Assembly (NCBI RefSeq): GCF_001831495.1
Contig: NZ_CP017689.1
Location: 2,232,001-2,296,000, forward strand
DNA: 64,000 nt
Origin: Thalassotalea crassostreae
Lineage (GTDB): Bacteria; Pseudomonadota; Gammaproteobacteria; Enterobacterales; Alteromonadaceae
Direction of reading: 5' to 3'
Below the pieces are notes generated by a model. That model ran no database searches. It saw nothing but the letters and a program-made list of their open reading frames with translations, and was not told the origin of the DNA. Positions 1-64,000 of this stretch are shown here, in pieces. The position numbers and the translations under genes are program-made. Position 1 is the stretch's first letter, and the number at the start of each line of letters is the position of its first letter.

Positions 1-2
1 GT

Positions 3-248
3 CCAAGTAAAGGGATCATCAAGGTACGAAGTGAAAATCAATGGGAAATTCAATTGGATGCAAAAACAGCAGAGATATTGCAAGTCGCTTATCGACGTTC
101 CGATTTTATTGAAACTTTGCACGACGGAACATTTTTTCAAGATAAAGCCAATCTTTGGTTAATGCTCCCTGCTGCTATTATTTTACTATTTCTCTGGTTA
201 ACTGGCCTTTATTTGTTTATCTATCCTTACTTTAGAAAACGTAAATAA
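3..248 (+). CDS. C-terminal part of a PepSY-type membrane protein (5' truncated by window)
   Basis: The frame is open from the first complete codon at base 3 to the TAA at 246-248, so the gene starts before the window. The visible 81 residues begin with a short beta-rich stretch (IIKVRSENQWEIQLD) and a segment with IETLHDGTFF. A single membrane helix rich in Leu and Ile follows, then a short basic end (YFRKRK). This matches the C-terminal layout of PepSY-domain/PepSY-associated membrane proteins, whose role is poorly defined and sometimes linked to iron-reductase or peptidase control. The family call is moderate because most of the protein is missing. An internal TTG at 54 is unlikely to be the true start. 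Confidence 0.6.
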   Translation, partial: PSKGIIKVRSENQWEIQLDAKTAEILQVAYRRSDFIETLHDGTFFQDKANLWLMLPAAIILLFLWLTGLYLFIYPYFRKRK

Positions 249-339
249 ACTTATTTAAAGACGTATCCATGATAAACTTCAATAACTTGTTAAAAAACGA
301 ACCTTTAGTTTAGCTCTCTAAGCAGCACAGGAAAGTAGC

Positions 340-849
340 ATGGAAATTGAAGTATTAGCCATTGAAATCAACGAAGAGCCTATCGAGCTGTATAAGCTAT
401 TGAAAATAGCCAACCTTGTCGGCGGTGGCGGTGAAGCCAAAGTTGTTATCAGTGAAGGCTATGTGTTTTTAAATGGCGAAGTTGAAACCCAGAAACGTAA
501 AAAGGTTTATGTTGAGGATATTGTTCAATTTAACGGTGAAGCAATTATGCCGGTATTAAGCTATGACGATATCGAAGGTGATGCAATTGAACAGCAAACA
601 AGTGATGACAAGTCTGACTTTGACGCTGCAGAAGAAATAGCTGATGAAACAGAATTAGCGCCTCAATTTGAAACTGCATCTCATTTCACAGCGCAAAAAC
701 ATCAATCTAATACTCAAAAAAAGTCGAACTCATCTGCCAAGTCAAAAAAGAACAACAAAAAGAACGACAAGAAGAATAAACCGAAGAAAACTAAAGCGGA
801 TTCAGACAAAGAAAAACCTCGCTCTGGTCGCCGCTCTATTTCGTTTTAA
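340..849 (+). CDS. S4-domain RNA-binding protein (YbcJ-like) with long charged tail
   Basis: Residues about 13-70 form an S4-like RNA-binding fold similar to E. coli YbcJ: LLKIANLVGGGGEAKVVI, then VFLNGEV and KRKKV. YbcJ proteins are only about 70 residues. Here about 100 extra residues follow, first acidic (residues about 75-110) and then strongly Lys/Ser-rich and basic to the end (GRRSISF). The tail is likely disordered and may add nonspecific RNA or ribosome binding; this is inference. The ATG is preceded by an AGGAAAG ribosome-binding site at 329-335. The gene converges on the GNAT gene with only 22 bases between stop codons and no clear terminator. Confidence 0.85.
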   Translation: MEIEVLAIEINEEPIELYKLLKIANLVGGGGEAKVVISEGYVFLNGEVETQKRKKVYVEDIVQFNGEAIMPVLSYDDIEGDAIEQQTSDDKSDFDAAEEIADETELAPQFETASHFTAQKHQSNTQKKSNSSAKSKKNNKKNDKKNKPKKTKADSDKEKPRSGRRSISF

Positions 850-871
850 TCAGCAATTTTTAGTAAACTTT

Positions 872-1354
872 TTATAATGTCTTTTCCCAAAACATCGCCG
901 AGCCATGTTTTGGGTCAAGTTCATAACCATTAAAACCAAATTTAATATAACTGTTTTTAGCAATATCATTGCCTTCTAAAACTTCCAGAGTGATCTTACA
1001 GCACCCTTGAGCAAGCGCGATGTTCTCAACTTCGGCCATCAATTTCTGACTTAACCCTAGCCCTCTATATTTAGGTAACACCCCCATATCGTGGATGTTT
1101 AACAAAGGTTTGGCTTTAAAAGTAGAAAAACCATATACACAATTACAAATAGCTGCAGGCTTATTATCGACATAACAAAGTAAACTAAAAACATTGGTTT
1201 GAGATTTTAATTGAGGGATCAAGTTTTCTTTGGTGTACGCAGATAATGGCGTATTGCCTCCCATAGGGTCTTCGGCATACGCATTAAGTAAAAACAAAAT
1301 ATCATTACCATGATTACTATTGTTATAGTCAGCGATTAAGATTTTACAACTCAT
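872..1354 (-). CDS. GNAT-family N-acetyltransferase
   Basis: A 160-residue single-domain GNAT protein. The acetyl-CoA pyrophosphate-binding loop is visible at about residues 95-105 in GVLPKYRGLGLSQKL (R-x-x-G-x-G/A type). The preceding beta strand LLNIHDMGV and the later ITLEVLEGN...SYIKFGF stretch are the usual beta4/beta5 and C-terminal elements of the fold. The acceptor substrate cannot be predicted from sequence. It runs in the same direction as the CocE-type gene, but the 56-base gap and different role give no strong reason to call an operon. No signal peptide is seen, so it is cytoplasmic. Confidence 0.88.
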   Translation of the reverse strand: MSCKILIADYNNSNHGNDILFLLNAYAEDPMGGNTPLSAYTKENLIPQLKSQTNVFSLLCYVDNKPAAICNCVYGFSTFKAKPLLNIHDMGVLPKYRGLGLSQKLMAEVENIALAQGCCKITLEVLEGNDIAKNSYIKFGFNGYELDPKHGSAMFWEKTL

Positions 1355-1410
1355 TATTCACAATCTTTTGTATGTTAAATTAAATATCATCATAGCTTAA
1401 CAGTAGCAGA

Positions 1411-3288
1411 CTATTTAATAACAGGTAATTCGATAAATGATCTAAACTTACCGCCTTTGTGAATGGTGAGTGTTTTTTCTATTCGATCCCACGGAGCAGT
1501 ACCACTTTTAGAGTCGGCTCCGGCTATTGTTACTCTAATTCGACTACCTTCTTTTAACCTGATAGCAATGGGTTTTAAATCCAATTGAATTCTAACTGGA
1601 TTGCCCTTTACTTTACTTATATCTTTTTCATAATTTCCTAACCAAGGTAATCCAAAATTATCAAAAGGAGCACGGCTTAACGCTCTATGAGATATTTTCA
1701 AAGCATTGTCGCTAATAAAACGTGACGTACCATCGCTCTCAACGTGCTCTAAAGTCACATAAAGGTCGCCATCATCGGTTGACACTGATAACCAAAAGTC
1801 AACTACTGGATATCCGATTATTAACATATCCTGTTCTATTTGGTTTGACGTATACGTTAACGCTTTAGAATCATAACGTTCGGACAAATCGGCATAACCA
1901 GAATGTTTATAACAAAAATCTTCAACAACCTGCTTCCCAGAACAATCTCTATGACTACCGTTATTACGTTCAACATAACCACCTAAGCTTATCGAGTAAT
2001 CTACTTGATAATTATCGCGACTATATTTATTGGCATTGCTTGTACTCAATTTTGAGTCATTAATCGATTTAACAGTGCCTGACTTTCCTTCAGAAAAATA
2101 ATATTTTATTCTAGACTCATTTGATAAAGGCCAATTTTTAGTAGTTTTCCAGCCATCGTCTATTGAATCACCTATAATAAAATATCGAATGGGATCTTCA
2201 TTCATTACCCCATTATTAATGCCCTTAACATGATAATCGAACCACTTGATCATTTCTCCAATCATATCGATACCGAAATGCTCTCCATGAAAATATGGGC
2301 CTATATGCAGTTTTTGTGGTAAGTCTAAATTAGCATACATTTGTGTTTGCCCTTTTCCATATGCATCAAACCAACCAGTCCAATGATATATAGCTACACC
2401 AGACTTATTTATTGCGTCTAGATTAAATAAAGGGCTGTTTTCAATGTGAATACGCTTTCCAGTGATAGCATCCACACTATCTCGATATTTAGCCGCCCTC
2501 ATTTCATCAGAAAAATTACGATTCCATTGATGTCCAAAGGAAGCTTGGGCGAGTAAACTTCTATCCAAGTCTAAATCAACCGGTGCAACACTATTAGGCG
2601 ATGGTATTTTGGTCGGAAAATCCAATTTAGAACGAATATAATTCTGCCAAAGCCAACCTAAGTCTTGCCGATAAATACCATTTAAATAGGCTGTCTCATA
2701 CTGGTCAAACTGGGCCATAGCTGGAAAAATCGCTTTTAAATAAGGTGACGGTTTTATAGCGGCGATATATTGGACACTACCCAAGTAAGATTTACCAAAC
2801 ATCGCAACTTCTTCAGTTGTAAAAGGCTGTTCTACCAACCAATTAGTTATATCGAATGAATCTTCCGCTTGTTTCATGCCTAACCACGTACTAGCATAAC
2901 CATGCGAAGCACCAAAGCCACGTATGTCAGCAATCGCGACTATATAACCTTGTTTTAAAAGCCGCTCAACAGCTTGCGGTCCATTAATGTCTCCGCCGTG
3001 ATTTGGCAAAATATTTGTATTCAATTTACCATTATTATCGAGCTTAAATCTGCCATAGGGAGTAAAGCGCCATGCAACAGGTAAAGGTTTTTTATGAAGT
3101 TTGCCATTTAATGTCGGACGATAATAATCAACCGCAAGTTTTACTCCGTCCCTAGCCTCAATATAAACAGATTTACGTTCCCAACCATCAAAGTTTTGTG
3201 TTTTTGAATATGTGTAAAAACTAAGAAATGTAGAAACTAGTAATACCCAAAATTGACACTTCTTAAGATTAAAATGCTCGCTCATCAC
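1411..3288 (-). CDS. Secreted CocE/NonD-type alpha/beta hydrolase (X-Pro peptidase S15 family)
   Basis: A 625-residue protein with an N-terminal hydrophobic segment at residues 12-28 that reads as a signal peptide. The alpha/beta-hydrolase part has the oxyanion-side motif (RFTPYGR), DIRGFGASHG at about 121-130 and the nucleophile elbow GKSYLG at 165-170, with Ser167 as the likely nucleophile. A C-terminal jelly-roll half (VDFWLSVSTDDGDLYVTLEHV, then RIRVTIAGAD) completes the CocE/S15 layout. Family members cleave esters (cocaine esterase), acylated beta-lactams or X-Pro peptides. Here the substrate is unknown, but location outside the cytoplasm beside a TonB receptor suggests it releases a carboxylic acid from an external ester or amide. 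A terminator separates it from the receptor gene upstream. Confidence 0.85.
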   Translation of the reverse strand: MMSEHFNLKKCQFWVLLVSTFLSFYTYSKTQNFDGWERKSVYIEARDGVKLAVDYYRPTLNGKLHKKPLPVAWRFTPYGRFKLDNNGKLNTNILPNHGGDINGPQAVERLLKQGYIVAIADIRGFGASHGYASTWLGMKQAEDSFDITNWLVEQPFTTEEVAMFGKSYLGSVQYIAAIKPSPYLKAIFPAMAQFDQYETAYLNGIYRQDLGWLWQNYIRSKLDFPTKIPSPNSVAPVDLDLDRSLLAQASFGHQWNRNFSDEMRAAKYRDSVDAITGKRIHIENSPLFNLDAINKSGVAIYHWTGWFDAYGKGQTQMYANLDLPQKLHIGPYFHGEHFGIDMIGEMIKWFDYHVKGINNGVMNEDPIRYFIIGDSIDDGWKTTKNWPLSNESRIKYYFSEGKSGTVKSINDSKLSTSNANKYSRDNYQVDYSISLGGYVERNNGSHRDCSGKQVVEDFCYKHSGYADLSERYDSKALTYTSNQIEQDMLIIGYPVVDFWLSVSTDDGDLYVTLEHVESDGTSRFISDNALKISHRALSRAPFDNFGLPWLGNYEKDISKVKGNPVRIQLDLKPIAIRLKEGSRIRVTIAGADSKSGTAPWDRIEKTLTIHKGGKFRSFIELPVIK

Positions 3289-3348
3289 ACCTCCAAATCA
3301 AATAAGTTTTGAAAATAACTAACTTTGCTAAAATTAAACACATAAAAA

Positions 3349-3375
3349 AGGCCGTAATTCAAAATATTACGGCCT
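3349..3375 (-). terminator. Rho-independent terminator after TonB receptor gene
   Basis: Ten-base arms AGGCCGTAAT and ATTACGGCCT, followed on the minus strand by a T-rich run. It lies 25 bases after the stop of the receptor gene and about 60 bases before the start of the hydrolase gene. The hydrolase therefore depends on readthrough or its own promoter. Confidence 0.85.
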
Positions 3376-3399
3376 ATTGAGTTTTAAATTTTTATAAGA

Positions 3400-5724
3400 T
3401 TAAAATTTATAAGTACCTTGAACAGTAACCGTGCGAGGTGCAGCTAGGTAACCAGCATGACCGGCACCAAAGCCCATTAAGCTTTGAGATGTCGTAAGTA
3501 CAGCTTCATCGGTTAAGTTTCTGCCAATTACTCGAACAGCCCATGTATTGTTAACACTTTCTAAACCAATTTGTGCATTAATTTTAGTATAAGCATCTTG
3601 TGTTCCAATATCGCTGTTTAAACCATCGGTGTAGTATTCATCCGAATAAATAACAGATGCGGAAGTTACTAAGTTCATTGATTCAGTAATGTTAAATGTG
3701 CCCGTTGCACCTAAATTAGCCGTAATTTCAGGCGCATTTGCTAGATTTTCACCAGACAAATCACATGTTCCAGGAATTGACCCTTCTTTATTATCATCAC
3801 CAGCCGCACACCCTGCGGTAGTAAACTTATCATATGTTGCGTCAAGGAAGGCCACAGAGGCGTTTAACATTAACCAATCAGTTGCTAACCAACGGCCATC
3901 AATTTCTAGGCCTTGAGTGACTGCAGTACCCGCGTTATTCGTAATACCATCAACACCAGTGCCATCTTCATTAGGAATAAAAGCGCCTACTTGTAGATCT
4001 TCAAAATCATTATAGAAAACTGTTGCATTAAGTTCTGCAGCGCCGTCAGCCAAAACAGAACGGTAACCAATTTCAAAACCTGTTACAGATTCATCGTCAT
4101 ATTCATCGCCACCAGTAGAAAAACCTCCAGACTTAACACTTTGTGCGACTTTACCATAAAGCATTGCATCAGTATTTAAATCCCATTGCACAACCAATTC
4201 TGGCATCACTTCGCTCACATCGTGTGTACCACCGAATTCAGGTGTAGCAACTACCACAGCGCCTCCGTCCAAATAGGTTTCAACAGCTCCTGTACATAGT
4301 GAACCTGCTGATTGCTCTGAAGGTAAGTATTCTGGGATATCCGCTAAGTAGTATCCACCGTATTCACAACCAGCAACATCTTTACTTTGGTCGATATAAC
4401 GAAGGCCTGCAATAATACGTAGGTCATCACTCATGTTGTAAGTACCAGAGACAAATACTGATATTAAATCGTCTTCAGATACGAATGCATTTGAATCAAT
4501 TAAACCAGGCACGCCAAATGCACCTTGTCCGATTGCAGTTAACGGCACTAAACCTGGATTTTCTTGCCAACTTTCAGACATTTGATAATATGCACCAACA
4601 ATCCATTCAAACGTTTCACCTGTTGGTGATGCCCAACGCAATTCAGCACTTGTTTGCTCGTAAGTTTCAAATAATGACGTATCTAGGCCATCAAGAAGGA
4701 AAACACCTTCAGAATTTAACAAGTCGGTGCCAAATTGAAATTCAAAATCTGAATATCCAAGCGTTGCAGTGATCGTATGGTCACCAAGAAAGTAATCAGC
4801 TGTTAATACAACATTAGTATTATCAATGTACATCCCAGCTTCTTCATCAAAAACTTTATCTAACAGCGCGGGATCTGACCAAAACTCATAGTTTAATTTA
4901 TTATCATCGCCATCAAGGCCGTTTGGACCATATGTTTCACCAAGCGAACCAGATTTCTCATAATCGGCAACCTCAACTTTACCTGTAAGAATTAAATTAT
5001 CAGTAGCTTGAAAAACAGCACTAAAACGCATTAAGTCACTATCTACAGCACCAAGTGTTTCGCCATTTCTGCGGTTTGTAAAGTAACCGTCACCTTCCCC
5101 TTGATGCTTATAAGCAAATCGTAAGCCTAAAGAATCAGTTGGTGAACCGCCAACTACAGCGGTAGTACCAATCTCTCCATACTCTACTTCGTAATCTGCA
5201 GTTACTTCAGCGTGAAAATCATCACCCGGATTTGTTTTTGCAGTTACGACACTTACGGAACCCGCTGTTGAGTTCAGACCAAACATAACCGCTTGAGGTC
5301 CACGCAGAATTTCTACACGTTGAGGATCTAAAAATGGCGACACATATTGACGCGAACGAGGCATATAAACGCCATCAATAAACATACCTACAGATTGTTC
5401 AAAACTTCTGTTTTCACCAGAACCCATACCGCGCATTGTAACTTTAGTACCAGAAATACCTTCACCGACACTAAAATTCGGAACGCCTTCAGACATATCT
5501 TGCAAATTAGTGATATTGTTTTCTTTTAGGAAATCACCGCTAATTGCAGTAATTGACATTGGTGTTTCTTGAACACTTGTAGAACGCTTTGTTGCAGTGA
5601 CTTCAATTACTTCAAGTTTTGATTCGTCAAGTGCTTCTTCAGCGAATGCTGCAGGCATAGCCGCAACTCCCATACCATATGCAAGCAATAAACCTTTTGT
5701 AACTTTATTTAACGATGGTTTCAT
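3400..5724 (-). CDS. TonB-dependent outer-membrane receptor
   Basis: A 774-residue receptor with a signal peptide ending at about residue 28 (AAFA). A TonB-box-like stretch lies at about 37-44 (LEVIEVTA). The plug domain follows at about 45-165, with FIDGVYMPRS and the conserved VEILRGPQAVMFG segment. A 22-strand barrel ends in an aromatic residue (VQGTYKF). It should import a substrate too large or scarce for porins across the outer membrane using TonB energy. It reads divergently from the TetR gene, with operator-like inverted repeats between them. The neighbouring secreted hydrolase and acyl-CoA genes suggest an organic acid, ester or lipid-like ligand rather than iron, but no residue proves this. 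Confidence 0.93.
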   Translation of the reverse strand: MKPSLNKVTKGLLLAYGMGVAAMPAAFAEEALDESKLEVIEVTATKRSTSVQETPMSITAISGDFLKENNITNLQDMSEGVPNFSVGEGISGTKVTMRGMGSGENRSFEQSVGMFIDGVYMPRSRQYVSPFLDPQRVEILRGPQAVMFGLNSTAGSVSVVTAKTNPGDDFHAEVTADYEVEYGEIGTTAVVGGSPTDSLGLRFAYKHQGEGDGYFTNRRNGETLGAVDSDLMRFSAVFQATDNLILTGKVEVADYEKSGSLGETYGPNGLDGDDNKLNYEFWSDPALLDKVFDEEAGMYIDNTNVVLTADYFLGDHTITATLGYSDFEFQFGTDLLNSEGVFLLDGLDTSLFETYEQTSAELRWASPTGETFEWIVGAYYQMSESWQENPGLVPLTAIGQGAFGVPGLIDSNAFVSEDDLISVFVSGTYNMSDDLRIIAGLRYIDQSKDVAGCEYGGYYLADIPEYLPSEQSAGSLCTGAVETYLDGGAVVVATPEFGGTHDVSEVMPELVVQWDLNTDAMLYGKVAQSVKSGGFSTGGDEYDDESVTGFEIGYRSVLADGAAELNATVFYNDFEDLQVGAFIPNEDGTGVDGITNNAGTAVTQGLEIDGRWLATDWLMLNASVAFLDATYDKFTTAGCAAGDDNKEGSIPGTCDLSGENLANAPEITANLGATGTFNITESMNLVTSASVIYSDEYYTDGLNSDIGTQDAYTKINAQIGLESVNNTWAVRVIGRNLTDEAVLTTSQSLMGFGAGHAGYLAAPRTVTVQGTYKF

Positions 5725-5924
5725 AATTTTATCTCTTTGGAATACTTATGTTAGTTTTTATAGTTTTTATAATTGTTATTGCACTGTAAATAACAGTGTT
5801 TGGTTTCTTGGATGGAGAAACCGGTTTATGCTCCTTAGACAAAGAAGCATTTAGAAGTTAACTGGATAAGAAAACTTCTAGTGTTGTATTTAAAATATGC
5901 AACCGCCGAGCAAATGTCAACACT

Positions 5925-5945
5925 TTAATGAGTCCAATTCATTAA
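5925..5945. promoter_or_regulatory. Inverted repeat, candidate TetR-family operator
   Basis: TTAATGA and TCATTAA arms separated by seven bases. Inside it lies TGAG-TCCAA-TTCA, one base away from the TGAG-N5-CTCA form seen at 6100, 21787 and 21962. It is about 200 bases upstream of the receptor start. Confidence 0.45.
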
Positions 5946-6099
5946 CTAACAAGGCAAATCTTTACCAGAATGAATAAAAGTCATTAAAAACAATAACAAA
6001 CATTAACCACTTAAGAATAAATTCGTTATAGAATCTCAAACGAATTTTGACACAATCCTGCAAAAGCCAATTAAAAAACCATTATAATAAGTACACTAA

Positions 6100-6112
6100 T
6101 GAGCTCAACTCA
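6100..6112. promoter_or_regulatory. TGAG-N5-CTCA candidate operator
   Basis: The exact 13-base inverted repeat TGAGCTCAACTCA lies in the divergent region next to the TetR gene. It is 171 bases from the related site at 5929. Confidence 0.45.
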
Positions 6113-6177
6113 CACAAATTTATTAAGTAGAAATCTTACAAGTAAGGAACATTTAGAGTTAGAACACTTCGAATAAT

Positions 6178-6195
6178 GAGCTAATTGGCTAGCTC
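6178..6195. promoter_or_regulatory. 18-base inverted repeat upstream of TetR gene
   Basis: GAGCTA and TAGCTC arms flank six bases (ATTGGC). It lies about 120 bases upstream of the TetR start and may be an autoregulatory site. It does not fit the TGAG-N5-CTCA form exactly. Confidence 0.35.
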
Positions 6196-6315
6196 GAAAA
6201 AACGCTAAACAAGTCACTGTGACCAAACTCATTATCTATCGCCCTATTTTACTTGCATGGTTTAGCTATTTTAAATAAGCTAGTAATCGATTAATTGCCA
6301 AAAAATGAGAGCTAA

Positions 6316-7032
6316 ATGCCAAATTCAGCTAAACGAAAAAGAATAAGACAATCCCCAGAAGAACGTTCAGCTGAGATACTAAAAATATCTCAGAAAATGT
6401 TCGTTGAAAAAGGCTACGAAGCCACGTCAATGGCTGATGTTGCTAGCGAAATAGGTATCGTTGAAGGCACTATTTATCGTTATTTTAAAACAAAGAAAGA
6501 TGTTTTATTAGTAGTTTTAGAGCAATGGTATGATCACGCCCTAGCTGATTATGAACAAAATTTGGATGGCATAACCGGTGTCAAAAATCGAATGCACTTT
6601 ATGATTTGGCACCATTTAAAAGTTCTACAAGCAGATCCTGAATTGTGTGATCTTATTGTTCAACACGTTAGAGCTACTGACGATTATGAAAATACCAAAA
6701 TATTTGAATTAAACCGTGCTTATGCTCGCCATGTAGATGAAATCATTGAAGAAGGTATCGAACAAAACATATTCGTTAAAGACTCGCCTATCGCGCTTAT
6801 TCGAGACATGGTTTATGGTGGTATTGAATACCATTCATGGCGTTATGTTACCGGCAGAAGTAAACGCTTAGATGTTGAAAAGATCGCCGATCAAATTTCT
6901 CATTTTGTTTATAAAGCATTGCTAATACCGGGCATTGACGAGAACAATGTAGCAAAGAGTGATAATAATTTGCTGCTTGCAAAACTGAACGTACTCGAAG
7001 AAAAAATAGACAAACTAAGTAACTCTAAGTAA
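6316..7032 (+). CDS. TetR/AcrR-family transcriptional regulator
   Basis: A 238-residue protein. The N-terminal helix-turn-helix spans about residues 12-60 (AEILKISQKMFVEKGYEATSMADVASEIGIVEGTIYRYFKTK in segments), the classic TetR DNA-binding domain with the GTIYRYF recognition-helix end. The C-terminal part is all-helical and would bind a ligand, likely an acyl-CoA or related metabolite given the surrounding genes; this is inference. The end (residues about 220-238) looks like a short coiled coil. It is divergent from the TonB receptor gene and is the best candidate to bind the TGAG-N5-CTCA sites in its own upstream region and in the 21709-22002 region. Confidence 0.92.
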   Translation: MPNSAKRKRIRQSPEERSAEILKISQKMFVEKGYEATSMADVASEIGIVEGTIYRYFKTKKDVLLVVLEQWYDHALADYEQNLDGITGVKNRMHFMIWHHLKVLQADPELCDLIVQHVRATDDYENTKIFELNRAYARHVDEIIEEGIEQNIFVKDSPIALIRDMVYGGIEYHSWRYVTGRSKRLDVEKIADQISHFVYKALLIPGIDENNVAKSDNNLLLAKLNVLEEKIDKLSNSK

Positions 7033-7213
7033 GAATTAAAAATTACATAGAGTTATTTAACAGTTAAGATATCATTTAATAACAAATCAAAAATTAGATT
7101 TTGAAGTGAAAGCCTGGTTCCCACCAGTTAAGTATTAAAGTATCCTAAATATACTTATAAGGGGATGTCAATATTGGCATTTTTCAATTCAAAACCTGCA
7201 AAAATTGCAAAGT

Positions 7214-8386
7214 TTAGCTTGATTGAACAACACTGCCGTCAGCATTGAATCGCGCTATCGCTGCTTCGCCCATGCCTAGCTCTTTTAATATTTCATTTGT
7301 GTTAGCACCACGAGCAACAATATCGCCCTTATCGTTAGTTGGTGTTTCACTAAACCTAGGCGCTGCTGCCGCTTGTAAAATACCATCTTTCTCGAAGTAA
7401 TAACCACGCGCTTGGTTATGCTCGTGTTCCGCTGCTTCTGCAGGGTTTAACACAGGTGCATAACAAGCATCTAAACCTTTAAACACTTCATTCCAATGTA
7501 CTTGTGGCTTAGTGATAAATATTGCTTGTAGCTTTTCTTTCTGAGTAGGCCAAAGCTTTGGATTGTATTGGACTTGGAAGTCTTTATCGTTTTGTAAATT
7601 AAGCGCTTCGAGCATGATTTTATAGAACTTAACTTCTAATGGCCCTAACGTAATGGCCTTATCATCACTGGTTTTATAACTATCGAACCAATGCGGGCCA
7701 TCAAGTAAACTTTTACCGCGCTCAAAGCTCGCCGTTTTCGTTGCCACCATGGTTAAAATAAGGTTCATCATATTGGCACTGCCATCAACAATATTGGCAT
7801 CAATCACCTGCCCTTGTCCTGTCGATTTAGCATTAAGCAATGCGGCAAGCATGCCAATCACTAAATAAGTCGCCCCACCACCAATATCTCCAGCAAGAGT
7901 TGGCGGCGCAAATGGCGCATCACCTGGCTTTCCTGAGTACCAAAGAGCACCAGACAAGCCTATATAATTTAAATCATGCCCTGCACGTTGAGCCATCGGC
8001 CCTGTTTGACCCCAACCGGTCATACGTCCATAGATTAATTTCGGATTTTGAGTAAAACATTCATCAGGACCTAGACCTAAACGTTCCATAACGCCTGGGC
8101 GCATGCCTTCAATTAAGCCGTCAGCTTTTTCAACAAGCTCTAAAACAATATTGCGACCCTGATCAGATTTTAAATCAACAGCAATTGAACGCTTACCGCG
8201 TTTTAATATATCGGTGCTGCCAAAGTCTGTTGACGCATCGGCTTTACCACTAGCACGTTCAACAACGATGACATCAGCGCCCATATCGGCCAACATCATT
8301 CCAGCAAATGGTCCCGGACCGATACCTTCAATCTCAATAACAGTTAAGCCTGACAATGGCCCTGTTTTTTGATTATTGTTTTTCAT
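7214..8386 (-). CDS. CaiB/BaiF family, alpha-methylacyl-CoA racemase-like
   Basis: A 390-residue protein counted from the ATG at 8386, which has an AGGA ribosome-binding site; a TTG three codons upstream is less likely. The N-terminus LSGLTVIEIEGIGPGPFAGMMLADMGADV is typical of the family. The racemase active-site pair is present: His137 in AGHDLNY and Asp167 in GDIGGG, matching His126 and Asp156 of the Mycobacterium tuberculosis racemase MCR. AMACR enzymes epimerise 2-methyl- or 2-aryl-acyl-CoA so that dehydrogenases can act. CoA transfer is the alternative role of this superfamily but fits less well because the racemase His is conserved. It is separated from the upstream ferredoxin oxidoreductase gene by a terminator. 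Confidence 0.88.
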   Translation of the reverse strand: MKNNNQKTGPLSGLTVIEIEGIGPGPFAGMMLADMGADVIVVERASGKADASTDFGSTDILKRGKRSIAVDLKSDQGRNIVLELVEKADGLIEGMRPGVMERLGLGPDECFTQNPKLIYGRMTGWGQTGPMAQRAGHDLNYIGLSGALWYSGKPGDAPFAPPTLAGDIGGGATYLVIGMLAALLNAKSTGQGQVIDANIVDGSANMMNLILTMVATKTASFERGKSLLDGPHWFDSYKTSDDKAITLGPLEVKFYKIMLEALNLQNDKDFQVQYNPKLWPTQKEKLQAIFITKPQVHWNEVFKGLDACYAPVLNPAEAAEHEHNQARGYYFEKDGILQAAAAPRFSETPTNDKGDIVARGANTNEILKELGMGEAAIARFNADGSVVQSS

Positions 8387-8407
8387 CTTTGACAATCCTA
8401 TATATAC

Positions 8408-8434
8408 AAAAGCCCTGAGTTGAACGGGGCTTTT
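8408..8434 (-). terminator. Terminator after the ferredoxin oxidoreductase gene
   Basis: AAAAGCCC and GGGCTTTT arms with an 11-base loop. On the minus strand it lies between the oxidoreductase stop (8471) and the racemase-like start (8386). Confidence 0.75.
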
Positions 8435-8470
8435 AATGTCATAATATTGATACCTAAGCTTATCGAGTTG

Positions 8471-11400
8471 CTATAAATTTACAACCTTAATTTCTGCTTC
8501 CGATGCTAAATCGCCATGTTTAAAAATATTGATAAGTTTTTGCTTTTGCGCTTCAAATTTTTCAACATTCGCCTCTTTCACATGACCATAACCACGGATT
8601 AAATCAGGGAGCTCGGCAATCTCCACTGCAAACGCATAATTGCTAGCGGTTAAATTTGCTAACACGTCATCAATCATTGCAAAATAATCTTCAATTAATT
8701 GACGTTCCATTTGACGTTCTTCTGTTTTACCAAATATATCAAACGCAGTGCCGCGCAAGCCTTTAAATTTCGCTAATATACCGAATGCCTTTAACATCCA
8801 GCCACCTAATCGAATCTTCTTCGGCTTACCTGTTACTTTATCTTTTTTAGCAATACCTGGAGGAGCAAGGTTGAATTCAAGTTTGAAGTTTCCTTCAAAC
8901 TGCGCATTTAGCTTTTCGACAAATTCACCGCTTGCATACAATCGAGCCACTTCATACTCATCTTTATAAGCCATTAGTTTATAGGCATATAAGGCAACTG
9001 CTTGGGTTAATGAATTATCGGTGATATCTAATACTTTTTCAGCGTCCGATACTTTATTTACAAACGCTCTATATCGTTCAGCATATTTTGAATCTTGATA
9101 ATCGGTTAACTCGTGAACACGCAGCTGAACACGTTCAGCAAGAGGTTTGATCTCTTCTTGATTTACATAATCAGCCGATATTAAACGCAATACAGCTTGC
9201 TGATCGTTGGCAAAGATACGTCCCCACATAAACGCTTGCTTATTGAAATCAACGGCAACGCCATTAAGCTCTATTGCTTTTAAGATACTGTGCTCGGTTA
9301 ACGGTATTTTTCCGTTTTGCCATGCGTAACCAACAACAAAGAAGTTGGCCGCTATTGAATCGCCCATAAGCGCGGTTGCGACTTTATTGGCTTCGATAAA
9401 TTCTAAGTTATTTCCTAACGATCCTTCTAATCGAGTCTTCACTTGTTCGAGCGGGTATTGCAAATCACCATCACGAGTAAATTCTCCAGTGATCGCTTGA
9501 TGATTATTCACTACGGCAAAGGTTTTACCATCTTTAACCATCGACAAGGTTTCATTATCGGCGCCAGCCAACATGTCACAACCGAGCAATAAGTCAGCTT
9601 GACCAGCGGTGATACGAACACCTTTGATGGCCTCTGCGTCGTTACCTATTTTGACATGCGATTTAACCGGACCGCCTTTTTGCGCGAAACCGAGCTGCTC
9701 GACAACAGAGACACCTTTGTTATCGACATGAGCAGCCATCCCTAAGATTTGGCCAACGGTAACAACACCAGTTCCACCAACGCCAGTAATAATGATGTTA
9801 TAAGTGGTATCACCTTGTAATTGATAAGGCGTTACATCGGGTACATGTGGTAAATCGTTTAAGCCTTCTGCGGCGCCCTTACCTTTGCGAACCTTGCCAC
9901 CTAATACAGTTACAAAGCTCGGGCAGAAACCGTCGTTACAACGATAATCCTTATTACAAGTAGACTGATTTACCATACGCTTACGGCCAAATTCTGTTGA
10001 TTTTGGCTCTACTGATAGACAGTTAGATTTTTCTCCACAATCACCACAACCTTCACACACTCGATCATTAATGAACATGCGTTTAGCAGGATCAGGGAAT
10101 TTACCACGCTTACGGCGACGACGCTTTTCAGAGGCACAGGTTTGATCATAAATTAATATGGTCACTCCTGGTATCTCTCTAAGTTCACGCTGAATCAAAT
10201 CTAAATCGTCACGATGATTAATCGTTGTCCCCTTCGGGAATGCTCTATAGGTTTTGTATTTTTCAGGTTCGTCTGTAACTACAGCAATACGTTCAACGCC
10301 TTCTGCTCGCATTTGGTCGGCAATACTATTAACGGATATAGGTCCATCAACCGGTTGACCACCAGTCATTGCAACCGCATCGTTGTATAAGATTTTATAA
10401 GTAATATTAACCTTGGCAGCAATTGCAGCACGAACCGCAACAGAGCCGGAATGGTAGTACGTTCCATCACCTAAGTTTTGGAACATATGCTTGGTGTTTA
10501 CAAAATTAGATAAGCCAATCCATGTGCCACCTTCACCGCCCATATGAGTATAGAGATCAACATCCCTATCCATCCAATTGGCCATATAATGACAACCTAC
10601 CCCACCAAAACTGCGACTACCATCTGGTGTCACTGTTGAGGTATTGTGCGGACAACCGGAACAAAAGTAAGGCAAACGAGCCATATCTAACGATGGCAAA
10701 TTACCAAGCTTACAACCAGAGTTTTGTAATATTTCTAAATTCGTCGCGACATTATCATTCGGTGTAATATCAAGTAAACGCTTTGCTAGCGCTTTAGTAA
10801 TATCATCAGTGGTAAGCGCACCTGAGTTTCTTAATAAGATATTGCCATTTTCATCATGACGACCTAGCACTTTCGGCCGCTGCGATTCAGGTAAATCATA
10901 ACAGGCTTGAATTACCGCTTTCTCGAGTATTTCACGTTTATCTTCAATAACAATAACATGTTCAAGACCTTGAGCGAATTCTCGATAAGTCTGTAAATCT
11001 ACTGGATAAGGCATCGATACTTTTAATATTCTAATGCCTAAGCTTTCTAAATCGTTTTCGCCTAAACCTAAATCCTTAAGCGCCTGCATGGTGTCGCGCC
11101 AAATCTTACCCATAGCGACAATACCAATCTTGGCTTTAGTACTATTAAAGGTAATTTTATTCAGGTTGTTTGCGCGAGCAAACGCTATTGCTGCATTTAA
11201 CTTATGCTCTTTGATACGTTGTTCTTGCACATAAGGAGAGTCTATTTTACGAGAGTTTAAGCCACCTTCAGGAAAATTAAATTCCGGATATTGTATTTCA
11301 AAACGGTTTTCGGCAATATTAACTCGTGCCGATGTTTCAATGGTTTCAGGCAGTAGTTTGTAGCCAACCCAAGCGCCACTAAAACGTGATAATGCAATTC

Positions 11401-11956
11401 CCATCAATGATAAATCTAATACTTCTTGGATATCTGCTGGAAATAACACTGGCATTAACAAATCTTCGAACAACACTTCCGAATGATAGTTATTGATGGT
11501 TGATGACATATTAGGATCGTCACCAGCTAAAATTAAGGCGCCGCCATTTTTGGCGCTACCATGCCAGTTACCTTGACGAAGACCGTCCATTGTTTGATCA
11601 AGACCAGGGCCTTTTCCGTACCACATAGAAAATACGCCATCGTATTTACTATCACCAAAATAATCGATTTGTTGGGTACCCCAAACTGAAGTCATCGCTA
11701 AATTTTCGTTGATACCAGGGACAAATTTAATGTGATTATCAGTTAAACGTTTTTCTTCGCGCCATAGTTGTACATCCATCGCGGTCATTGGAGAGCCACG
11801 ATAACCAGAAATAAAACCAGCGGTATTTAAGCCGTTTTTTTCATCTAACCATCGTTGCTCCAATAGCGCTCGAACAAGCGCTTGTGAGCCCGTCATATAA
11901 GCGTTGTCGTTATTACGCTCATATTTATCGTGCAATTTAATTTCAGAATTTGACAT
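8471..11956 (-). CDS. Fused indolepyruvate/2-oxoacid:ferredoxin oxidoreductase
   Basis: A 1161-residue single chain joining the alpha-type and gamma/beta-type parts of 2-oxoacid:ferredoxin oxidoreductases. A pyrimidine-binding domain lies in the first 400 residues. The thiamine-diphosphate module is at about 430-550, with CSGCPHNTST and GDGTYYHSG. A Cys-rich iron-sulfur stretch lies at about 628-680 (CEGCGDCGEKSNC and CNKDYRCNDGFC). The gamma-type domain begins near 725 (GVGGTGVVTVGQ). The family oxidatively decarboxylates aryl- or branched 2-oxoacids to acyl-CoA, reducing ferredoxin. It follows the RidA gene by 18 bases in one operon. It could feed acyl- or arylacetyl-CoA to the nearby acyl-CoA enzymes; the actual 2-oxoacid is unknown. 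Confidence 0.92.
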   Translation of the reverse strand: MSNSEIKLHDKYERNNDNAYMTGSQALVRALLEQRWLDEKNGLNTAGFISGYRGSPMTAMDVQLWREEKRLTDNHIKFVPGINENLAMTSVWGTQQIDYFGDSKYDGVFSMWYGKGPGLDQTMDGLRQGNWHGSAKNGGALILAGDDPNMSSTINNYHSEVLFEDLLMPVLFPADIQEVLDLSLMGIALSRFSGAWVGYKLLPETIETSARVNIAENRFEIQYPEFNFPEGGLNSRKIDSPYVQEQRIKEHKLNAAIAFARANNLNKITFNSTKAKIGIVAMGKIWRDTMQALKDLGLGENDLESLGIRILKVSMPYPVDLQTYREFAQGLEHVIVIEDKREILEKAVIQACYDLPESQRPKVLGRHDENGNILLRNSGALTTDDITKALAKRLLDITPNDNVATNLEILQNSGCKLGNLPSLDMARLPYFCSGCPHNTSTVTPDGSRSFGGVGCHYMANWMDRDVDLYTHMGGEGGTWIGLSNFVNTKHMFQNLGDGTYYHSGSVAVRAAIAAKVNITYKILYNDAVAMTGGQPVDGPISVNSIADQMRAEGVERIAVVTDEPEKYKTYRAFPKGTTINHRDDLDLIQRELREIPGVTILIYDQTCASEKRRRRKRGKFPDPAKRMFINDRVCEGCGDCGEKSNCLSVEPKSTEFGRKRMVNQSTCNKDYRCNDGFCPSFVTVLGGKVRKGKGAAEGLNDLPHVPDVTPYQLQGDTTYNIIITGVGGTGVVTVGQILGMAAHVDNKGVSVVEQLGFAQKGGPVKSHVKIGNDAEAIKGVRITAGQADLLLGCDMLAGADNETLSMVKDGKTFAVVNNHQAITGEFTRDGDLQYPLEQVKTRLEGSLGNNLEFIEANKVATALMGDSIAANFFVVGYAWQNGKIPLTEHSILKAIELNGVAVDFNKQAFMWGRIFANDQQAVLRLISADYVNQEEIKPLAERVQLRVHELTDYQDSKYAERYRAFVNKVSDAEKVLDITDNSLTQAVALYAYKLMAYKDEYEVARLYASGEFVEKLNAQFEGNFKLEFNLAPPGIAKKDKVTGKPKKIRLGGWMLKAFGILAKFKGLRGTAFDIFGKTEERQMERQLIEDYFAMIDDVLANLTASNYAFAVEIAELPDLIRGYGHVKEANVEKFEAQKQKLINIFKHGDLASEAEIKVVNL

Positions 11957-11974
11957 GTTAATGCAACCTAGTAA

Positions 11975-12481
11975 TTAGTGAAGTTCTAATTCAGCTTCAA
12001 CTTCAACACTTAAGTTCATTGGTAGCATTGCCATACCAACAGCACTGCGACAAGCCATGCCACTTTCTTTACCAAATATTTCAATAATAGTTCTTGAAAA
12101 GCCATCAATTACCGGTGTTTGACCAGTAAAACCTGGAGCTGTGTTAACCATGCCTAACACTTTTACCCAAGACTTAATTTTAGATAATTCTCCTAATTCG
12201 CGTTTTAGCGTACCAACCATTGCTAGAGCCGTTAATTTAGCCGCTTCTTGAGCTTGTTCCAAAGTAAGAGTATCACCAACCTGTCCCATTAAATGCGTAG
12301 CAATAGTGCCATCGGGGTTTAATGCCCCGTGACCAGAGACGATAACGCGCTTGTCAATTACTTTGACCATCGAAAGTAGTACTTCAAACCCTGGAGGAAG
12401 CTGCAACTCACCAGTAATTTCATAGCCAAGCTTTTGCATGCGTTGTTCGGGTGTTAGCTCGGGTGTTAGGTTATTTGACAT
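11975..12481 (-). CDS. RidA/YjgF-family protein
   Basis: A 168-residue RidA-type protein of the longer subgroup. LPPGFEVLLSMVKVIDKRVIVSGHGALNPDG, then GQVGDTLTLEQAQEAAKLTALAMVGTLK and the closing KESGMACRSAVGMAMLPMNLSVEVEAELEL segment follow the family fold. The Arg in ACRSAVG is at the position of the family substrate-binding Arg. Classic RidA hydrolyses reactive enamines/imines to 2-oxoacids. Its place as the first gene of an operon with a 2-oxoacid:ferredoxin oxidoreductase suggests it supplies or protects the 2-oxoacid substrate; this is inference. Confidence 0.88.
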   Translation of the reverse strand: MSNNLTPELTPEQRMQKLGYEITGELQLPPGFEVLLSMVKVIDKRVIVSGHGALNPDGTIATHLMGQVGDTLTLEQAQEAAKLTALAMVGTLKRELGELSKIKSWVKVLGMVNTAPGFTGQTPVIDGFSRTIIEIFGKESGMACRSAVGMAMLPMNLSVEVEAELELH

Positions 12482-12783
12482 AATATTCTCTCTCTTGCAT
12501 TAACAACACAGGCGTTGTTATGGGCTAAATTTATTTTAATTGTAATTATTGGATTTAGTGGATGATTTAAAAGTAGCACGCACTCTTGTAAAAAAATTGT
12601 CAGAAACGGCAAAGACCTTGCCGTCTGCTTTTTACCTTAGATAAAACTGCTCTTATTAAGCACAAATGTTTCTTTATTGATTTTTATAAATGTTTATACA
12701 AAAGTTGGATAAATAAAAACCGCAGCCCTATTAAAGGAAATGCGGTTATTCTCATATACAGCAGCATGTTAGAAATTTGAGTA
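12482..12783. other. 302-base intergenic region upstream of ridA operon
   Basis: No gene seen. It contains an AACAAC-N6-GTTGTT inverted repeat at 12502-12519, just upstream of the RidA start, and the terminator of the next gene at 12718-12747. The promoter of the RidA operon should lie here. Confidence 0.6.
12718..12747 (-). terminator. Terminator after FMN hydroxyacid dehydrogenase-like gene
   Basis: AACCGCA and TGCGGTT arms. On the minus strand the stem is followed by TTTTTAT. It lies 36 bases after the stop at 12784. Confidence 0.8.
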
Positions 12784-13941
12784 CTATTTATGACGCAACA
12801 TACTTGCATTGATGTCATTGATATTAGTTGCGCCACAAACAATCATTGCACGCTCTATTTCAGCCTTAAACATATTGATTACAAATTCAATACCAGCACT
12901 GCCGGCAGCAGATAAACCATAAACAAAAGGTCGAGCTGTTGATACAGCTGTTGCTCCCATAGCAAGAGCTTTTACTACATCGGTTCCTCGACGTAGTCCC
13001 CCATCAAGAATTATTTCAGCTTGTCCTGAAATCGCATCAACAACATCAGGGAGAACCGAAAAAGTAGATGGTATTGCATCAAAATTTCGCCCACCTTGAT
13101 TAGAAACAATGACGCCTTCGGCGCCTATCGCAACAGCTTGTTTGGCATTATCAGCAGACAATATTCCTTTAATAGCCATAGGGCCTTGCCAGTTCTCTCT
13201 AATCCAAGTAAGCGTTTCCCACGTAACCGGGCAAACCAAGTTGTGAAATAGCCACTGTTGATCTTTACCTTGGTCAAAGTAATGCTGAAAATTGGCAAAG
13301 TCCGGTTTGCTTTTCATATAACCCTTCACCCATTTAGGGTGAGCCATTAATGAAAGGATGCTACGTAAAGGGAACGTCGGAGGAATACCAAAACCGGTTC
13401 GTACATCACGCTCTCGATTACCATGTATAGGATTGTCAATCGTTACGATTAACGCCTTATAGCCAGAGGTTTTAGCACGTTCAAGCATGTGTTTCATAAT
13501 GCCTTTGTCACGCGCTGGTTGTAATTGAAAAAATTTTGCTGAATCGGAAACTTGAGCAACGTCTTCCATAGACGTTGTGGCAAAATTAGACATGCTGTAG
13601 ATACACCCGGTATTAGCCGCCGCTTTTGCTGTTCCTTTTTCGCCGTCAGAGTGCATAACTTTGTGTGCGCCCCATGGCGACAATAAAATGGGCGATGCCG
13701 ATTTTTGCCCAAGAATCGTCGTGGTTAAATCAGCAGACTCTATTCCAGTACCAAAATTAGGCATTAAGCAGACATCATCAAACGTACGAGTATTTTCAGC
13801 CAGCGTTTTTTCGTCATCGCCGCCGCCATCAATATATTCTCGTATTGCTAATGGCAACGCCTTGTGAGCGGCCTTTCGTACATCACTTGTATTTAAACAA
13901 TGCTTTAAGGCCTTAGGGGTATGCCCTGACTGTTGGCTCAT
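12784..13941 (-). CDS. FMN-dependent alpha-hydroxyacid dehydrogenase-like protein with altered active site
   Basis: A 385-residue TIM-barrel flavoprotein of the LldD/glycolate oxidase/mandelate dehydrogenase family. Family signatures seen: YIDGGGDDEKTLAENTRTFD near residue 35-55, IVTIDNP at about 165, MAIKGI with the flavin-contacting Lys, and the phosphate-binding DGGLRRGTDV at about 310. The segment that in active enzymes reads SNHGGRQLD here reads SNQGGRNFD. Gln282 therefore replaces the catalytic His, while the substrate-binding Arg285 is kept. The codon is CAA on the coding strand. It may oxidise a different donor, work by another base, or be inactive. An AGGTAAT ribosome-binding site precedes the ATG. 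The gene is monocistronic with its own terminator. Confidence 0.85.
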   Translation of the reverse strand: MSQQSGHTPKALKHCLNTSDVRKAAHKALPLAIREYIDGGGDDEKTLAENTRTFDDVCLMPNFGTGIESADLTTTILGQKSASPILLSPWGAHKVMHSDGEKGTAKAAANTGCIYSMSNFATTSMEDVAQVSDSAKFFQLQPARDKGIMKHMLERAKTSGYKALIVTIDNPIHGNRERDVRTGFGIPPTFPLRSILSLMAHPKWVKGYMKSKPDFANFQHYFDQGKDQQWLFHNLVCPVTWETLTWIRENWQGPMAIKGILSADNAKQAVAIGAEGVIVSNQGGRNFDAIPSTFSVLPDVVDAISGQAEIILDGGLRRGTDVVKALAMGATAVSTARPFVYGLSAAGSAGIEFVINMFKAEIERAMIVCGATNINDINASMLRHK

Positions 13942-14025
13942 TTTTATTACCTAATAACTAAAATTTTGTCTTAACCTTACTTTACACGGATGTTTTGATG
14001 TTCACTTATCAGTTTAGGTATTGGA

Positions 14026-14072
14026 ATTGACAATTTTGGCAATCCGATTAATTCATCGCTATTATTGTCAAT
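14026..14072. promoter_or_regulatory. Widely spaced inverted repeat in divergent promoter region
   Basis: ATTGACAAT at 14026-14034 and its reverse complement ATTGTCAAT at 14064-14072, with 29 bases between them. They lie between the divergent FMN enzyme and metallo-beta-lactamase-fold genes. This is a candidate site for a dimeric regulator. Confidence 0.3.
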
Positions 14073-14210
14073 AGCTACAGTCCATGTAAATAACAAGTCA
14101 ATTTAAGCATCATCGTTTTACCTAGGCATATTTAGCTTTAACAACAATGCTTTGGTGCTAATATTAACCATTATCATTATTTAATTGACCGACATATACG
14201 GAGAACAGCA

Positions 14211-15368
14211 TTGGCCATTGAAGATTATAAACAGGATGATGAGCATAGTAATTCCTGCCAAATTAATGACCATGAATCTAAGCTAAATTACCCTTTTTCT
14301 ATTCCTGAAAAGTATCAGAAACAGCTAATTGGCGATGGTATATATTGGTTTCGTGTGCCTTTGCCTTTTAAGCTCGATCATATAAACCTCTACTTAATTG
14401 AAGATGGTGATGGTTGGTGTTTAATCGATACCGGCATGGGTACAAATTATTCAAAGCAGTATTGGCAAGACGTTGAGCATAATATTCTTGATAATAAGCC
14501 GATCAATAAAATCGTTATCACCCATACCCATCCAGATCATGTCGGCCTTGCCAGTTGGTTACAAAAGAAACATGATTGCCCAATACTTATCAGTCAACGT
14601 GAATACGATATGATGGCGTATTTATTCAGTATCAGTGGCAGTAGTCCTCCTAAATACTATCTTGATTACTTATTAAGAGCTGGAATGTCACCTGAGTTTA
14701 CCGATAAAGTAAAAGAAGAACGAGACGATGGCTTTGATAAAGCGGTTGATGGCTTGCCACGACGATGCCAATTTATTAGACACGAAGATGTAATTGAGCT
14801 TGGTGATCACCGTTTTGAAATCATTATTGGTAGCGGCCATTCACCCGCTCACGCAAGTTTATACTGTAAAGAGCTGGGTTTATTATTTTCTGGCGATCAA
14901 GTGATCCCTGAGATCCCGTCAATGGTTACCTTGTATCCGAAGAACCCAAAGTTTAAAGATCATCGAAAACAAAACCCGTTAGGCCGTTGGCTTAACGCGC
15001 TTAATGGTTTAAAACAGCTACCAAGCGATACCTTAGTACTTCCCGCTCACTCAAAACCGTTTATTGGACTGCATAAGCGCGTCGATGAAATTATCGAAAA
15101 CCATTGTAAATTACTGAATAAATTACTTGCCGCCTTGACTCAGCCACGAACTGTGAGTCAAACGTTGATGCCTATATATAAGCGTAAGGTCAAAGACAAT
15201 ATCTATGTAATGTTTATTAGTGAGTTGCTCGCTCATATTCAGTTTTTAGAGCAATTGACATTAGTTAAGCGAGAGGAGACAGAAACTGTTGACCTATTTA
15301 GTACAATAAAGTCAGTGGATCTGTGCAAAGAAATAAATAAATTTTTATCTGTAAACACAAAGAGTTAA
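14211..15368 (+). CDS. Metallo-beta-lactamase-fold hydrolase
   Basis: A 385-residue protein starting at TTG, with a GGAGAA ribosome-binding site just upstream; no in-frame ATG fits better. The metal-binding motif THTHPDHVG places His105, His107, Asp109 and His110. Further expected ligands are His in GSGHSPAH (about 213), Asp in FSGDQVI and His in LPAHSKPF. The last 90 residues form a helical C-terminal domain as in LACTB2-like and glyoxalase II-like proteins. Such proteins commonly hydrolyse thioesters or lactones, and their genes often sit beside acyl-CoA catabolic genes, so a thioesterase role is plausible but not shown. It is cytoplasmic and divergent from the FMN enzyme. Confidence 0.87.
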   Translation: MAIEDYKQDDEHSNSCQINDHESKLNYPFSIPEKYQKQLIGDGIYWFRVPLPFKLDHINLYLIEDGDGWCLIDTGMGTNYSKQYWQDVEHNILDNKPINKIVITHTHPDHVGLASWLQKKHDCPILISQREYDMMAYLFSISGSSPPKYYLDYLLRAGMSPEFTDKVKEERDDGFDKAVDGLPRRCQFIRHEDVIELGDHRFEIIIGSGHSPAHASLYCKELGLLFSGDQVIPEIPSMVTLYPKNPKFKDHRKQNPLGRWLNALNGLKQLPSDTLVLPAHSKPFIGLHKRVDEIIENHCKLLNKLLAALTQPRTVSQTLMPIYKRKVKDNIYVMFISELLAHIQFLEQLTLVKREETETVDLFSTIKSVDLCKEINKFLSVNTKS

Positions 15369-15432
15369 AGCTCTACCTAAAAAACAATTGCTAAATTGCA
15401 GTTAAAAACATAATTTGAAATAAACCTCTGTC

Positions 15433-15463
15433 GCTCGCGAGAAACAACGCTCTACCCGCGAGC
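15433..15463. terminator. Possible hairpin between convergent genes
   Basis: GCTCGCG and CGCGAGC arms with a 17-base loop, between the convergent hydrolase and molybdoenzyme genes. There is no good T-run, so this is a weak call. Confidence 0.35.
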
Positions 15464-15475
15464 AAACACTATTTA

Positions 15476-17845
15476 CTAATACAAATCTGTAACTTCAGGC
15501 TGCTCAAATACCGTCACGTCTGGTAATTTACCGTGATATTTTTCGATTTCTACTAAGCAACTATGGGCACTACAGCCTTGTGCTAACCTAGAAGTGCCCC
15601 TATCTTTAGTAAGTACATTAGGGTTGCCGTGAGCTTCTATTTTCTTGCCATCAACTGTTTTCGGATCGTACCAAGCACCTGTTGGCAGTTCGATAACACC
15701 ATCTCGAATTTCATTTGATATTTCAACCCCGGCTAAACAAGCACCGCGATCGTTAAACAAGCGAATAATGTCGCCATCTTCTATGTTTCTCTTCTTAGCT
15801 TCAACACAATTGATACGAGCTCTCTCACGGTGCTTTATCTTATACTCCCGACTCGTTCGAGCATGATCAAACTGGCTATGCAGTCGAGTTTTAGGTTGAT
15901 TTGATACTAAATGCAATGGGTATTTAATTGCCATGTCACTACCAAGCCACTCGGTATGCTCATACCACTTTGCATGTCCGACACAATCGTCATAATTAAA
16001 GCTGGCAATGGTGTCAGAAAATATTTCTATTTTTCCAGACGGTGTGCGCAATGGAAACTTGTTGGGATCACGACGAAAGCGCTCTAACGTAAACTCAATA
16101 TCATCAAGTTGGTCGCCCACATAAAACTGCTCTCCTTGCCAAAACTCCTTAAATTCAGGCAAGTTAACATCAATTTTTGCTGCGTTATCACGGGTTGTAT
16201 TATAAAGTTGTTCAACCCATTGCATTTCAGACTTGCCACCGGTAAGTTCTTCGAAAAACCCTAATTTTTCGGCCAATCCAGCAAAAATATCAAAATCAGA
16301 GCGAGACTCTGCAAACGGTTTAACTGCTTGTCGCATCGGCGAAATATACGCATCATAACTACTGCCACCAATGTCGTTGCGTTCCATCATAGTTGTACAG
16401 GGGAATACAATATCAGCATGTCGTGCCGTTGCCGTCCAAAAAGCTTCATTAACAATGATTGTGTCGGGTTTCGACCATGCTTTGGCGAGTTCATCTAAAT
16501 CTTGATGATGATGAAAAGGGTTACCACCAGCCCAGTAAATCAATTTAATATCGGGATAAGTTAAGTCCATGCCATTGTACTGATATTTCGCTCCAGGGTT
16601 ATTCAACATATCAGTATGACGTGCTACAGGAATAAACTTTTTATCACCTAGTGCCGCCCGCTCACCAATTCCCATACCAAAAGCACCCATTTTATAAGTT
16701 GGTACTTTGCGTCCGCCAAAACCCATATTATGGATACAGCCGTAACCGTAACCCACACCGGCTCCGACTTTACCGATGTGACCTAACATGGCTGCAAGCG
16801 TAGTAAACATCCAATAGGTTTGTTCGCCAAACTCTTGGCGTTGTAACGACCAACTAATGCTTAACACACTTGGTGCTTGACCTAATTCAAGGGCAAGTTC
16901 AATTATTTCTTGCGCGCTAATTCCACAAATATTTGCTGCCCATGTCGCGTCTTTTGCAATGCCATCAGTCTCACCGAGTAGATAAGGTAAGAACTTTTCA
17001 AAACCTACCGTATATTTATTAATAAAATCGTTATCGACAAGGTCATTAATCGCTATCGTGTGCGCTAAACCTAGCATTAACGCAACATCAGTATTTGGTA
17101 TTATACCCATCCACTTAGCGTCTAGTTCACTGATAACATCGTCACGAATTGGGCTAATATTAACAACATTCACCCCGGCATCTTTAAGCTGTTTTAACTG
17201 CTGTATTGCAGTATGAGCGCCAATGCCACCAGCATTAACTTGCGAATTTTTGATTGCGGCACCGCCGAACAATACAAAATTTTTCGACGTTTTAGCGATT
17301 TCCTCAGGACTAGGTGCTTCTCGAACCAATAACAAAAATGGAATTCCAGTGACATGATTCATAATGACTTCAGCAGCAGCAGATGAATATGTATTTAGCG
17401 AGTCAACGTAACCACCACACAAACCTAAAAATTTATGTATTTGACTTTGTGCATGATGAAATCGACCAGCGCTTGCCCAGCCGTAAGAGCTGCCATAAAT
17501 CGCATCATTCGAGTATTTATCTTTAGTAACTTTAATCGCTTTAGCCGCTAAATCGAGTGCGACATCCCAGCTCACAGCAACAAAGGGCTCTTTACCTCGC
17601 CCCTTACCATCACTGTTTATTCCGTCTTCTAAATAGCTTTTACGCACCATAGGTTGGGCAATACGAGCGCCCTTATCTAAGGCATCATTGAGCGATTGTC
17701 CGATGTCTGTCGGTTCTTTATCAACGTCATAGTTTTTAATAGAAATGATTTGTTCACCGTCTGATTCAACTCGGTAATTTCCCCAATGTGAACAAGTTGG
17801 CGACATTCTAACTTTCTTAGAAGAATTGCTATTTTTAACAGACAT
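15476..17845 (-). CDS. Molybdopterin oxidoreductase, DMSO/TMAO/biotin sulfoxide reductase type
   Basis: A 789-residue protein matching the BisC/TorZ/DMSO-reductase group throughout. SYGWASAGRFHHAQ is near residue 112, GGYVDSLNTYSSAAAEVI near 143-160, and the C-terminal dinucleotide-binding domain follows from about residue 660. Ser154 in TYSSAAAE is at the position of the Mo-ligating serine of Rhodobacter DMSO reductase. No Tat signal and no N-terminal 4Fe-4S Cys motif are present, so it should be cytoplasmic like BisC. The substrate may be an S- or N-oxide or another oxo-transfer acceptor. An inverted repeat at 17854-17897 ends just before the AAGG ribosome-binding site, suggesting regulation. 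Confidence 0.9.
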   Translation of the reverse strand: MSVKNSNSSKKVRMSPTCSHWGNYRVESDGEQIISIKNYDVDKEPTDIGQSLNDALDKGARIAQPMVRKSYLEDGINSDGKGRGKEPFVAVSWDVALDLAAKAIKVTKDKYSNDAIYGSSYGWASAGRFHHAQSQIHKFLGLCGGYVDSLNTYSSAAAEVIMNHVTGIPFLLLVREAPSPEEIAKTSKNFVLFGGAAIKNSQVNAGGIGAHTAIQQLKQLKDAGVNVVNISPIRDDVISELDAKWMGIIPNTDVALMLGLAHTIAINDLVDNDFINKYTVGFEKFLPYLLGETDGIAKDATWAANICGISAQEIIELALELGQAPSVLSISWSLQRQEFGEQTYWMFTTLAAMLGHIGKVGAGVGYGYGCIHNMGFGGRKVPTYKMGAFGMGIGERAALGDKKFIPVARHTDMLNNPGAKYQYNGMDLTYPDIKLIYWAGGNPFHHHQDLDELAKAWSKPDTIIVNEAFWTATARHADIVFPCTTMMERNDIGGSSYDAYISPMRQAVKPFAESRSDFDIFAGLAEKLGFFEELTGGKSEMQWVEQLYNTTRDNAAKIDVNLPEFKEFWQGEQFYVGDQLDDIEFTLERFRRDPNKFPLRTPSGKIEIFSDTIASFNYDDCVGHAKWYEHTEWLGSDMAIKYPLHLVSNQPKTRLHSQFDHARTSREYKIKHRERARINCVEAKKRNIEDGDIIRLFNDRGACLAGVEISNEIRDGVIELPTGAWYDPKTVDGKKIEAHGNPNVLTKDRGTSRLAQGCSAHSCLVEIEKYHGKLPDVTVFEQPEVTDLY

Positions 17846-17853
17846 TGTATACC

Positions 17854-17897
17854 TTAGTATAAGAGTTAACGGTAAAATAATTGTTAACTCATACTAA
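17854..17897 (-). promoter_or_regulatory. Imperfect inverted repeat upstream of molybdoenzyme start
   Basis: TTAGTAT-A-AGAGTTAAC at 17854-17870 faces GTTAACTCATACTAA at 17883-17897, with one or two unpaired bases and a 12-base loop. On the minus strand the hairpin ends at the AAGG ribosome-binding site, nine bases before the ATG. It is either an operator or an RNA hairpin that affects translation. Confidence 0.45.
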
Positions 17898-17972
17898 AAC
17901 TTTAAACCTTGGAAGAATTGTCTTTAAGTGATAAAAAGTTGAAATTAGTGACGTTTTTATATTTTGTAATAC

Positions 17973-17997
17973 AAAAGAGCCTCATTGAGGCTCTTTT
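17973..17997 (-). terminator. Possible readthrough terminator after acyl-CoA dehydrogenase
   Basis: A near-perfect palindrome with AAAAGAGCCTCA and TGAGGCTCTTTT arms, 20 bases after the acyl-CoA dehydrogenase stop. A T-run follows on the minus strand. It also separates this gene from the molybdoenzyme promoter. Confidence 0.85.
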
Positions 17998-18017
17998 AGC
18001 TGATAACATTATGGTTA

Positions 18018-19841
18018 TTAATCAACGAAACTTAGTAAATCTTCATCAAGTTGCATCAATGTTTTAGGATCTGCCATCATCGTTTCTGCAAGCGATTTTG
18101 TTCTAGGAAGAATGCGTTCAAAATAAAACTCAGCAGTCTTAATTTTTGCTCTGTAAAAATCTCTGTTTTCAACATCTGTCGCTAGTTTTTCGTAGGCTGT
18201 TTGTGCCATTTGCGCCCAGAAATAAGCCATTGTCACATAACCTGAATACATCAAATAATCGACCGACGCAGAGCCTATAACATCACGATCTTTCTTCGCT
18301 TTTAGCGCTAAGCGCAACGTATATTGCTGCCAATTTGCCGTTGCTTTACTTAAAGGCCATATAAACCGATTCATTTGTGCTTTATGTGGGTTAGTCGATA
18401 ACATCGACTTGTCTTTACAATAACCCAAAATTTCGAAGGCAAACTGTTTAAAGGACTTACCACGATTGAGCAATATTTTACGGGCTAACAAGTCCAATGA
18501 TTGGATCCCTGTTGTACCTTCATACAAAGTTGCTATCCGAGCATCTCGTACAATTTGCTCCATGCCCCACTCTTTAATATAGCCATGGCCGCCAAATATT
18601 TGCAGACCATGATTTGCGCTTTCAGAGCCTAATTCCGTTAAAAAAGCCTTCAGTATAGGGGTGATAAATCCTAAACGATAATCTGCTCGTTTACGCTCCT
18701 TCTCGGTTTTCGCCATTTCGATTTCGTCAACCAATTTTGCGGTGTAGTAGATCATAGCTCTACCGCCTTCGCTGATTGCTTTTTGTGTCATCAGCATTTT
18801 ACGAACATCAGGATGAACAATAATTGGGTCGGCAACTTTGTCGGGATGTTTCTTTCCAGTTAAAGAACGCATAGACAAGCGTTCTTTGGCATACAAAAGC
18901 GAATTTTGATAAGCAAGTTCTGCGCTACAAACGCCTTGCAAAGCAGTACCTACGCGAGCAGTATTCATAAAGGTAAACATACATTCCAAACCTTTATTTT
19001 CTGGCCCAATTAAAACACCTTTAGCATTATCAAAATTTAATACCGCTGTCGAGGAAGCTTTAATTCCCATTTTTTCTTCTATTGACCCACAAGTCACATT
19101 ATTGGCTTCGCCAATATTTCCTTGCTGATCAACATTCATCTTAGATACGATAAATAAAGAAATTCCACGAGTTCCTTCAGGAGCTCCCGGTAAACGAGCT
19201 AAAACAATATGAACAATATTTTCAGTTAAATCATGTTCACCAGCAGATATAAATATTTTAGTGCCGGTAATGTTATAAGTACCATCACCGTTATCTTCTG
19301 CTTTAGTTTTTACTTGACCTAAATCTGTGCCACATTGCGGCTCAGTTAAACACATCGTACCAGTCCAAGTACCTTCAGTTAAACGTGTTAAATAAAGTTC
19401 TTTTTGCTCTTCAGTGCCGTGCGTTTGTATAGTGTTCATCGCGCCATGGCTTAATCCTGGATACATCGCCCAAGACCAATTAGCAGTGCCCATCATCTCA
19501 GACTTTACCATCCCCAATGACGGTGGTAACCCTTGCCCGCCATGTTCGACAGGGTGAGATAAACTCTGCCAGCCACCATCAACATATTGCTTATACGCCT
19601 CTTTAAACCCTGATGGCGTGGTTACGATTCCTTCATTAAAGCTACAGCCTTCTTTATCACCGCTTTGGTTAAGCGGCAGCAATTCATTTTCACAAAATTT
19701 TGCGCACTCACTCATGATGGCATCAACTAGATCAGGAGTAGCCTCCTCAAACTCATCAAACTTTTGGTAATGTTCGTAATAATCAAACACATCTTCAATA
19801 AGAAATTTTATATCCGTAATTGGCGCTTTATAGCTCAACAT
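18018..19841 (-). CDS. Acyl-CoA dehydrogenase, long (about 600-residue) FadE/DmdC-type
   Basis: Counted from the ATG at 19841 (AAGG ribosome-binding site), the protein has 607 residues. A longer open frame upstream starts at 19946, but its 35 extra residues do not resemble the family. The start MLSYKAPITDIKFLIEDV, then WTGTMCLTEPQCGTDLG and KIFISAGEHD, match the long acyl-CoA dehydrogenases with a C-terminal extra domain. This group includes 3-methylmercaptopropionyl-CoA dehydrogenase DmdC and phenylalkanoyl/medium-chain enzymes. The catalytic Glu is in LYEGTTGIQ. It dehydrogenates acyl-CoA at the alpha-beta bond with FAD and passes electrons to ETF. Substrate cannot be told from the sequence. 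It appears monocistronic with a strong terminator. Confidence 0.92.
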   Translation of the reverse strand: MLSYKAPITDIKFLIEDVFDYYEHYQKFDEFEEATPDLVDAIMSECAKFCENELLPLNQSGDKEGCSFNEGIVTTPSGFKEAYKQYVDGGWQSLSHPVEHGGQGLPPSLGMVKSEMMGTANWSWAMYPGLSHGAMNTIQTHGTEEQKELYLTRLTEGTWTGTMCLTEPQCGTDLGQVKTKAEDNGDGTYNITGTKIFISAGEHDLTENIVHIVLARLPGAPEGTRGISLFIVSKMNVDQQGNIGEANNVTCGSIEEKMGIKASSTAVLNFDNAKGVLIGPENKGLECMFTFMNTARVGTALQGVCSAELAYQNSLLYAKERLSMRSLTGKKHPDKVADPIIVHPDVRKMLMTQKAISEGGRAMIYYTAKLVDEIEMAKTEKERKRADYRLGFITPILKAFLTELGSESANHGLQIFGGHGYIKEWGMEQIVRDARIATLYEGTTGIQSLDLLARKILLNRGKSFKQFAFEILGYCKDKSMLSTNPHKAQMNRFIWPLSKATANWQQYTLRLALKAKKDRDVIGSASVDYLMYSGYVTMAYFWAQMAQTAYEKLATDVENRDFYRAKIKTAEFYFERILPRTKSLAETMMADPKTLMQLDEDLLSFVD

Positions 19842-20129
19842 AGTGAAAACCTTAACCCTGTAATTTATTCTGTAATCGTTATTTATCGTTCGAGTATAAC
19901 AGAAAAACAAACTGGTCATACCACTAAATACAGTTTTTTTTAACATGGATCTAACAAGGCTAAATTGTAAGGGCTACGGTGCTTATCAGTAGAAAAGAGA
20001 ATAGAAAACGAAAATACAATGCAAAGAAAATTAAAAGGTAGTAAATAAAATTTAAAACAAAGAAAGTAGAAGATAAAATTAGAAGGTAACTTTACTATTA
20101 CCTTCTGTGGTAGGGATCGTGAATTGAGT

Positions 20130-20591
20130 TTATAACGGCCAATAACGAACGATGAAGTTTCCAAGGGTGACAGGTTGCTCTTCGCCCTCCACTGTCCAAG
20201 TAAAATCATAATGCACCGCGATCCCCTCTTTACGCTGTTCGATTTTATCGACGCTAAATTTTAGTACGATAGAATCGCCCGCTTTTACTGGCTTTAGGAT
20301 CCTAAATCGATCAGTGCCTAAAAATAATGCCTTCATATTATGTAATTCAACATGGTCAAAGTATACCGAATGCAACAATGACATAGTAAACATACCAGGT
20401 GCGACAATCGCGCCAAAAGGCGAAGCTTTTGCGCGCTCTTGATCAAAATGAAACCAATCCATTTGATTCACGCTTCGGCAAAAATCTTGGATCATTTCGG
20501 CGCTGATATGCATCGGGCGAGAGGTAAACAGTTCTTTTCCTTCGTAGGAAAATAACGACTCTATACCGTGTAATTCAATTTTAGCTGTCAT
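20130..20591 (-). CDS. MaoC-like hot-dog protein with altered catalytic Asp
   Basis: A 153-residue protein from the ATG at 20591, which has an AGGTG ribosome-binding site and lies one base after the upstream stop. A GTG four codons earlier is less likely. It has the MaoC dehydratase layout VNQMDWFHFDQERAKASPFGAIVAPGMF. In active (R)-enoyl-CoA hydratases this motif reads TGDxQWIHxD. Here Gln43 stands where the catalytic Asp is expected, while His48 is kept. The protein could be a non-hydratase hot-dog enzyme, a binding subunit or have shifted chemistry. It is translationally coupled to the YkvI-type membrane protein, which suggests a shared substrate. Confidence 0.8.
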   Translation of the reverse strand: MTAKIELHGIESLFSYEGKELFTSRPMHISAEMIQDFCRSVNQMDWFHFDQERAKASPFGAIVAPGMFTMSLLHSVYFDHVELHNMKALFLGTDRFRILKPVKAGDSIVLKFSVDKIEQRKEGIAVHYDFTWTVEGEEQPVTLGNFIVRYWPL

Positions 20592-20592
20592 G

Positions 20593-21708
20593 TTATTTTG
20601 CACCTACAAGTTCAGCTTTATTAGTAATAACCTTGTATAAACCTATGGTTAAAAGTGGGATAAAAAACACGACAATAAAGGTTAGGAATAAAAATTTATA
20701 GCCAGCCAAAATCAAACCAACGATGCCCATCGTCGACAACGCTAAACTAAATATCACCATAGCGCCTGCCGTCAAACCATGCTGCGTAGCAGTTAACGTT
20801 GTGCCTTTTTTCTCTTGCAAATAGTTATCAATTCGTTCAACAAACCCCTGCATCATGCCAACGCCAGTTTGCAAAATTAATACAAATAAAATCAATACAT
20901 AAATATCGATCAACCATTCAGAGCCAAGCTTTTCTAATAACCAATAAACCGGTACTTCAGCGCCGGAATTTAATATTTCAGGATAATGGGACACCATAGC
21001 ATAATGCAGAGCTACCAATGGTAAAACCCCAATTACTGCGGTTGAAAAACCGGCGACAAATGATTCTTTTCGTTGTTGAATTTTACGGCCAGCAAATAAT
21101 AACAATGGAAAGAAAGCGACATTAACCATGGCATATTGCATGCCGACACCTATTGGCGCTACTGAGGCTGTATCGTTAGCAAAATGGGCACTGGTAACAT
21201 CACCAAGATTGAAAAATACGTAGCCTGCTATAACCGTCAAAATTATCAATAAACTAGCCGAGGCAAATTCCATTGATTTTTCGATAAACTCCCTGCCTTT
21301 ATAGGTAAAGAAGATAACTGTTGAGAGTAGCAATATTTGGCCAATATAATTATTGGTATCAAAGTACTCACCAAGCACGGTACCTGCTGCCGTTGATGAA
21401 ATAGCGATAACAATTATCATCGACAGTAAAATGGCGATTTCATAAAGCCACCAAAATTTACCTAAAATAATCTTGCTAAATTTTCTGTAGTCGTAAGCTT
21501 GATGTGTCCGTGATAACTCAAAGCAAAGGAATATAACCAATGCTACGACCGCTACTATACTAGCAATAGCAATAAAGCCGCCGATAGGCCCATTGACAGT
21601 GACGTATTGAACTAGCTCAACGCCAGATCCCATAGAACCACCAAAAAATACTGATAACCATACCGCTGCAGGGATCAATATCACTCTATTAAAAAAAGAA
21701 TTTGCCAC
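20593..21708 (-). CDS. YkvI-type multi-pass membrane protein (LeuT-fold-like transporter)
   Basis: A 371-residue protein with about ten hydrophobic helices. It begins at GTG with a GAGGTAG ribosome-binding site. The N-terminus VWLSVFFGGSMGSGVELVQY, with a Gly-rich break in the first helix, resembles the YkvI family and the unwound TM1 of LeuT-type secondary transporters. Transport substrate is unknown. It is the first gene of a two-gene operon with the MaoC-like protein. Its promoter region is divergent from a MaoC hydratase and MFS operon and contains two TGAG-N5-CTCA sites. Confidence 0.75.
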   Translation of the reverse strand: MANSFFNRVILIPAAVWLSVFFGGSMGSGVELVQYVTVNGPIGGFIAIASIVAVVALVIFLCFELSRTHQAYDYRKFSKIILGKFWWLYEIAILLSMIIVIAISSTAAGTVLGEYFDTNNYIGQILLLSTVIFFTYKGREFIEKSMEFASASLLIILTVIAGYVFFNLGDVTSAHFANDTASVAPIGVGMQYAMVNVAFFPLLLFAGRKIQQRKESFVAGFSTAVIGVLPLVALHYAMVSHYPEILNSGAEVPVYWLLEKLGSEWLIDIYVLILFVLILQTGVGMMQGFVERIDNYLQEKKGTTLTATQHGLTAGAMVIFSLALSTMGIVGLILAGYKFLFLTFIVVFFIPLLTIGLYKVITNKAELVGAK

Positions 21709-21786
21709 AACTACCTCAACAATGTTTATTTCTTTATTCTAGCGTTGTTAGATCTCTTTTATCAACCACACTAGAAAACACCATAC

Positions 21787-21799
21787 TGAGCCTAACTCA
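21787..21799. promoter_or_regulatory. TGAG-N5-CTCA candidate operator
   Basis: The exact inverted repeat TGAGCCTAACTCA, 79 bases upstream of the YkvI-type start. It matches the sites next to the TetR gene at 5929 and 6100. Confidence 0.45.
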
Positions 21800-21961
21800 T
21801 TAAAATCTTATTATCAACCCATAACAATGTTTAAAAAGAAAATACAAACATTAAGAAATCTAGCTATTACGCTCATAAAACACCATGAAATCCAGTAACA
21901 AAAGAGCCTTTGTAAATTGAATCATTATCAACTTGATAACATCACAGTTAGGAGATATGAT

Positions 21962-21974
21962 TGAGTCGAGCTCA
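21962..21974. promoter_or_regulatory. TGAG-N5-CTCA candidate operator
   Basis: The exact inverted repeat TGAGTCGAGCTCA, extended to six-base arms ATTGAG and CTCAAT. It lies 28 bases before the MaoC hydratase ATG and 175 bases from the site at 21787. A repressor bound here would block transcription or early elongation of the hydratase-MFS operon. Confidence 0.5.
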
Positions 21975-22002
21975 ATAACAAATATTAAAGGAATGGGGTT
22001 TG

Positions 22003-22425
22003 ATGACAGAAAGAACATATGTTGGTGAAATATATAGCCAAACGATGACCCTAACTATTCACGATATTGCAAATGGTGCGACGGCTCTTGGTGATACCAA
22101 TCCGATTCATTTTAATGAACAGGCGGCAATCAAAGCAGGTTACCCTGGTATTATTGCAAGTGGCGCACACACATCAGGATTGTGTGGTGGCGTATTAACA
22201 CAAAAATTTCAAGATACCGGCACTTTTATGGGCCTCGATTGCAGTTATCGGTTTCATCGCGCTGTATTACCAGATCAAGTATTAACCATTGTCTGGCGCA
22301 CAAATCGCATTGAATTTAAAAAGTCATTAAGTGGCTATCTTGTTTCTTTGTCTGGAAAAATGCTCGACGATGCTGGTAATGCATTAATTACCGCTAGAAT
22401 GAAAGTGCTTTTGCGTGACGACTAA
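22003..22425 (+). CDS. MaoC-family (R)-specific enoyl-CoA hydratase
   Basis: A 140-residue protein from the ATG at 22003, with an AAAGGA ribosome-binding site; a TTG directly before it is an alternative. The hydratase motif ALGDTNPIHFNEQAA is complete. Asp31 and His36 fall at the same spacing as the catalytic pair of Aeromonas PhaJ. GIIASGAHTSGL follows as the substrate-side loop. It should hydrate trans-2-enoyl-CoA to (R)-3-hydroxyacyl-CoA. It is the first gene of an operon with an MFS transporter 38 bases downstream, and likely acts after the acyl-CoA dehydrogenases of this region. Confidence 0.9.
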   Translation: MTERTYVGEIYSQTMTLTIHDIANGATALGDTNPIHFNEQAAIKAGYPGIIASGAHTSGLCGGVLTQKFQDTGTFMGLDCSYRFHRAVLPDQVLTIVWRTNRIEFKKSLSGYLVSLSGKMLDDAGNALITARMKVLLRDD

Positions 22426-22463
22426 ACTTGAGCACTCTCCTCTGCTTTGCCTATAACGAATAA

Positions 22464-23744
22464 ATGAATATGTTAAATTCAGCTTTTTTATCAAATTGGC
22501 AACAACGCCATAATATTACTATTTTGTGTACATTCGCACTGATTATTTGTTTTATCGATAGGGTAAATATTTCCGTTGCTATTTTACCAATGCAACAGCA
22601 ATTTGGTTGGGATGATACAACCAAAGGTCTTGTTTTAGCTTCGTTTTTTATCGGCTATATGATAATGCAAATCTTAGGCGGAATTTTGGCTAGCAAGTTT
22701 GGCGGTAAAGTTGTACTCGGCAGCGCAGTGATCTTTTGGTCTTTATTTACCATGTTAACACCAATGTTAGCAGTGGCGTCTTTTCCTTTGTTAATTATTG
22801 GCCGTATTTTACTAGGTCTTGGTGAAGGAGCAAGCGTCCCTGCTGCCTATTCAATGTTTAAACATTGGGTTCCAAGATCAGAGCAAGCACGAACCATTAG
22901 TACTTTTTCTACTGGAGCACCGCTTGGCACCATTATCGGACTAATTGGCTCTGGCTGGGTTATCCATCACTATGGTTGGGAAATAGTATTTTACCTATTT
23001 GGTGGCCTTGGGTTTATCTGGATCATATTCTGGCTAAAATTTTCTTATTCTAAACCTAGTGAAAACCCTCATATTAGTGAGCAGGAGATTGCGCTCATTT
23101 ATGCAGAAAAGGACGAGATCAAGCAACATCAAGTCATTCCATGGAAACAGTTTTTTACCAAGCCTCCAGTTTGGGCATTATTTTATGCGGCTTTTACCAC
23201 TCAATGGACTTTATATTTATTTATCGCTTGGTTACCGAGTTATTTTTCAGACGTCCATGGTTTTAGTATCACCCAAGCAGGCTTTTCTTCGGCGGCGCCT
23301 TGGCTAACCATGATTGTCATGATCAGTGTTGCTGGATATACCACAGATAAACTTATCGCTCGTGGTAAGTCAGTATGTTTTGTGCGAAAGCTAGTGCAAA
23401 GTATCGGTTTAATAGGTTCAGCGCTATGCTTACTTTTAGCCTTGTATATTACAGAGCCAGTGATGGCGATAGTATGCACGTGTGGAGCATTAGGGCTACT
23501 ATCTTTTTGCTATTCTGGTTACACCGTAAATCCTATGGATATCGCGCCAAAGCATTCGGAAGTCTTATTTGGAATAGTTAATACCGCTGGAACGCTACCA
23601 GGTATTCTCTCGGTGGCGTTAACAGGTTGGCTTGTCGATGTAACTAACAGCTACAATTCAGCATTTATTCTCGCCGCTACATTTAGCCTCAGTGGTGCTT
23701 TAATATTTACTTTATTTGGTACCACAAAAAAAATTATTGACTAA
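22464..23744 (+). CDS. MFS transporter, anion:cation symporter type
   Basis: A 426-residue protein with 12 predicted helices. FIDRVNISVAILPMQQQFGWDD in helix 1 and the following loop, plus GRILLGLGEGASVPAAYSM and the post-helix segment, are typical of the ACS family. That family takes up organic anions such as hexuronates, phthalate, 4-hydroxyphenylacetate or glucarate. It shares an operon with the MaoC hydratase, so its substrate is probably the carboxylic acid degraded by this region. The ribosome-binding site is weak. A strong bidirectional terminator follows. Confidence 0.9.
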   Translation: MNMLNSAFLSNWQQRHNITILCTFALIICFIDRVNISVAILPMQQQFGWDDTTKGLVLASFFIGYMIMQILGGILASKFGGKVVLGSAVIFWSLFTMLTPMLAVASFPLLIIGRILLGLGEGASVPAAYSMFKHWVPRSEQARTISTFSTGAPLGTIIGLIGSGWVIHHYGWEIVFYLFGGLGFIWIIFWLKFSYSKPSENPHISEQEIALIYAEKDEIKQHQVIPWKQFFTKPPVWALFYAAFTTQWTLYLFIAWLPSYFSDVHGFSITQAGFSSAAPWLTMIVMISVAGYTTDKLIARGKSVCFVRKLVQSIGLIGSALCLLLALYITEPVMAIVCTCGALGLLSFCYSGYTVNPMDIAPKHSEVLFGIVNTAGTLPGILSVALTGWLVDVTNSYNSAFILAATFSLSGALIFTLFGTTKKIID

Positions 23745-23786
23745 ATCTTACGAATATTTGACGAAAGGTTAATTATAATTTCAAAA

Positions 23787-23817
23787 AAAAGAGCTAAACA
23801 TTACGTTTAGCTCTTTT
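23787..23817. terminator. Bidirectional terminator between MFS and porin genes
   Basis: AAAAGAGCTAAAC and GTTTAGCTCTTTT arms with a five-base loop, and A/T runs on both sides. It serves the convergent MFS and porin genes. Confidence 0.9.
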
Positions 23818-23844
23818 ATTTTTAACTACGCAAGAAGACAGTAA

Positions 23845-25185
23845 CTACAGCGTCATTCTGAATCGGATCCCCGTAACTAAGACATCATCTTCAGTGTTGT
23901 TTGCTGGGTCTATTAAATATTGTATGTTTGCTGTTACGGCAAAATTTTGTGCTAATTGCATTCGATAGAAACTCTCGATCGTAGATTGACTTTCATTTTG
24001 TGCGAAACCGAAATCAATAATTTCATCAACAATATTACCGTGTGACATTGAAATACCAAACAAATCAGAGCGTTGTTGGAAATACTTCATATAACCTACA
24101 GTAACGAACTCTTGGTAAAGCTGAACAATATCGTGTTTTATCTCATCCACATCGGAAACACCAACTTTAGCAAAAACCATGTGCTCCAAGTCCCAAGTAT
24201 AGTTAGCACCAATGACAATACCCTCGGCACCATCATCACTTTCGTCATATTCACCGTATGCGGTTCTATCATCCATTTGCCAAAGCGTTACGTGGATATT
24301 TTTAAAATAGCGTTCGCCGCGAGATGGTGAGTAGCCAAACTCTACAGTTTTATATAACTCGTCGAAGCCTTCTTCAAATGGGTCATCGGTATCAACGCTA
24401 CCGTTAGCATCATTAACCGCGGCTTGGACATAAATCGTATCACTAAACCAATGGCCAATGGCAACACCGTAACTGTTATCAGGAAGCGCGATAGACATAT
24501 TTAATAAAGTATCTAAGTTTGAAAAAGCGGTCCAAGGAATCGCATAACCTAAAACATCAAAATAGTCATTTGGATCGAATTTACCAACAACTATTGCCGT
24601 ATTACCATCATTAAAATATTGTTGCCAGTTTAAGTCGACTAACACCCCGCCTTTATCACTAAACAGCATACCGGTTTGACTTAGGTAACCAGCATTGCCA
24701 CCAAGTTCAGATGGAGTGGTATCGCCTAACTCGTGACGATGATCCACTTTAAAGACTAATGATCCTTTGTTCGCTGTGCCTTTATTGACAAGTTCCCACT
24801 TACCATAAAAACGAGCGATACCAGAAGCAGCTGAATCGTAAGCAGCGCCGGGTGTTGTGTCACTCAAACTTTGATATAACACACTATAATCTAAGCCAAA
24901 TTGCAGACCAGTGTCTTCATAGATATCGTGTTTCCAATCTTTAACGCCTTTAACACTGTCATCTAATCCTTTAATTCTAAAAATTGGATATTTGTCTTTA
25001 TCATCGTCTTCTAACTGATGACCAGTTTCTGCTGGCCCACCAAAGCCTTCATCTGAGTCATATTTAACTTTTGACTTCGATTTCTCAGTTCCCTCTTTGG
25101 CCATTTCTTCTGCAAAAACGTTTGGAGAAAGTACAAGTGCACTCGAAAGTACAAACATTTTCATTAAATTAAATTTATCTTTCAT
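23845..25185 (-). CDS. OprB-type carbohydrate-selective porin
   Basis: A 446-residue protein with a signal peptide ending at about residue 25 (NVFA). A charged linker follows, then an OprB-like barrel: YGKWEL, LNWQQYFNDGNTAIVVGKFDPNDYFDV, FGYSPSRG and a terminal Phe-containing strand (GIRFRMTL). OprB proteins form outer-membrane channels for sugars or small organic solutes. A GAGGAAAT ribosome-binding site precedes the ATG. It is a paralogue of the porin at 37084-38316, with the same repeated features such as W-Q/R-Q-x-F-N-D-G-N-T and a similar length. The true solute need not be a carbohydrate in this acid-degrading context. Confidence 0.88.
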   Translation of the reverse strand: MKDKFNLMKMFVLSSALVLSPNVFAEEMAKEGTEKSKSKVKYDSDEGFGGPAETGHQLEDDDKDKYPIFRIKGLDDSVKGVKDWKHDIYEDTGLQFGLDYSVLYQSLSDTTPGAAYDSAASGIARFYGKWELVNKGTANKGSLVFKVDHRHELGDTTPSELGGNAGYLSQTGMLFSDKGGVLVDLNWQQYFNDGNTAIVVGKFDPNDYFDVLGYAIPWTAFSNLDTLLNMSIALPDNSYGVAIGHWFSDTIYVQAAVNDANGSVDTDDPFEEGFDELYKTVEFGYSPSRGERYFKNIHVTLWQMDDRTAYGEYDESDDGAEGIVIGANYTWDLEHMVFAKVGVSDVDEIKHDIVQLYQEFVTVGYMKYFQQRSDLFGISMSHGNIVDEIIDFGFAQNESQSTIESFYRMQLAQNFAVTANIQYLIDPANNTEDDVLVTGIRFRMTL

Positions 25186-25391
25186 TTTATTTCCTCGGAG
25201 CTTCTTAATTGAACTCTCTATTAAGTCATACTGCTATATATTAATTTTAGGAAAAAGCACTGATAAATCAAATAAATAATTAGAATTATTTATATTTCAT
25301 TTTAGAAGATAATGATTTAAATGAATTGGCTACATTAACTTTGAAATAATGTTCAAAACAACCTAAGAAAGTGAAGCAAAAATAAAGCTTA

Positions 25392-26426
25392 TTATACACT
25401 CTCGTTTTTCAGTTTACTTCTAAACTCCCTTGGCGTTTCACCTGTATGAGCTTTGAAAGAGCGGGTAAAATTACTATTTTCTGAAAAACATAATTTCTCA
25501 GCAACTTCAACGAGTTTTAAATCCAAATTGGATAAGTATTCTTTCGCTAAAGTCATACGGGCATTTTCAGAAATATCACGATAATTTAAGCCAAATTGCT
25601 TAATCTTTTGACTTAAGCTTCGGGTACTCATTCCCAACTCGCGAGCTATCGCTTCTTTTGAAAATACGCCCTTTTTCATTAGATCAATAATATTACTATA
25701 GATTCGGGTCGGTAATTCAAAATGTTCAAAGCGCTTCGTATATTCTTCTACAAGCTTTTGATTAACATCGTAAATTTGAGGATCATAGCCAATTTGCTCT
25801 ATTTCTAACTGGCCCTTGGTTAAATAAAATCCAGTCATCGGTGCATCAAACTCTATCTCTGTATTAAATACTTTCTGGATTTGGTCGACGTACTTTTGCT
25901 GAGGTTTAGCAGTAGAGAAACATACTTTATGGAATACAAAATCAGGACTAATACTGAATTTAAAATGTGCATACATTAAACAAACCCACGCAAACTGCAT
26001 ATTTGTTTCAGATAACTTTCCATGGGTAGATTCAGCATATACAAACCAATTATCTTCCGTTTTTATTGTCCTTACTACTGACCCCGTTGAAACCATTGTG
26101 CAGTGTTTTATCAGCAATTCGACATTTTCTTCAACAGTTTTACAGGAATAACATAAAGGACCAAGCGCATTAAGCGTTACCGGTCGATAATTATTGACCA
26201 TATTTAATGCTAAAAATGGTTTTCGAGGATTATCAATAATCATTGATAAAATAGGCAAAAACGAGCTACCTTTAACTCGACCACATTGTGCAAGTAAGTC
26301 TTGAGCATCAACTAATTCAATATATTGGCGCAATGAATCGACACTTTCACCTGCTTCTTCCAGTGTTTGAATAAGCATATGCAGTAGTGAACGAATCACT
26401 GAATGTTGATAATCAAGTATTTGCAA
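25392..26426 (-). CDS. AraC-family regulator with arabinose-binding-like domain
   Basis: A 344-residue protein starting at TTG, with a GGGAGAAG ribosome-binding site. The first about 230 residues have the PF12625-type effector domain. The last 100 contain two helix-turn-helix units: KEAIARELGMSTRSLSQKIKQ, then LVEVAEKLCFSENSNFTRSFKAHTGETPREFR with the conserved final AraC signature. These regulators often activate catabolic operons for organic acids or amines. It is divergent from a second AraC-like gene with 99 bases between, and next to the porin gene, which is a probable target. Confidence 0.9.
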   Translation of the reverse strand: MQILDYQHSVIRSLLHMLIQTLEEAGESVDSLRQYIELVDAQDLLAQCGRVKGSSFLPILSMIIDNPRKPFLALNMVNNYRPVTLNALGPLCYSCKTVEENVELLIKHCTMVSTGSVVRTIKTEDNWFVYAESTHGKLSETNMQFAWVCLMYAHFKFSISPDFVFHKVCFSTAKPQQKYVDQIQKVFNTEIEFDAPMTGFYLTKGQLEIEQIGYDPQIYDVNQKLVEEYTKRFEHFELPTRIYSNIIDLMKKGVFSKEAIARELGMSTRSLSQKIKQFGLNYRDISENARMTLAKEYLSNLDLKLVEVAEKLCFSENSNFTRSFKAHTGETPREFRSKLKNESV

Positions 26427-26525
26427 CTTGTCTTCTCCCTTGCCTTATAACTAGTAATCAGCATAATATACTGAATCTGCTAATATTTATTAGCATAACG
26501 AATATTTAATTCTAAAGTCTAATCT

Positions 26526-27578
26526 ATGAAACTTGAAGCATCAATTCAAACAAAACGTTATCTTTTTATTCTAGAAGCGTTTAAAAAAATTTATAACGAA
26601 CAAATTAATGATACCGATCAGGAGCTTGCTGAGTTATTAGAACAATACATTAACGCCGATGATATTAGCGTAAGTGGACGCAAATATATTAAAAACATCG
26701 TTCATAGATGGGGAAAGACTAACCTCAACGTAGCAATGCAACTTAATTTTGCCAAACCAATAAACCCAGCTTTATTCGGTGTGTTTGGTCTTTGTGTAGG
26801 TTCTGCGACTACATTACGCTGCTTCTTTGAGCAATGGGCTGAATTTGGCCGTATCCTATTTACCTTTAATACCACTACATTTTTAGAAGGCGATACGGTT
26901 GCGACGTTAACCTTCCATCCTGATGCTGATGTTGTTGAAGAGAATATTCATTACCAAACAATACAAGGCGGTATTGCAGCGAGTTTATCTAATTTAAGAA
27001 CGGTATCTAGCGCAAGCTTTAGCCCTGATAAAATTGTTTTACCAAGCGGTATCAGTCAAAAATCGAGAGATGCTATTTCCGAATTAGCTGGCTGTCCGGT
27101 GGAAACTACTGAAGAAAATATTGGCCAACTGATCATTAATAAAAGTCGTCTATCGACTCTATTACCGGCCGGCGATAGCCAATGTAACCTTGCCTATTAC
27201 CAGTTAGCGGCAAGACGCCTTATTGATGTTGCTCCAGATAACATGGTTTACAAAGTCCGCTCGTGGTTTATCGATACCATAATTAGCAATAATATAGACC
27301 ATGCAGATATTGTTAAAGACCTCGGCTTAAGTATAGAATTTATTAAAGAAAAACTTGTTGAGCATAATAGTGATATCAATAAAGTAAAGAGCAGTGTCCT
27401 GCCGACTTTAGCAAGGCACCTACTACAACAGCAAGGTGTACAAATTAAAGAAATAGCCTTTAAACTCGGTTACACCAGCGCCAGCTCTTTTAATAAAGCA
27501 TACAACCGCTGGACCGGTCATTCCCCAGCCGATTATCGGAAATCTTATATTGAGCGTATAAATAACCTAAAATTTTAG
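26526..27578 (+). CDS. AraC-family regulator (divergent second copy)
   Basis: A 350-residue protein with the C-terminal AraC signature IKEIAFKLGYTSASSFNKAYNRWTGHSPADYRKS at about 300-340. A weaker first helix-turn-helix precedes it (ADIVKDLGLSIEFIKEKL). The N-terminal region is only distantly similar to that of its divergent neighbour. The first DNA-binding unit is less canonical, so binding may depend mainly on the second helix. The shared 99-base promoter with the opposite AraC gene suggests cross-regulation. It converges on the outer-membrane protein gene with a terminator between. Confidence 0.88.
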   Translation: MKLEASIQTKRYLFILEAFKKIYNEQINDTDQELAELLEQYINADDISVSGRKYIKNIVHRWGKTNLNVAMQLNFAKPINPALFGVFGLCVGSATTLRCFFEQWAEFGRILFTFNTTTFLEGDTVATLTFHPDADVVEENIHYQTIQGGIAASLSNLRTVSSASFSPDKIVLPSGISQKSRDAISELAGCPVETTEENIGQLIINKSRLSTLLPAGDSQCNLAYYQLAARRLIDVAPDNMVYKVRSWFIDTIISNNIDHADIVKDLGLSIEFIKEKLVEHNSDINKVKSSVLPTLARHLLQQQGVQIKEIAFKLGYTSASSFNKAYNRWTGHSPADYRKSYIERINNLKF

Positions 27579-27628
27579 TCTTAATATTAATTAAATGTCA
27601 TTAATAATGCTTCAACAGACCACATAAA

Positions 27629-27653
27629 AAAACCGCTAGAATATAGCGGTTTT
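27629..27653. terminator. Bidirectional terminator
   Basis: AAAACCGCTA and TAGCGGTTTT arms with a five-base loop, between the convergent AraC gene and the outer-membrane protein gene. Confidence 0.88.
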
Positions 27654-27682
27654 CATGTTTAAGGTATAAATAAAGTATTGAT

Positions 27683-28516
27683 TTATCTAAACCAGTTAGC
27701 CATAACGTTTTCAACAACAGGTGAAATGTTAAAGCTGATCATCCATTCTGGACCAAAATCATCATCTTTTTCCACGTAGTAGTTTATTTCCATACCTAGT
27801 TTCCATGGACGAGCACCAAACATTACTGTTTTACCAAATGAAAAGTTTACCGGTACTGTCCATTGTTCAGCTACATGGTCATAAGAAATTATTGGTGATG
27901 TTCCGTAATTCCAACCTCCACCAGGTAATTTCACCCAGAAAAATTGTGATGATGTAATGCTGATATCTATGTCGCCGCCAACATCCCACTGGTGATTAGG
28001 AAACGCACCGATAATACCATCTGCAGAGATCTGACCCCATAAAAACTCAGGTCCTAATGTAGTAGATTCACCGCCACCAACTTTTTCATCACCAGTAGGT
28101 AATGATGTAAAAACACCAAGTGCCATTAACTCGCCAGGATTGTCTTTTGGTGGCGCAAACGCATAGGCAACATCCATAGAAATATCGCCAAGACCTGATT
28201 CTTCAGCCCAAGGGGTGGACACATGTATAGGAACTGCTGGACGCCAAATTATTTTCGTACCATCGTCTCGTGGAAACGGCAAAGATGGCTGAAACAATAT
28301 CATTTGACTGTCTTGATCGTCAGCGCCCGGAATATCTCCTTCGTAAGTACGATGTTGAAATTTGAAATTCAATGATGCAAAGGCAGTATTAGGGTTAGCT
28401 AACTCTTTTGCCGCTTTATCTGCTTCACTTTCTCCTTCTGCAGCAAAAGCAGATAGTGAAACTGTTGCTAAAACGCCAAAAAATAATTTACTCATTTTTG
28501 ATTGGATGATGGACAT
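27683..28516 (-). CDS. Outer-membrane beta-barrel protein (neuromedin-U/MetA-pathway-like transporter)
   Basis: A 277-residue protein with a signal peptide ending near AFA (residue about 25). Alternating hydrophobic strands follow, ending in VVENVMANWFR. Segments such as LASLNFKFQHRTYEGD, PWAEESGLGDISMDVAYAF, GVFTSLPTGDE and WKLGMEINYYVE resemble proteins labelled neuromedin U or putative phenol-pathway outer-membrane transporters. These are thought to be small barrels near catabolic genes for hydrophobic compounds. Function is not established. An internal ATG at residue 8 is an alternative start. Its closeness to the acyl-CoA dehydrogenase pair supports a role in uptake. Confidence 0.72.
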   Translation of the reverse strand: MSIIQSKMSKLFFGVLATVSLSAFAAEGESEADKAAKELANPNTAFASLNFKFQHRTYEGDIPGADDQDSQMILFQPSLPFPRDDGTKIIWRPAVPIHVSTPWAEESGLGDISMDVAYAFAPPKDNPGELMALGVFTSLPTGDEKVGGGESTTLGPEFLWGQISADGIIGAFPNHQWDVGGDIDISITSSQFFWVKLPGGGWNYGTSPIISYDHVAEQWTVPVNFSFGKTVMFGARPWKLGMEINYYVEKDDDFGPEWMISFNISPVVENVMANWFR

Positions 28517-28728
28517 AAACTTTAAATCTCCCTGATGATTTTTAGTTATTTTTGATAATACAATTTATTTATAGTCGATAGTATCAAAAATTTCCTTGAT
28601 TTTTAACGTCTTAATCACAAAACAGTAACAAAAAATCAAATAGACTATTTTGCGCTCCTTAAAACGAAGAGATTATAAACCCTAACTAACGTTTCGTTTT
28701 TTGTTTTAGAAACGCTTTTATGGGACTA

Positions 28729-29904
28729 TTAATATGAACGCGGCAAACCAAGAACGTGTTCACCTAAATAGTTCAACGTCATTTGTTGTGTTACCGGGGC
28801 CAAACGGAACAACTGACACTCTCTAAACCAACGTTCAACATGATATTCGCGAGCAAATCCACAGCCGCCCAAGGTTTGCATCGCATGATGCGTTGCTTCT
28901 AAAGCAGCTTCTGCAGCAAGCCATTTTGCCATATTCGCTACGTCGCCAACGTCTTTATCAGATTTGCCATCGTCGTATAAGGTAGCGGCTTTCAGTACTT
29001 GTCCCCAAGCAGCTTCTACTTTAGCGTACGCCGCAGCAAGAGGATGCTGAACAGCTTGATGGGCGCCAATAGGTTGACCAAATACGTTACGCTCTTTTGC
29101 GTATTCAATCGCGTGTTCAAGTGCAAGTTTAGCGGTACCGCAGGCGCCAGAGGCAATTAAAATACGCTCTGGATTTAAGGTGCCTAGTAATTGATAGAAG
29201 CCCTTTCCTTCTTCACCTAACAAGCAGTCTTTAGATACTCTTACATTATCAAAAAAGACTTGGAAGGATTTATAGTAATGATATCCGTGCTTATCTATTG
29301 GCGTATAACTGATCCCTTCACAGGGTAAATCTACTAGAAATAGTGAAATACCCGCCGCTTTATTTTTTACGTCTTCTTTTTTCGAAGTACGAGCAACAAC
29401 CAATACTGCATCAGTATTATCTATGTTAGTAATAAACCACTTGCCGCCATTTATTATATAATCATCACCTTCTTTTTTTGCAAAAGTCTCAATGTTTAAT
29501 GAGTTCGTACCAGCGTTAGGCTCTGATAAAGCAAAAGCACAGGTTTTTTCACCAGCTGCAAATGCCGGTAAATATTTAGATTTTTGTTCATCATTAGCAT
29601 GATGAGCCACAGATAAATTACCCAATAAGCCAAACAAGTAACCAAGCGCTGGACCACCGCCACCGCCACCGCGGCACAAAGCCTCCATGGCAAGTGCTAC
29701 ATCAGTTAAACCAGCGTCAGCACCACCCCACTTTTCTTCAAGTGGTAAACCAAAGAATCCTAGCGAGCCAATTTCTTCCATAAACTCTTTTGGATATTGT
29801 TTATTTTCATCCATTTCACGCCAGTATTCTGGGTCGTATTTTTTTGCAAGATCAGCAGCCATGTCGGCGATCATTTGCTGTTCCATGGTTAAATCAAAGT
29901 TCAT
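28729..29904 (-). CDS. Acyl-CoA dehydrogenase, pair member with IVD-like catalytic Glu
   Basis: A 391-residue acyl-CoA dehydrogenase: LPLEEKWGGADAGLTD, then CAFALSEPNAGTNS and KWFITNIDNTDAV for FAD and substrate, and helix-G sequence TLNPERILIASGACG. The C-terminus reads RLAPVTQQMTLNYLGEHVLGLPRSY, so the usual YEGT(S/A)EIQ Glu is absent. The Glu in NPERI lies where isovaleryl-CoA dehydrogenase carries its catalytic base. The enzyme may therefore be active with that geometry. It is 24 bases downstream of another acyl-CoA dehydrogenase, so the two are co-transcribed and may form a heteromer. AGGAAATAAC precedes the ATG. Confidence 0.9.
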   Translation of the reverse strand: MNFDLTMEQQMIADMAADLAKKYDPEYWREMDENKQYPKEFMEEIGSLGFFGLPLEEKWGGADAGLTDVALAMEALCRGGGGGGPALGYLFGLLGNLSVAHHANDEQKSKYLPAFAAGEKTCAFALSEPNAGTNSLNIETFAKKEGDDYIINGGKWFITNIDNTDAVLVVARTSKKEDVKNKAAGISLFLVDLPCEGISYTPIDKHGYHYYKSFQVFFDNVRVSKDCLLGEEGKGFYQLLGTLNPERILIASGACGTAKLALEHAIEYAKERNVFGQPIGAHQAVQHPLAAAYAKVEAAWGQVLKAATLYDDGKSDKDVGDVANMAKWLAAEAALEATHHAMQTLGGCGFAREYHVERWFRECQLFRLAPVTQQMTLNYLGEHVLGLPRSY

Positions 29905-29928
29905 AATGTTATTTCCTAATAATTTAAC

Positions 29929-31080
29929 TTAAAACGCACTTAAACCAGTGATGGCACGGCCAATCATTAGTTTTTGGATTTCGTTAGTCCCTTCGGTAAC
30001 ACGAAAAACTTTCGCCGCTCGCGCCATATATTCAACAGGGAATTCACGGGTAACACCATTACCACCGTGAATTTTAGTCGCTTCATCAACGATTTCGCAG
30101 GCTAAATCGGTGCAGTACCATTTTGCCATTGCCGCGTCGATGTCTGAGCGTTTCTTCATATCAATTGAATGCAGTGCTTTAAATGCCATTAACTTACCCG
30201 CTTCGATTTGGGTATACATAGTCGCTAGCTTTTCTTGCACGATTTGCTTGGCTGCAATTGGCTTACCAAATTGCACTCTATCAAGAGAATATTGTAGTGC
30301 TTCATCAAACGCCGCTTGGGCAATGCCCATCGCCATTAAACCTACGATAGGACGAGAAGATTGTAGTAATGTTAACAGCATTTTCAATCCTTGCCCTGGT
30401 GCTGCCACCATGTTTTCTCGAGGTACACGGCAGTTATCAAAGAATACTTGTGCGGTAGATTGGCTATTTAATGCTGTCTTGTCGATATTGGTGGTTTCAT
30501 AACCATGCTCTTCACGATCAACTAAAAATACAGCAAGACCAGTTTCATCGCCTTCAGTTACGTTTGCTAATACGTACATAAAATCTGAATAGTCACCTGA
30601 TGATATCCACATTTTTTCGCCGTTAATCACAAAATGATCAGCACCATCTGGCTTTGCACGACAAGTCGCTGAAGAAATATCAGAGCCAGTGCCTGGTTCA
30701 GATATAGCGACAGATGCGATTAGATCACACTCTAAGAATTTATCGAGATATATACTACGCAGTGGCTCAGGAGTACCGGCAACCATCTTACCAGAGGCAA
30801 AATAAATTAAGGTGGTGATGGCAATATCTGGCGAAACCCTTGCAAGCTCATGCATGAGTAGGCCTTGAGTCACCGCATCCATATCGAAACCGCCAAGCTC
30901 TTCAGGCAAAAAACCATTAACCACACCAAATGGTGCAAGTTTCTTTTGGATGTCTTTGGCTAATTCAGTTGGAATATATTTATCACGATATTCGTCAGCG
31001 ATTGGTTTAATTTCTGCTTGTAAGAATTTCTTAAAACCATCAACGGCGATAGTTTGCATTTCATCTAATGAAAAATCCAT
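29929..31080 (-). CDS. Acyl-CoA dehydrogenase, first gene of pair
   Basis: A 383-residue acyl-CoA dehydrogenase with ASVAISEPGTGSDISS, EKMWISSGDYSDF and the C-terminal RVTEGTNEIQKLMIGR, which carries the usual catalytic Glu. The helix-G region reads LLQSSRPIVGLMAMG and lacks the Glu found in its partner. The two genes thus carry the catalytic base at different places. The pair resembles adjacent acyl-CoA dehydrogenases of steroid and branched-acyl catabolism in actinobacteria, which form alpha2-beta2 enzymes; assembly here is inference. The gene lies after the terminator of the Paa-like operon and likely has its own promoter. Confidence 0.92.
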   Translation of the reverse strand: MDFSLDEMQTIAVDGFKKFLQAEIKPIADEYRDKYIPTELAKDIQKKLAPFGVVNGFLPEELGGFDMDAVTQGLLMHELARVSPDIAITTLIYFASGKMVAGTPEPLRSIYLDKFLECDLIASVAISEPGTGSDISSATCRAKPDGADHFVINGEKMWISSGDYSDFMYVLANVTEGDETGLAVFLVDREEHGYETTNIDKTALNSQSTAQVFFDNCRVPRENMVAAPGQGLKMLLTLLQSSRPIVGLMAMGIAQAAFDEALQYSLDRVQFGKPIAAKQIVQEKLATMYTQIEAGKLMAFKALHSIDMKKRSDIDAAMAKWYCTDLACEIVDEATKIHGGNGVTREFPVEYMARAAKVFRVTEGTNEIQKLMIGRAITGLSAF

Positions 31081-31276
31081 TGTTGCCTCATTTGTTTATT
31101 ACTGATCTGCTGCTGTGAAGTTGCGTAAATTTGTTTTTATCTTGATCAGTTTTTTTAGTATAATTGATAATAACGCCTTGCCTCGACTTTGCTTTATCAA
31201 AACGAGCATTGCGATTGCTTTCAAACTTGCTAATCCTAAACCTCAAACTTAAATTAAATTAAATAACCCAAACAAA

Positions 31277-31300
31277 AAACCCTAGCACAAACTAGGGTTT
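31277..31300 (-). terminator. Terminator after the Paa-like operon
   Basis: AAACCCTAG and CTAGGGTTT arms, with a T-run on the minus strand. It lies 24 bases after the paaC-like stop. Confidence 0.85.
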
Positions 31301-31323
31301 AGAAAATTTAGATCAGATTGAGA

Positions 31324-32178
31324 TTAATCGTAATCAAACGCAATGGTTTCTGGCTTATCCCATAAATCAATTTCATCTTGTACAGAAATAGACAATGGAC
31401 GGCGAGCCAAAATAGCGCCTTCATTGGTTGGAACTACGTATTCCCATAGTGCGGCAGGCATTTCACTACCTTCAGGGCGACGGCGTTTGTTATTACGTTC
31501 TGCTGGGTTAATCGAATCTACCAGCGCTTCAATTTTTTGTTCGGTAATATCAAGTACTTTAGCAAGTTTAGCTGAAGCTTCTTTGATAAACATTTGACGT
31601 GCATCCCATACCGACTGACTGCGAACACCCGAAGCTAACAGCTCACATTCAGATGATGCTTTCTCAGTACCGAACCAAGCGATAGCGGCGCCTAAACGAT
31701 GCGCAATACAGGCGATTGCTTCTTGCTTTTCAGCTTCTGTGAATAAAGTGAACCATCCATCAGAGTTTAAGCGGTGGAAATAACACTCTTTACCAAACGC
31801 TGTCATCATAGGCGCGATGTCACTGTGTGTTCCGTCTTTAAATGTTGCCATTAAGCGCCAAACTGCAAGCTCTGCCAAGTATGTGGTAACGATATAATCT
31901 CCGTAACTTTGCGGCGGATTATCAAGCATGTCCATATTATGAACTTCAACCGCTTTACGGCCGAATTCAATTTGGAAATCTGGTAAGTTATTTTCTTCTT
32001 CTAAATAACGGAATAATGCACGGGTATGGCCCCATGTATCTTGCGACATAGCACCTAGGGCCGTGGCATCTTGAAGATTACGGCTATTCATTAAGCTGCG
32101 TGTATACCAATGTCCTAATACCCACTCTGTATCAGCGATACAAAGTAATTCAGCCATTAAATTCTTTTCTATAGTCAT
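31324..32178 (-). CDS. paaC: PaaC-like structural subunit of a CoA-thioester oxygenase
   Basis: A 284-residue helical ferritin-like protein. CIADTEWVLGHWYTRSL, MSQDTWGHTRALFRYLEE and GKECYFHRLNSDGWFTLF align with E. coli PaaC segments LGEWCG, LLGQARNFLSYAAE and KEARYHLRFSRGWLERL. PaaC pairs with PaaA in the phenylacetyl-CoA epoxidase and does not carry the active diiron site in the known enzyme. This copy is about 35 residues longer than E. coli PaaC, with extra sequence at the C-terminus. It is the last gene of the operon. Sequence divergence suggests a different CoA thioester may be the substrate. Confidence 0.8.
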   Translation of the reverse strand: MTIEKNLMAELLCIADTEWVLGHWYTRSLMNSRNLQDATALGAMSQDTWGHTRALFRYLEEENNLPDFQIEFGRKAVEVHNMDMLDNPPQSYGDYIVTTYLAELAVWRLMATFKDGTHSDIAPMMTAFGKECYFHRLNSDGWFTLFTEAEKQEAIACIAHRLGAAIAWFGTEKASSECELLASGVRSQSVWDARQMFIKEASAKLAKVLDITEQKIEALVDSINPAERNNKRRRPEGSEMPAALWEYVVPTNEGAILARRPLSISVQDEIDLWDKPETIAFDYD

Positions 32179-32282
32179 TTTCTTTACCTATGTTATCTGC
32201 TTTTACTGCTTTTGTTTTTTGTTGCAATAACAACGCGAAAAGCAGATCTATAAATGTGTTTAATAATTGATAATTTATAACG

Positions 32283-32492
32283 CTATTCAGGCATCTTATG
32301 TTGCCATTTCATCCAACCAAATGTTTGTTTACAGCCATTACATTTGAATAAGATTTCTGAAACCGTTCCACCAAAAGGACTCGCAACCTGAGTATCTTCC
32401 GATTTGCACCAAGGACACTCGACAGTTTGATCGTACTCATCTTTAAAGACTTTCGAATCGTGTTTTTGTTTTGGATTATTATCTGTTGTCAT
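32283..32492 (-). CDS. Zinc-ribbon protein equal to the C-terminal half of PaaD
   Basis: A 69-residue protein from the ATG at 32492. The stop of the paaB-like gene overlaps it in TAATG. It has two Cys pairs, Cys26/Cys29 in CPWC and Cys51/Cys54 in CNGC. The spacing and sequence SPFGGTVSEILFKCNGCKQTFGWMKW match the C-terminal zinc ribbon of E. coli PaaD (SEFGSTACKALYRC...FDYFK). In E. coli this ribbon is fused to a MIP18/DUF59 domain. Here it is a separate gene, placed after paaB. It probably works with the MIP18-like protein to mature or stabilise the oxygenase. Confidence 0.82.
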   Translation of the reverse strand: MTTDNNPKQKHDSKVFKDEYDQTVECPWCKSEDTQVASPFGGTVSEILFKCNGCKQTFGWMKWQHKMPE

Positions 32493-32725
32493 TATGCAAA
32501 ACCGATTGGCGTATCTTCTTTGCCAATGATGCCAAGAATGTGATCTTGACGAACACAACATAATTCAACCCATGGTTTTTCTGAATATGTCATGTAGGCT
32601 TGCGCTCTGGCCAAATCTTCATTTAGCGCATATATACAACCTAAGTGGCTTAATTCTTTATCAATTTTTTCACGACCGAATACTTCGTATACGCTCGCAT
32701 CGGCTTTATGATCAAGCTTGCTCAT
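32492..32725 (-). CDS. paaB: PaaB-like subunit of a CoA-thioester oxygenase
   Basis: A 77-residue protein. VYEVFGREKIDKELSHLGCIYALNEDLARAQAYMTYSEKPWVELCCVRQDHIL aligns, piece by piece, with E. coli PaaB YEVFVRSKQGLSHRHVGSLHA...ALENARDAYTRR...IWVVKASEI. It lacks the last about 20 residues of E. coli PaaB. PaaB bridges PaaAC dimers in the known complex. It lies between the two PaaD-like genes and overlaps the zinc-ribbon gene by one base, so translation is coupled. Confidence 0.82.
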   Translation of the reverse strand: MSKLDHKADASVYEVFGREKIDKELSHLGCIYALNEDLARAQAYMTYSEKPWVELCCVRQDHILGIIGKEDTPIGFA

Positions 32726-32773
32726 AATTAACTCTTCTCTTTGTGAGTTATCGATTTACGATAACTAATAACT

Positions 32774-33109
32774 TTAAATCACATATCCGTGACGGGCTGC
32801 GCGTTCTCGTGCTTCTTCGGTGATGTGAGTTCGGTCCCATTGATGACCCCACTCGACTTTTACTTTGACTTTATCTACACCGTCTAAGTCACCTACACGC
32901 TTGCGAATATCAGCCATCATCAGCTCTAATGCTGGACAACCAATACAAGGTAAAACCAATCCAACATAAATGCCTTTATCAACGGTAGCCTCTACTCGTC
33001 TAACCATTCCCATATCAAGAATGTTGACACCCATGTGTGGGTCGATAACTTCCTTCAAAGCAGCATTAATAAGTTGTAATTGTTCGTTTACCAAAATGAC
33101 GCACCCCAT
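32774..33109 (-). CDS. paaD: MIP18/DUF59 protein equal to the N-terminal half of PaaD
   Basis: A 111-residue MIP18-type protein: ALKEVIDPHMGVNILDMGMVRRVE and LPCIGCPALELMMADIRKRV match the N-terminal domain of PaaD. ITEEARERAARHGYVI matches the PaaD segment before its zinc ribbon. The ribbon itself is missing here and is encoded at 32283-32492. MIP18-like proteins help assemble iron or iron-sulfur centres. The start at 33109 lies inside the paaA-like gene, with a 22-base overlap; a TTG at 33094 after a GGGG motif is another possible start. Either way the two genes are translationally coupled. Confidence 0.8.
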   Translation of the reverse strand: MGCVILVNEQLQLINAALKEVIDPHMGVNILDMGMVRRVEATVDKGIYVGLVLPCIGCPALELMMADIRKRVGDLDGVDKVKVKVEWGHQWDRTHITEEARERAARHGYVI

Positions 33110-34059
33110 TCTTCACGTTGTAAACGCTCATAAATTGCCGGGCGCATGCGACCACCTTTTTTCATGTTGTTTACGACATCAGTCCACTCACATTTTTCCC
33201 AGATCCAATCACCTGATTCACGATCCCATGTCATTGGGTATGGTAAGTCTAAAACGTACTTGCCTTCGTCTTCGTCAAAATGCGCAGGCACTTCACAGCC
33301 AATTCGTTTTGCTAGGTTACAAGCTGATTGCAACCACTTATCACGCATTTCATCGTTTGACCATTTACGTACGCCGTAAATAAGTTGGTCCATTTTTCCT
33401 TTCATCGCATCAGGACGGCCATACCAGAACACACCATGTGGGAATACCCAGTCAACGGCTTCTTGAACCATCGCACGCGTTTCATCGTTGTAGTTCCAAT
33501 AAAACTCCATCCAGTAAGAGCCATGGCGCATATGGAATGCTTCTTCAAAGTTAACCTTTCTTAATGCACGACGGTAAGGGGCGAATGAACAATGTAGCTC
33601 GATATCCCATGTTGTATAACGTCCTGCACGGTCTAAAAAGGCTTGAGCAACGACAAAATAAATGTAGTTCTTTAATTCAAACTCAAGGACTGGCATGGAC
33701 CAAAACCTTTCCGGTGGACGTTCAAATGCTTCTTTATGCATATCAACACCGAAACGCTCCCACAACATACCTTGCTGATGTGCGTGACCCACTTCATCTT
33801 GAATTGAACCAGATATTGCCATTTTGGCACCAAGATCAGGTGCTGTTACATAACCCGTTTGTGCCCATGTCAATACGGTCACCTCACCGGCTGCAGCGAT
33901 TTCTAATGTGTTTTCCAAAACTTTGCGGTATCGAGGGGTAAGCTCGTCTATATTTTCAATCAATTCGCCTGCTTTAATGCGATCAAGCATCGCTTGTTCA
34001 GCAGGATCGTCGGCTACCATTTCTGGTTTTGCCATTGGTCGAATAACGGTTGATTCCAT
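33088..34059 (-). CDS. paaA: PaaA-like diiron subunit of a CoA-thioester oxygenase
   Basis: A 323-residue protein from the ATG at 34059, with GGAG eight bases upstream; a TTG four codons earlier is part of that ribosome-binding site. Diiron ligands are visible: Glu59, the pair Glu89/His92 in QDEVGH, and Glu173/His176 in FEEAFH. E. coli PaaA has QDEAGH and KEESFH at matching places, and SFAPYRRAL matches its SYGPYARAM. Overall similarity is limited. PaaA epoxidises the aromatic ring of phenylacetyl-CoA with oxygen and a PaaE-supplied electron. No PaaE is in the window, so the electron donor and the true substrate remain open. Confidence 0.85.
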   Translation of the reverse strand: MESTVIRPMAKPEMVADDPAEQAMLDRIKAGELIENIDELTPRYRKVLENTLEIAAAGEVTVLTWAQTGYVTAPDLGAKMAISGSIQDEVGHAHQQGMLWERFGVDMHKEAFERPPERFWSMPVLEFELKNYIYFVVAQAFLDRAGRYTTWDIELHCSFAPYRRALRKVNFEEAFHMRHGSYWMEFYWNYNDETRAMVQEAVDWVFPHGVFWYGRPDAMKGKMDQLIYGVRKWSNDEMRDKWLQSACNLAKRIGCEVPAHFDEDEGKYVLDLPYPMTWDRESGDWIWEKCEWTDVVNNMKKGGRMRPAIYERLQREEWGASFW

Positions 34060-34147
34060 TGTTGTCTCCAATTAATAAGGATTTTATTATCTTGAGTTTT
34101 GTTTGGTTTGCACTAAGCAAACGTCATGTAACTAAAATTAGCAGCCA

Positions 34148-34163
34148 TCGATATCGATATCGA
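34148..34163. promoter_or_regulatory. 16-base perfect palindrome upstream of paaA-like gene
   Basis: TCGATATCGATATCGA, about 90 bases before the paaA-like start. It may be an operator, though simple alternating sequence can also be palindromic by chance. Confidence 0.35.
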
Positions 34164-34402
34164 ATACTTTCGAAGGGTGATATAAACGGTATAAAACAAT
34201 CAGTAAAAATTTCTAAACACTTGTATTTAAAGAGTTTAATGACATAAAAAGTAAAATAAAAGGTCATATAACTGACATTTAAACTTGTCATTTTGGGCGT
34301 AACAGGTTTCTCAACCTTTATTGAAACCTTATTTTTGTTGTGGGAATAGACTCAAAAACCTAAATCTATACAACTAAGTCTAGGCGAAAAATGAAAAAAA
34401 AA

Positions 34403-34426
34403 CCTGAATAGAGATAGCTATTCAGG
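34403..34426 (-). terminator. Terminator after YeiH-type gene
   Basis: CCTGAATAG and CTATTCAGG arms with a six-base loop, followed on the minus strand by eight Ts. Confidence 0.92.
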
Positions 34427-34505
34427 CTTTATTTGCCGGTCAATAATTGCCTATATCAATAGGCCACAGTGGCTTATCAAAAGGCCACTTTCGCTTTATT
34501 CGAAG

Positions 34506-35537
34506 CTATGCGAATAGATAAATGCCCGCTAAAATCAGCACCGCAAACACTAGAGTTTCAGCCGTTATCAACACGACTGGTTTCCAACCTACGGAAACAA
34601 TTTGTTTTAATGAGGTTTTAACGCCAATTGCCGCAATTGAGACTACTAAACACCAACTCGATAATGTTTTGATCATGTTAGCAACTTCAGCAGGAATTAA
34701 GCCGATATTATTGAGCACTGCTAAAATAAAAAATCCAATAAGAAACAATGGAATAAACGTTGTCACCCCACCTTCCATTTTAGAGCCACGTTCTTTAAAC
34801 GAGAAAAAGATAATCATCACTATCGGCAATAACAGTGCAACACGCAGTAGCTTGATGTAAGTCGCTATATCACCGGCTTCAGGAGAAATTGAGTAGCCTG
34901 CGCCCACCACTTGTGCGACATCATGAATTGAACCACCGATAAATACCCCGGCCAAATCGTCTGGTAAGCCTAAATAAGCAACAATTAACGGATAAACAAC
35001 CATGGCGATAGTACTTAGCGTTGTTACACCAATAACGGTTAATGCAAAGAACTTTTCTTCATATTCTTTTCTCGGTAAAACCGTTGAAATCGCAGCGGCC
35101 GCTGAAACACCACATACCGCAACAGAGCCAGATGACAATACACCGAAGACTCTTGATAAGCCAAGCGCCTTAGATAGCACGATACCAAATAGCATCATTA
35201 ATGCCATCGAGACCATGACTATCATTGGTGGTGTTATACCAAGCGAAACGATATCCGAAAAGGCAATACGTACTCCGAGCAATGCTACAGCAAACCGCAA
35301 TACCGCTCGTGATGAAAAATTAATACCGGCTTGGTGCTTAGGCGATTCATATAAAAAGTGTAATGCTAAACCAAGTAACAGTGCAAACAGCATAACTGGT
35401 GCGTCATAGCGAGCAGCTAATGCACCTGATGCAATAGCAATTAATACACTGATGGCTACGCCAGAGTAATAAGAATTACATTTAGCAAAAAAATTGCTCA
35501 TTAGAGAATGAACGCTAGAACTGCTTTGCGATGTCAT
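34506..35537 (-). CDS. YeiH/UPF0324-type putative sulfate exporter family protein
   Basis: A 343-residue protein with about ten hydrophobic helices. The core VFGVLSSGSVAVCGVSAAAAISTVLP and FIGGSIHDVAQVVGAGYSIS are hallmark segments of the UPF0324 family. Some members are proposed to export sulfate or sulfite during organosulfonate use (TauZ-like), but most are uncharacterised. It has its own terminator and lies between the Paa-like operon and an acyl-CoA dehydrogenase. If the substrate of the island contains sulfur this would make sense, but the location alone does not show it. Confidence 0.88.
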   Translation of the reverse strand: MTSQSSSSVHSLMSNFFAKCNSYYSGVAISVLIAIASGALAARYDAPVMLFALLLGLALHFLYESPKHQAGINFSSRAVLRFAVALLGVRIAFSDIVSLGITPPMIVMVSMALMMLFGIVLSKALGLSRVFGVLSSGSVAVCGVSAAAAISTVLPRKEYEEKFFALTVIGVTTLSTIAMVVYPLIVAYLGLPDDLAGVFIGGSIHDVAQVVGAGYSISPEAGDIATYIKLLRVALLLPIVMIIFFSFKERGSKMEGGVTTFIPLFLIGFFILAVLNNIGLIPAEVANMIKTLSSWCLVVSIAAIGVKTSLKQIVSVGWKPVVLITAETLVFAVLILAGIYLFA

Positions 35538-35653
35538 GGCATGCCTTGGATTCGAATAATGGATTGGTGAATAACATTACAATGCCAGATATTTAATCAA
35601 ATTTATTGTCGCAACTGGCAAAATAGTTTCTTTTATAGACTCGATCATAACAA

Positions 35654-35688
35654 AAAAGGCTAATAACACTAGGTGTTATTGGCCTTTT
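35654..35688 (-). terminator. Terminator after acyl-CoA dehydrogenase
   Basis: Sixteen-base arms AAAAGGCTAATAACAC and GTGTTATTGGCCTTTT with one mismatch and a three-base loop. Confidence 0.88.
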
Positions 35689-35726
35689 AATCACTCTAAT
35701 TGATGCTACAAATGGCATTAACTCAA

Positions 35727-36875
35727 TTAAGATAACAAATCTCGAGCAATAATGACTTTTTGAATTTCACTAGTGCCTTCATATATGGACGTGATACGCA
35801 CATCACGTGCCATACGTTCAAGTGGATATTCTTTAATATAGCCAGCACCACCAAGCATTTGCAGAGCGTCATAGCACGCGGTATTTGCTTTCTCTGCAGC
35901 AAACAATTTAGCCATAGACGCCGCAGGTCCAAACGGTAAGCCCTGCTCTTTTAAGTATGCCGCTTGCATAATTAACAATCGCGCCGCTTCCATTTCGGTA
36001 TAACGTTCAGCCATCATCCATTGTAGGCCTTGGAAGTTGCTGATTGGTTGGTCAAATTGCTTTCGCTCTTTGGTAAATTCTTTGGCGTAATCTAATGCAG
36101 CTAAACCAATACCTAAAGCAAGCGAGCCAATACCAATACGACCGCCAGCTAACTCACCAACGGCAACACCGAAGCCTTTATTTTCTTGGCCCATTAGAGC
36201 ACTTGCTGGTACACGACAATTTTCAAAATGTACTTCATTTGTTGGTGAAGCTTTTTGTCCCATTTTGTCTTCATTTTTGCTTATATTTATACCTGGCGTA
36301 TTTGCTTCAACGATAAAACAAGAAATGCCACGACCTTTCTTTGCGTCAGGATCTGTGACAGCCCAAACCACAAATACACCGGCAAAGTTTCCACTGGTGA
36401 TATAGATTTTACTGCCATTTAAAATATAGTCATCGCCGTCTTTAACTGCCGTAGTTTTCATCCCTGCAGGATCAGAGCCTGCACCAGATTCAGTTAAACA
36501 AAACCCGCCTGCAAGGTATTCACCGCTACAAAGTCTTGGCAAATAAGTCTGCTTTTGTTGTTCATTACCTACAGCTTGAATAACTTCAGCAACCATATTA
36601 CTTACCGACGTGGTTACCGCAGTTGATGCACATGCCTTGGCAATTTCAGTTATTGCTAAAGAAAACGCAACTACCCCTGCTTCAACGCCACCGTACTCAG
36701 CTTTGATGTTTAATCCCATAAAACCTAACTCAGACAATTGCGCTAAGTTTTTCTTAAAGATTTCTTGGTCACCGGTTTCATCAAGATGAGCAGCAACAGG
36801 GGCTAACTCAGATTCCGCAAATTTCTTTGCCATATCTTGAATCATCATTTGTTCTTCAGTTAATGAAAGGTTCAT
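35727..36875 (-). CDS. Acyl-CoA dehydrogenase, short-chain/2-methyl-branched type
   Basis: A 382-residue protein from the ATG at 36875 (GGA upstream). The frame is open for 13 more codons, but the start MNLSLTEEQMMIQDMAKKFAE is the usual family start. ASTAVTTSVSNM, GFCLTESGAGSDPAG, KIYITSGNFAGVF and the C-terminal IYEGTSEIQKVIIAR with the catalytic Glu are all present. It resembles short/branched-chain acyl-CoA and isobutyryl-CoA dehydrogenases. It dehydrogenates a CoA thioester and reduces ETF. It stands alone between two terminators. Confidence 0.93.
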   Translation of the reverse strand: MNLSLTEEQMMIQDMAKKFAESELAPVAAHLDETGDQEIFKKNLAQLSELGFMGLNIKAEYGGVEAGVVAFSLAITEIAKACASTAVTTSVSNMVAEVIQAVGNEQQKQTYLPRLCSGEYLAGGFCLTESGAGSDPAGMKTTAVKDGDDYILNGSKIYITSGNFAGVFVVWAVTDPDAKKGRGISCFIVEANTPGINISKNEDKMGQKASPTNEVHFENCRVPASALMGQENKGFGVAVGELAGGRIGIGSLALGIGLAALDYAKEFTKERKQFDQPISNFQGLQWMMAERYTEMEAARLLIMQAAYLKEQGLPFGPAASMAKLFAAEKANTACYDALQMLGGAGYIKEYPLERMARDVRITSIYEGTSEIQKVIIARDLLS

Positions 36876-37007
36876 AGTAGTTCCAAATATATTATTTATG
36901 ACGCAAAGATACACCGTTAAGTTAGAATTAACTAGATGTATGAAACATTCTCGACGTTATTTAAAATTTTATCATGATGAAAAGTGTATGATATTTTGTA
37001 CATAAAA

Positions 37008-37038
37008 AAAGGTCATTATGGGTAAAATAATGACCTTT
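37008..37038 (-). terminator. Terminator after porin gene
   Basis: AAAGGTCATTA and TAATGACCTTT arms. On the minus strand the stem is followed by a T-run. Confidence 0.88.
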
Positions 37039-37083
37039 ATCTAATTATAGTTTAAGGATGAACTGATAATCAGTGACTATAAA

Positions 37084-38316
37084 TTATAAAATTATACGAG
37101 CGCGTAAACCGATTACAACTTGATCATCTTCAGCTGCAACACCTTCGGAATTCTTAATGTATTGCACATCAGGAATAATCTGGAAGTAATCAGTTACAGG
37201 AATTTTATAATACATTTGCGAGATAACTTGGTTCCCATCGTGACCCATTTGATCTTCGTTAACCTCAGCAAGCTGTACGGCAAAACCTAAGGTGTCTTTC
37301 TCTTGTAATAAACCGTAATAGCCAGCACCTACTGTTACAGACTTACTAAGCAACGGCGCAGAACCTTCAGACATACCAGCACGGAAGAATGGCATCCACT
37401 GCCCCATCATAAAGCTAGCTGAGAAATTTACACCGTGAGAGTCATCAGTCATGTAACCCCCCATTCCGTCACCAGCATTGTGGCGAGTACCACCGTCTTG
37501 GTGCCATAATGATACATGTACATTGTCCATGTAAATTGCACCTTTACCAGCTCCAGTGTAACCAAACTCAATTGATTTATGGTACTTATTCTCACTGAAG
37601 AAGGCATCGATGTTGTCGGTAAACTCATCAACTTCTGAGTAACCCGTTGCATCGATAACGCCACCTAATACATAGAAGTTTTTGTTTAGCATATGTCCTG
37701 CGGCGAAACCAAACGCAGCATCGTCAGGCAAAGCCATAGTACCATTACCTGTGGCCAGCGTTAAATGTGTGAAGTCGGTCCAAGGACTTGCTTGCGCAAA
37801 GGCATCGATATAATCTGTAGCATCTAAAAAACCACCCCAAACAATGGTGTTACCATCGTTGAAGTTTTGGCGCCAATAAAGATTGGTTATACGTCCGCCT
37901 TGATCACTGAAGTTAGCACCAGGCATACCAGCATATCCTTGGTTAAATAAACCGTAAAACTTCGGGTCTCTGTCTGTATACGCATGACGATGTTCAATTT
38001 TAAAATTTAATGAACCATTTTCAGTGGCCGCCCAAGAGCCCATAAAACGGAATACACCAGAAGCTGCGGTTTCGTCTGCACCATCATATACATCACCAGA
38101 ATTAATGGCATAAGAGTTATAATCGGCTGCCACGCTTAAACCATAGTTTTTTTCTAAAGATTCTTTCCAGCCTATACGCGGACTGTGCTTGTGATCTTCA
38201 ATCTCGTTTTCTGTAGCGCTTGGAGAACCAACACGTTGACCGTCTTTAGCAAAAACCATTGGACTCAATGCTAACGATATTGAAGCTGCGATAAGCGATT
38301 TAAATTTTAACGACAT
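37084..38316 (-). CDS. OprB-type porin (paralogue)
   Basis: A 410-residue protein with a signal peptide ending at MVFA (about residue 23). The barrel includes LNFKIEHRHAYTDRDPKFYG, LYWRQNFNDGNTIVWGGFLDATDYIDAF, SIEFGYTGAGKGAIYMDNVHVSLW and the terminal strand GLRARIIL. It is clearly related to the porin at 23845-25185. Channel substrate is unknown. An AGGTAAAT ribosome-binding site precedes the ATG. A perfect inverted repeat (38340-38362) lies just upstream. The gene is divergent from the S8 protease gene. Confidence 0.87.
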   Translation of the reverse strand: MSLKFKSLIAASISLALSPMVFAKDGQRVGSPSATENEIEDHKHSPRIGWKESLEKNYGLSVAADYNSYAINSGDVYDGADETAASGVFRFMGSWAATENGSLNFKIEHRHAYTDRDPKFYGLFNQGYAGMPGANFSDQGGRITNLYWRQNFNDGNTIVWGGFLDATDYIDAFAQASPWTDFTHLTLATGNGTMALPDDAAFGFAAGHMLNKNFYVLGGVIDATGYSEVDEFTDNIDAFFSENKYHKSIEFGYTGAGKGAIYMDNVHVSLWHQDGGTRHNAGDGMGGYMTDDSHGVNFSASFMMGQWMPFFRAGMSEGSAPLLSKSVTVGAGYYGLLQEKDTLGFAVQLAEVNEDQMGHDGNQVISQMYYKIPVTDYFQIIPDVQYIKNSEGVAAEDDQVVIGLRARIIL

Positions 38317-38682
38317 AATTATTTACCTATTAAAATGACGTACATTTCAACCCACAATGTACAGTTATATTTCGATTTCTATGATGGGCGCATCTTAAAG
38401 AATAAAGTACAAAGAAAATGGTTAATTTCGGCAGGTAAATTAATCGAAAACAAACTGTTACAGATAACTACAAAATCGGTGAACTTTTTCAGTAGAAACA
38501 ACGTATAAATAAAAGTTCTACATTTAGTTCATTTTATCAGCGAGCTATTTTTCCTAAAATAACCAGTTTAAGGTGATTTAAACATCAACAAATAAAGACG
38601 TTTCGCGTATAATACTGACGTTTAAAATCGTGCTGTTTTACTAACTTAAGAATTAAATAGCTGACTACTTACCGAGGATGTA
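38317..38682. other. 366-base divergent intergenic region: porin / S8 protease
   Basis: No gene seen. The only clear structure is the GTACATT/AATGTAC inverted repeat at 38340-38362 near the porin start. It should carry both promoters. Confidence 0.6.
38340..38362. promoter_or_regulatory. GTACATT-N9-AATGTAC inverted repeat
   Basis: Perfect seven-base arms, 24 bases upstream of the porin ATG. A candidate operator or 5' leader hairpin. Confidence 0.35.
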
Positions 38683-41600
38683 ATGGTAATAACACAAATC
38701 AATAAATGTTGTTTAATACTTATTTTGTTTACCACAATGCTTCATGCGAAGGTCTACGCAAATAGTAACTCTGTAGGTTGGCAGAAAACTTCTACGATGC
38801 ATGCTGAATCCGAACAAACATCGAAGCCAAAAGTACGAGTATTTGATAAATCAGTTGGTAGCAAAACGCAAGTAAGCCAACGTAACGTTGACGATCTTTA
38901 TATTATCATCATGCAAGATCAGTCATTGGTGACCTTTGCCCAACAACAGCAGACACTTCAACTTAACCGCGCAGCTAAACCGAAGAAATTAAACTTAAAA
39001 TCGGCAACTACTCAAGGGTATTTAACGGCATTAGAAGCAAGTAAAGGTAAAGTCATTAATGACTTGTCGATGCAACTAAACAGACAGTTAAAAGTTGAAA
39101 ACAATTTTAAGTATTCAATTAACGCATTCACCGCAAGAATTAACACCGATGATTTAGCTAAAGTTAGATCTCATCAAGGCATCAAGTCTGTCGTTAAAGT
39201 GACACCAAGAAAATTGACAACATTCTCTGGACCACAACATGTTAAGGCTGACAAAGTTTGGAGTGGGATTGCTACGGGTGTTGAGTATAAAGGCGAAGGC
39301 GTAATCGTTGGTATTCTAGATACCGGCGTCAATCCAAATCATCAATCCTTTGCTGCCATTGGCCAAGACAACTATCAGCACAACAATCCGCTACCAAATG
39401 GCGAGTATTTGGGTGATTGTGCGCAACCTGAATACAAAGATTTATGTAACGACAAGCTTATTGGTATTTGGAGCCACCCAGAGATCACCAATCAAAGTGA
39501 CACACCGGATATTGGTATCGACTTTGATGGTCACGGCAGTCACGTAGCAAGCACTGCGGCCGGCAATGTATTAAAGAATATTCGTCCAAACAATGTATTA
39601 GGCGATGTTTCTAATGCTGTATTTGAACAAGTAAGTGGCGTTGCCCCTCATGCTAATGTGGTTTCTTACCAAGTATGTGATTTATATTCCTGCTGGCCAG
39701 ACATTGCCTTAGCGGCGGTAGATCATGCAATTGAACATGGTATCAATGTACTGAATTATTCGATTGGTTCACCAGTAAGCAATTCGCCATGGGATTCATT
39801 TAACTTTGATGCGCAAGCAATGCTAAATGCTCGCGCAGCCGGTATTCATGTTGCCGTTTCAGCGGGCAACGAAGGAAATAATGGTATAGATGACAGTGAA
39901 ACCATTTTGGCGCCAGCAAATGCGCCATGGTTAACATCAGTCGCTGCGGTTGATCACGGTGGTACTTTAAGCAACGAGAAAACCATTTCGTTTTCACCTG
40001 CATCAAGTGTAGTTGAAAATATTTCTGGTCTATCTGCAACAAAAGGTGTTGAAGCAGAAATCGTTGACGGTAAAGATTTTGGCAATGGGGATTGTTTATC
40101 TCCGTTTGCTGAAAACACACTATCAAATAAAATTGTAATTTGCCGTCGCGGTGATATTCCGCGAGTGGAAAAAGGTTCAAATGCATTAGCCGGTAATGCG
40201 GCTGGCATGATATTGATTAATGTTGCTGACGGCGATGAAAGTTTAAATGGCGACCTGCATCAATTACCAACGGTTCATGTTAACTATGTTGATGGTGAGA
40301 AAATTTTAAACTGGCTCAGCTCTGGAGCAGATCAATATAGTGTAAGTTTTAGTGATTCACAGTTAACAACAGATAATAACTTTAAAAACCAACTCGCCGG
40401 CTTTAGCTCTATTGGGCCAGAACCACTGTTTGAAAGCTATTTAGTACCAACGGTTGCTGCTCCTGGTGTACAAATCTATGCTGCCGATAACAATACTAAC
40501 AATTCAGTAATTCAGCTATCGGGTACATCAATGGCTAGCCCCCACGTTGCCGGCGCACTTGCGCTCATTGCCGGTTTAAAACCAGAGTGGACGCCAGCGC
40601 AAGCACAATCGGCTCTAATGCTAACCGCTGATGCAGGTGTTTTTAGGTTAGTTTTAAATGAAGTGACAAACCAATACTCAAAACAAGCGACCACAGTTTT
40701 CGACCGTGGCACCGGCTCAATTGTAATTGATAGAGCGTTAAATGCCCCACTAACCATGGATGAGACTATTGAAAATTATATCGATGCTGATCCAAGTAAC
40801 AACGGTAAGCCACAGCAATTAAACCTACCCGCCCTCGTTGCTAAAGATTGCTTAATTGAATGTACCTGGCAGCGCACATTCACGGCAACTAATAACAGTC
40901 AATTTAACCTCTCCATCGACAGTGAAGATGGCTTATTAGTTACGGCTAATCCAAGTCAATTTAGCTTATCTGCTGGGGAAACTGTTAGCATTGAATTTTC
41001 GGCAAAGATTGATTCAAATTATCAAGGTGGTTATCAAGAAAGTACGATAACCATCGACAATAACGACAACTTTTCTTCATTATCGCTGCCGGTTATGGCA
41101 TCGTTTAAACGTGGTAAGTACCCACAAGATATTGAGATAATCGCGAATTCAAATATTGGTTCAGAAAACATTGAAAACGTGGTTACTGTTGGTGTAGACA
41201 ACATAGTAGTAACGCCTTTTGCGTTATCAAAAATCAATCAAACTCAATTACAATTACAACGTGATGACAGTGATTTTAGTAACTTTCCATACAATGTGAT
41301 TAATGATGAAGGTAGTTTTTATAGTGTGCCATTTGGCATTAGTTGGGAGTCTAGATTTTTCTCCGCCAAAATAATCTCAACAACGTCGCCAGACATTGAT
41401 CTGTATGTCGCATTTGATGCCAACCTTAACGGTAAGGTTGATGCTTACGAGTTTTCAGAATTACTTTGTGAAAGTGCCAATTATGGCTCCGATGAAGCTT
41501 GTGTTATCGATTACCCTGCTTACGGCAATTATGTATTGCTTGTGCATAATTACGGCGATTATGACACTGCGACAGGCGACTTAGACGATGTCGAAATAGA

Positions 41601-42528
41601 GTTTTATAGTATTGCGCCGAACAACAACATGGTTAATGCCTATGTAAATAACGATATTCTAGATCTACAAGATATAGGTTTAGTACTTGATTGGGATGCA
41701 GAAATGGAAAAAGGTAGTGAATACATAACCGCTATCGATTTAGCCTCTGCCGCTGATACTAGTGAAGATATTGCCTATATCCCTGTTCGTATAAAACGCT
41801 CTTTTCAATCGATTAGTGTCTATAATGCCGCTAGTACTATCGGCGGAGAAATATTAACCCTAACGATTAATGTTGATGGTAACGATACCGATACGGCGCA
41901 ACTTTATGACATCCGTATTGACTTACCTGAAAGCTTGAATCTATTAACTAGCAGTCACAACGCTGAATTTGCGAACGGTAAGCTTAATTTAAGTCTTGAG
42001 TTACCAGCTAACAGTGATGCTCAAACCGTTACGATTGATTTAAATACTAATGCCGTTACCTATGACGAAATGATCGATTTATCATTAACTTATCGTTTAG
42101 ATGCGGGTAATGAACAGACATTAAATTTTTCTACCATCAGTATTAAGGGCAAGCCCGTTGCATTAATCAATGACAGTGAATCATTTTTTAGAACAGCGGT
42201 TGAAGGTTCACAAATTACCCTGTCTGGTTTAGCGAGTTTTAATCCAAGCGCAGTGAGTAATTTAACTTATCAATGGCGACAAATTTCTGGCCCTAACTTA
42301 AGCATCGCCAGTAATAACAGCGAACTGCAATTAAGCTTACCTGAAGTTAATGCCGATGAAACCGTCGTTATTGAATTAACAGTTTATCAAAATGGTGTTG
42401 AATCTGTTGCTACTGCAACCATAGACATAGAAAATAAAAAGTCGAGCTCTGGCGGTGGTAATTTGTTCTGGTTATTGGTAATTCTCAGCTTAGGTTTAGT
42501 ACGAAAAAGACTAGATTACATTCGTTAA
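38683..42528 (+). CDS. Secreted S8 (subtilisin-family) protease with PA domain and GlyGly-CTERM tail
   Basis: A 1281-residue protease with a signal peptide (about 1-26) and an I9-like propeptide at about 65-165. The S8 catalytic domain carries Asp213 in VGILDTGVN, His284 in GHGSHVAS and Ser616 in GTSMASPHVAG. A protease-associated (PA) insert lies at about 465-545. Beta-rich domains follow, including an Fn3-like one (about 700-800) and a PKD-like one near 1165-1250. The end SSGGGNLFWLLVILSLGLVRKRLDYIR has the GlyGly-CTERM layout: Gly-rich motif, membrane helix, basic end. That signal is cut by rhombosortase and allows type II secretion to the cell surface. It digests proteins outside the cell. 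It is monocistronic with a strong terminator. Confidence 0.93.
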   Translation: MVITQINKCCLILILFTTMLHAKVYANSNSVGWQKTSTMHAESEQTSKPKVRVFDKSVGSKTQVSQRNVDDLYIIIMQDQSLVTFAQQQQTLQLNRAAKPKKLNLKSATTQGYLTALEASKGKVINDLSMQLNRQLKVENNFKYSINAFTARINTDDLAKVRSHQGIKSVVKVTPRKLTTFSGPQHVKADKVWSGIATGVEYKGEGVIVGILDTGVNPNHQSFAAIGQDNYQHNNPLPNGEYLGDCAQPEYKDLCNDKLIGIWSHPEITNQSDTPDIGIDFDGHGSHVASTAAGNVLKNIRPNNVLGDVSNAVFEQVSGVAPHANVVSYQVCDLYSCWPDIALAAVDHAIEHGINVLNYSIGSPVSNSPWDSFNFDAQAMLNARAAGIHVAVSAGNEGNNGIDDSETILAPANAPWLTSVAAVDHGGTLSNEKTISFSPASSVVENISGLSATKGVEAEIVDGKDFGNGDCLSPFAENTLSNKIVICRRGDIPRVEKGSNALAGNAAGMILINVADGDESLNGDLHQLPTVHVNYVDGEKILNWLSSGADQYSVSFSDSQLTTDNNFKNQLAGFSSIGPEPLFESYLVPTVAAPGVQIYAADNNTNNSVIQLSGTSMASPHVAGALALIAGLKPEWTPAQAQSALMLTADAGVFRLVLNEVTNQYSKQATTVFDRGTGSIVIDRALNAPLTMDETIENYIDADPSNNGKPQQLNLPALVAKDCLIECTWQRTFTATNNSQFNLSIDSEDGLLVTANPSQFSLSAGETVSIEFSAKIDSNYQGGYQESTITIDNNDNFSSLSLPVMASFKRGKYPQDIEIIANSNIGSENIENVVTVGVDNIVVTPFALSKINQTQLQLQRDDSDFSNFPYNVINDEGSFYSVPFGISWESRFFSAKIISTTSPDIDLYVAFDANLNGKVDAYEFSELLCESANYGSDEACVIDYPAYGNYVLLVHNYGDYDTATGDLDDVEIEFYSIAPNNNMVNAYVNNDILDLQDIGLVLDWDAEMEKGSEYITAIDLASAADTSEDIAYIPVRIKRSFQSISVYNAASTIGGEILTLTINVDGNDTDTAQLYDIRIDLPESLNLLTSSHNAEFANGKLNLSLELPANSDAQTVTIDLNTNAVTYDEMIDLSLTYRLDAGNEQTLNFSTISIKGKPVALINDSESFFRTAVEGSQITLSGLASFNPSAVSNLTYQWRQISGPNLSIASNNSELQLSLPEVNADETVVIELTVYQNGVESVATATIDIENKKSSSGGGNLFWLLVILSLGLVRKRLDYIR

Positions 42529-42551
42529 ATTCACTTATAAAATGCTGTATA

Positions 42552-42592
42552 AAAAAGCCACGGTAACTAAAAATCAGTTACCGTGGCTTTTT
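42552..42592 (+). terminator. Strong terminator after S8 protease
   Basis: Seventeen-base arms AAAAAGCCACGGTAACT and AGTTACCGTGGCTTTTT, 24 bases after the stop. Confidence 0.95.
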
Positions 42593-42647
42593 AAATTCCA
42601 GTGTTATTTTTACAAGTGCATTAGTAAAGGTACAGAAAGCCCTATGC

Positions 42648-43298
42648 TTATTTCGGTTCAGAAAATAAGCTTTTCAAGCTTTCGGCAAAACCTAACAATT
42701 TTTCTTTAGTAGAGCGTTTAACTTCAACCTCGACAGTGCCCATAACCACTTTACCTTTTATCGTTATTGTCGGCGCTTGTCGATTTGCCACACTTGGTGA
42801 TTTATTTTCAACACTGCTCATCACGCTATATATTTTTGACACCACATTAACGTTTTCAGGAATATAAATTGTATCTGTACCAAGCACACAATTAATATTT
42901 ATGGTGACGTTTTGGTGCTGAAATATTGCATCGGTAAAATCTAATGTCGTTGACCCTAAGACGTCGACAACAGTAATTTCTTTAGGCACTAACCATTTAC
43001 CACTTCGTTCATTCGAGCCAAGAATGCTTCTTAGCTTAACTTCTTCGTCACTAATATGGTGGCTATAGTTTGGCGTAAATTGAGATTCTTTTTCACTTTG
43101 ATATTGATTATCTGTTTTTAACGGTAAGTCCTCAACTAAAGCAACAATTTCATAAGCATCATCACTTTGCATCGCCTTATCCAGTCGATGTTCAAATGCT
43201 TCTGCAGATATAACTTGACGGCTGTAATTATAAATTAATCGATCTACAGTCTCGTCTCTTACTTGTTCAATTGGGCGGTCTTCTAGTTTTACGTCCAC
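42648..43298 (-). CDS. DUF1707/LiaF-C-like protein
   Basis: A 216-residue protein from the GTG at 43298, which follows an AAGGTG ribosome-binding site; another GTG three codons earlier has no such site. Residues about 1-60 (RDETVDRLIYNYSRQVISAEAFEHRLDKAMQSDD) match the DUF1707 SHOCT-like domain. The C-terminal half (VVDVLGSTTLDFTD, INCVLGTDTIYIPENVNVVSKIYSVMSSVEN) matches the beta-helical LiaF C-terminal/DUF2154 domain. Such proteins in gram-positive bacteria sense envelope stress. No transmembrane helix is seen here, so it is probably cytoplasmic. Role unknown. Confidence 0.7.
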   Translation of the reverse strand: MDVKLEDRPIEQVRDETVDRLIYNYSRQVISAEAFEHRLDKAMQSDDAYEIVALVEDLPLKTDNQYQSEKESQFTPNYSHHISDEEVKLRSILGSNERSGKWLVPKEITVVDVLGSTTLDFTDAIFQHQNVTININCVLGTDTIYIPENVNVVSKIYSVMSSVENKSPSVANRQAPTITIKGKVVMGTVEVEVKRSTKEKLLGFAESLKSLFSEPK

Positions 43299-43460
43299 AA
43301 TATGCACCTTTTATTAATAACAATTTTTATAGTTTCTTTATAACTTTCATAGAAGCAATATCCTTGCCAATAAAAAATACACTAATATTTCAACAACTTA
43401 TAAAAACAAAAAATATGGTATTAGTTAATTTAACCAAATATTAACAAAGTTAGTAAAAAA

Positions 43461-43482
43461 AAACCGCCTAAATTGGCGGTTT
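43461..43482 (-). terminator. Terminator of TonB receptor-protease-Calx-beta operon
   Basis: AAACCGCC and GGCGGTTT arms. On the minus strand a run of about nine Ts follows. It lies 26 bases after the stop of the last gene. Confidence 0.9.
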
Positions 43483-43507
43483 CTAATTGATGACTAAGCG
43501 TTGCTTG

Positions 43508-45961
43508 TTAAATACGTTTACGTCGCAATGCCGTTAATACAAATAACATAAAACTTGCAAAACCTAGTGAACCGCCACCTGAACTGCTCTCACGCTCTTC
43601 TTCAGGTAAAAGGTTAACCGTGACAATTTTGGCACCATTTAACTGCGGTGCAGCAAGTACGACAGTAAAAGACGTCTGCTCTGTTTCATCTTCGACTTTA
43701 TGCTTATTAATGCTAATTGTTTTGGTTGTTTCACCAGCGTCAAACTTAACGCTGCCTTTGGTATTCGCATAGTGAGTTCCAGCAATTGCAGTGCCATCTA
43801 CAGTTTCATATAAAACCGTAATTTCACCAATATCGCCATCATTACGTTCTAATGTAATAGACGCTTGCGACGCATGATAATCTACATTTATTGTTTCAGT
43901 GGTCACGGCGACAAAGCCTGTTGCCGCTTCATCATCACCAATAATCACTTGCGTAGATTTGATATCGCCATCCACATCACTAACAATTTGTACGGTAAAA
44001 CTGCGTTCTGTTGCGTTTTGACGTTTATCAGATACAAGCTCTACTTCAATAAACTTTTCGGTTTCACCATCGCTAAACACGATAAAGCCATCATCGCCGT
44101 TATAGTCACTACCTTTACGAGCACTGCCGTCGATAAGTGCATAACGGATCATTTGACTGCCTTCAAAGTCGCCACTGCGGATCACTTTGATAGTAGCAAT
44201 ACCACTTTCTTCACTTACAGTAACCGCGCTTGCTTCAAAGTTAAATGAACCCGGTTTACCAGTATCATTATCAATGATCAAAATTTGCGATCTGGTGTTA
44301 GGTGCTATATCGAGGCGCTTAGGTAAACCTAACGCTAATTCGACTGTACCATTTTCACGATAGATGTCATTATCTAGAATACGAACATCAACACTAGCTT
44401 CGCTTTCACCTGGTGCAAACTCTACTCTTTTAAAGCCTTCAGTGAAGTCTTCGCCAGCAATCGCCGATAGATTATTGTTTCCTTGCAATACCGATAATTC
44501 AACGCTTGCACTTTCTAATAGTTCGCCTTCACGAATTAGAGTAACCGTAGCTTTCATTTCATTTTCGTCAGCAATAATAATGCCTGATTTAAAACTCACT
44601 GTAGCCGTTGCTGCTGGTCTTTCACCATTATCAACAACGGAAGGTAAATTATTTTGCAACGAAATCACATTATTGTTTTTCTCATCACCACATGCTTGTC
44701 CTTTATAGGTAACATTAGGAGAAGAGATAACTGGTAATGGTAAGTTATCTACCGTTAAATTTTGATTAAAAATTGTCGGTACAGTGCCACATCGAGACGC
44801 ATAGGCATAGTCTGACACACCACCAAAATCAGTCTTTTTGTTTTCAGGTAAAAACGGGTTGTTCTCGTAATAAGCACGATTCGGTCGAGCAAAACCATGG
44901 TATAAAAACTGCGGGATCAAATTCAAATTACGACATGTATGTCGAGTGCCATTCAATATACTACCGTATAAGATATCAGCACGCTCTTCTTCGTCATCAT
45001 AAACGTATGCAGGTTGACCGATATCATCAAGTTTATATTCATTACGACGACTACCACAAGAGCCGCCTGCATAAAATCCGGCATGAAAGTCAGCGCCAAA
45101 ATCACGTAAATAATCACGCATCGCTTCGGCACCGTCCATGTCACCAAACATATATTCCCAACCACTGGCTAAATATGTTTTTGGTGCATCGTCTAGTTCT
45201 TCTTCAGTCAAAAAACGATCATCTTGACGTTCGATATACACAGGATTTAAGTAAAAGCCAGAGCCACTATTATCTAAAACATCTTGAAGCATATAGTGGA
45301 AATATAAAATTGATGCTCGCGTTCCCATCGGTTTATAACGACCGGCTACATAATGGGTGTAGGTATAGCCCATATCGATAACGGTAGAGTTTTCAGGCGT
45401 AGCAGGTACAGGTAATTGGCCATTAACAAGAATATCGCCTTTGTTAGGAATTCTGATACTACTGATAAACCAACCTGGTCCACCAATTTCTACAGTGTCT
45501 ATTAAGCTATAACTATCATCTCCATTACTCACATCACCAAACCAACTGGTTTCGGTGCCACGAATAAAGCGCATGAAATTACCTTGTTCATTTTCACCGT
45601 ATAAATGTAATAAGCCATAGTGTGTCTCGATGCGAGTGGTAAATTCAAAACTGTTACCATCGACAGTAAAACTTAATGTGGTATTACCTGACTCAATATG
45701 TTCATTAAGAAATTCATAGGTAACATCAAGCAGTTTAATATTGTCTTTGCTGTTTTCAGCGTTATCGTCTGAATTAGCGTTATCAATCTCTAAGGTTTCA
45801 CCTGAACTTAAGTTGCTCAATACGTCATATGATGATTGGTCATAGGTTAGCGCATTAAAACCTTGCTCAGTATTTGTATTTTCGGTATTGGCATTCGCTG
45901 TACTTAACGAAGTCGCTAGTGCTACGGATAAAGCAATACCTGATAATTTTATTAATTTCAT
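43508..45961 (-). CDS. Secreted Calx-beta domain protein with GlyGly-CTERM tail
   Basis: An 817-residue protein from the ATG at 45961 (GGAGAAAAAT before it). The frame is open 13 codons further, but the signal peptide starts at MKLIKLSGIALSVALATS. Residues 30-450 are an unrecognised Cys-containing region, with YAGGSCGSRRNEY and ASRCGTVP. Three Calx-beta domains follow at about 453-570, 570-677 and 682-785, each with the D-x-D-N-D-type ends that bind calcium. The protein ends in ESSSGGGSLGFASFMLFVLTALRRKRI, a GlyGly-CTERM signal. It lies 44 bases after the large protease gene, so the two are co-transcribed. It may be a partner or substrate-capture protein of that protease. Confidence 0.85.
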   Translation of the reverse strand: MKLIKLSGIALSVALATSLSTANANTENTNTEQGFNALTYDQSSYDVLSNLSSGETLEIDNANSDDNAENSKDNIKLLDVTYEFLNEHIESGNTTLSFTVDGNSFEFTTRIETHYGLLHLYGENEQGNFMRFIRGTETSWFGDVSNGDDSYSLIDTVEIGGPGWFISSIRIPNKGDILVNGQLPVPATPENSTVIDMGYTYTHYVAGRYKPMGTRASILYFHYMLQDVLDNSGSGFYLNPVYIERQDDRFLTEEELDDAPKTYLASGWEYMFGDMDGAEAMRDYLRDFGADFHAGFYAGGSCGSRRNEYKLDDIGQPAYVYDDEEERADILYGSILNGTRHTCRNLNLIPQFLYHGFARPNRAYYENNPFLPENKKTDFGGVSDYAYASRCGTVPTIFNQNLTVDNLPLPVISSPNVTYKGQACGDEKNNNVISLQNNLPSVVDNGERPAATATVSFKSGIIIADENEMKATVTLIREGELLESASVELSVLQGNNNLSAIAGEDFTEGFKRVEFAPGESEASVDVRILDNDIYRENGTVELALGLPKRLDIAPNTRSQILIIDNDTGKPGSFNFEASAVTVSEESGIATIKVIRSGDFEGSQMIRYALIDGSARKGSDYNGDDGFIVFSDGETEKFIEVELVSDKRQNATERSFTVQIVSDVDGDIKSTQVIIGDDEAATGFVAVTTETINVDYHASQASITLERNDGDIGEITVLYETVDGTAIAGTHYANTKGSVKFDAGETTKTISINKHKVEDETEQTSFTVVLAAPQLNGAKIVTVNLLPEEERESSSGGGSLGFASFMLFVLTALRRKRI

Positions 45962-45975
45962 ATTTTTCTCCAGAG

Positions 45976-46000
45976 TTGGGCAGCGACTGACACTGCCCAA
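45976..46000 (-). other. Intercistronic hairpin between protease and Calx-beta genes
   Basis: TTGGGCAG and CTGCCCAA arms with a nine-base loop and no T-run, so not a terminator. It lies in the 44-base gap and may stabilise or process the mRNA. Confidence 0.5.
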
Positions 46001-46005
46001 TTGCC

Positions 46006-49000
46006 TTAACCGTTAACTTTGCGAAATCTAAAACCAGCTAGCGCTAGCAATAATAAGAAACCAAAACTACCACCAGATGAGCCACTATCGTCATCGGCAT
46101 TGGCTTCAACTTCGCTTTCTGTTTCATCATCAGGTCTTAAGGTACTGCATTCGTCAGCGCTGTAACCTGATTTTGCAATAACCCTAACATCAATATCTTT
46201 TGTCGCGACATCGCTGTTGTTATGCATATCGGCGATTTCGACAGTAACGGTTGTGTCACCAGTGAAACTACAAGCAGCATCAATCGTTAACATTGCTCCT
46301 GGTTCATTACCGTCAACAGAAACATTTAAGTGATCTGCATACGCATTCACGCTATTTGCTGTTAGGTTAGAATCTGCATAGTAAACCGGCATAGTCACAG
46401 TACTGCCCTGCTCTACAATCACTTGATTAAAGTCAGCAATGGTAATTTGGCTAGGTACCGAAATAGTGTAATCAGTAATAACGGTTGACGAAGCAATTTG
46501 CTTTTCAATTTCAATATTGAGATCTTTACCGGCGGTATCATCATCAACTCGAACCCAGAAGATAAATGAACTTTCACTGTAATCTGGACCATAGTAGTCA
46601 TAACACACAACCAAATCGTCATATAAAACTTCTTCAATATTGTTGTAAGCAAAAAACTCTCTTCTTGGCGGGTTAATTAAGCCAAAGAAGTGTCTATCAG
46701 AGTCAAGACCTTGCATACCAATCGCATCATTACGTTGGAAGTTATCCAAAGGAGGTAACATATCTAGGTTATCGTAAGCGAACATTACTTCATAAGCGCC
46801 AGCCTTATAGCTGTGTTCGATATCAAACCATGCTTGGAAGTCCATACTATCACCGTAGTCTTGGTCGCCTTGCACTGTGTATGCGTTATCCCACTCAACA
46901 AGAAGCTTCCACTCAATACCATCAGCAAATACCGCCATCGTCATACCTTCAACAGTATTGATACTTTCGTTAGGAAGTAAATCTCTAGTCGACTTAAGAT
47001 CAACGGTTTGATTGTATCGAATACCCTTCCTAAACAATGGCGCAAGTAGTACTTCATTAAATGGATATACTGTTGGACCAAAATATTTAGTGTCTTCAGT
47101 CATACCATAACCTGCAGAAATATAACCGCTTGGTGAAACTTTAAATTCAGTGTGACTTCGAGGTCCGTCATACAAGTTTAAATCGTAATTACGTTGACTA
47201 TCAAAATTGAATAGTTGCTCAAGGTCGACATAGGTATCTTCGCCAAACATAGTTCTACCGTAAGCTGGATTTAGGTTAATAATATCGACATATCCACCTT
47301 CTGTTGATGTGCCATTCGCGTAATTACCAACAGCTGGCGTTCGACACTGTGCATCGTAGTTATGGGTGCCGTTTAACACATATGGATGATTCGAATTCTT
47401 CGGATCTTCCGGATTAATGTTTGTACTTTGAATATAACCTTTACCTAAACGATGAGTATTAGGCTGGTATAGACTTAACGACATACCTTCGCCATTTTCA
47501 GACTCAGCGTATCCGGTTACAAAACGCACATCACCGCTAATTGCGTTGCGCACGTATGTTACGCCTTCAGGCAAGTTAACATTAACGTTTACCGCACGAT
47601 CGTAACCTGAATGGTTTGCCGCAACATCTAATTCAACTTTTACATAACTTCCTGGTGAAGCTGAAAAAGCATTCTCTTGGGTTTCAATTTTATTAGTACG
47701 ATTGAAAGTAACACTTACCGGCTCTTCCTTACGGTACAAACGAATTGGCACTGAGCCCATGTCGGCAGAAGTCGCATATTCATTCGAGTATAGCTCTGCT
47801 AATGCGTAGCTTACTTCATGTTCTTTTGTATCTATGCTGTATACCAAGTCCATCTGCAATATATCCTGTGCAGGATTCGCTGTTTCTGGTGCATCCAAAA
47901 TTAAGTTTGGTGACGCATCAGCGCTTACGACAGAAATTGCATAGTCATAAGTATCTTTCAGCCAATCTATTCCGAATGGCGCAAGATCATTGGTATTTTG
48001 CATTAACACCCAGTACTTACCAGGTTGTGGATCTACGATGTAACAGAAGTTTTCTAAGTTTTCAGCAACCGAAGCACAGGTGATTTCTTGTAATGGATTA
48101 ATTCGGCCTGGTTCAACGATATCGCGACCAACAACCATCATTAATGTACCTGAGTGCACACGTAATTCAGCAGATGTGTGAGCGTTAGTTGATACCTTAC
48201 GAATGGTATCGACAACTAACATCTTAGTGTCTTCTGGCACATCTACCCAAACAAGTTTAATTGAAGGGTCATTATGTGCAGTCTCAAAGTCAAAGTTACG
48301 TCGAGATTGATCGAGGTTTAGCTCAGTACGACCAATCCAAGTTTGTCCATAGCCAGTAGATGCTTGTAACTCAGTCACACCAAAAGATGACGTCGCTAAT
48401 TCTCCATTTTCATCAGTATCGATATACGACGTATTGTTTTGATGATAAAGCTTAGTGCTTAGTTCATCTGTTGACATCGCCGGCATACTTAAATCAATCG
48501 GATAACGCCCTACTGTTGATGTTGATTCCGCTTTCACTAATGTTGGTAATGTGTCCGTATCTAGTGATACACCCACAGGTAATCTCAGTGTTGGAATCGA
48601 TGGGTCAGTTGCAACAATTTCTACTTCACCACCGGTAAAGCCAGAGCCGTCTATTACGTACTGGTATTGACTTTGAGCAATTGCACGGTCAATTTTCGCA
48701 GTAAACATAACAGTTACCGTTTCGCCTGCGTCTAATGTGAAGCTATCGATTGAAGATTCAATTTCAACTGCCGATTCAAATTTATCAATGTTAATTGACC
48801 AGCTACCAGAGCGTTTTGCTTTAAATGTACGTAACCAAGTACAAGTTTCAGGACAACTACCATCAAACATGTATGGCATATTTAATTGACGCGCATCGCC
48901 ACCAGCACTTGGGTTAGCAGCCAGCATCTTGTCTAAAGTTTCGTCTAGGACTAAACCAGTATTTATTGCTGCATCTAAGTCGATTAAACCTGTGCCTACA

Positions 49001-52000
49001 TGCCAAGAATTAACGTTAACGATTCTCTTATAGATGGCGATTTCAATCATTTCTAAGTTGCCATCGGCATCAAATACTAGCTCACCTTCTTCATTCGTTT
49101 TAGGTACAAGAGTTGATGACTTACTATGATCTGGATTATCTGCATCGTAATCGGCTTCATTTATGAATTCTTCAGTATAAATAACTTCTTTTGAAGTCAT
49201 CGTTAAAGCAGATTGACGTTCAGCATTAGTCCAATTAGGACGAGCTTGCTTGAAAATAGCGAATGCGCCTGAAACAACCGGTGTCGCCATTGATGTACCG
49301 TTAGCAAAACCAAAGTCGGCTGAGTTGTAACCTTTATCTAATACCGCATTATCAGTCCAAGCGGCAAAAATATTCACCCCTGGCGCCATCACTTGTACCG
49401 GCATTAAATCTTCAATGAAGTAATGCGGACCTTTTGAAGTAAAATTAGCTAATACATGATCGTAACGATCGTCGTCTTCTTCTATGCGCTGAATTTCAGA
49501 GTATAGAGAGGTAATAGTTAAACGACGTTCACGTTGCAACTCTACAAGACTGCTCGGCTCGCTAATTTCACCGCCTTTAAAGAAAGGTTCAAAGTCATTT
49601 TCCCATGATTCTTTTTGTATTTGTACAAATGGAATACGGCTTGGGAAGTTAAATAAAGAGCTATAAAATTGACTATCGTTGTAGACTACAATCGACGCAT
49701 TTACTTCTTCTTCACTGCGACCAGCGTTAATCGCGTCGCGCTCAGCAACTTCCTGCACATTCTTACTTTTTTGATTAAAGTCGATGTTATTACCGGTACC
49801 ACGAGCACAGAAAACAATAGCATCGTCGAAGTTATATGGTTTAGTGACATCGCTAGGGTCGCGCCACTCATCTAAATTTTCACAATAAAGATCGCCTTCA
49901 AAGACACGTAATTCTGGCGCAATACCGACCACAGTAGCCTGCGTGCTAGCTGATGTTTTTGAACGAGATTGTTTAATCAATGGCTCTGGTGCGACGTAAT
50001 CAGTTAATACTGGACGCTCTGACACCAAACCAAAAGCTTGAGTTGCTGGTGCAGGACCAGAACTATTGCCATAACGTAGATCGTAGTTATCATAATCTCT
50101 GTCATCTGGCGCTTTAACGCGACATTGGCCTAGTGTTGGCTCATCGATTGTAGAGTTTTCACCGTCACCATCTCTATCTTCTGGTACACAGTTTTCTTCA
50201 TCACTATCTTTACAGTCATCACCATCCCAATAAACGATGGTGTCTTTGTTATTTCTTGTTAAACCGTTACTAAATTCAGTTTCCCAATAATACTCAACAC
50301 CGTAGGCACAAACGATACCGTAAGAGCCACCAAGGCGTCCGCGGTAGTTAGGATGCGCATCATCATAATCTATGCCAGGACAGTAGAAACGCTGTGCAGC
50401 TTGCTGCCAGTAAGGAGAACCTGTATCAGTTAACGATGGGAATACTGCATCGTCACCACCATAAACATTATCTGGACAGATTGATTCACGTGTAGTGTAG
50501 TTTGCAGGAACCTCACGGTTAATATCTAAACAACCCCATTCAGCACCAGTAGACACATCATTGATGTCCACCCACTCAGTACCAATAAGACAATTTGCTG
50601 GATCTTTTTGATCAGGCAAATCTTCAATACCAAAACTATTACACGCAAGTGTATCTGGATTACGGAATTCGTCTTCAGTACATTCTTGATAACATAAACC
50701 ATCATCAAGCATCTCAAAGCCTATTTTACATACAGGAGCTTCACTACAGTCGTTTTCGACACAAGCGCCCATAAATTCACCTAGAACTGCGCGACCATTG
50801 TCGTGCTCACCTGAAATGCTGAACATGCGTTGGCTAGATACTAAGTCATATGCTTGACCATCTATGCTTGCTTGTAAATCAGCACCTTGACTTAAGTCAG
50901 AGGTGTTAGTGAAAACTTCTTTACGGTTCGTCTGCGTTGCACCAACGGTTGTGATCCAAGGGGCACTATGTTTTACCGTCCCTTGATAACCACTGTTACC
51001 CGCAGCTACGTTGATATGAACACCTGATTCATAGGCCGATAGGAACGCTTGTCCTAATGGGTGTTCCCATGCATCATACGGTGCACCACCTAGTGACCAG
51101 TTTAATACGTCAACACCATCTTCAATCACATCTTCAACGGTTTCTAGCATTACATCCAATAGACAACCTGCGTAACCTGAATTAGAGTTGGCAGAGATAC
51201 ATACTTGATAGGCTATTACATTGGCTCGTGGTGCAACCCCGGTAACATTACCGATTGCTTCACGAGATGCAGCAAGACCTGGACCGTCAATTTCACGGTA
51301 GTGATGTTTTATACTTTTTAGGTTGTTACCAGCGGCAGTACCGGCAGTATGAGAACCATGACCTGCGTGATCTTCACCAACTGGTGGCACCGCATAAAAC
51401 TTACCACTTTCAGAATAAAGATCGTTGTAATCAAGACCTGCTTTATCCATTACATGGTCGATTAATGCAGTTTTACTATATTGATCGGTTAAACGGGTAT
51501 ATGAACGAACACCAATTAGTTTGTCGTTACACATATGCTCAAAACCATCTTTCAAACAATCACCAACGTAATTGCCTGCACCCCACGGGTTAACGTGATC
51601 ATAAGGTACCGCGTCAGCTGTTTCCCAAGTGATACCGCTTCGGTCAGTATAAAACCTGTGACCATCAAAATCGGCAAATGAAGGGTGATCGGTATTAATG
51701 CCTGTATCAGCAACACCAACAATAATGCCCTCGCCTTTGGCATCAAGATCCCAAGCAGCGTATGAGTCAATAATATCGTGAACACCAGCAACGTCGTTTC
51801 TAGCGTCAGTAAAACCTTGGATTTGATGCAAGGTTACACGATGAATACCTTTAACTGACGATAATTCAGCAAGTTTAATCGCTTCTTCTTGAGTCATTGA
51901 CGTAGTAAAAGCGTTTACCGCAACATCGTATTGTGTTTCCGCTTGAATTGAGAAACCAAAATCATAGGCACTATCAATAAATTCAGCTTGTTTACTGGCA

Positions 52001-52509
52001 ATATATTCTTTGTAATTTGCAACTCGAGTTTTATATTCGTCAGAGGCTTTTAATCGTTTTAAGTTAATTTCATTACCTTCTTTAAAGGTCGTGATATTAC
52101 TGTCGATATGTTCTTGAGCTACTGTCGCAAGATGTGTCGCAGCAAGTCCAGGTATACCACCGGTATATTGCGCGGCAGGACGATCATGTAAACTTACGAA
52201 ATATTGTTGAACACCTTCAATACCGTCTTCTGGGACAAACTTATCCTTGCGGTTATATTGAATGTTAGCGCCGTTTGTCATCGGTAAGCCGGTAAGACGG
52301 TTTACTTGTGCAAACTTTGACTCTGAATTACCAAATACTTGTTGATGCTCAAATACAGGAGCTTGTTTCAAATATTCTGGTAAATCTGATTGTTGAAAAT
52401 CTGGTAAATCAATTCTGTTTTCTACTACAGGTAAAGACACTGCGGCAGCAGCTACTGCGCTCATATAAAGCGTCGATGTGGCAGCTATAGCGATTTGCTT
52501 TAATTTCAC
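46006..52509 (-). CDS. Very large secreted S8 protease with GlyGly-CTERM tail
   Basis: A 2167-residue protease starting at GTG, with GAGGAATACAAG before it. A signal peptide (about 1-22) and an I9-like propeptide (about 90-235) come first. The triad is Asp268 in VADTGINTDH, His384 in GHGSHTAG and Ser1073 in NGTSMATPVVSG. Nearly 690 residues separate His and Ser, about twice or more the usual distance. This insert includes a Cys-rich stretch near 600-650 and long Asp-rich segments. Beta-rich domains follow up to SGSSGGSFGFLLLLALAGFRFRKVNG, a GlyGly-CTERM signal. It is likely a surface protease that feeds peptides to the TonB receptor encoded just upstream. Confidence 0.92.
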   Translation of the reverse strand: MKLKQIAIAATSTLYMSAVAAAAVSLPVVENRIDLPDFQQSDLPEYLKQAPVFEHQQVFGNSESKFAQVNRLTGLPMTNGANIQYNRKDKFVPEDGIEGVQQYFVSLHDRPAAQYTGGIPGLAATHLATVAQEHIDSNITTFKEGNEINLKRLKASDEYKTRVANYKEYIASKQAEFIDSAYDFGFSIQAETQYDVAVNAFTTSMTQEEAIKLAELSSVKGIHRVTLHQIQGFTDARNDVAGVHDIIDSYAAWDLDAKGEGIIVGVADTGINTDHPSFADFDGHRFYTDRSGITWETADAVPYDHVNPWGAGNYVGDCLKDGFEHMCNDKLIGVRSYTRLTDQYSKTALIDHVMDKAGLDYNDLYSESGKFYAVPPVGEDHAGHGSHTAGTAAGNNLKSIKHHYREIDGPGLAASREAIGNVTGVAPRANVIAYQVCISANSNSGYAGCLLDVMLETVEDVIEDGVDVLNWSLGGAPYDAWEHPLGQAFLSAYESGVHINVAAGNSGYQGTVKHSAPWITTVGATQTNRKEVFTNTSDLSQGADLQASIDGQAYDLVSSQRMFSISGEHDNGRAVLGEFMGACVENDCSEAPVCKIGFEMLDDGLCYQECTEDEFRNPDTLACNSFGIEDLPDQKDPANCLIGTEWVDINDVSTGAEWGCLDINREVPANYTTRESICPDNVYGGDDAVFPSLTDTGSPYWQQAAQRFYCPGIDYDDAHPNYRGRLGGSYGIVCAYGVEYYWETEFSNGLTRNNKDTIVYWDGDDCKDSDEENCVPEDRDGDGENSTIDEPTLGQCRVKAPDDRDYDNYDLRYGNSSGPAPATQAFGLVSERPVLTDYVAPEPLIKQSRSKTSASTQATVVGIAPELRVFEGDLYCENLDEWRDPSDVTKPYNFDDAIVFCARGTGNNIDFNQKSKNVQEVAERDAINAGRSEEEVNASIVVYNDSQFYSSLFNFPSRIPFVQIQKESWENDFEPFFKGGEISEPSSLVELQRERRLTITSLYSEIQRIEEDDDRYDHVLANFTSKGPHYFIEDLMPVQVMAPGVNIFAAWTDNAVLDKGYNSADFGFANGTSMATPVVSGAFAIFKQARPNWTNAERQSALTMTSKEVIYTEEFINEADYDADNPDHSKSSTLVPKTNEEGELVFDADGNLEMIEIAIYKRIVNVNSWHVGTGLIDLDAAINTGLVLDETLDKMLAANPSAGGDARQLNMPYMFDGSCPETCTWLRTFKAKRSGSWSINIDKFESAVEIESSIDSFTLDAGETVTVMFTAKIDRAIAQSQYQYVIDGSGFTGGEVEIVATDPSIPTLRLPVGVSLDTDTLPTLVKAESTSTVGRYPIDLSMPAMSTDELSTKLYHQNNTSYIDTDENGELATSSFGVTELQASTGYGQTWIGRTELNLDQSRRNFDFETAHNDPSIKLVWVDVPEDTKMLVVDTIRKVSTNAHTSAELRVHSGTLMMVVGRDIVEPGRINPLQEITCASVAENLENFCYIVDPQPGKYWVLMQNTNDLAPFGIDWLKDTYDYAISVVSADASPNLILDAPETANPAQDILQMDLVYSIDTKEHEVSYALAELYSNEYATSADMGSVPIRLYRKEEPVSVTFNRTNKIETQENAFSASPGSYVKVELDVAANHSGYDRAVNVNVNLPEGVTYVRNAISGDVRFVTGYAESENGEGMSLSLYQPNTHRLGKGYIQSTNINPEDPKNSNHPYVLNGTHNYDAQCRTPAVGNYANGTSTEGGYVDIINLNPAYGRTMFGEDTYVDLEQLFNFDSQRNYDLNLYDGPRSHTEFKVSPSGYISAGYGMTEDTKYFGPTVYPFNEVLLAPLFRKGIRYNQTVDLKSTRDLLPNESINTVEGMTMAVFADGIEWKLLVEWDNAYTVQGDQDYGDSMDFQAWFDIEHSYKAGAYEVMFAYDNLDMLPPLDNFQRNDAIGMQGLDSDRHFFGLINPPRREFFAYNNIEEVLYDDLVVCYDYYGPDYSESSFIFWVRVDDDTAGKDLNIEIEKQIASSTVITDYTISVPSQITIADFNQVIVEQGSTVTMPVYYADSNLTANSVNAYADHLNVSVDGNEPGAMLTIDAACSFTGDTTVTVEIADMHNNSDVATKDIDVRVIAKSGYSADECSTLRPDDETESEVEANADDDSGSSGGSFGFLLLLALAGFRFRKVNG

Positions 52510-52529
52510 CTTGTATTCCTCTTTTTAAA

Positions 52530-52544
52530 AGCCGCGTTGCGGCT
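52530..52544 (-). terminator. Hairpin between TonB receptor and protease genes
   Basis: AGCCGC and GCGGCT arms with a three-base loop, followed on the minus strand by TTTTAAAAAG. It lies in the 70-base gap upstream of the protease GTG. It may be a partial terminator that lowers protease expression relative to the receptor, or an RNA end. Confidence 0.5.
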
Positions 52545-52579
52545 GATATATTTAATGACAACTTTTTAGTGCGAGCTAA

Positions 52580-55500
52580 TTAAAAGTTGTGTTCAAATCC
52601 TAAATAAAACTCACGACCTATCGCTGACCCGGCATAAGCACTGATGTTGTACCATGGCCATTCGTTATAGCTCCAAGAGTCGTCTTCCGGTGAGTTTTCA
52701 TCAAATAAGTTGTTAACCGTAAAGTTAACGCGAGTATCACCTTCATTGAACGTGTACCCTAAAACTAGATTTGTTGTGATATATGGGTCTAAACGCTTAT
52801 TCGACAGTTTGGTATTGACGTTTTCGATAACTTCGCCTTCGGCATCAACCGGTTGACCATCTTCATTAAGATCAACGTAATCGACTTCTTTACCGTCAGA
52901 ATCAAAGTATCGAGGGTCGCCATTTTCGTTTACCAGTTCAGCACGACGACGCGGGCCTAAACCACTTTGGTAACGAACCGTTACGTTGGCGGTAAAATCT
53001 TCATAAGCCCAACCTAACGTACCAACAATGGTGTCGATAGGTTCGTTATTCCAAAGCTCATCATGATATTCAGTCGGTTTGATACCATCACCTTCGATGG
53101 TATCTCGCTCGGTGCTGATGATACCTGTGTGGGCAATGCTGGTATTGAAAAAGCCATAATCTGCTGTTTCAAAGCGGTAGCTTATTTTCGCGTCTGTACC
53201 GGTTTGACGGTGCATTGCTAAGTTAAATGGTGTGGTATTTACTTTTTCGATGTTGGTTTGGCCAAAACCTGGTTCATTTGGACCGCGATTTACCAATTGA
53301 TTTACTTTTTCACAACCAAAAGTCACGTTGCCAGTTACTTCATCTTCATAGGCACATAAAAACTCGTCGTATAAAAGACCGTTTGAGCTTGCTTGTTGGA
53401 TCTGGTTATTGATTTCAGTGTCGTAGTAATCAAACTTAATTGCTAAATTATCGATTGGCTCCCAAACAATACCGATACCGTATGAATCACCGGTTTCATT
53501 TTTTAAATCTGAAGCAGGTAATTTGTCAGCTTTAAAACCAGAGTTATAGGTAAAACATTTTTCCTTACTACCAGTTTCAAAGTCTTCTGGCGTAATGTTA
53601 TCCGGTGCATATTGTTGCTCGTAACACGTTAAGTAGTCGATACCAGACGTGTAGAATGAGCTTTCTGTGTATATTGCTTGTAGATCAGGAGCACGGAAGA
53701 TACCTGAATAAGATGCACGCACCAATAAGTCATCCATTGGACGGTACTCAAGACTTATTGCAGGTGTCCAGTCCCCGTTTACAGGGCCAGTTGAATGATA
53801 TTCGTCATAACGAAGTGCCATTGTGGTACTTAAGTTATCTAATAATGGAACTTGAACTTCTAGACCAACAGAGTAACGATCGCGATCACCTTCACCGGAG
53901 AAACCAGCAAAATTCCACCAACCTTCGCCGTCTTCAGCTTCCATTTTTTCATCGGCTTTATAATCAAAACCTTCATTCATGTATTCTAATACGGCAGCAA
54001 ACTGCACAGTCCCTGCGTACCAATCAAATGCTTCACCAGAAATAACCGCGGTGACCATATCTGAATAGGTTTCGTTTTTCTCTTTACCACGACCAAAGAT
54101 GTCATCAATCATTACAGCATCAAGAGGCGTAAAAACATCGATTAGGCTGTTACCATCGTACAATGGATTACCTAGATAAGTGACATTGTCACCGTTGTTA
54201 TTTACTACGTTCTCACCAAAGAAATACTCTTCAACTTTTTTATAATCTGCTAGTGTACGCTCGGTGTCTAAGGTGTAACGAGAATTGGTGTAGCTTACTT
54301 CCCAATCGTATTCATCCATCAACAGACCTTCAACGCCAACAGTAAAACTGTACGCATTTTCATCAAAGTCAGTACCGGTGTTACCGATTTCTTCAGAGGC
54401 AAATAAGCGCTGAACTGATTGCAGGTTATGTTGATAACCAAAATCGGTACCAGGATAAGTACCCCATGGTAATTCAATTAATGGTGGTGTTGTGCCAGGC
54501 TCTTCAACCATACCCTGTAGGTTTATATAGCCTCGGTCGTTACTTGCTTGAACATTGGTAAAAATAAAGTCGGCGAAAACGCTAATATCATTATCAAGAT
54601 CAAAGTTACTTGAAATCATCGCAGAGATTTTTTCAGAGCCATTTCGAATGGTACTGCGTTTACCGATATCTAGACCACAGTAGCTACCAAATGAACCTGG
54701 TGTGCTGCTATCTTCATTTCGTGCACGGCTTTGGTATTCCATTCCAGGAATAGAATCACAGGCGTCTTTTCCAGGATCAACATACGTTGGCGGCTGCATA
54801 TCTTCAGGAATGTTGTTATAAAAAGCATCATAACCTTGTGCAGCTAAAGCATTGACGACAACCGCACCACGATTCATCACTGGCGTACCATATGGATAAT
54901 CCATATCAGACGGACCATAAATATCATCAGAATCTGTGTACTCCATAACCGCGGTGATATTGCCGTTATCAAAATCAAAACCTTTTACAATGTTAAAGCG
55001 CATTGAATCGCCATCAACATTATCAGGTGTGCCCAAAGTTCCGCCCATTGAAAGACCTTCAAAGTCTTTCTTCAAAATCACGTTAATAACGGCTGCTGCA
55101 GCATCGGAACCATAGATTGCAGAAGCACCAGTTGAAACGACTTCAATGCGCTCAACTGCCGCCATAGGCACTGAGTTAACATTTACCACGGTTGCATTAG
55201 ACTTGTACGCTTGTGGGTAATTGGCGATTCGACGACCATTGATAAGTACAAGCGTATATTGAGGGCCTAAACCACGAAAGTTTAATACTTTAGCGTTTGG
55301 CGTAAAACCATTTGAATTTTCATCGGCGGTTACCGAGCCTGTATTTTGAGTTAAGTTTTGTAATGCATCATAAACCGTCATATTACCGGCTTTTAGCATA
55401 TCATCAGCACTGATGATCTCAACAGGTAGAGGCCCCTCTAAAGTCGTTTGATTAATTCGAGAACCTGTAACCTTGATGACTTCAACTTCTTGTTCTATTT

Positions 55501-55669
55501 CAGACTCGTCAAGCTCTGAGTCTGACGATTGGTCAACTTCGATTTGTGATTCATCTTGATCGGATACGCGTTGTTCGGCTTCTGCTCTTGCCGCTTGTGC
55601 GAGCAACAAGGATGAAGTTAACAGCGAGAGGCTCATAGCCTTTGTTAACTTGTTTAAGCTTAATTTCAT
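52580..55669 (-). CDS. TonB-dependent receptor, peptide/protein-utilisation type
   Basis: A 1029-residue receptor with a signal peptide to about residue 29. An acidic spacer (about 30-62) leads to a TonB-box-like EVEVIKVTGSRI. The plug domain holds RGLGPQYTLVLINGRRI and VERIEVVSTGASAIYGSDAAAAVINVI. The barrel ends in EFYLGFEHNF. The long plug with TGSRI and LNFRGLG is typical of the large receptors of Alteromonadales and Xanthomonadales. It is the first gene of a probable operon with the 2167-residue protease and the Calx-beta protein. The likely role is uptake of peptides or of a product released by the protease; this is inference. Confidence 0.93.
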   Translation of the reverse strand: MKLSLNKLTKAMSLSLLTSSLLLAQAARAEAEQRVSDQDESQIEVDQSSDSELDESEIEQEVEVIKVTGSRINQTTLEGPLPVEIISADDMLKAGNMTVYDALQNLTQNTGSVTADENSNGFTPNAKVLNFRGLGPQYTLVLINGRRIANYPQAYKSNATVVNVNSVPMAAVERIEVVSTGASAIYGSDAAAAVINVILKKDFEGLSMGGTLGTPDNVDGDSMRFNIVKGFDFDNGNITAVMEYTDSDDIYGPSDMDYPYGTPVMNRGAVVVNALAAQGYDAFYNNIPEDMQPPTYVDPGKDACDSIPGMEYQSRARNEDSSTPGSFGSYCGLDIGKRSTIRNGSEKISAMISSNFDLDNDISVFADFIFTNVQASNDRGYINLQGMVEEPGTTPPLIELPWGTYPGTDFGYQHNLQSVQRLFASEEIGNTGTDFDENAYSFTVGVEGLLMDEYDWEVSYTNSRYTLDTERTLADYKKVEEYFFGENVVNNNGDNVTYLGNPLYDGNSLIDVFTPLDAVMIDDIFGRGKEKNETYSDMVTAVISGEAFDWYAGTVQFAAVLEYMNEGFDYKADEKMEAEDGEGWWNFAGFSGEGDRDRYSVGLEVQVPLLDNLSTTMALRYDEYHSTGPVNGDWTPAISLEYRPMDDLLVRASYSGIFRAPDLQAIYTESSFYTSGIDYLTCYEQQYAPDNITPEDFETGSKEKCFTYNSGFKADKLPASDLKNETGDSYGIGIVWEPIDNLAIKFDYYDTEINNQIQQASSNGLLYDEFLCAYEDEVTGNVTFGCEKVNQLVNRGPNEPGFGQTNIEKVNTTPFNLAMHRQTGTDAKISYRFETADYGFFNTSIAHTGIISTERDTIEGDGIKPTEYHDELWNNEPIDTIVGTLGWAYEDFTANVTVRYQSGLGPRRRAELVNENGDPRYFDSDGKEVDYVDLNEDGQPVDAEGEVIENVNTKLSNKRLDPYITTNLVLGYTFNEGDTRVNFTVNNLFDENSPEDDSWSYNEWPWYNISAYAGSAIGREFYLGFEHNF

Positions 55670-55972
55670 AATGCTAGCCTATTTACAGTGGTAATTATTA
55701 GTTTATTTACACTCTGATCCCATCGCTCTTTTGATTTTATTAATCGTTCCGGCATCAGAAAAAAATTTTCAGCCTTAAACTAAAGTAATTAAGTATTAAA
55801 AGATGTGAAAAATCGTTAACAAGTGATTGTAGAAAGCTAGAAACGTAAACACGAGGTAAACCCAGTGTCTACGAGGGGTTTAGAAAAGATTAATGAAGTG
55901 TCAACAAACAGGATTTTGACAAGATAACTGGTTATTCTAGGCGTTGCTATTGATTATTTTTCAAGCGAATAA

Positions 55973-56000
55973 AAAACAGTGGTATTAGGACCACTGTTTT
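55973..56000. terminator. Candidate terminator
   Basis: AAAACAGTGG and CCACTGTTTT arms with an eight-base loop, flanked by A/T runs. It is about 200 bases after the lipoprotein stop. Confidence 0.6.
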
Positions 56001-56087
56001 GGTTTTTCGTTAGACTTAATAAAACATCAATCACTTACTTATGCTGTTAAATGCAGCATCTGCTGCGATTCTGGTACGATTGATGTG

Positions 56088-56142
56088 TGGTTTAAATGTG
56101 GTTTAAGTCTAGTTTAAGTCTGGTTTAAGTCTGGTTTAAGTG
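56088..56142. repeat. Five tandem 11-base units (TGGTTTAAGTC)
   Basis: Units at 56088, 56099, 56110, 56121 and 56132. Units 2 and 4 are identical; the others differ at one or two bases. The period is close to one DNA turn. It lies just downstream of the 908-residue lipoprotein stop. Confidence 0.9.
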
Positions 56143-56146
56143 TGCT

Positions 56147-56173
56147 TGAAACGCGCCTTAAAGGCGCGTTTCA
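56147..56173 (-). other. Strong GC-rich hairpin after lipoprotein gene
   Basis: TGAAACGCGCCTT and AAGGCGCGTTTCA arms, 24 bases after the stop. There is no T-run, so it is more likely an mRNA-stabilising end than an intrinsic terminator. Confidence 0.6.
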
Positions 56174-56196
56174 CATATGCACTATTTACAAATGCG

Positions 56197-58923
<2,727 letters not shown>

Positions 58924-59446
58924 AATGATTAACTTCCTAGAGTATTAATATTTAGATCTTTAAGTCTTTAAATAAGCCGTTATATAAGCTTTTATATAAG
59001 CTTTTATATAAGCCTGTTATTTAATGCTGTTTTTATAGATTTTCTAATTATTGTTATTTTTTGATGAATACAATCTAATCAACTCTGTCGCTAATGTTTG
59101 TTAAAATATGTTAATAATCAACTGAAATTAAAAATTAACCTCAACAGTTGTTAACAAACCCATTAACACCATCGTTACTCAGCATTTACAGCGATACTAA
59201 AATGTTTAATCGTAACTAAAATTTTTCAAATATTTTCATTGAAATAGGTGCTTACCCAAATCACCTACCAACCAAACCAATCCCCATTAATAACAAACAC
59301 TTAACCAGAGTGATTGAACGACTAAAAGTCCGTTAACAGTTTTTAACATCTATATGCAGCCAGTTCACATAATCTGGACAGTGAAGAATTATCTATGCTG
59401 GCGTCAAAATTAACTGTGCGCGGGCAATAACAAAGGTGAAAAATCG
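58924..59446. other. 523-base divergent intergenic region between paralogous lipoproteins
   Basis: No gene seen. It is very AT-rich and contains three tandem copies of a TTATATAAGCT-type unit at 58980-59014. Both lipoprotein promoters should be here. Confidence 0.65.
58980..59014. repeat. Three tandem 11-12 base units (TTTATATAAGCT)
   Basis: Units at 58980-58990, 58991-59002 and 59003-59014, about 57 bases upstream of the 908-residue lipoprotein start. Confidence 0.85.
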
Positions 59447-62400
59447 ATGACTATCGCGATGAAAAAATCATATCTAGCGTTACTTGTTACCGCATCATTA
59501 GGTCTAACCGCATGTGGTGGCGGTGGCGGTGGTGGTGACACTGGCGGCGGTAACAATACGCCAACAAACACAGCTCCTACAATTTCAGGAACTCCATCAA
59601 CAAGTGCACAAGAAAATACGCTATATGTTGATAGCTCGATCAGTGCAGATGATGCTGAAAATAATACATTAACCTATTCCGTTGAAAATAATCCAAGCTG
59701 GTTATCAATCGATAGTTCAACTGGTGAATTATCTGGTACGCCATCGTTTGACGACGCCGGTACATACCAAAACATCACAGTTTCAGTATCAGATGGTAAA
59801 TTGAGCACATCACTTAGTGCTTTTAATATCACAGTAGCTAATACCAACCGCGCGCCGAGTATTGCTGACATCACCAATACCTCAGTAGATGAAACCGTTG
59901 CTTTTAGCCAAGCTTTATCTACCGCTGATGCCGATGGACAACAGGTAGAGTTAAGCTTTGAAAACCTGCCGACATGGTTAGCTTTTGATCAAGCTAGCGG
60001 CAAACTTAAAGGAACGCCTGGGTTAACCGATGCAGGAACCAGCAACATCATCGTCAAAGCAAGTGATGGCGAAGATACTGTGCAAACGTCGTTTGAGCTT
60101 ATGGTGAATCAATCGATTCAAGTAAGTGGTAAGGTTATCGACGGTTACGTTGAAGGTGCTAAGGTTTATTTAGATTTAAATAACGATGGGGTTAAAAATA
60201 CCAACGAGCCAGCTTATGTAACTGATGCCAATGGTCAATATTCGTTTGTGGTGCTAGGAGAAAACCTAACGCATTTACAATCTAAGTTCTTACGTGCTTA
60301 TATTGGTAATGGTGCTAATGACTCTTCACGCCCAGATATTGATTTTTCAACAACGCCAGTGACCTTTTCATTAAGTCCAGCAGTTGATGCAGACGCAACA
60401 ACCGATGCTATTAACAATGCACACATTACGCCATATAGCACTCAAATCGCGCATAACTTAGCGACTCGCATGGCACAATCTTCATTTCTTGGTGATATTA
60501 AAGCAGCGCTTTTACTCGCGACTGATGAAGAGATGACTAAATTTTTGACAGCGATAAGTGTTGATAATAACCATCCAAGCATCGATGAAATTAAAGCCGC
60601 ATTAGCAGGTGATTTTTTAGCATCTACTGTAGCAGCAGATTTGTTCACTTTAATCAAAGATGCCGCTATCGATTTAACCGACCGAGAAATTGGTCTGCAA
60701 GATACTAAAGATAGCGATACCGATGGTTACCCTGATTTGTACGAAGTATATATGGGGTCGGATCCGCAAAATGCGACAAGCACACCGTTTGATTTTGATG
60801 GCGATGGTGATAGCAACGAAGATGAAATCGCCGGTGGTTCAGATCCATTTAATCCAGACTCTACTGTATTAGATAGAGATGGGGACGGTTTCTCTAATGA
60901 AGATGAAAGCAATATTTACAACACCGATCCGGATAATGCCGCTTCAAACCCTAACGATTTAGACGCAGATGGCGTTGTAAACGGTGCAGATCAATTCCCA
61001 CTAGATCCAACAGAACACGTTGATATTGACGGTGATGAAATCGGTGACAACGCCGATACAGATCGCGATGAAAACGGCTTTGCAGACGCTGATGAAGCAA
61101 AAATTGCCGCAGGTCGAAACTTTAGCTGTGCTATCAATCAAGATAAAACAGTGAGTTGTGATAACGCTTCAGATAATACATTTGAACAAATCAATGTTCC
61201 TGGTGATTTAGCCAATGTTGAATTATTAAGCGCTGGCGGTAATCACGCTTGTGCGGTATCGAGTGATAACAAAGCACAAGCGGTATGTTGGGGTGACAAT
61301 AGCTTTAACCAACTTGATGTTGCACAAGCTTCAGGTGATATTAAGCAACTTGTACTAGGTGATAATTATACCTGTACAGTGGCAAACGATAGCGATGACC
61401 AAAAAGGTTATACCGTAAAGTGTTACGGCGCTCTAGTTGATACAATCGATGACGATTTTGTACTAAGAAACGGCAGTTTTGGATTAGTTAAAGGTGGACC
61501 GAATCATATTTGTGCCACTTCAATGCTAATCGAAAATGGTATCGACCGTGGTATTCCATATTGTTTAACTAATGACCCTAAAACTAAGCTTGTTACTTCA
61601 TCAGCCGGGTTTGGTAATAACACGCTGCAAATTGTAGACTTTGCTTTAGGTAAAGATTTTACTTGTACTTATACAAATAAAAGCAGTTCCACTTGTATCG
61701 GTAGTTTAAAGACTTTAGATCTTAATAAAGACGGCGTAGTCCTTAACCAAGTTACTGCCGGCGATACCCACGTATGTGCGATTGAACAAGTAGATGAAGC
61801 AACAAAGCAAGTACATTGCTGGGGTGACAATACCTTTGGCCAGTTAGAAATTGGCGACACTCTTGACGGTGTAGATTTCGACACAATTAAAGCAACAGCA
61901 AATACGACTTGTGCGTACTTAAAAGGTGCTACTCAAGACCCAGTATGTTGGGGTGCAAGTGCAGAGTTTGAAAGCACAAATATTGCGGCAAATGTAAGTT
62001 ACCTTACTGGTGGTGATTTATTTAAATGTGTAATCCTAGCTGATGACACAGAAGTTTGTGAAGGCACTACGGACAGCGATATCAACAATGACGGTTTAAC
62101 TGATTTGTTTGACGGTGCTGCTTTTACAGCATCTGATGCGACGATTGCTGATTATACAATTTGTGTCGGTGTTAAAGCGACTGATAACTTAGCTTGTTTA
62201 ACAGCTGCGGGCTTAGAATATCCTGAATATGAAATCGACGGGGTAACAACCAAGCTCTCAGCAGACGCCATTGTAAAACCAGGATTATCAGGTATCGGCG
62301 ATACTGGCCCAACTTGTATATTAAATGACGCGACAGTGTCTTGTCATGGTGGCAGCGGAGTAGATATTTCTGCCTCTCCTTATTCAACTGACGCTACACA

Positions 62401-63250
62401 AATGGCGATGGGTAAATTCACCGTATGTTACGTTGAAGAGCAAGGCTTAAGCTGTGTTAATACCAATACTAAAGTAAGCTCTAGTATTATCGATGAGATG
62501 CCAGATTTTAGTGAAGCTGTTGAGTTTAAAGGCTTAGCAATTCATCACGATACCGCACAAGAATATGCGTGTGTTGTTGCTGGTTATATCAATAGCCAAG
62601 ATAAAACTTACTATAAGCCAGCATGTTGGGGTAATGGTGAACATGGCCAAACGAATGCACCAACGAACTCTGTCACTGCATTTGAAAAGTTTGAACTAAC
62701 CTCATTAAATGCTTGTGCATTAACTAATGCAAATATTCAATGTTGGGGAAATACTGAAAATGGTATAGGTAGTGAAAACATTGCCACTGAACAACAACAG
62801 TTAGATGGCGTAGTTATCTATAACACGTTAAATACTGAAGAAGTATTGGTGCCAGGTGAAGATGGTGAAGAAGATACATTAGAAATGCAAACTGTTGCAT
62901 ATTCTGATTTCGCATTGAAGTATAACCGAGCTTGTTATATCAGTGCTTCAGGCCTAAATTGTACAAGCGACGAAGCGGCTTTTGCCGGTATTACTCAAGC
63001 TACGCAAGTATCATTAGGTACGGATAACTGTGTAGTTGAAGGCCAGAACGTGCTAGTTGACGATACTGCTGAAAACGGTGGTACTAACATTGTCTGTGCA
63101 AATCATGACTTTGCTGATATCACGAATATCTTCAACGTAGAGTCTGGTGCGGGCGCTACCTGTGTTTTCGCGGATGACAGCACTGTTTGTAAGTCAATCA
63201 TCCAGGGTCGCGAATACGACGGCGCTATCACAGCTCCAGCTGACCAATAA
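59447..63250 (+). CDS. Surface lipoprotein paralogue with RCC1-like region
   Basis: A 1267-residue lipoprotein; the ATG is preceded by AAAGGTG. The lipobox LTAC puts the lipid at Cys23, followed by a Gly run. The domain order repeats that of the divergent neighbour. Ig-like repeats come first (about 45-225), with NPSWLSIDSSTGELSGTPS. GKVIDGYVEGAKVYLDLNNDG follows at about 227-250, then Asp-rich calcium-binding repeats at about 421-548. A long Cys-containing RCC1/BLIP-II-like region (about 555-1260) has blades such as HACAVSSDNKAQAVCWGDNSFNQL. The blades each hold a Cys pair, likely disulfides at the surface. The role may be adhesion or binding of a polymer; not known. Confidence 0.87.
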   Translation: MTIAMKKSYLALLVTASLGLTACGGGGGGGDTGGGNNTPTNTAPTISGTPSTSAQENTLYVDSSISADDAENNTLTYSVENNPSWLSIDSSTGELSGTPSFDDAGTYQNITVSVSDGKLSTSLSAFNITVANTNRAPSIADITNTSVDETVAFSQALSTADADGQQVELSFENLPTWLAFDQASGKLKGTPGLTDAGTSNIIVKASDGEDTVQTSFELMVNQSIQVSGKVIDGYVEGAKVYLDLNNDGVKNTNEPAYVTDANGQYSFVVLGENLTHLQSKFLRAYIGNGANDSSRPDIDFSTTPVTFSLSPAVDADATTDAINNAHITPYSTQIAHNLATRMAQSSFLGDIKAALLLATDEEMTKFLTAISVDNNHPSIDEIKAALAGDFLASTVAADLFTLIKDAAIDLTDREIGLQDTKDSDTDGYPDLYEVYMGSDPQNATSTPFDFDGDGDSNEDEIAGGSDPFNPDSTVLDRDGDGFSNEDESNIYNTDPDNAASNPNDLDADGVVNGADQFPLDPTEHVDIDGDEIGDNADTDRDENGFADADEAKIAAGRNFSCAINQDKTVSCDNASDNTFEQINVPGDLANVELLSAGGNHACAVSSDNKAQAVCWGDNSFNQLDVAQASGDIKQLVLGDNYTCTVANDSDDQKGYTVKCYGALVDTIDDDFVLRNGSFGLVKGGPNHICATSMLIENGIDRGIPYCLTNDPKTKLVTSSAGFGNNTLQIVDFALGKDFTCTYTNKSSSTCIGSLKTLDLNKDGVVLNQVTAGDTHVCAIEQVDEATKQVHCWGDNTFGQLEIGDTLDGVDFDTIKATANTTCAYLKGATQDPVCWGASAEFESTNIAANVSYLTGGDLFKCVILADDTEVCEGTTDSDINNDGLTDLFDGAAFTASDATIADYTICVGVKATDNLACLTAAGLEYPEYEIDGVTTKLSADAIVKPGLSGIGDTGPTCILNDATVSCHGGSGVDISASPYSTDATQMAMGKFTVCYVEEQGLSCVNTNTKVSSSIIDEMPDFSEAVEFKGLAIHHDTAQEYACVVAGYINSQDKTYYKPACWGNGEHGQTNAPTNSVTAFEKFELTSLNACALTNANIQCWGNTENGIGSENIATEQQQLDGVVIYNTLNTEEVLVPGEDGEEDTLEMQTVAYSDFALKYNRACYISASGLNCTSDEAAFAGITQATQVSLGTDNCVVEGQNVLVDDTAENGGTNIVCANHDFADITNIFNVESGAGATCVFADDSTVCKSIIQGREYDGAITAPADQ

Positions 63251-63300
63251 CAAGGTAAAACCGGACGTTTAGCGACGCCCTACTTTACCAAAAACAATTA

Positions 63301-63328
63301 AAAAACCAGTAGCACGCTACTGGTTTTT
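63301..63328 (+). terminator. Terminator after the 1267-residue lipoprotein
   Basis: AAAAACCAGTAGC and GCTACTGGTTTTT arms with a two-base loop and a T-run. Confidence 0.92.
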
Positions 63329-63340
63329 TTATACCTTTTA

Positions 63341-63410
63341 TTTTTATCATGCCACCCACTGTTATTTTTATCATGCCACCCACTGTATTTTTATCATGCC
63401 ACCCACTGTA
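63341..63410. repeat. Three tandem 23-24 base repeats
   Basis: Units at 63341-63364, 63365-63387 and 63388-63410, each containing ATCATGCCACCCACTG. Spacing is direct with no spacers, so this is not a CRISPR array. Confidence 0.92.
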
Positions 63411-63429
63411 ACTTTTGTTTCGTGCATAA

Positions 63430-63458
63430 AAAAGCTCAACACCTGTGGTTGAGCTTTT
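63430..63458 (-). terminator. Terminator in first copy of duplicated block
   Basis: AAAAGCTCAAC and GTTGAGCTTTT arms with a seven-base loop. It is identical to the one at 63667-63695. Confidence 0.88.
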
Positions 63459-63483
63459 CGCTGAAGATAATGAGCTTTCGGCT

Positions 63484-63616
63484 GCTATTTAGCGGTACCG
63501 TTAAAGTAACTGTTAGCTTTGGTAAAACTCGCTTTACCAATTTTCTCGCCCATTAGTCGCCCTGGAATATCATCTGCTGGCGGATGGATCCCGCCCCAAA
63601 TGCGCGATAAGCTGCA
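63484..63616 (-). pseudogene. Truncated 3' copy of vanadium haloperoxidase/PAP2-like gene
   Basis: It encodes CSLSRIWGGIHPPADDIPGR, then the same C-terminus as the intact neighbour, ending in TAG. A TGA stands in frame directly before the Cys codon, and homology to the full gene stops there. The sequence differs from the other copy mainly at silent positions (for example GGC for GGG), so the duplication is either recent or kept similar. It is a remnant of a tandem duplication. Confidence 0.85.
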
Positions 63617-63633
63617 TCAGTTACAGTGACAGG

Positions 63634-63854
63634 CACTGTAACTTGTAACTTTTATTTCGTGCATAAAAAAGCTCAACACCTGTGGTTGAGCTTTTCATTG
63701 AAAATAATGAGCTTTCGACGGCTATTTAGCGGTACCGTTAAAGTAACTGTTAGCTTTGGTAAAACTCGCTTTACCGATTTTTTCGCCCATTAGTCGCCCA
63801 GGAATATCATCTGCTGGCGGATGGATCCCCCCCCAAATGCGCGATAAGCTACAT
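63634..63854. repeat. Second copy of duplicated block
   Basis: It pairs with 63404-63617 and contains the real 3' end and terminator of the haloperoxidase-like gene. Confidence 0.9.
63667..63695 (-). terminator. Terminator of the haloperoxidase-like gene
   Basis: AAAAGCTCAAC and GTTGAGCTTTT arms with a seven-base loop, 27 bases after the stop, with a T-run on the minus strand. Confidence 0.9.
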
Positions 63855-64000
63855 TGATCTGAGGCGTCTTGGTACGTCGCCCATTGCAATGTCATGCTAA
63901 CACTTGGACCTTCTTCAAAAACTAAGAATTCGTTGGCTGTTACTTCAAAACCACTCATACCGCCAGGGAAGTACTTGCTACCTGTTAATGCAGTCATAAG
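63722..64000 (-). CDS. C-terminal part of a vanadium-dependent haloperoxidase/PAP2-like protein (5' beyond window)
   Basis: The frame is open to the window edge, so the gene continues past 64000. The visible 93 residues include WATYQDASDQCSLSRIWGGIHPPADDIPGR. The SRIWGGIHPPADD segment fits the third PAP2/haloperoxidase motif, where Arg and His (Arg490 and His496 of Curvularia inaequalis chloroperoxidase, SRIFLGVH) bind and activate the vanadate or phosphate. Spacing between Arg and His is the same. Whether the protein halogenates or acts as a phosphatase cannot be told from the tail. Its 3' end is duplicated just downstream (63404-63617). Confidence 0.78.
   Translation of the reverse strand, partial: LMTALTGSKYFPGGMSGFEVTANEFLVFEEGPSVSMTLQWATYQDASDQCSLSRIWGGIHPPADDIPGRLMGEKIGKASFTKANSYFNGTAK

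Follow-up and report, generated by a model that had tools for sequence, protein, structure and literature searches.

The window analysed here, to which all coordinates refer, is the whole stretch of 64,000 nucleotides from Thalassotalea crassostreae (contig NZ_CP017689.1, positions 2,232,001 to 2,296,000). On its minus strand lie five genes in the order A-N-B-R-C, followed by two acyl-CoA dehydrogenase genes. The first, A (33088-34071, minus strand; likely start at the ATG at 34059, conserved in locus L005), encodes a PaaA-like diiron oxygenase subunit that matches PF05138 (PaaA_PaaC) with 115.3 bits. Against the PaaA model TIGR02156 it reaches 91.8 bits, under the cut-off of 280, and six other A proteins of its branch also remain below that value, at 87-132 bits. 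Next come N (32774-33109, minus strand), a stand-alone MIP18 protein of 111 residues resembling the N-terminal part of PaaD (PF01883, FeS_assembly_P, 59.1 bits), and B (32492-32725, minus strand), a PaaB-like protein of 77 residues that scored 22.1 bits with TIGR02157 (PaaB), under the cut-off of 85.45, and gave no match in the Pfam search. A profile built from the relatives of B also recognises its counterpart in canonical-type operons, with scores of about 22-36 bits. As a separate observation, B weakly matches the NCBIfam model 'Htur_1727 rSAM-partnered candidate RiPP' (19.6 bits, cut-off 57.2), and this model may overlap with PaaB-like proteins. R (32283-32492, minus strand) is a stand-alone PaaD-type zinc ribbon of 69 residues, and C (31324-32178, minus strand) is a PaaC-like scaffold subunit of 284 residues, which matches PF05138 with 55.7 bits and the NCBIfam PaaC equivalog with 30.5 bits, under its cut-off of 133.35.

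A first-pass annotation of this DNA had described PaaA-like, MIP18, PaaB-like, ribbon and PaaC-like genes, with N and R as intact, separate genes matching the two domains of PaaD, and this description is correct. The ribbon does not come from an unrelated family, as R matches PF23451 (Zn_ribbon_PaaD) with 62.4 bits against a gathering score of 27. The junctions had all been called overlapping or tightly spaced. A and N do overlap by 22 bases and B and R by 1 (TAATG), and N and B are 48 bases apart, but the gap of 104 bases between R and C is not tight. Neither a second PaaA_PaaC pair nor a second PaaD-type ribbon was found in the complete 3.86 Mb genome; only one Paa-like system is present.

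The letters of A at E63, E93, H96, D147, E176, E177 and H180, which we take to be the diiron ligands from an alignment with the solved PaaA, are kept in 89-90 of 90 rows and are the same in 10 of 10 canonical rows. C does not have the full ligand set, with for example T at the E93 position. The two Cys pairs noted at first sight in the ribbon are indeed kept, the four cysteines being invariant in all 82 aligned copies. In the CIGC motif of the MIP18 protein the second cysteine, C58, occurs in 99% of 89 rows and the first, C55, in less than 80%; the two canonical PaaD proteins compared have one Cys at this site.

Conservation of the locus within the genus

The operon was found in 4 of 14 congeners, in which A is 87-96% identical and C was found in the same four. 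All four keep the five genes in the A-N-B-R-C order. Compared with these congeners, N shows dN values of 0.014-0.25 with dS values of 0.33-1.80, and R shows dN values of 0.03-0.20 with dS values of 1.4 and 2.8 and saturation in two cases; both genes are under purifying selection. The conserved arrangement is wider than the operon itself, since the order OprB-ACAD-YeiH-A-N-B-R-C-ACAD-ACAD is kept in the four congeners, two of which carry an additional gene, for an amidohydrolase, between C and ACAD2. In the window the flanking genes, all on the minus strand, are the acyl-CoA dehydrogenase genes ACAD1 (35727-36914), upstream of A, ACAD2 (29929-31080), next after C, and ACAD3 (28729-29904), all three recognised by Pfam, and the gene for a YeiH-type membrane protein directly upstream of A (34506-35537; PF03601). 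Each of these four genes is present in every operon-bearing congener. Whether the YeiH-type gene and ACAD1 have a part in the oxygenase system is uncertain.

Separate MIP18 and ribbon genes are the rule in the A-N-B-C-R branch

We then considered how widespread such an arrangement is. A match to A was obtained in 25 of the 369 genomes of the class (its own included), the ten best outside showing 24-27% identity, and the ribbon family scored over the cut-off in 19 of the 369. The 18 ribbon genes besides that of the window all lie beside a PaaC-like gene, in canonical-type gammaproteobacterial loci where the MIP18 and ribbon domains share one frame in 17 cases. In the remaining locus, L139, the sole case of the 18, they lie in different reading frames, by error or decay. 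Against gammaproteobacteria alone, the layout of the window looks odd.

A large second branch was reached by tblastn against plasmids and by an alignment scan of GTDB genomes, which found no relative with a single protein as query and 434 with an alignment as query. The best 80 of these 434 were examined, and our statements on the branch rest on these 80, so that fused PaaD may occur among the others; from the plasmids, 6 of 197 matching records were examined and one further region was viewed as annotation only. The rows originate from, among others, haloarchaea, Actinomycetota, Chloroflexota, Bacillota, Acidobacteriota, Gemmatimonadota, Armatimonadota, Bipolaricaulota and Pseudomonadota. Among the best 80, N and R are separate in all 71 loci that have all five genes (55 A-N-B-C-R, 13 A-N-B-B-C-R and 3 A-N-B-R-C), and the other nine are incomplete, cut by a contig end. 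R is present in these 80 loci wherever the contig reaches the ribbon position, so the N and R proteins go together. Separate genes were also seen in 6 of 6 plasmid operons, from Agrobacterium, Thermus and four haloarchaea. The single frame holding both domains among the 80 loci is part of an additional operon of canonical type in L108 (Bacillota), and fused PaaD was met only in operons of that type. A second separate-gene form, the near-canonical operon A-B-C-N-R, was read in five haloarchaeal loci (L235-L239), and in each of them N and R are adjacent and lie in different frames. These loci were chosen because their N passes the cut-off of NF041868, as was the case in 5 of the 10 genomes or records screened. 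Separate N and R genes, with N between A and B, are the rule in the A-N-B-C-R branch, and the separation of the two domains, initially thought unusual, is not so in these 71 five-gene loci or in the haloarchaeal form.

Two side observations concern annotation and copy number. Two tandem copies of the PaaB-like gene occur in 15 of the 80 GTDB loci (L072, L076, L077, L079, L080, L081, L084, L087, L094, L106, L114, L118, L121, L124 and L126) and on the Thermus plasmid L039. The ribbon gene, which is easily missed in annotation, has no listed CDS in 3 of the 6 plasmid operons (L037, L039 and L041); the PLSDB gene table is incomplete, and the original plasmid records may list this CDS.

Relocation of the ribbon gene and direction of the domain change

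Two PaaA trees were built, a larger one of 101 rows, with two L076 fragments left out, and a smaller one of 39 of those rows plus 5 haloarchaeal rows. The branch of the window is set apart from canonical-type PaaA at 100/100, with a long-branch warning at that join in both trees, and the first-pass view of a distinct branch of the epoxidase family thus holds. The branch falls into two halves: the window belongs to clade I, along with proteobacteria and some other rows, and clade II comprises Thermus, haloarchaea, Rubrobacter and Chloroflexota. The A-N-B-R-C operons form one clade, made up of the genus of the window, L050 (Gammaproteobacteria), L051 (Lysobacterales) and L052 (Rhizobiaceae), with an SH-aLRT support of 99 in the larger tree (8 rows) and 100/100 in the smaller (5 rows). 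On the PaaA tree the minimum number of changes is two for gene order and one for the fused or separate state. The ribbon gene lies between B and C in 3 of the 71 loci (L050-L052) and in the genus of the window, and this position ahead of C, due to one relocation, is the sole peculiarity of the window. R overlaps B by 1-8 bases in L005, L050, L051 and L052 and by 1 base in the window; judging from these overlaps, translational coupling with B probably accompanied the move of R.

The direction of the change between fused and separate genes was read from a MIP18 tree whose outgroup, supported at 92/93, consisted of stand-alone MIP18 proteins (12 rows) and Mrp-type ones (4 rows). All 18 fused rows fall into one inner group (91/80), the haloarchaeal separate form is its sister (84/80), and N of the A-N-B-C-R branch lies outside both, so that one change between the fused and separate states suffices. 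An earlier quick tree likewise keeps the fused rows together. The MIP18 trees have 97-99 columns, the outgroup tree 97, and moderate supports at the key forks. Nine rows scoring as operon copies were left out of the outgroup tree, together with one long Mrp-type row (L189) that had fallen among operon rows in the quick tree; the latter was made without six rows repeating operon rows. The inner position of the fused rows, with a stand-alone outgroup, makes fusion a likelier event than splitting, and on this moderate evidence the fused PaaD would be the derived state. The initial picture of B inserted into a split paaD is not supported, N between A and B being the branch rule and fused PaaD likelier derived.

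The reverse history, in which an originally fused paaD broke in two and B and C ended up between the parts, seems to us unlikely. Change counts are blind to gain versus loss and one split would be enough with a root among the fused rows, whereas with the root between the two large PaaA branches splitting takes two events and fusion one. The occurrence of fused PaaD in both Bacillota (L108) and Gammaproteobacteria speaks for an ancestral fusion; the nesting of fused rows next to a haloarchaeal separate form in the outgroup tree, although based on few columns, speaks against it.

Neighbouring genes and the likely substrate

The best scores obtained in the complete genome were 83.9 bits for the PaaE model (cut-off 420.8; model positions 4-243 only), 84.4 for PaaK (cut-off 646.3) and 133.8 for the PaaZ/PaaN models (cut-off 562.8). 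Because PaaE, PaaK and PaaZ do not exceed their cut-offs in this genome, the substrate is probably other than phenylacetyl-CoA. In clade II loci longer than 15 kb, genes of the broad crotonase and aldehyde-dehydrogenase families are found in 44/49 and 22/49 cases, respectively, compared with 13/20 and 4/20 in clade I, and clade II therefore fits the phenylacetate route better.

Relatives of ACAD2 are found in L050 and L051 (46% and 51% identity, respectively) and a relative of ACAD3 in L050 (59%). An amidohydrolase gene lies near the operon in L201 (5898-7253), L202 (6301-7656), L050 (11558-12928) and L051 (2391-3719); the L201 protein is 45-46% identical to those of L050 or L051, and the start of the protein resembles a signal peptide, as judged by eye. 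At an E-value of 1e-20 this gene was not found in the window, in L200 and L203 or in the other 78 GTDB loci, L052 included. The amidohydrolase and the shared acyl-CoA dehydrogenases suggest that an amide or ester might be hydrolysed outside and then undergo CoA-dependent breakdown. The YeiH-type gene adjoins A in all 5 operon-bearing genomes of the genus and lies no more than about 4 kb from A in each of the 6 Bradyrhizobium loci (L065-L069 and L071), and is absent from all other loci searched; such a neighbour could suggest a sulfonate-related substrate. A MaoC gene at 22000-22425 was considered and rejected as part of the system, since its 21% identity (E = 0.013) to the MaoC of L051 is no convincing similarity. 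Finally, 24 of the 49 clade II loci longer than 15 kb have a 2Fe-2S protein gene near the operon, and all 25 loci with such a nearby gene are haloarchaeal.

Proposed function of N and R

We consider it quite probable that the operon encodes a PaaABC-type diiron CoA-thioester oxygenase served by N and R as separate maturation factors acting in trans, and that the separate state is the normal and probably the older one. On the basis of family matches and conserved residues, A would carry the diiron site and B and C would be structural partners, by analogy with the known subunits. The job proposed for fused PaaD is the maturation of the oxygenase, by loading or repair of its metal site. That N and R are always kept together fits a joint task and, by analogy with PaaD, the MIP18 protein and the four-Cys ribbon may cooperate in loading or repairing the metal site of A. 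As R is encoded as a separate chain throughout the branch, any action it may have on the complex must be in trans. In the lineage of the window, the ribbon gene would have moved from behind C to its place between B and C, overlapping B. The substrate would be some acyl-CoA, probably not the phenylacetyl thioester, handled with the neighbouring acyl-CoA dehydrogenases, and electrons would come from a reductase encoded elsewhere. A, B and C are far under the equivalog cut-offs, and the reaction may therefore differ from the canonical one. We more tentatively put forward a wider reading, which we would rather doubt than assert as a whole: the A-N-B-C-R operons may be a large second family of oxygenases of CoA thioesters, built like PaaABC, with two free proteins required for maturing the diiron site, a condition that would predate fused PaaD, and the sub-branch of the window, with its two acyl-CoA dehydrogenases, sometimes an amidohydrolase of secreted type, and a reductase that is not PaaE, may act in a catabolic pathway.

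Alternatively, the ribbon could be a rubredoxin-like iron protein that passes electrons to A and replaces PaaE, as might be imagined from its four invariant cysteines, from a genome without PaaE over the cut-off and from the name 'PaaE' that NCBIfam gives to the haloarchaeal ribbon. We find this improbable, since canonical-type PaaD carries this very ribbon on one chain with MIP18, and operons with fused PaaD also have PaaE, while haloarchaeal loci of the branch have the 2Fe-2S protein gene nearby. The structure model of R (mean pLDDT 74.5) resembles zinc ribbons (Dof, NrdR and Rpb9), all weakly, and the fold matches listed for it contain zinc ribbons and no rubredoxin, which alone does not count against the rubredoxin reading. 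Matches of the ribbon profile to solved structures are also weak, the best (E = 0.0025-0.006) being to a lysine-biosynthesis protein, to subunit P of an archaeal RNA polymerase and to a domain of the RPB9 type, compared with E-values of 0.22 and 0.34 for rubredoxins. Disruption of an intact fused paaD by a frameshift or by faulty assembly, for which the two frames of L139 are a precedent, has a negligible chance of explaining the window, where a whole B gene parts N and R and where four congeners show the same order with low dN/dS, and the artefact that the first-pass annotation had allowed for is thereby ruled out.

Maturation by separate N and R proteins thus remains our preferred reading, and the original observation is sound, its interpretation as a splitting being overstated. 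What is new is the breadth of the separate-gene branch, the likely direction of the change, a fusion, and one small relocation in the sub-branch of the window. Should this view of the branch be correct, PaaD joins in one chain two proteins that the relatives examined here produce singly, and the roles of MIP18 and ribbon in diiron oxygenase maturation could be tested individually, with no need to cut a protein. Moreover, a distinct branch, perhaps with other substrates, would be included among the operons that carry a phenylacetate-catabolism annotation.

Comparison with known systems

The window shares with canonical PaaABCDE the PaaA/PaaC family, a B-like subunit, the MIP18 and ribbon domains and the letters at the diiron-ligand positions. 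However, canonical-type PaaD is one chain, whereas N and R are here two genes with B between them, in the order A-N-B-R-C; furthermore, A, B and C score under the NCBIfam equivalog cut-offs and no PaaE exceeds its own. The haloarchaeal A-B-C-N-R operons also have separate MIP18 and ribbon proteins, already curated as separate families (NF041868 and NF041869), but their N and R genes are adjacent, in different frames and behind C, and their A scores 211-252 bits with the canonical PaaA profile. N and R of the window fall under the cut-offs of both families (61.7 bits against 180 for NF041868 and 34.4 against 100 for NF041869). We note that the name PaaE given by NCBIfam to the ribbon model NF041869 clashes with that of the reductase PaaE. 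The window also resembles the A-N-B-C-R operons of Agrobacterium, Thermus and haloarchaeal plasmids, annotated as 'Phenylacetic acid catabolic protein', 'iron-sulfur / metal-sulfur cluster assembly factor' and 'hypothetical protein', which belong to the same branch and have the same five genes with N between A and B. They differ in that their ribbon gene follows C instead of preceding it, and in the higher frequency of nearby crotonase and aldehyde dehydrogenase genes, particularly in clade II. With A in this branch, N between A and B and the ribbon gene displaced, the operon of the window is a variant of the A-N-B-C-R branch.
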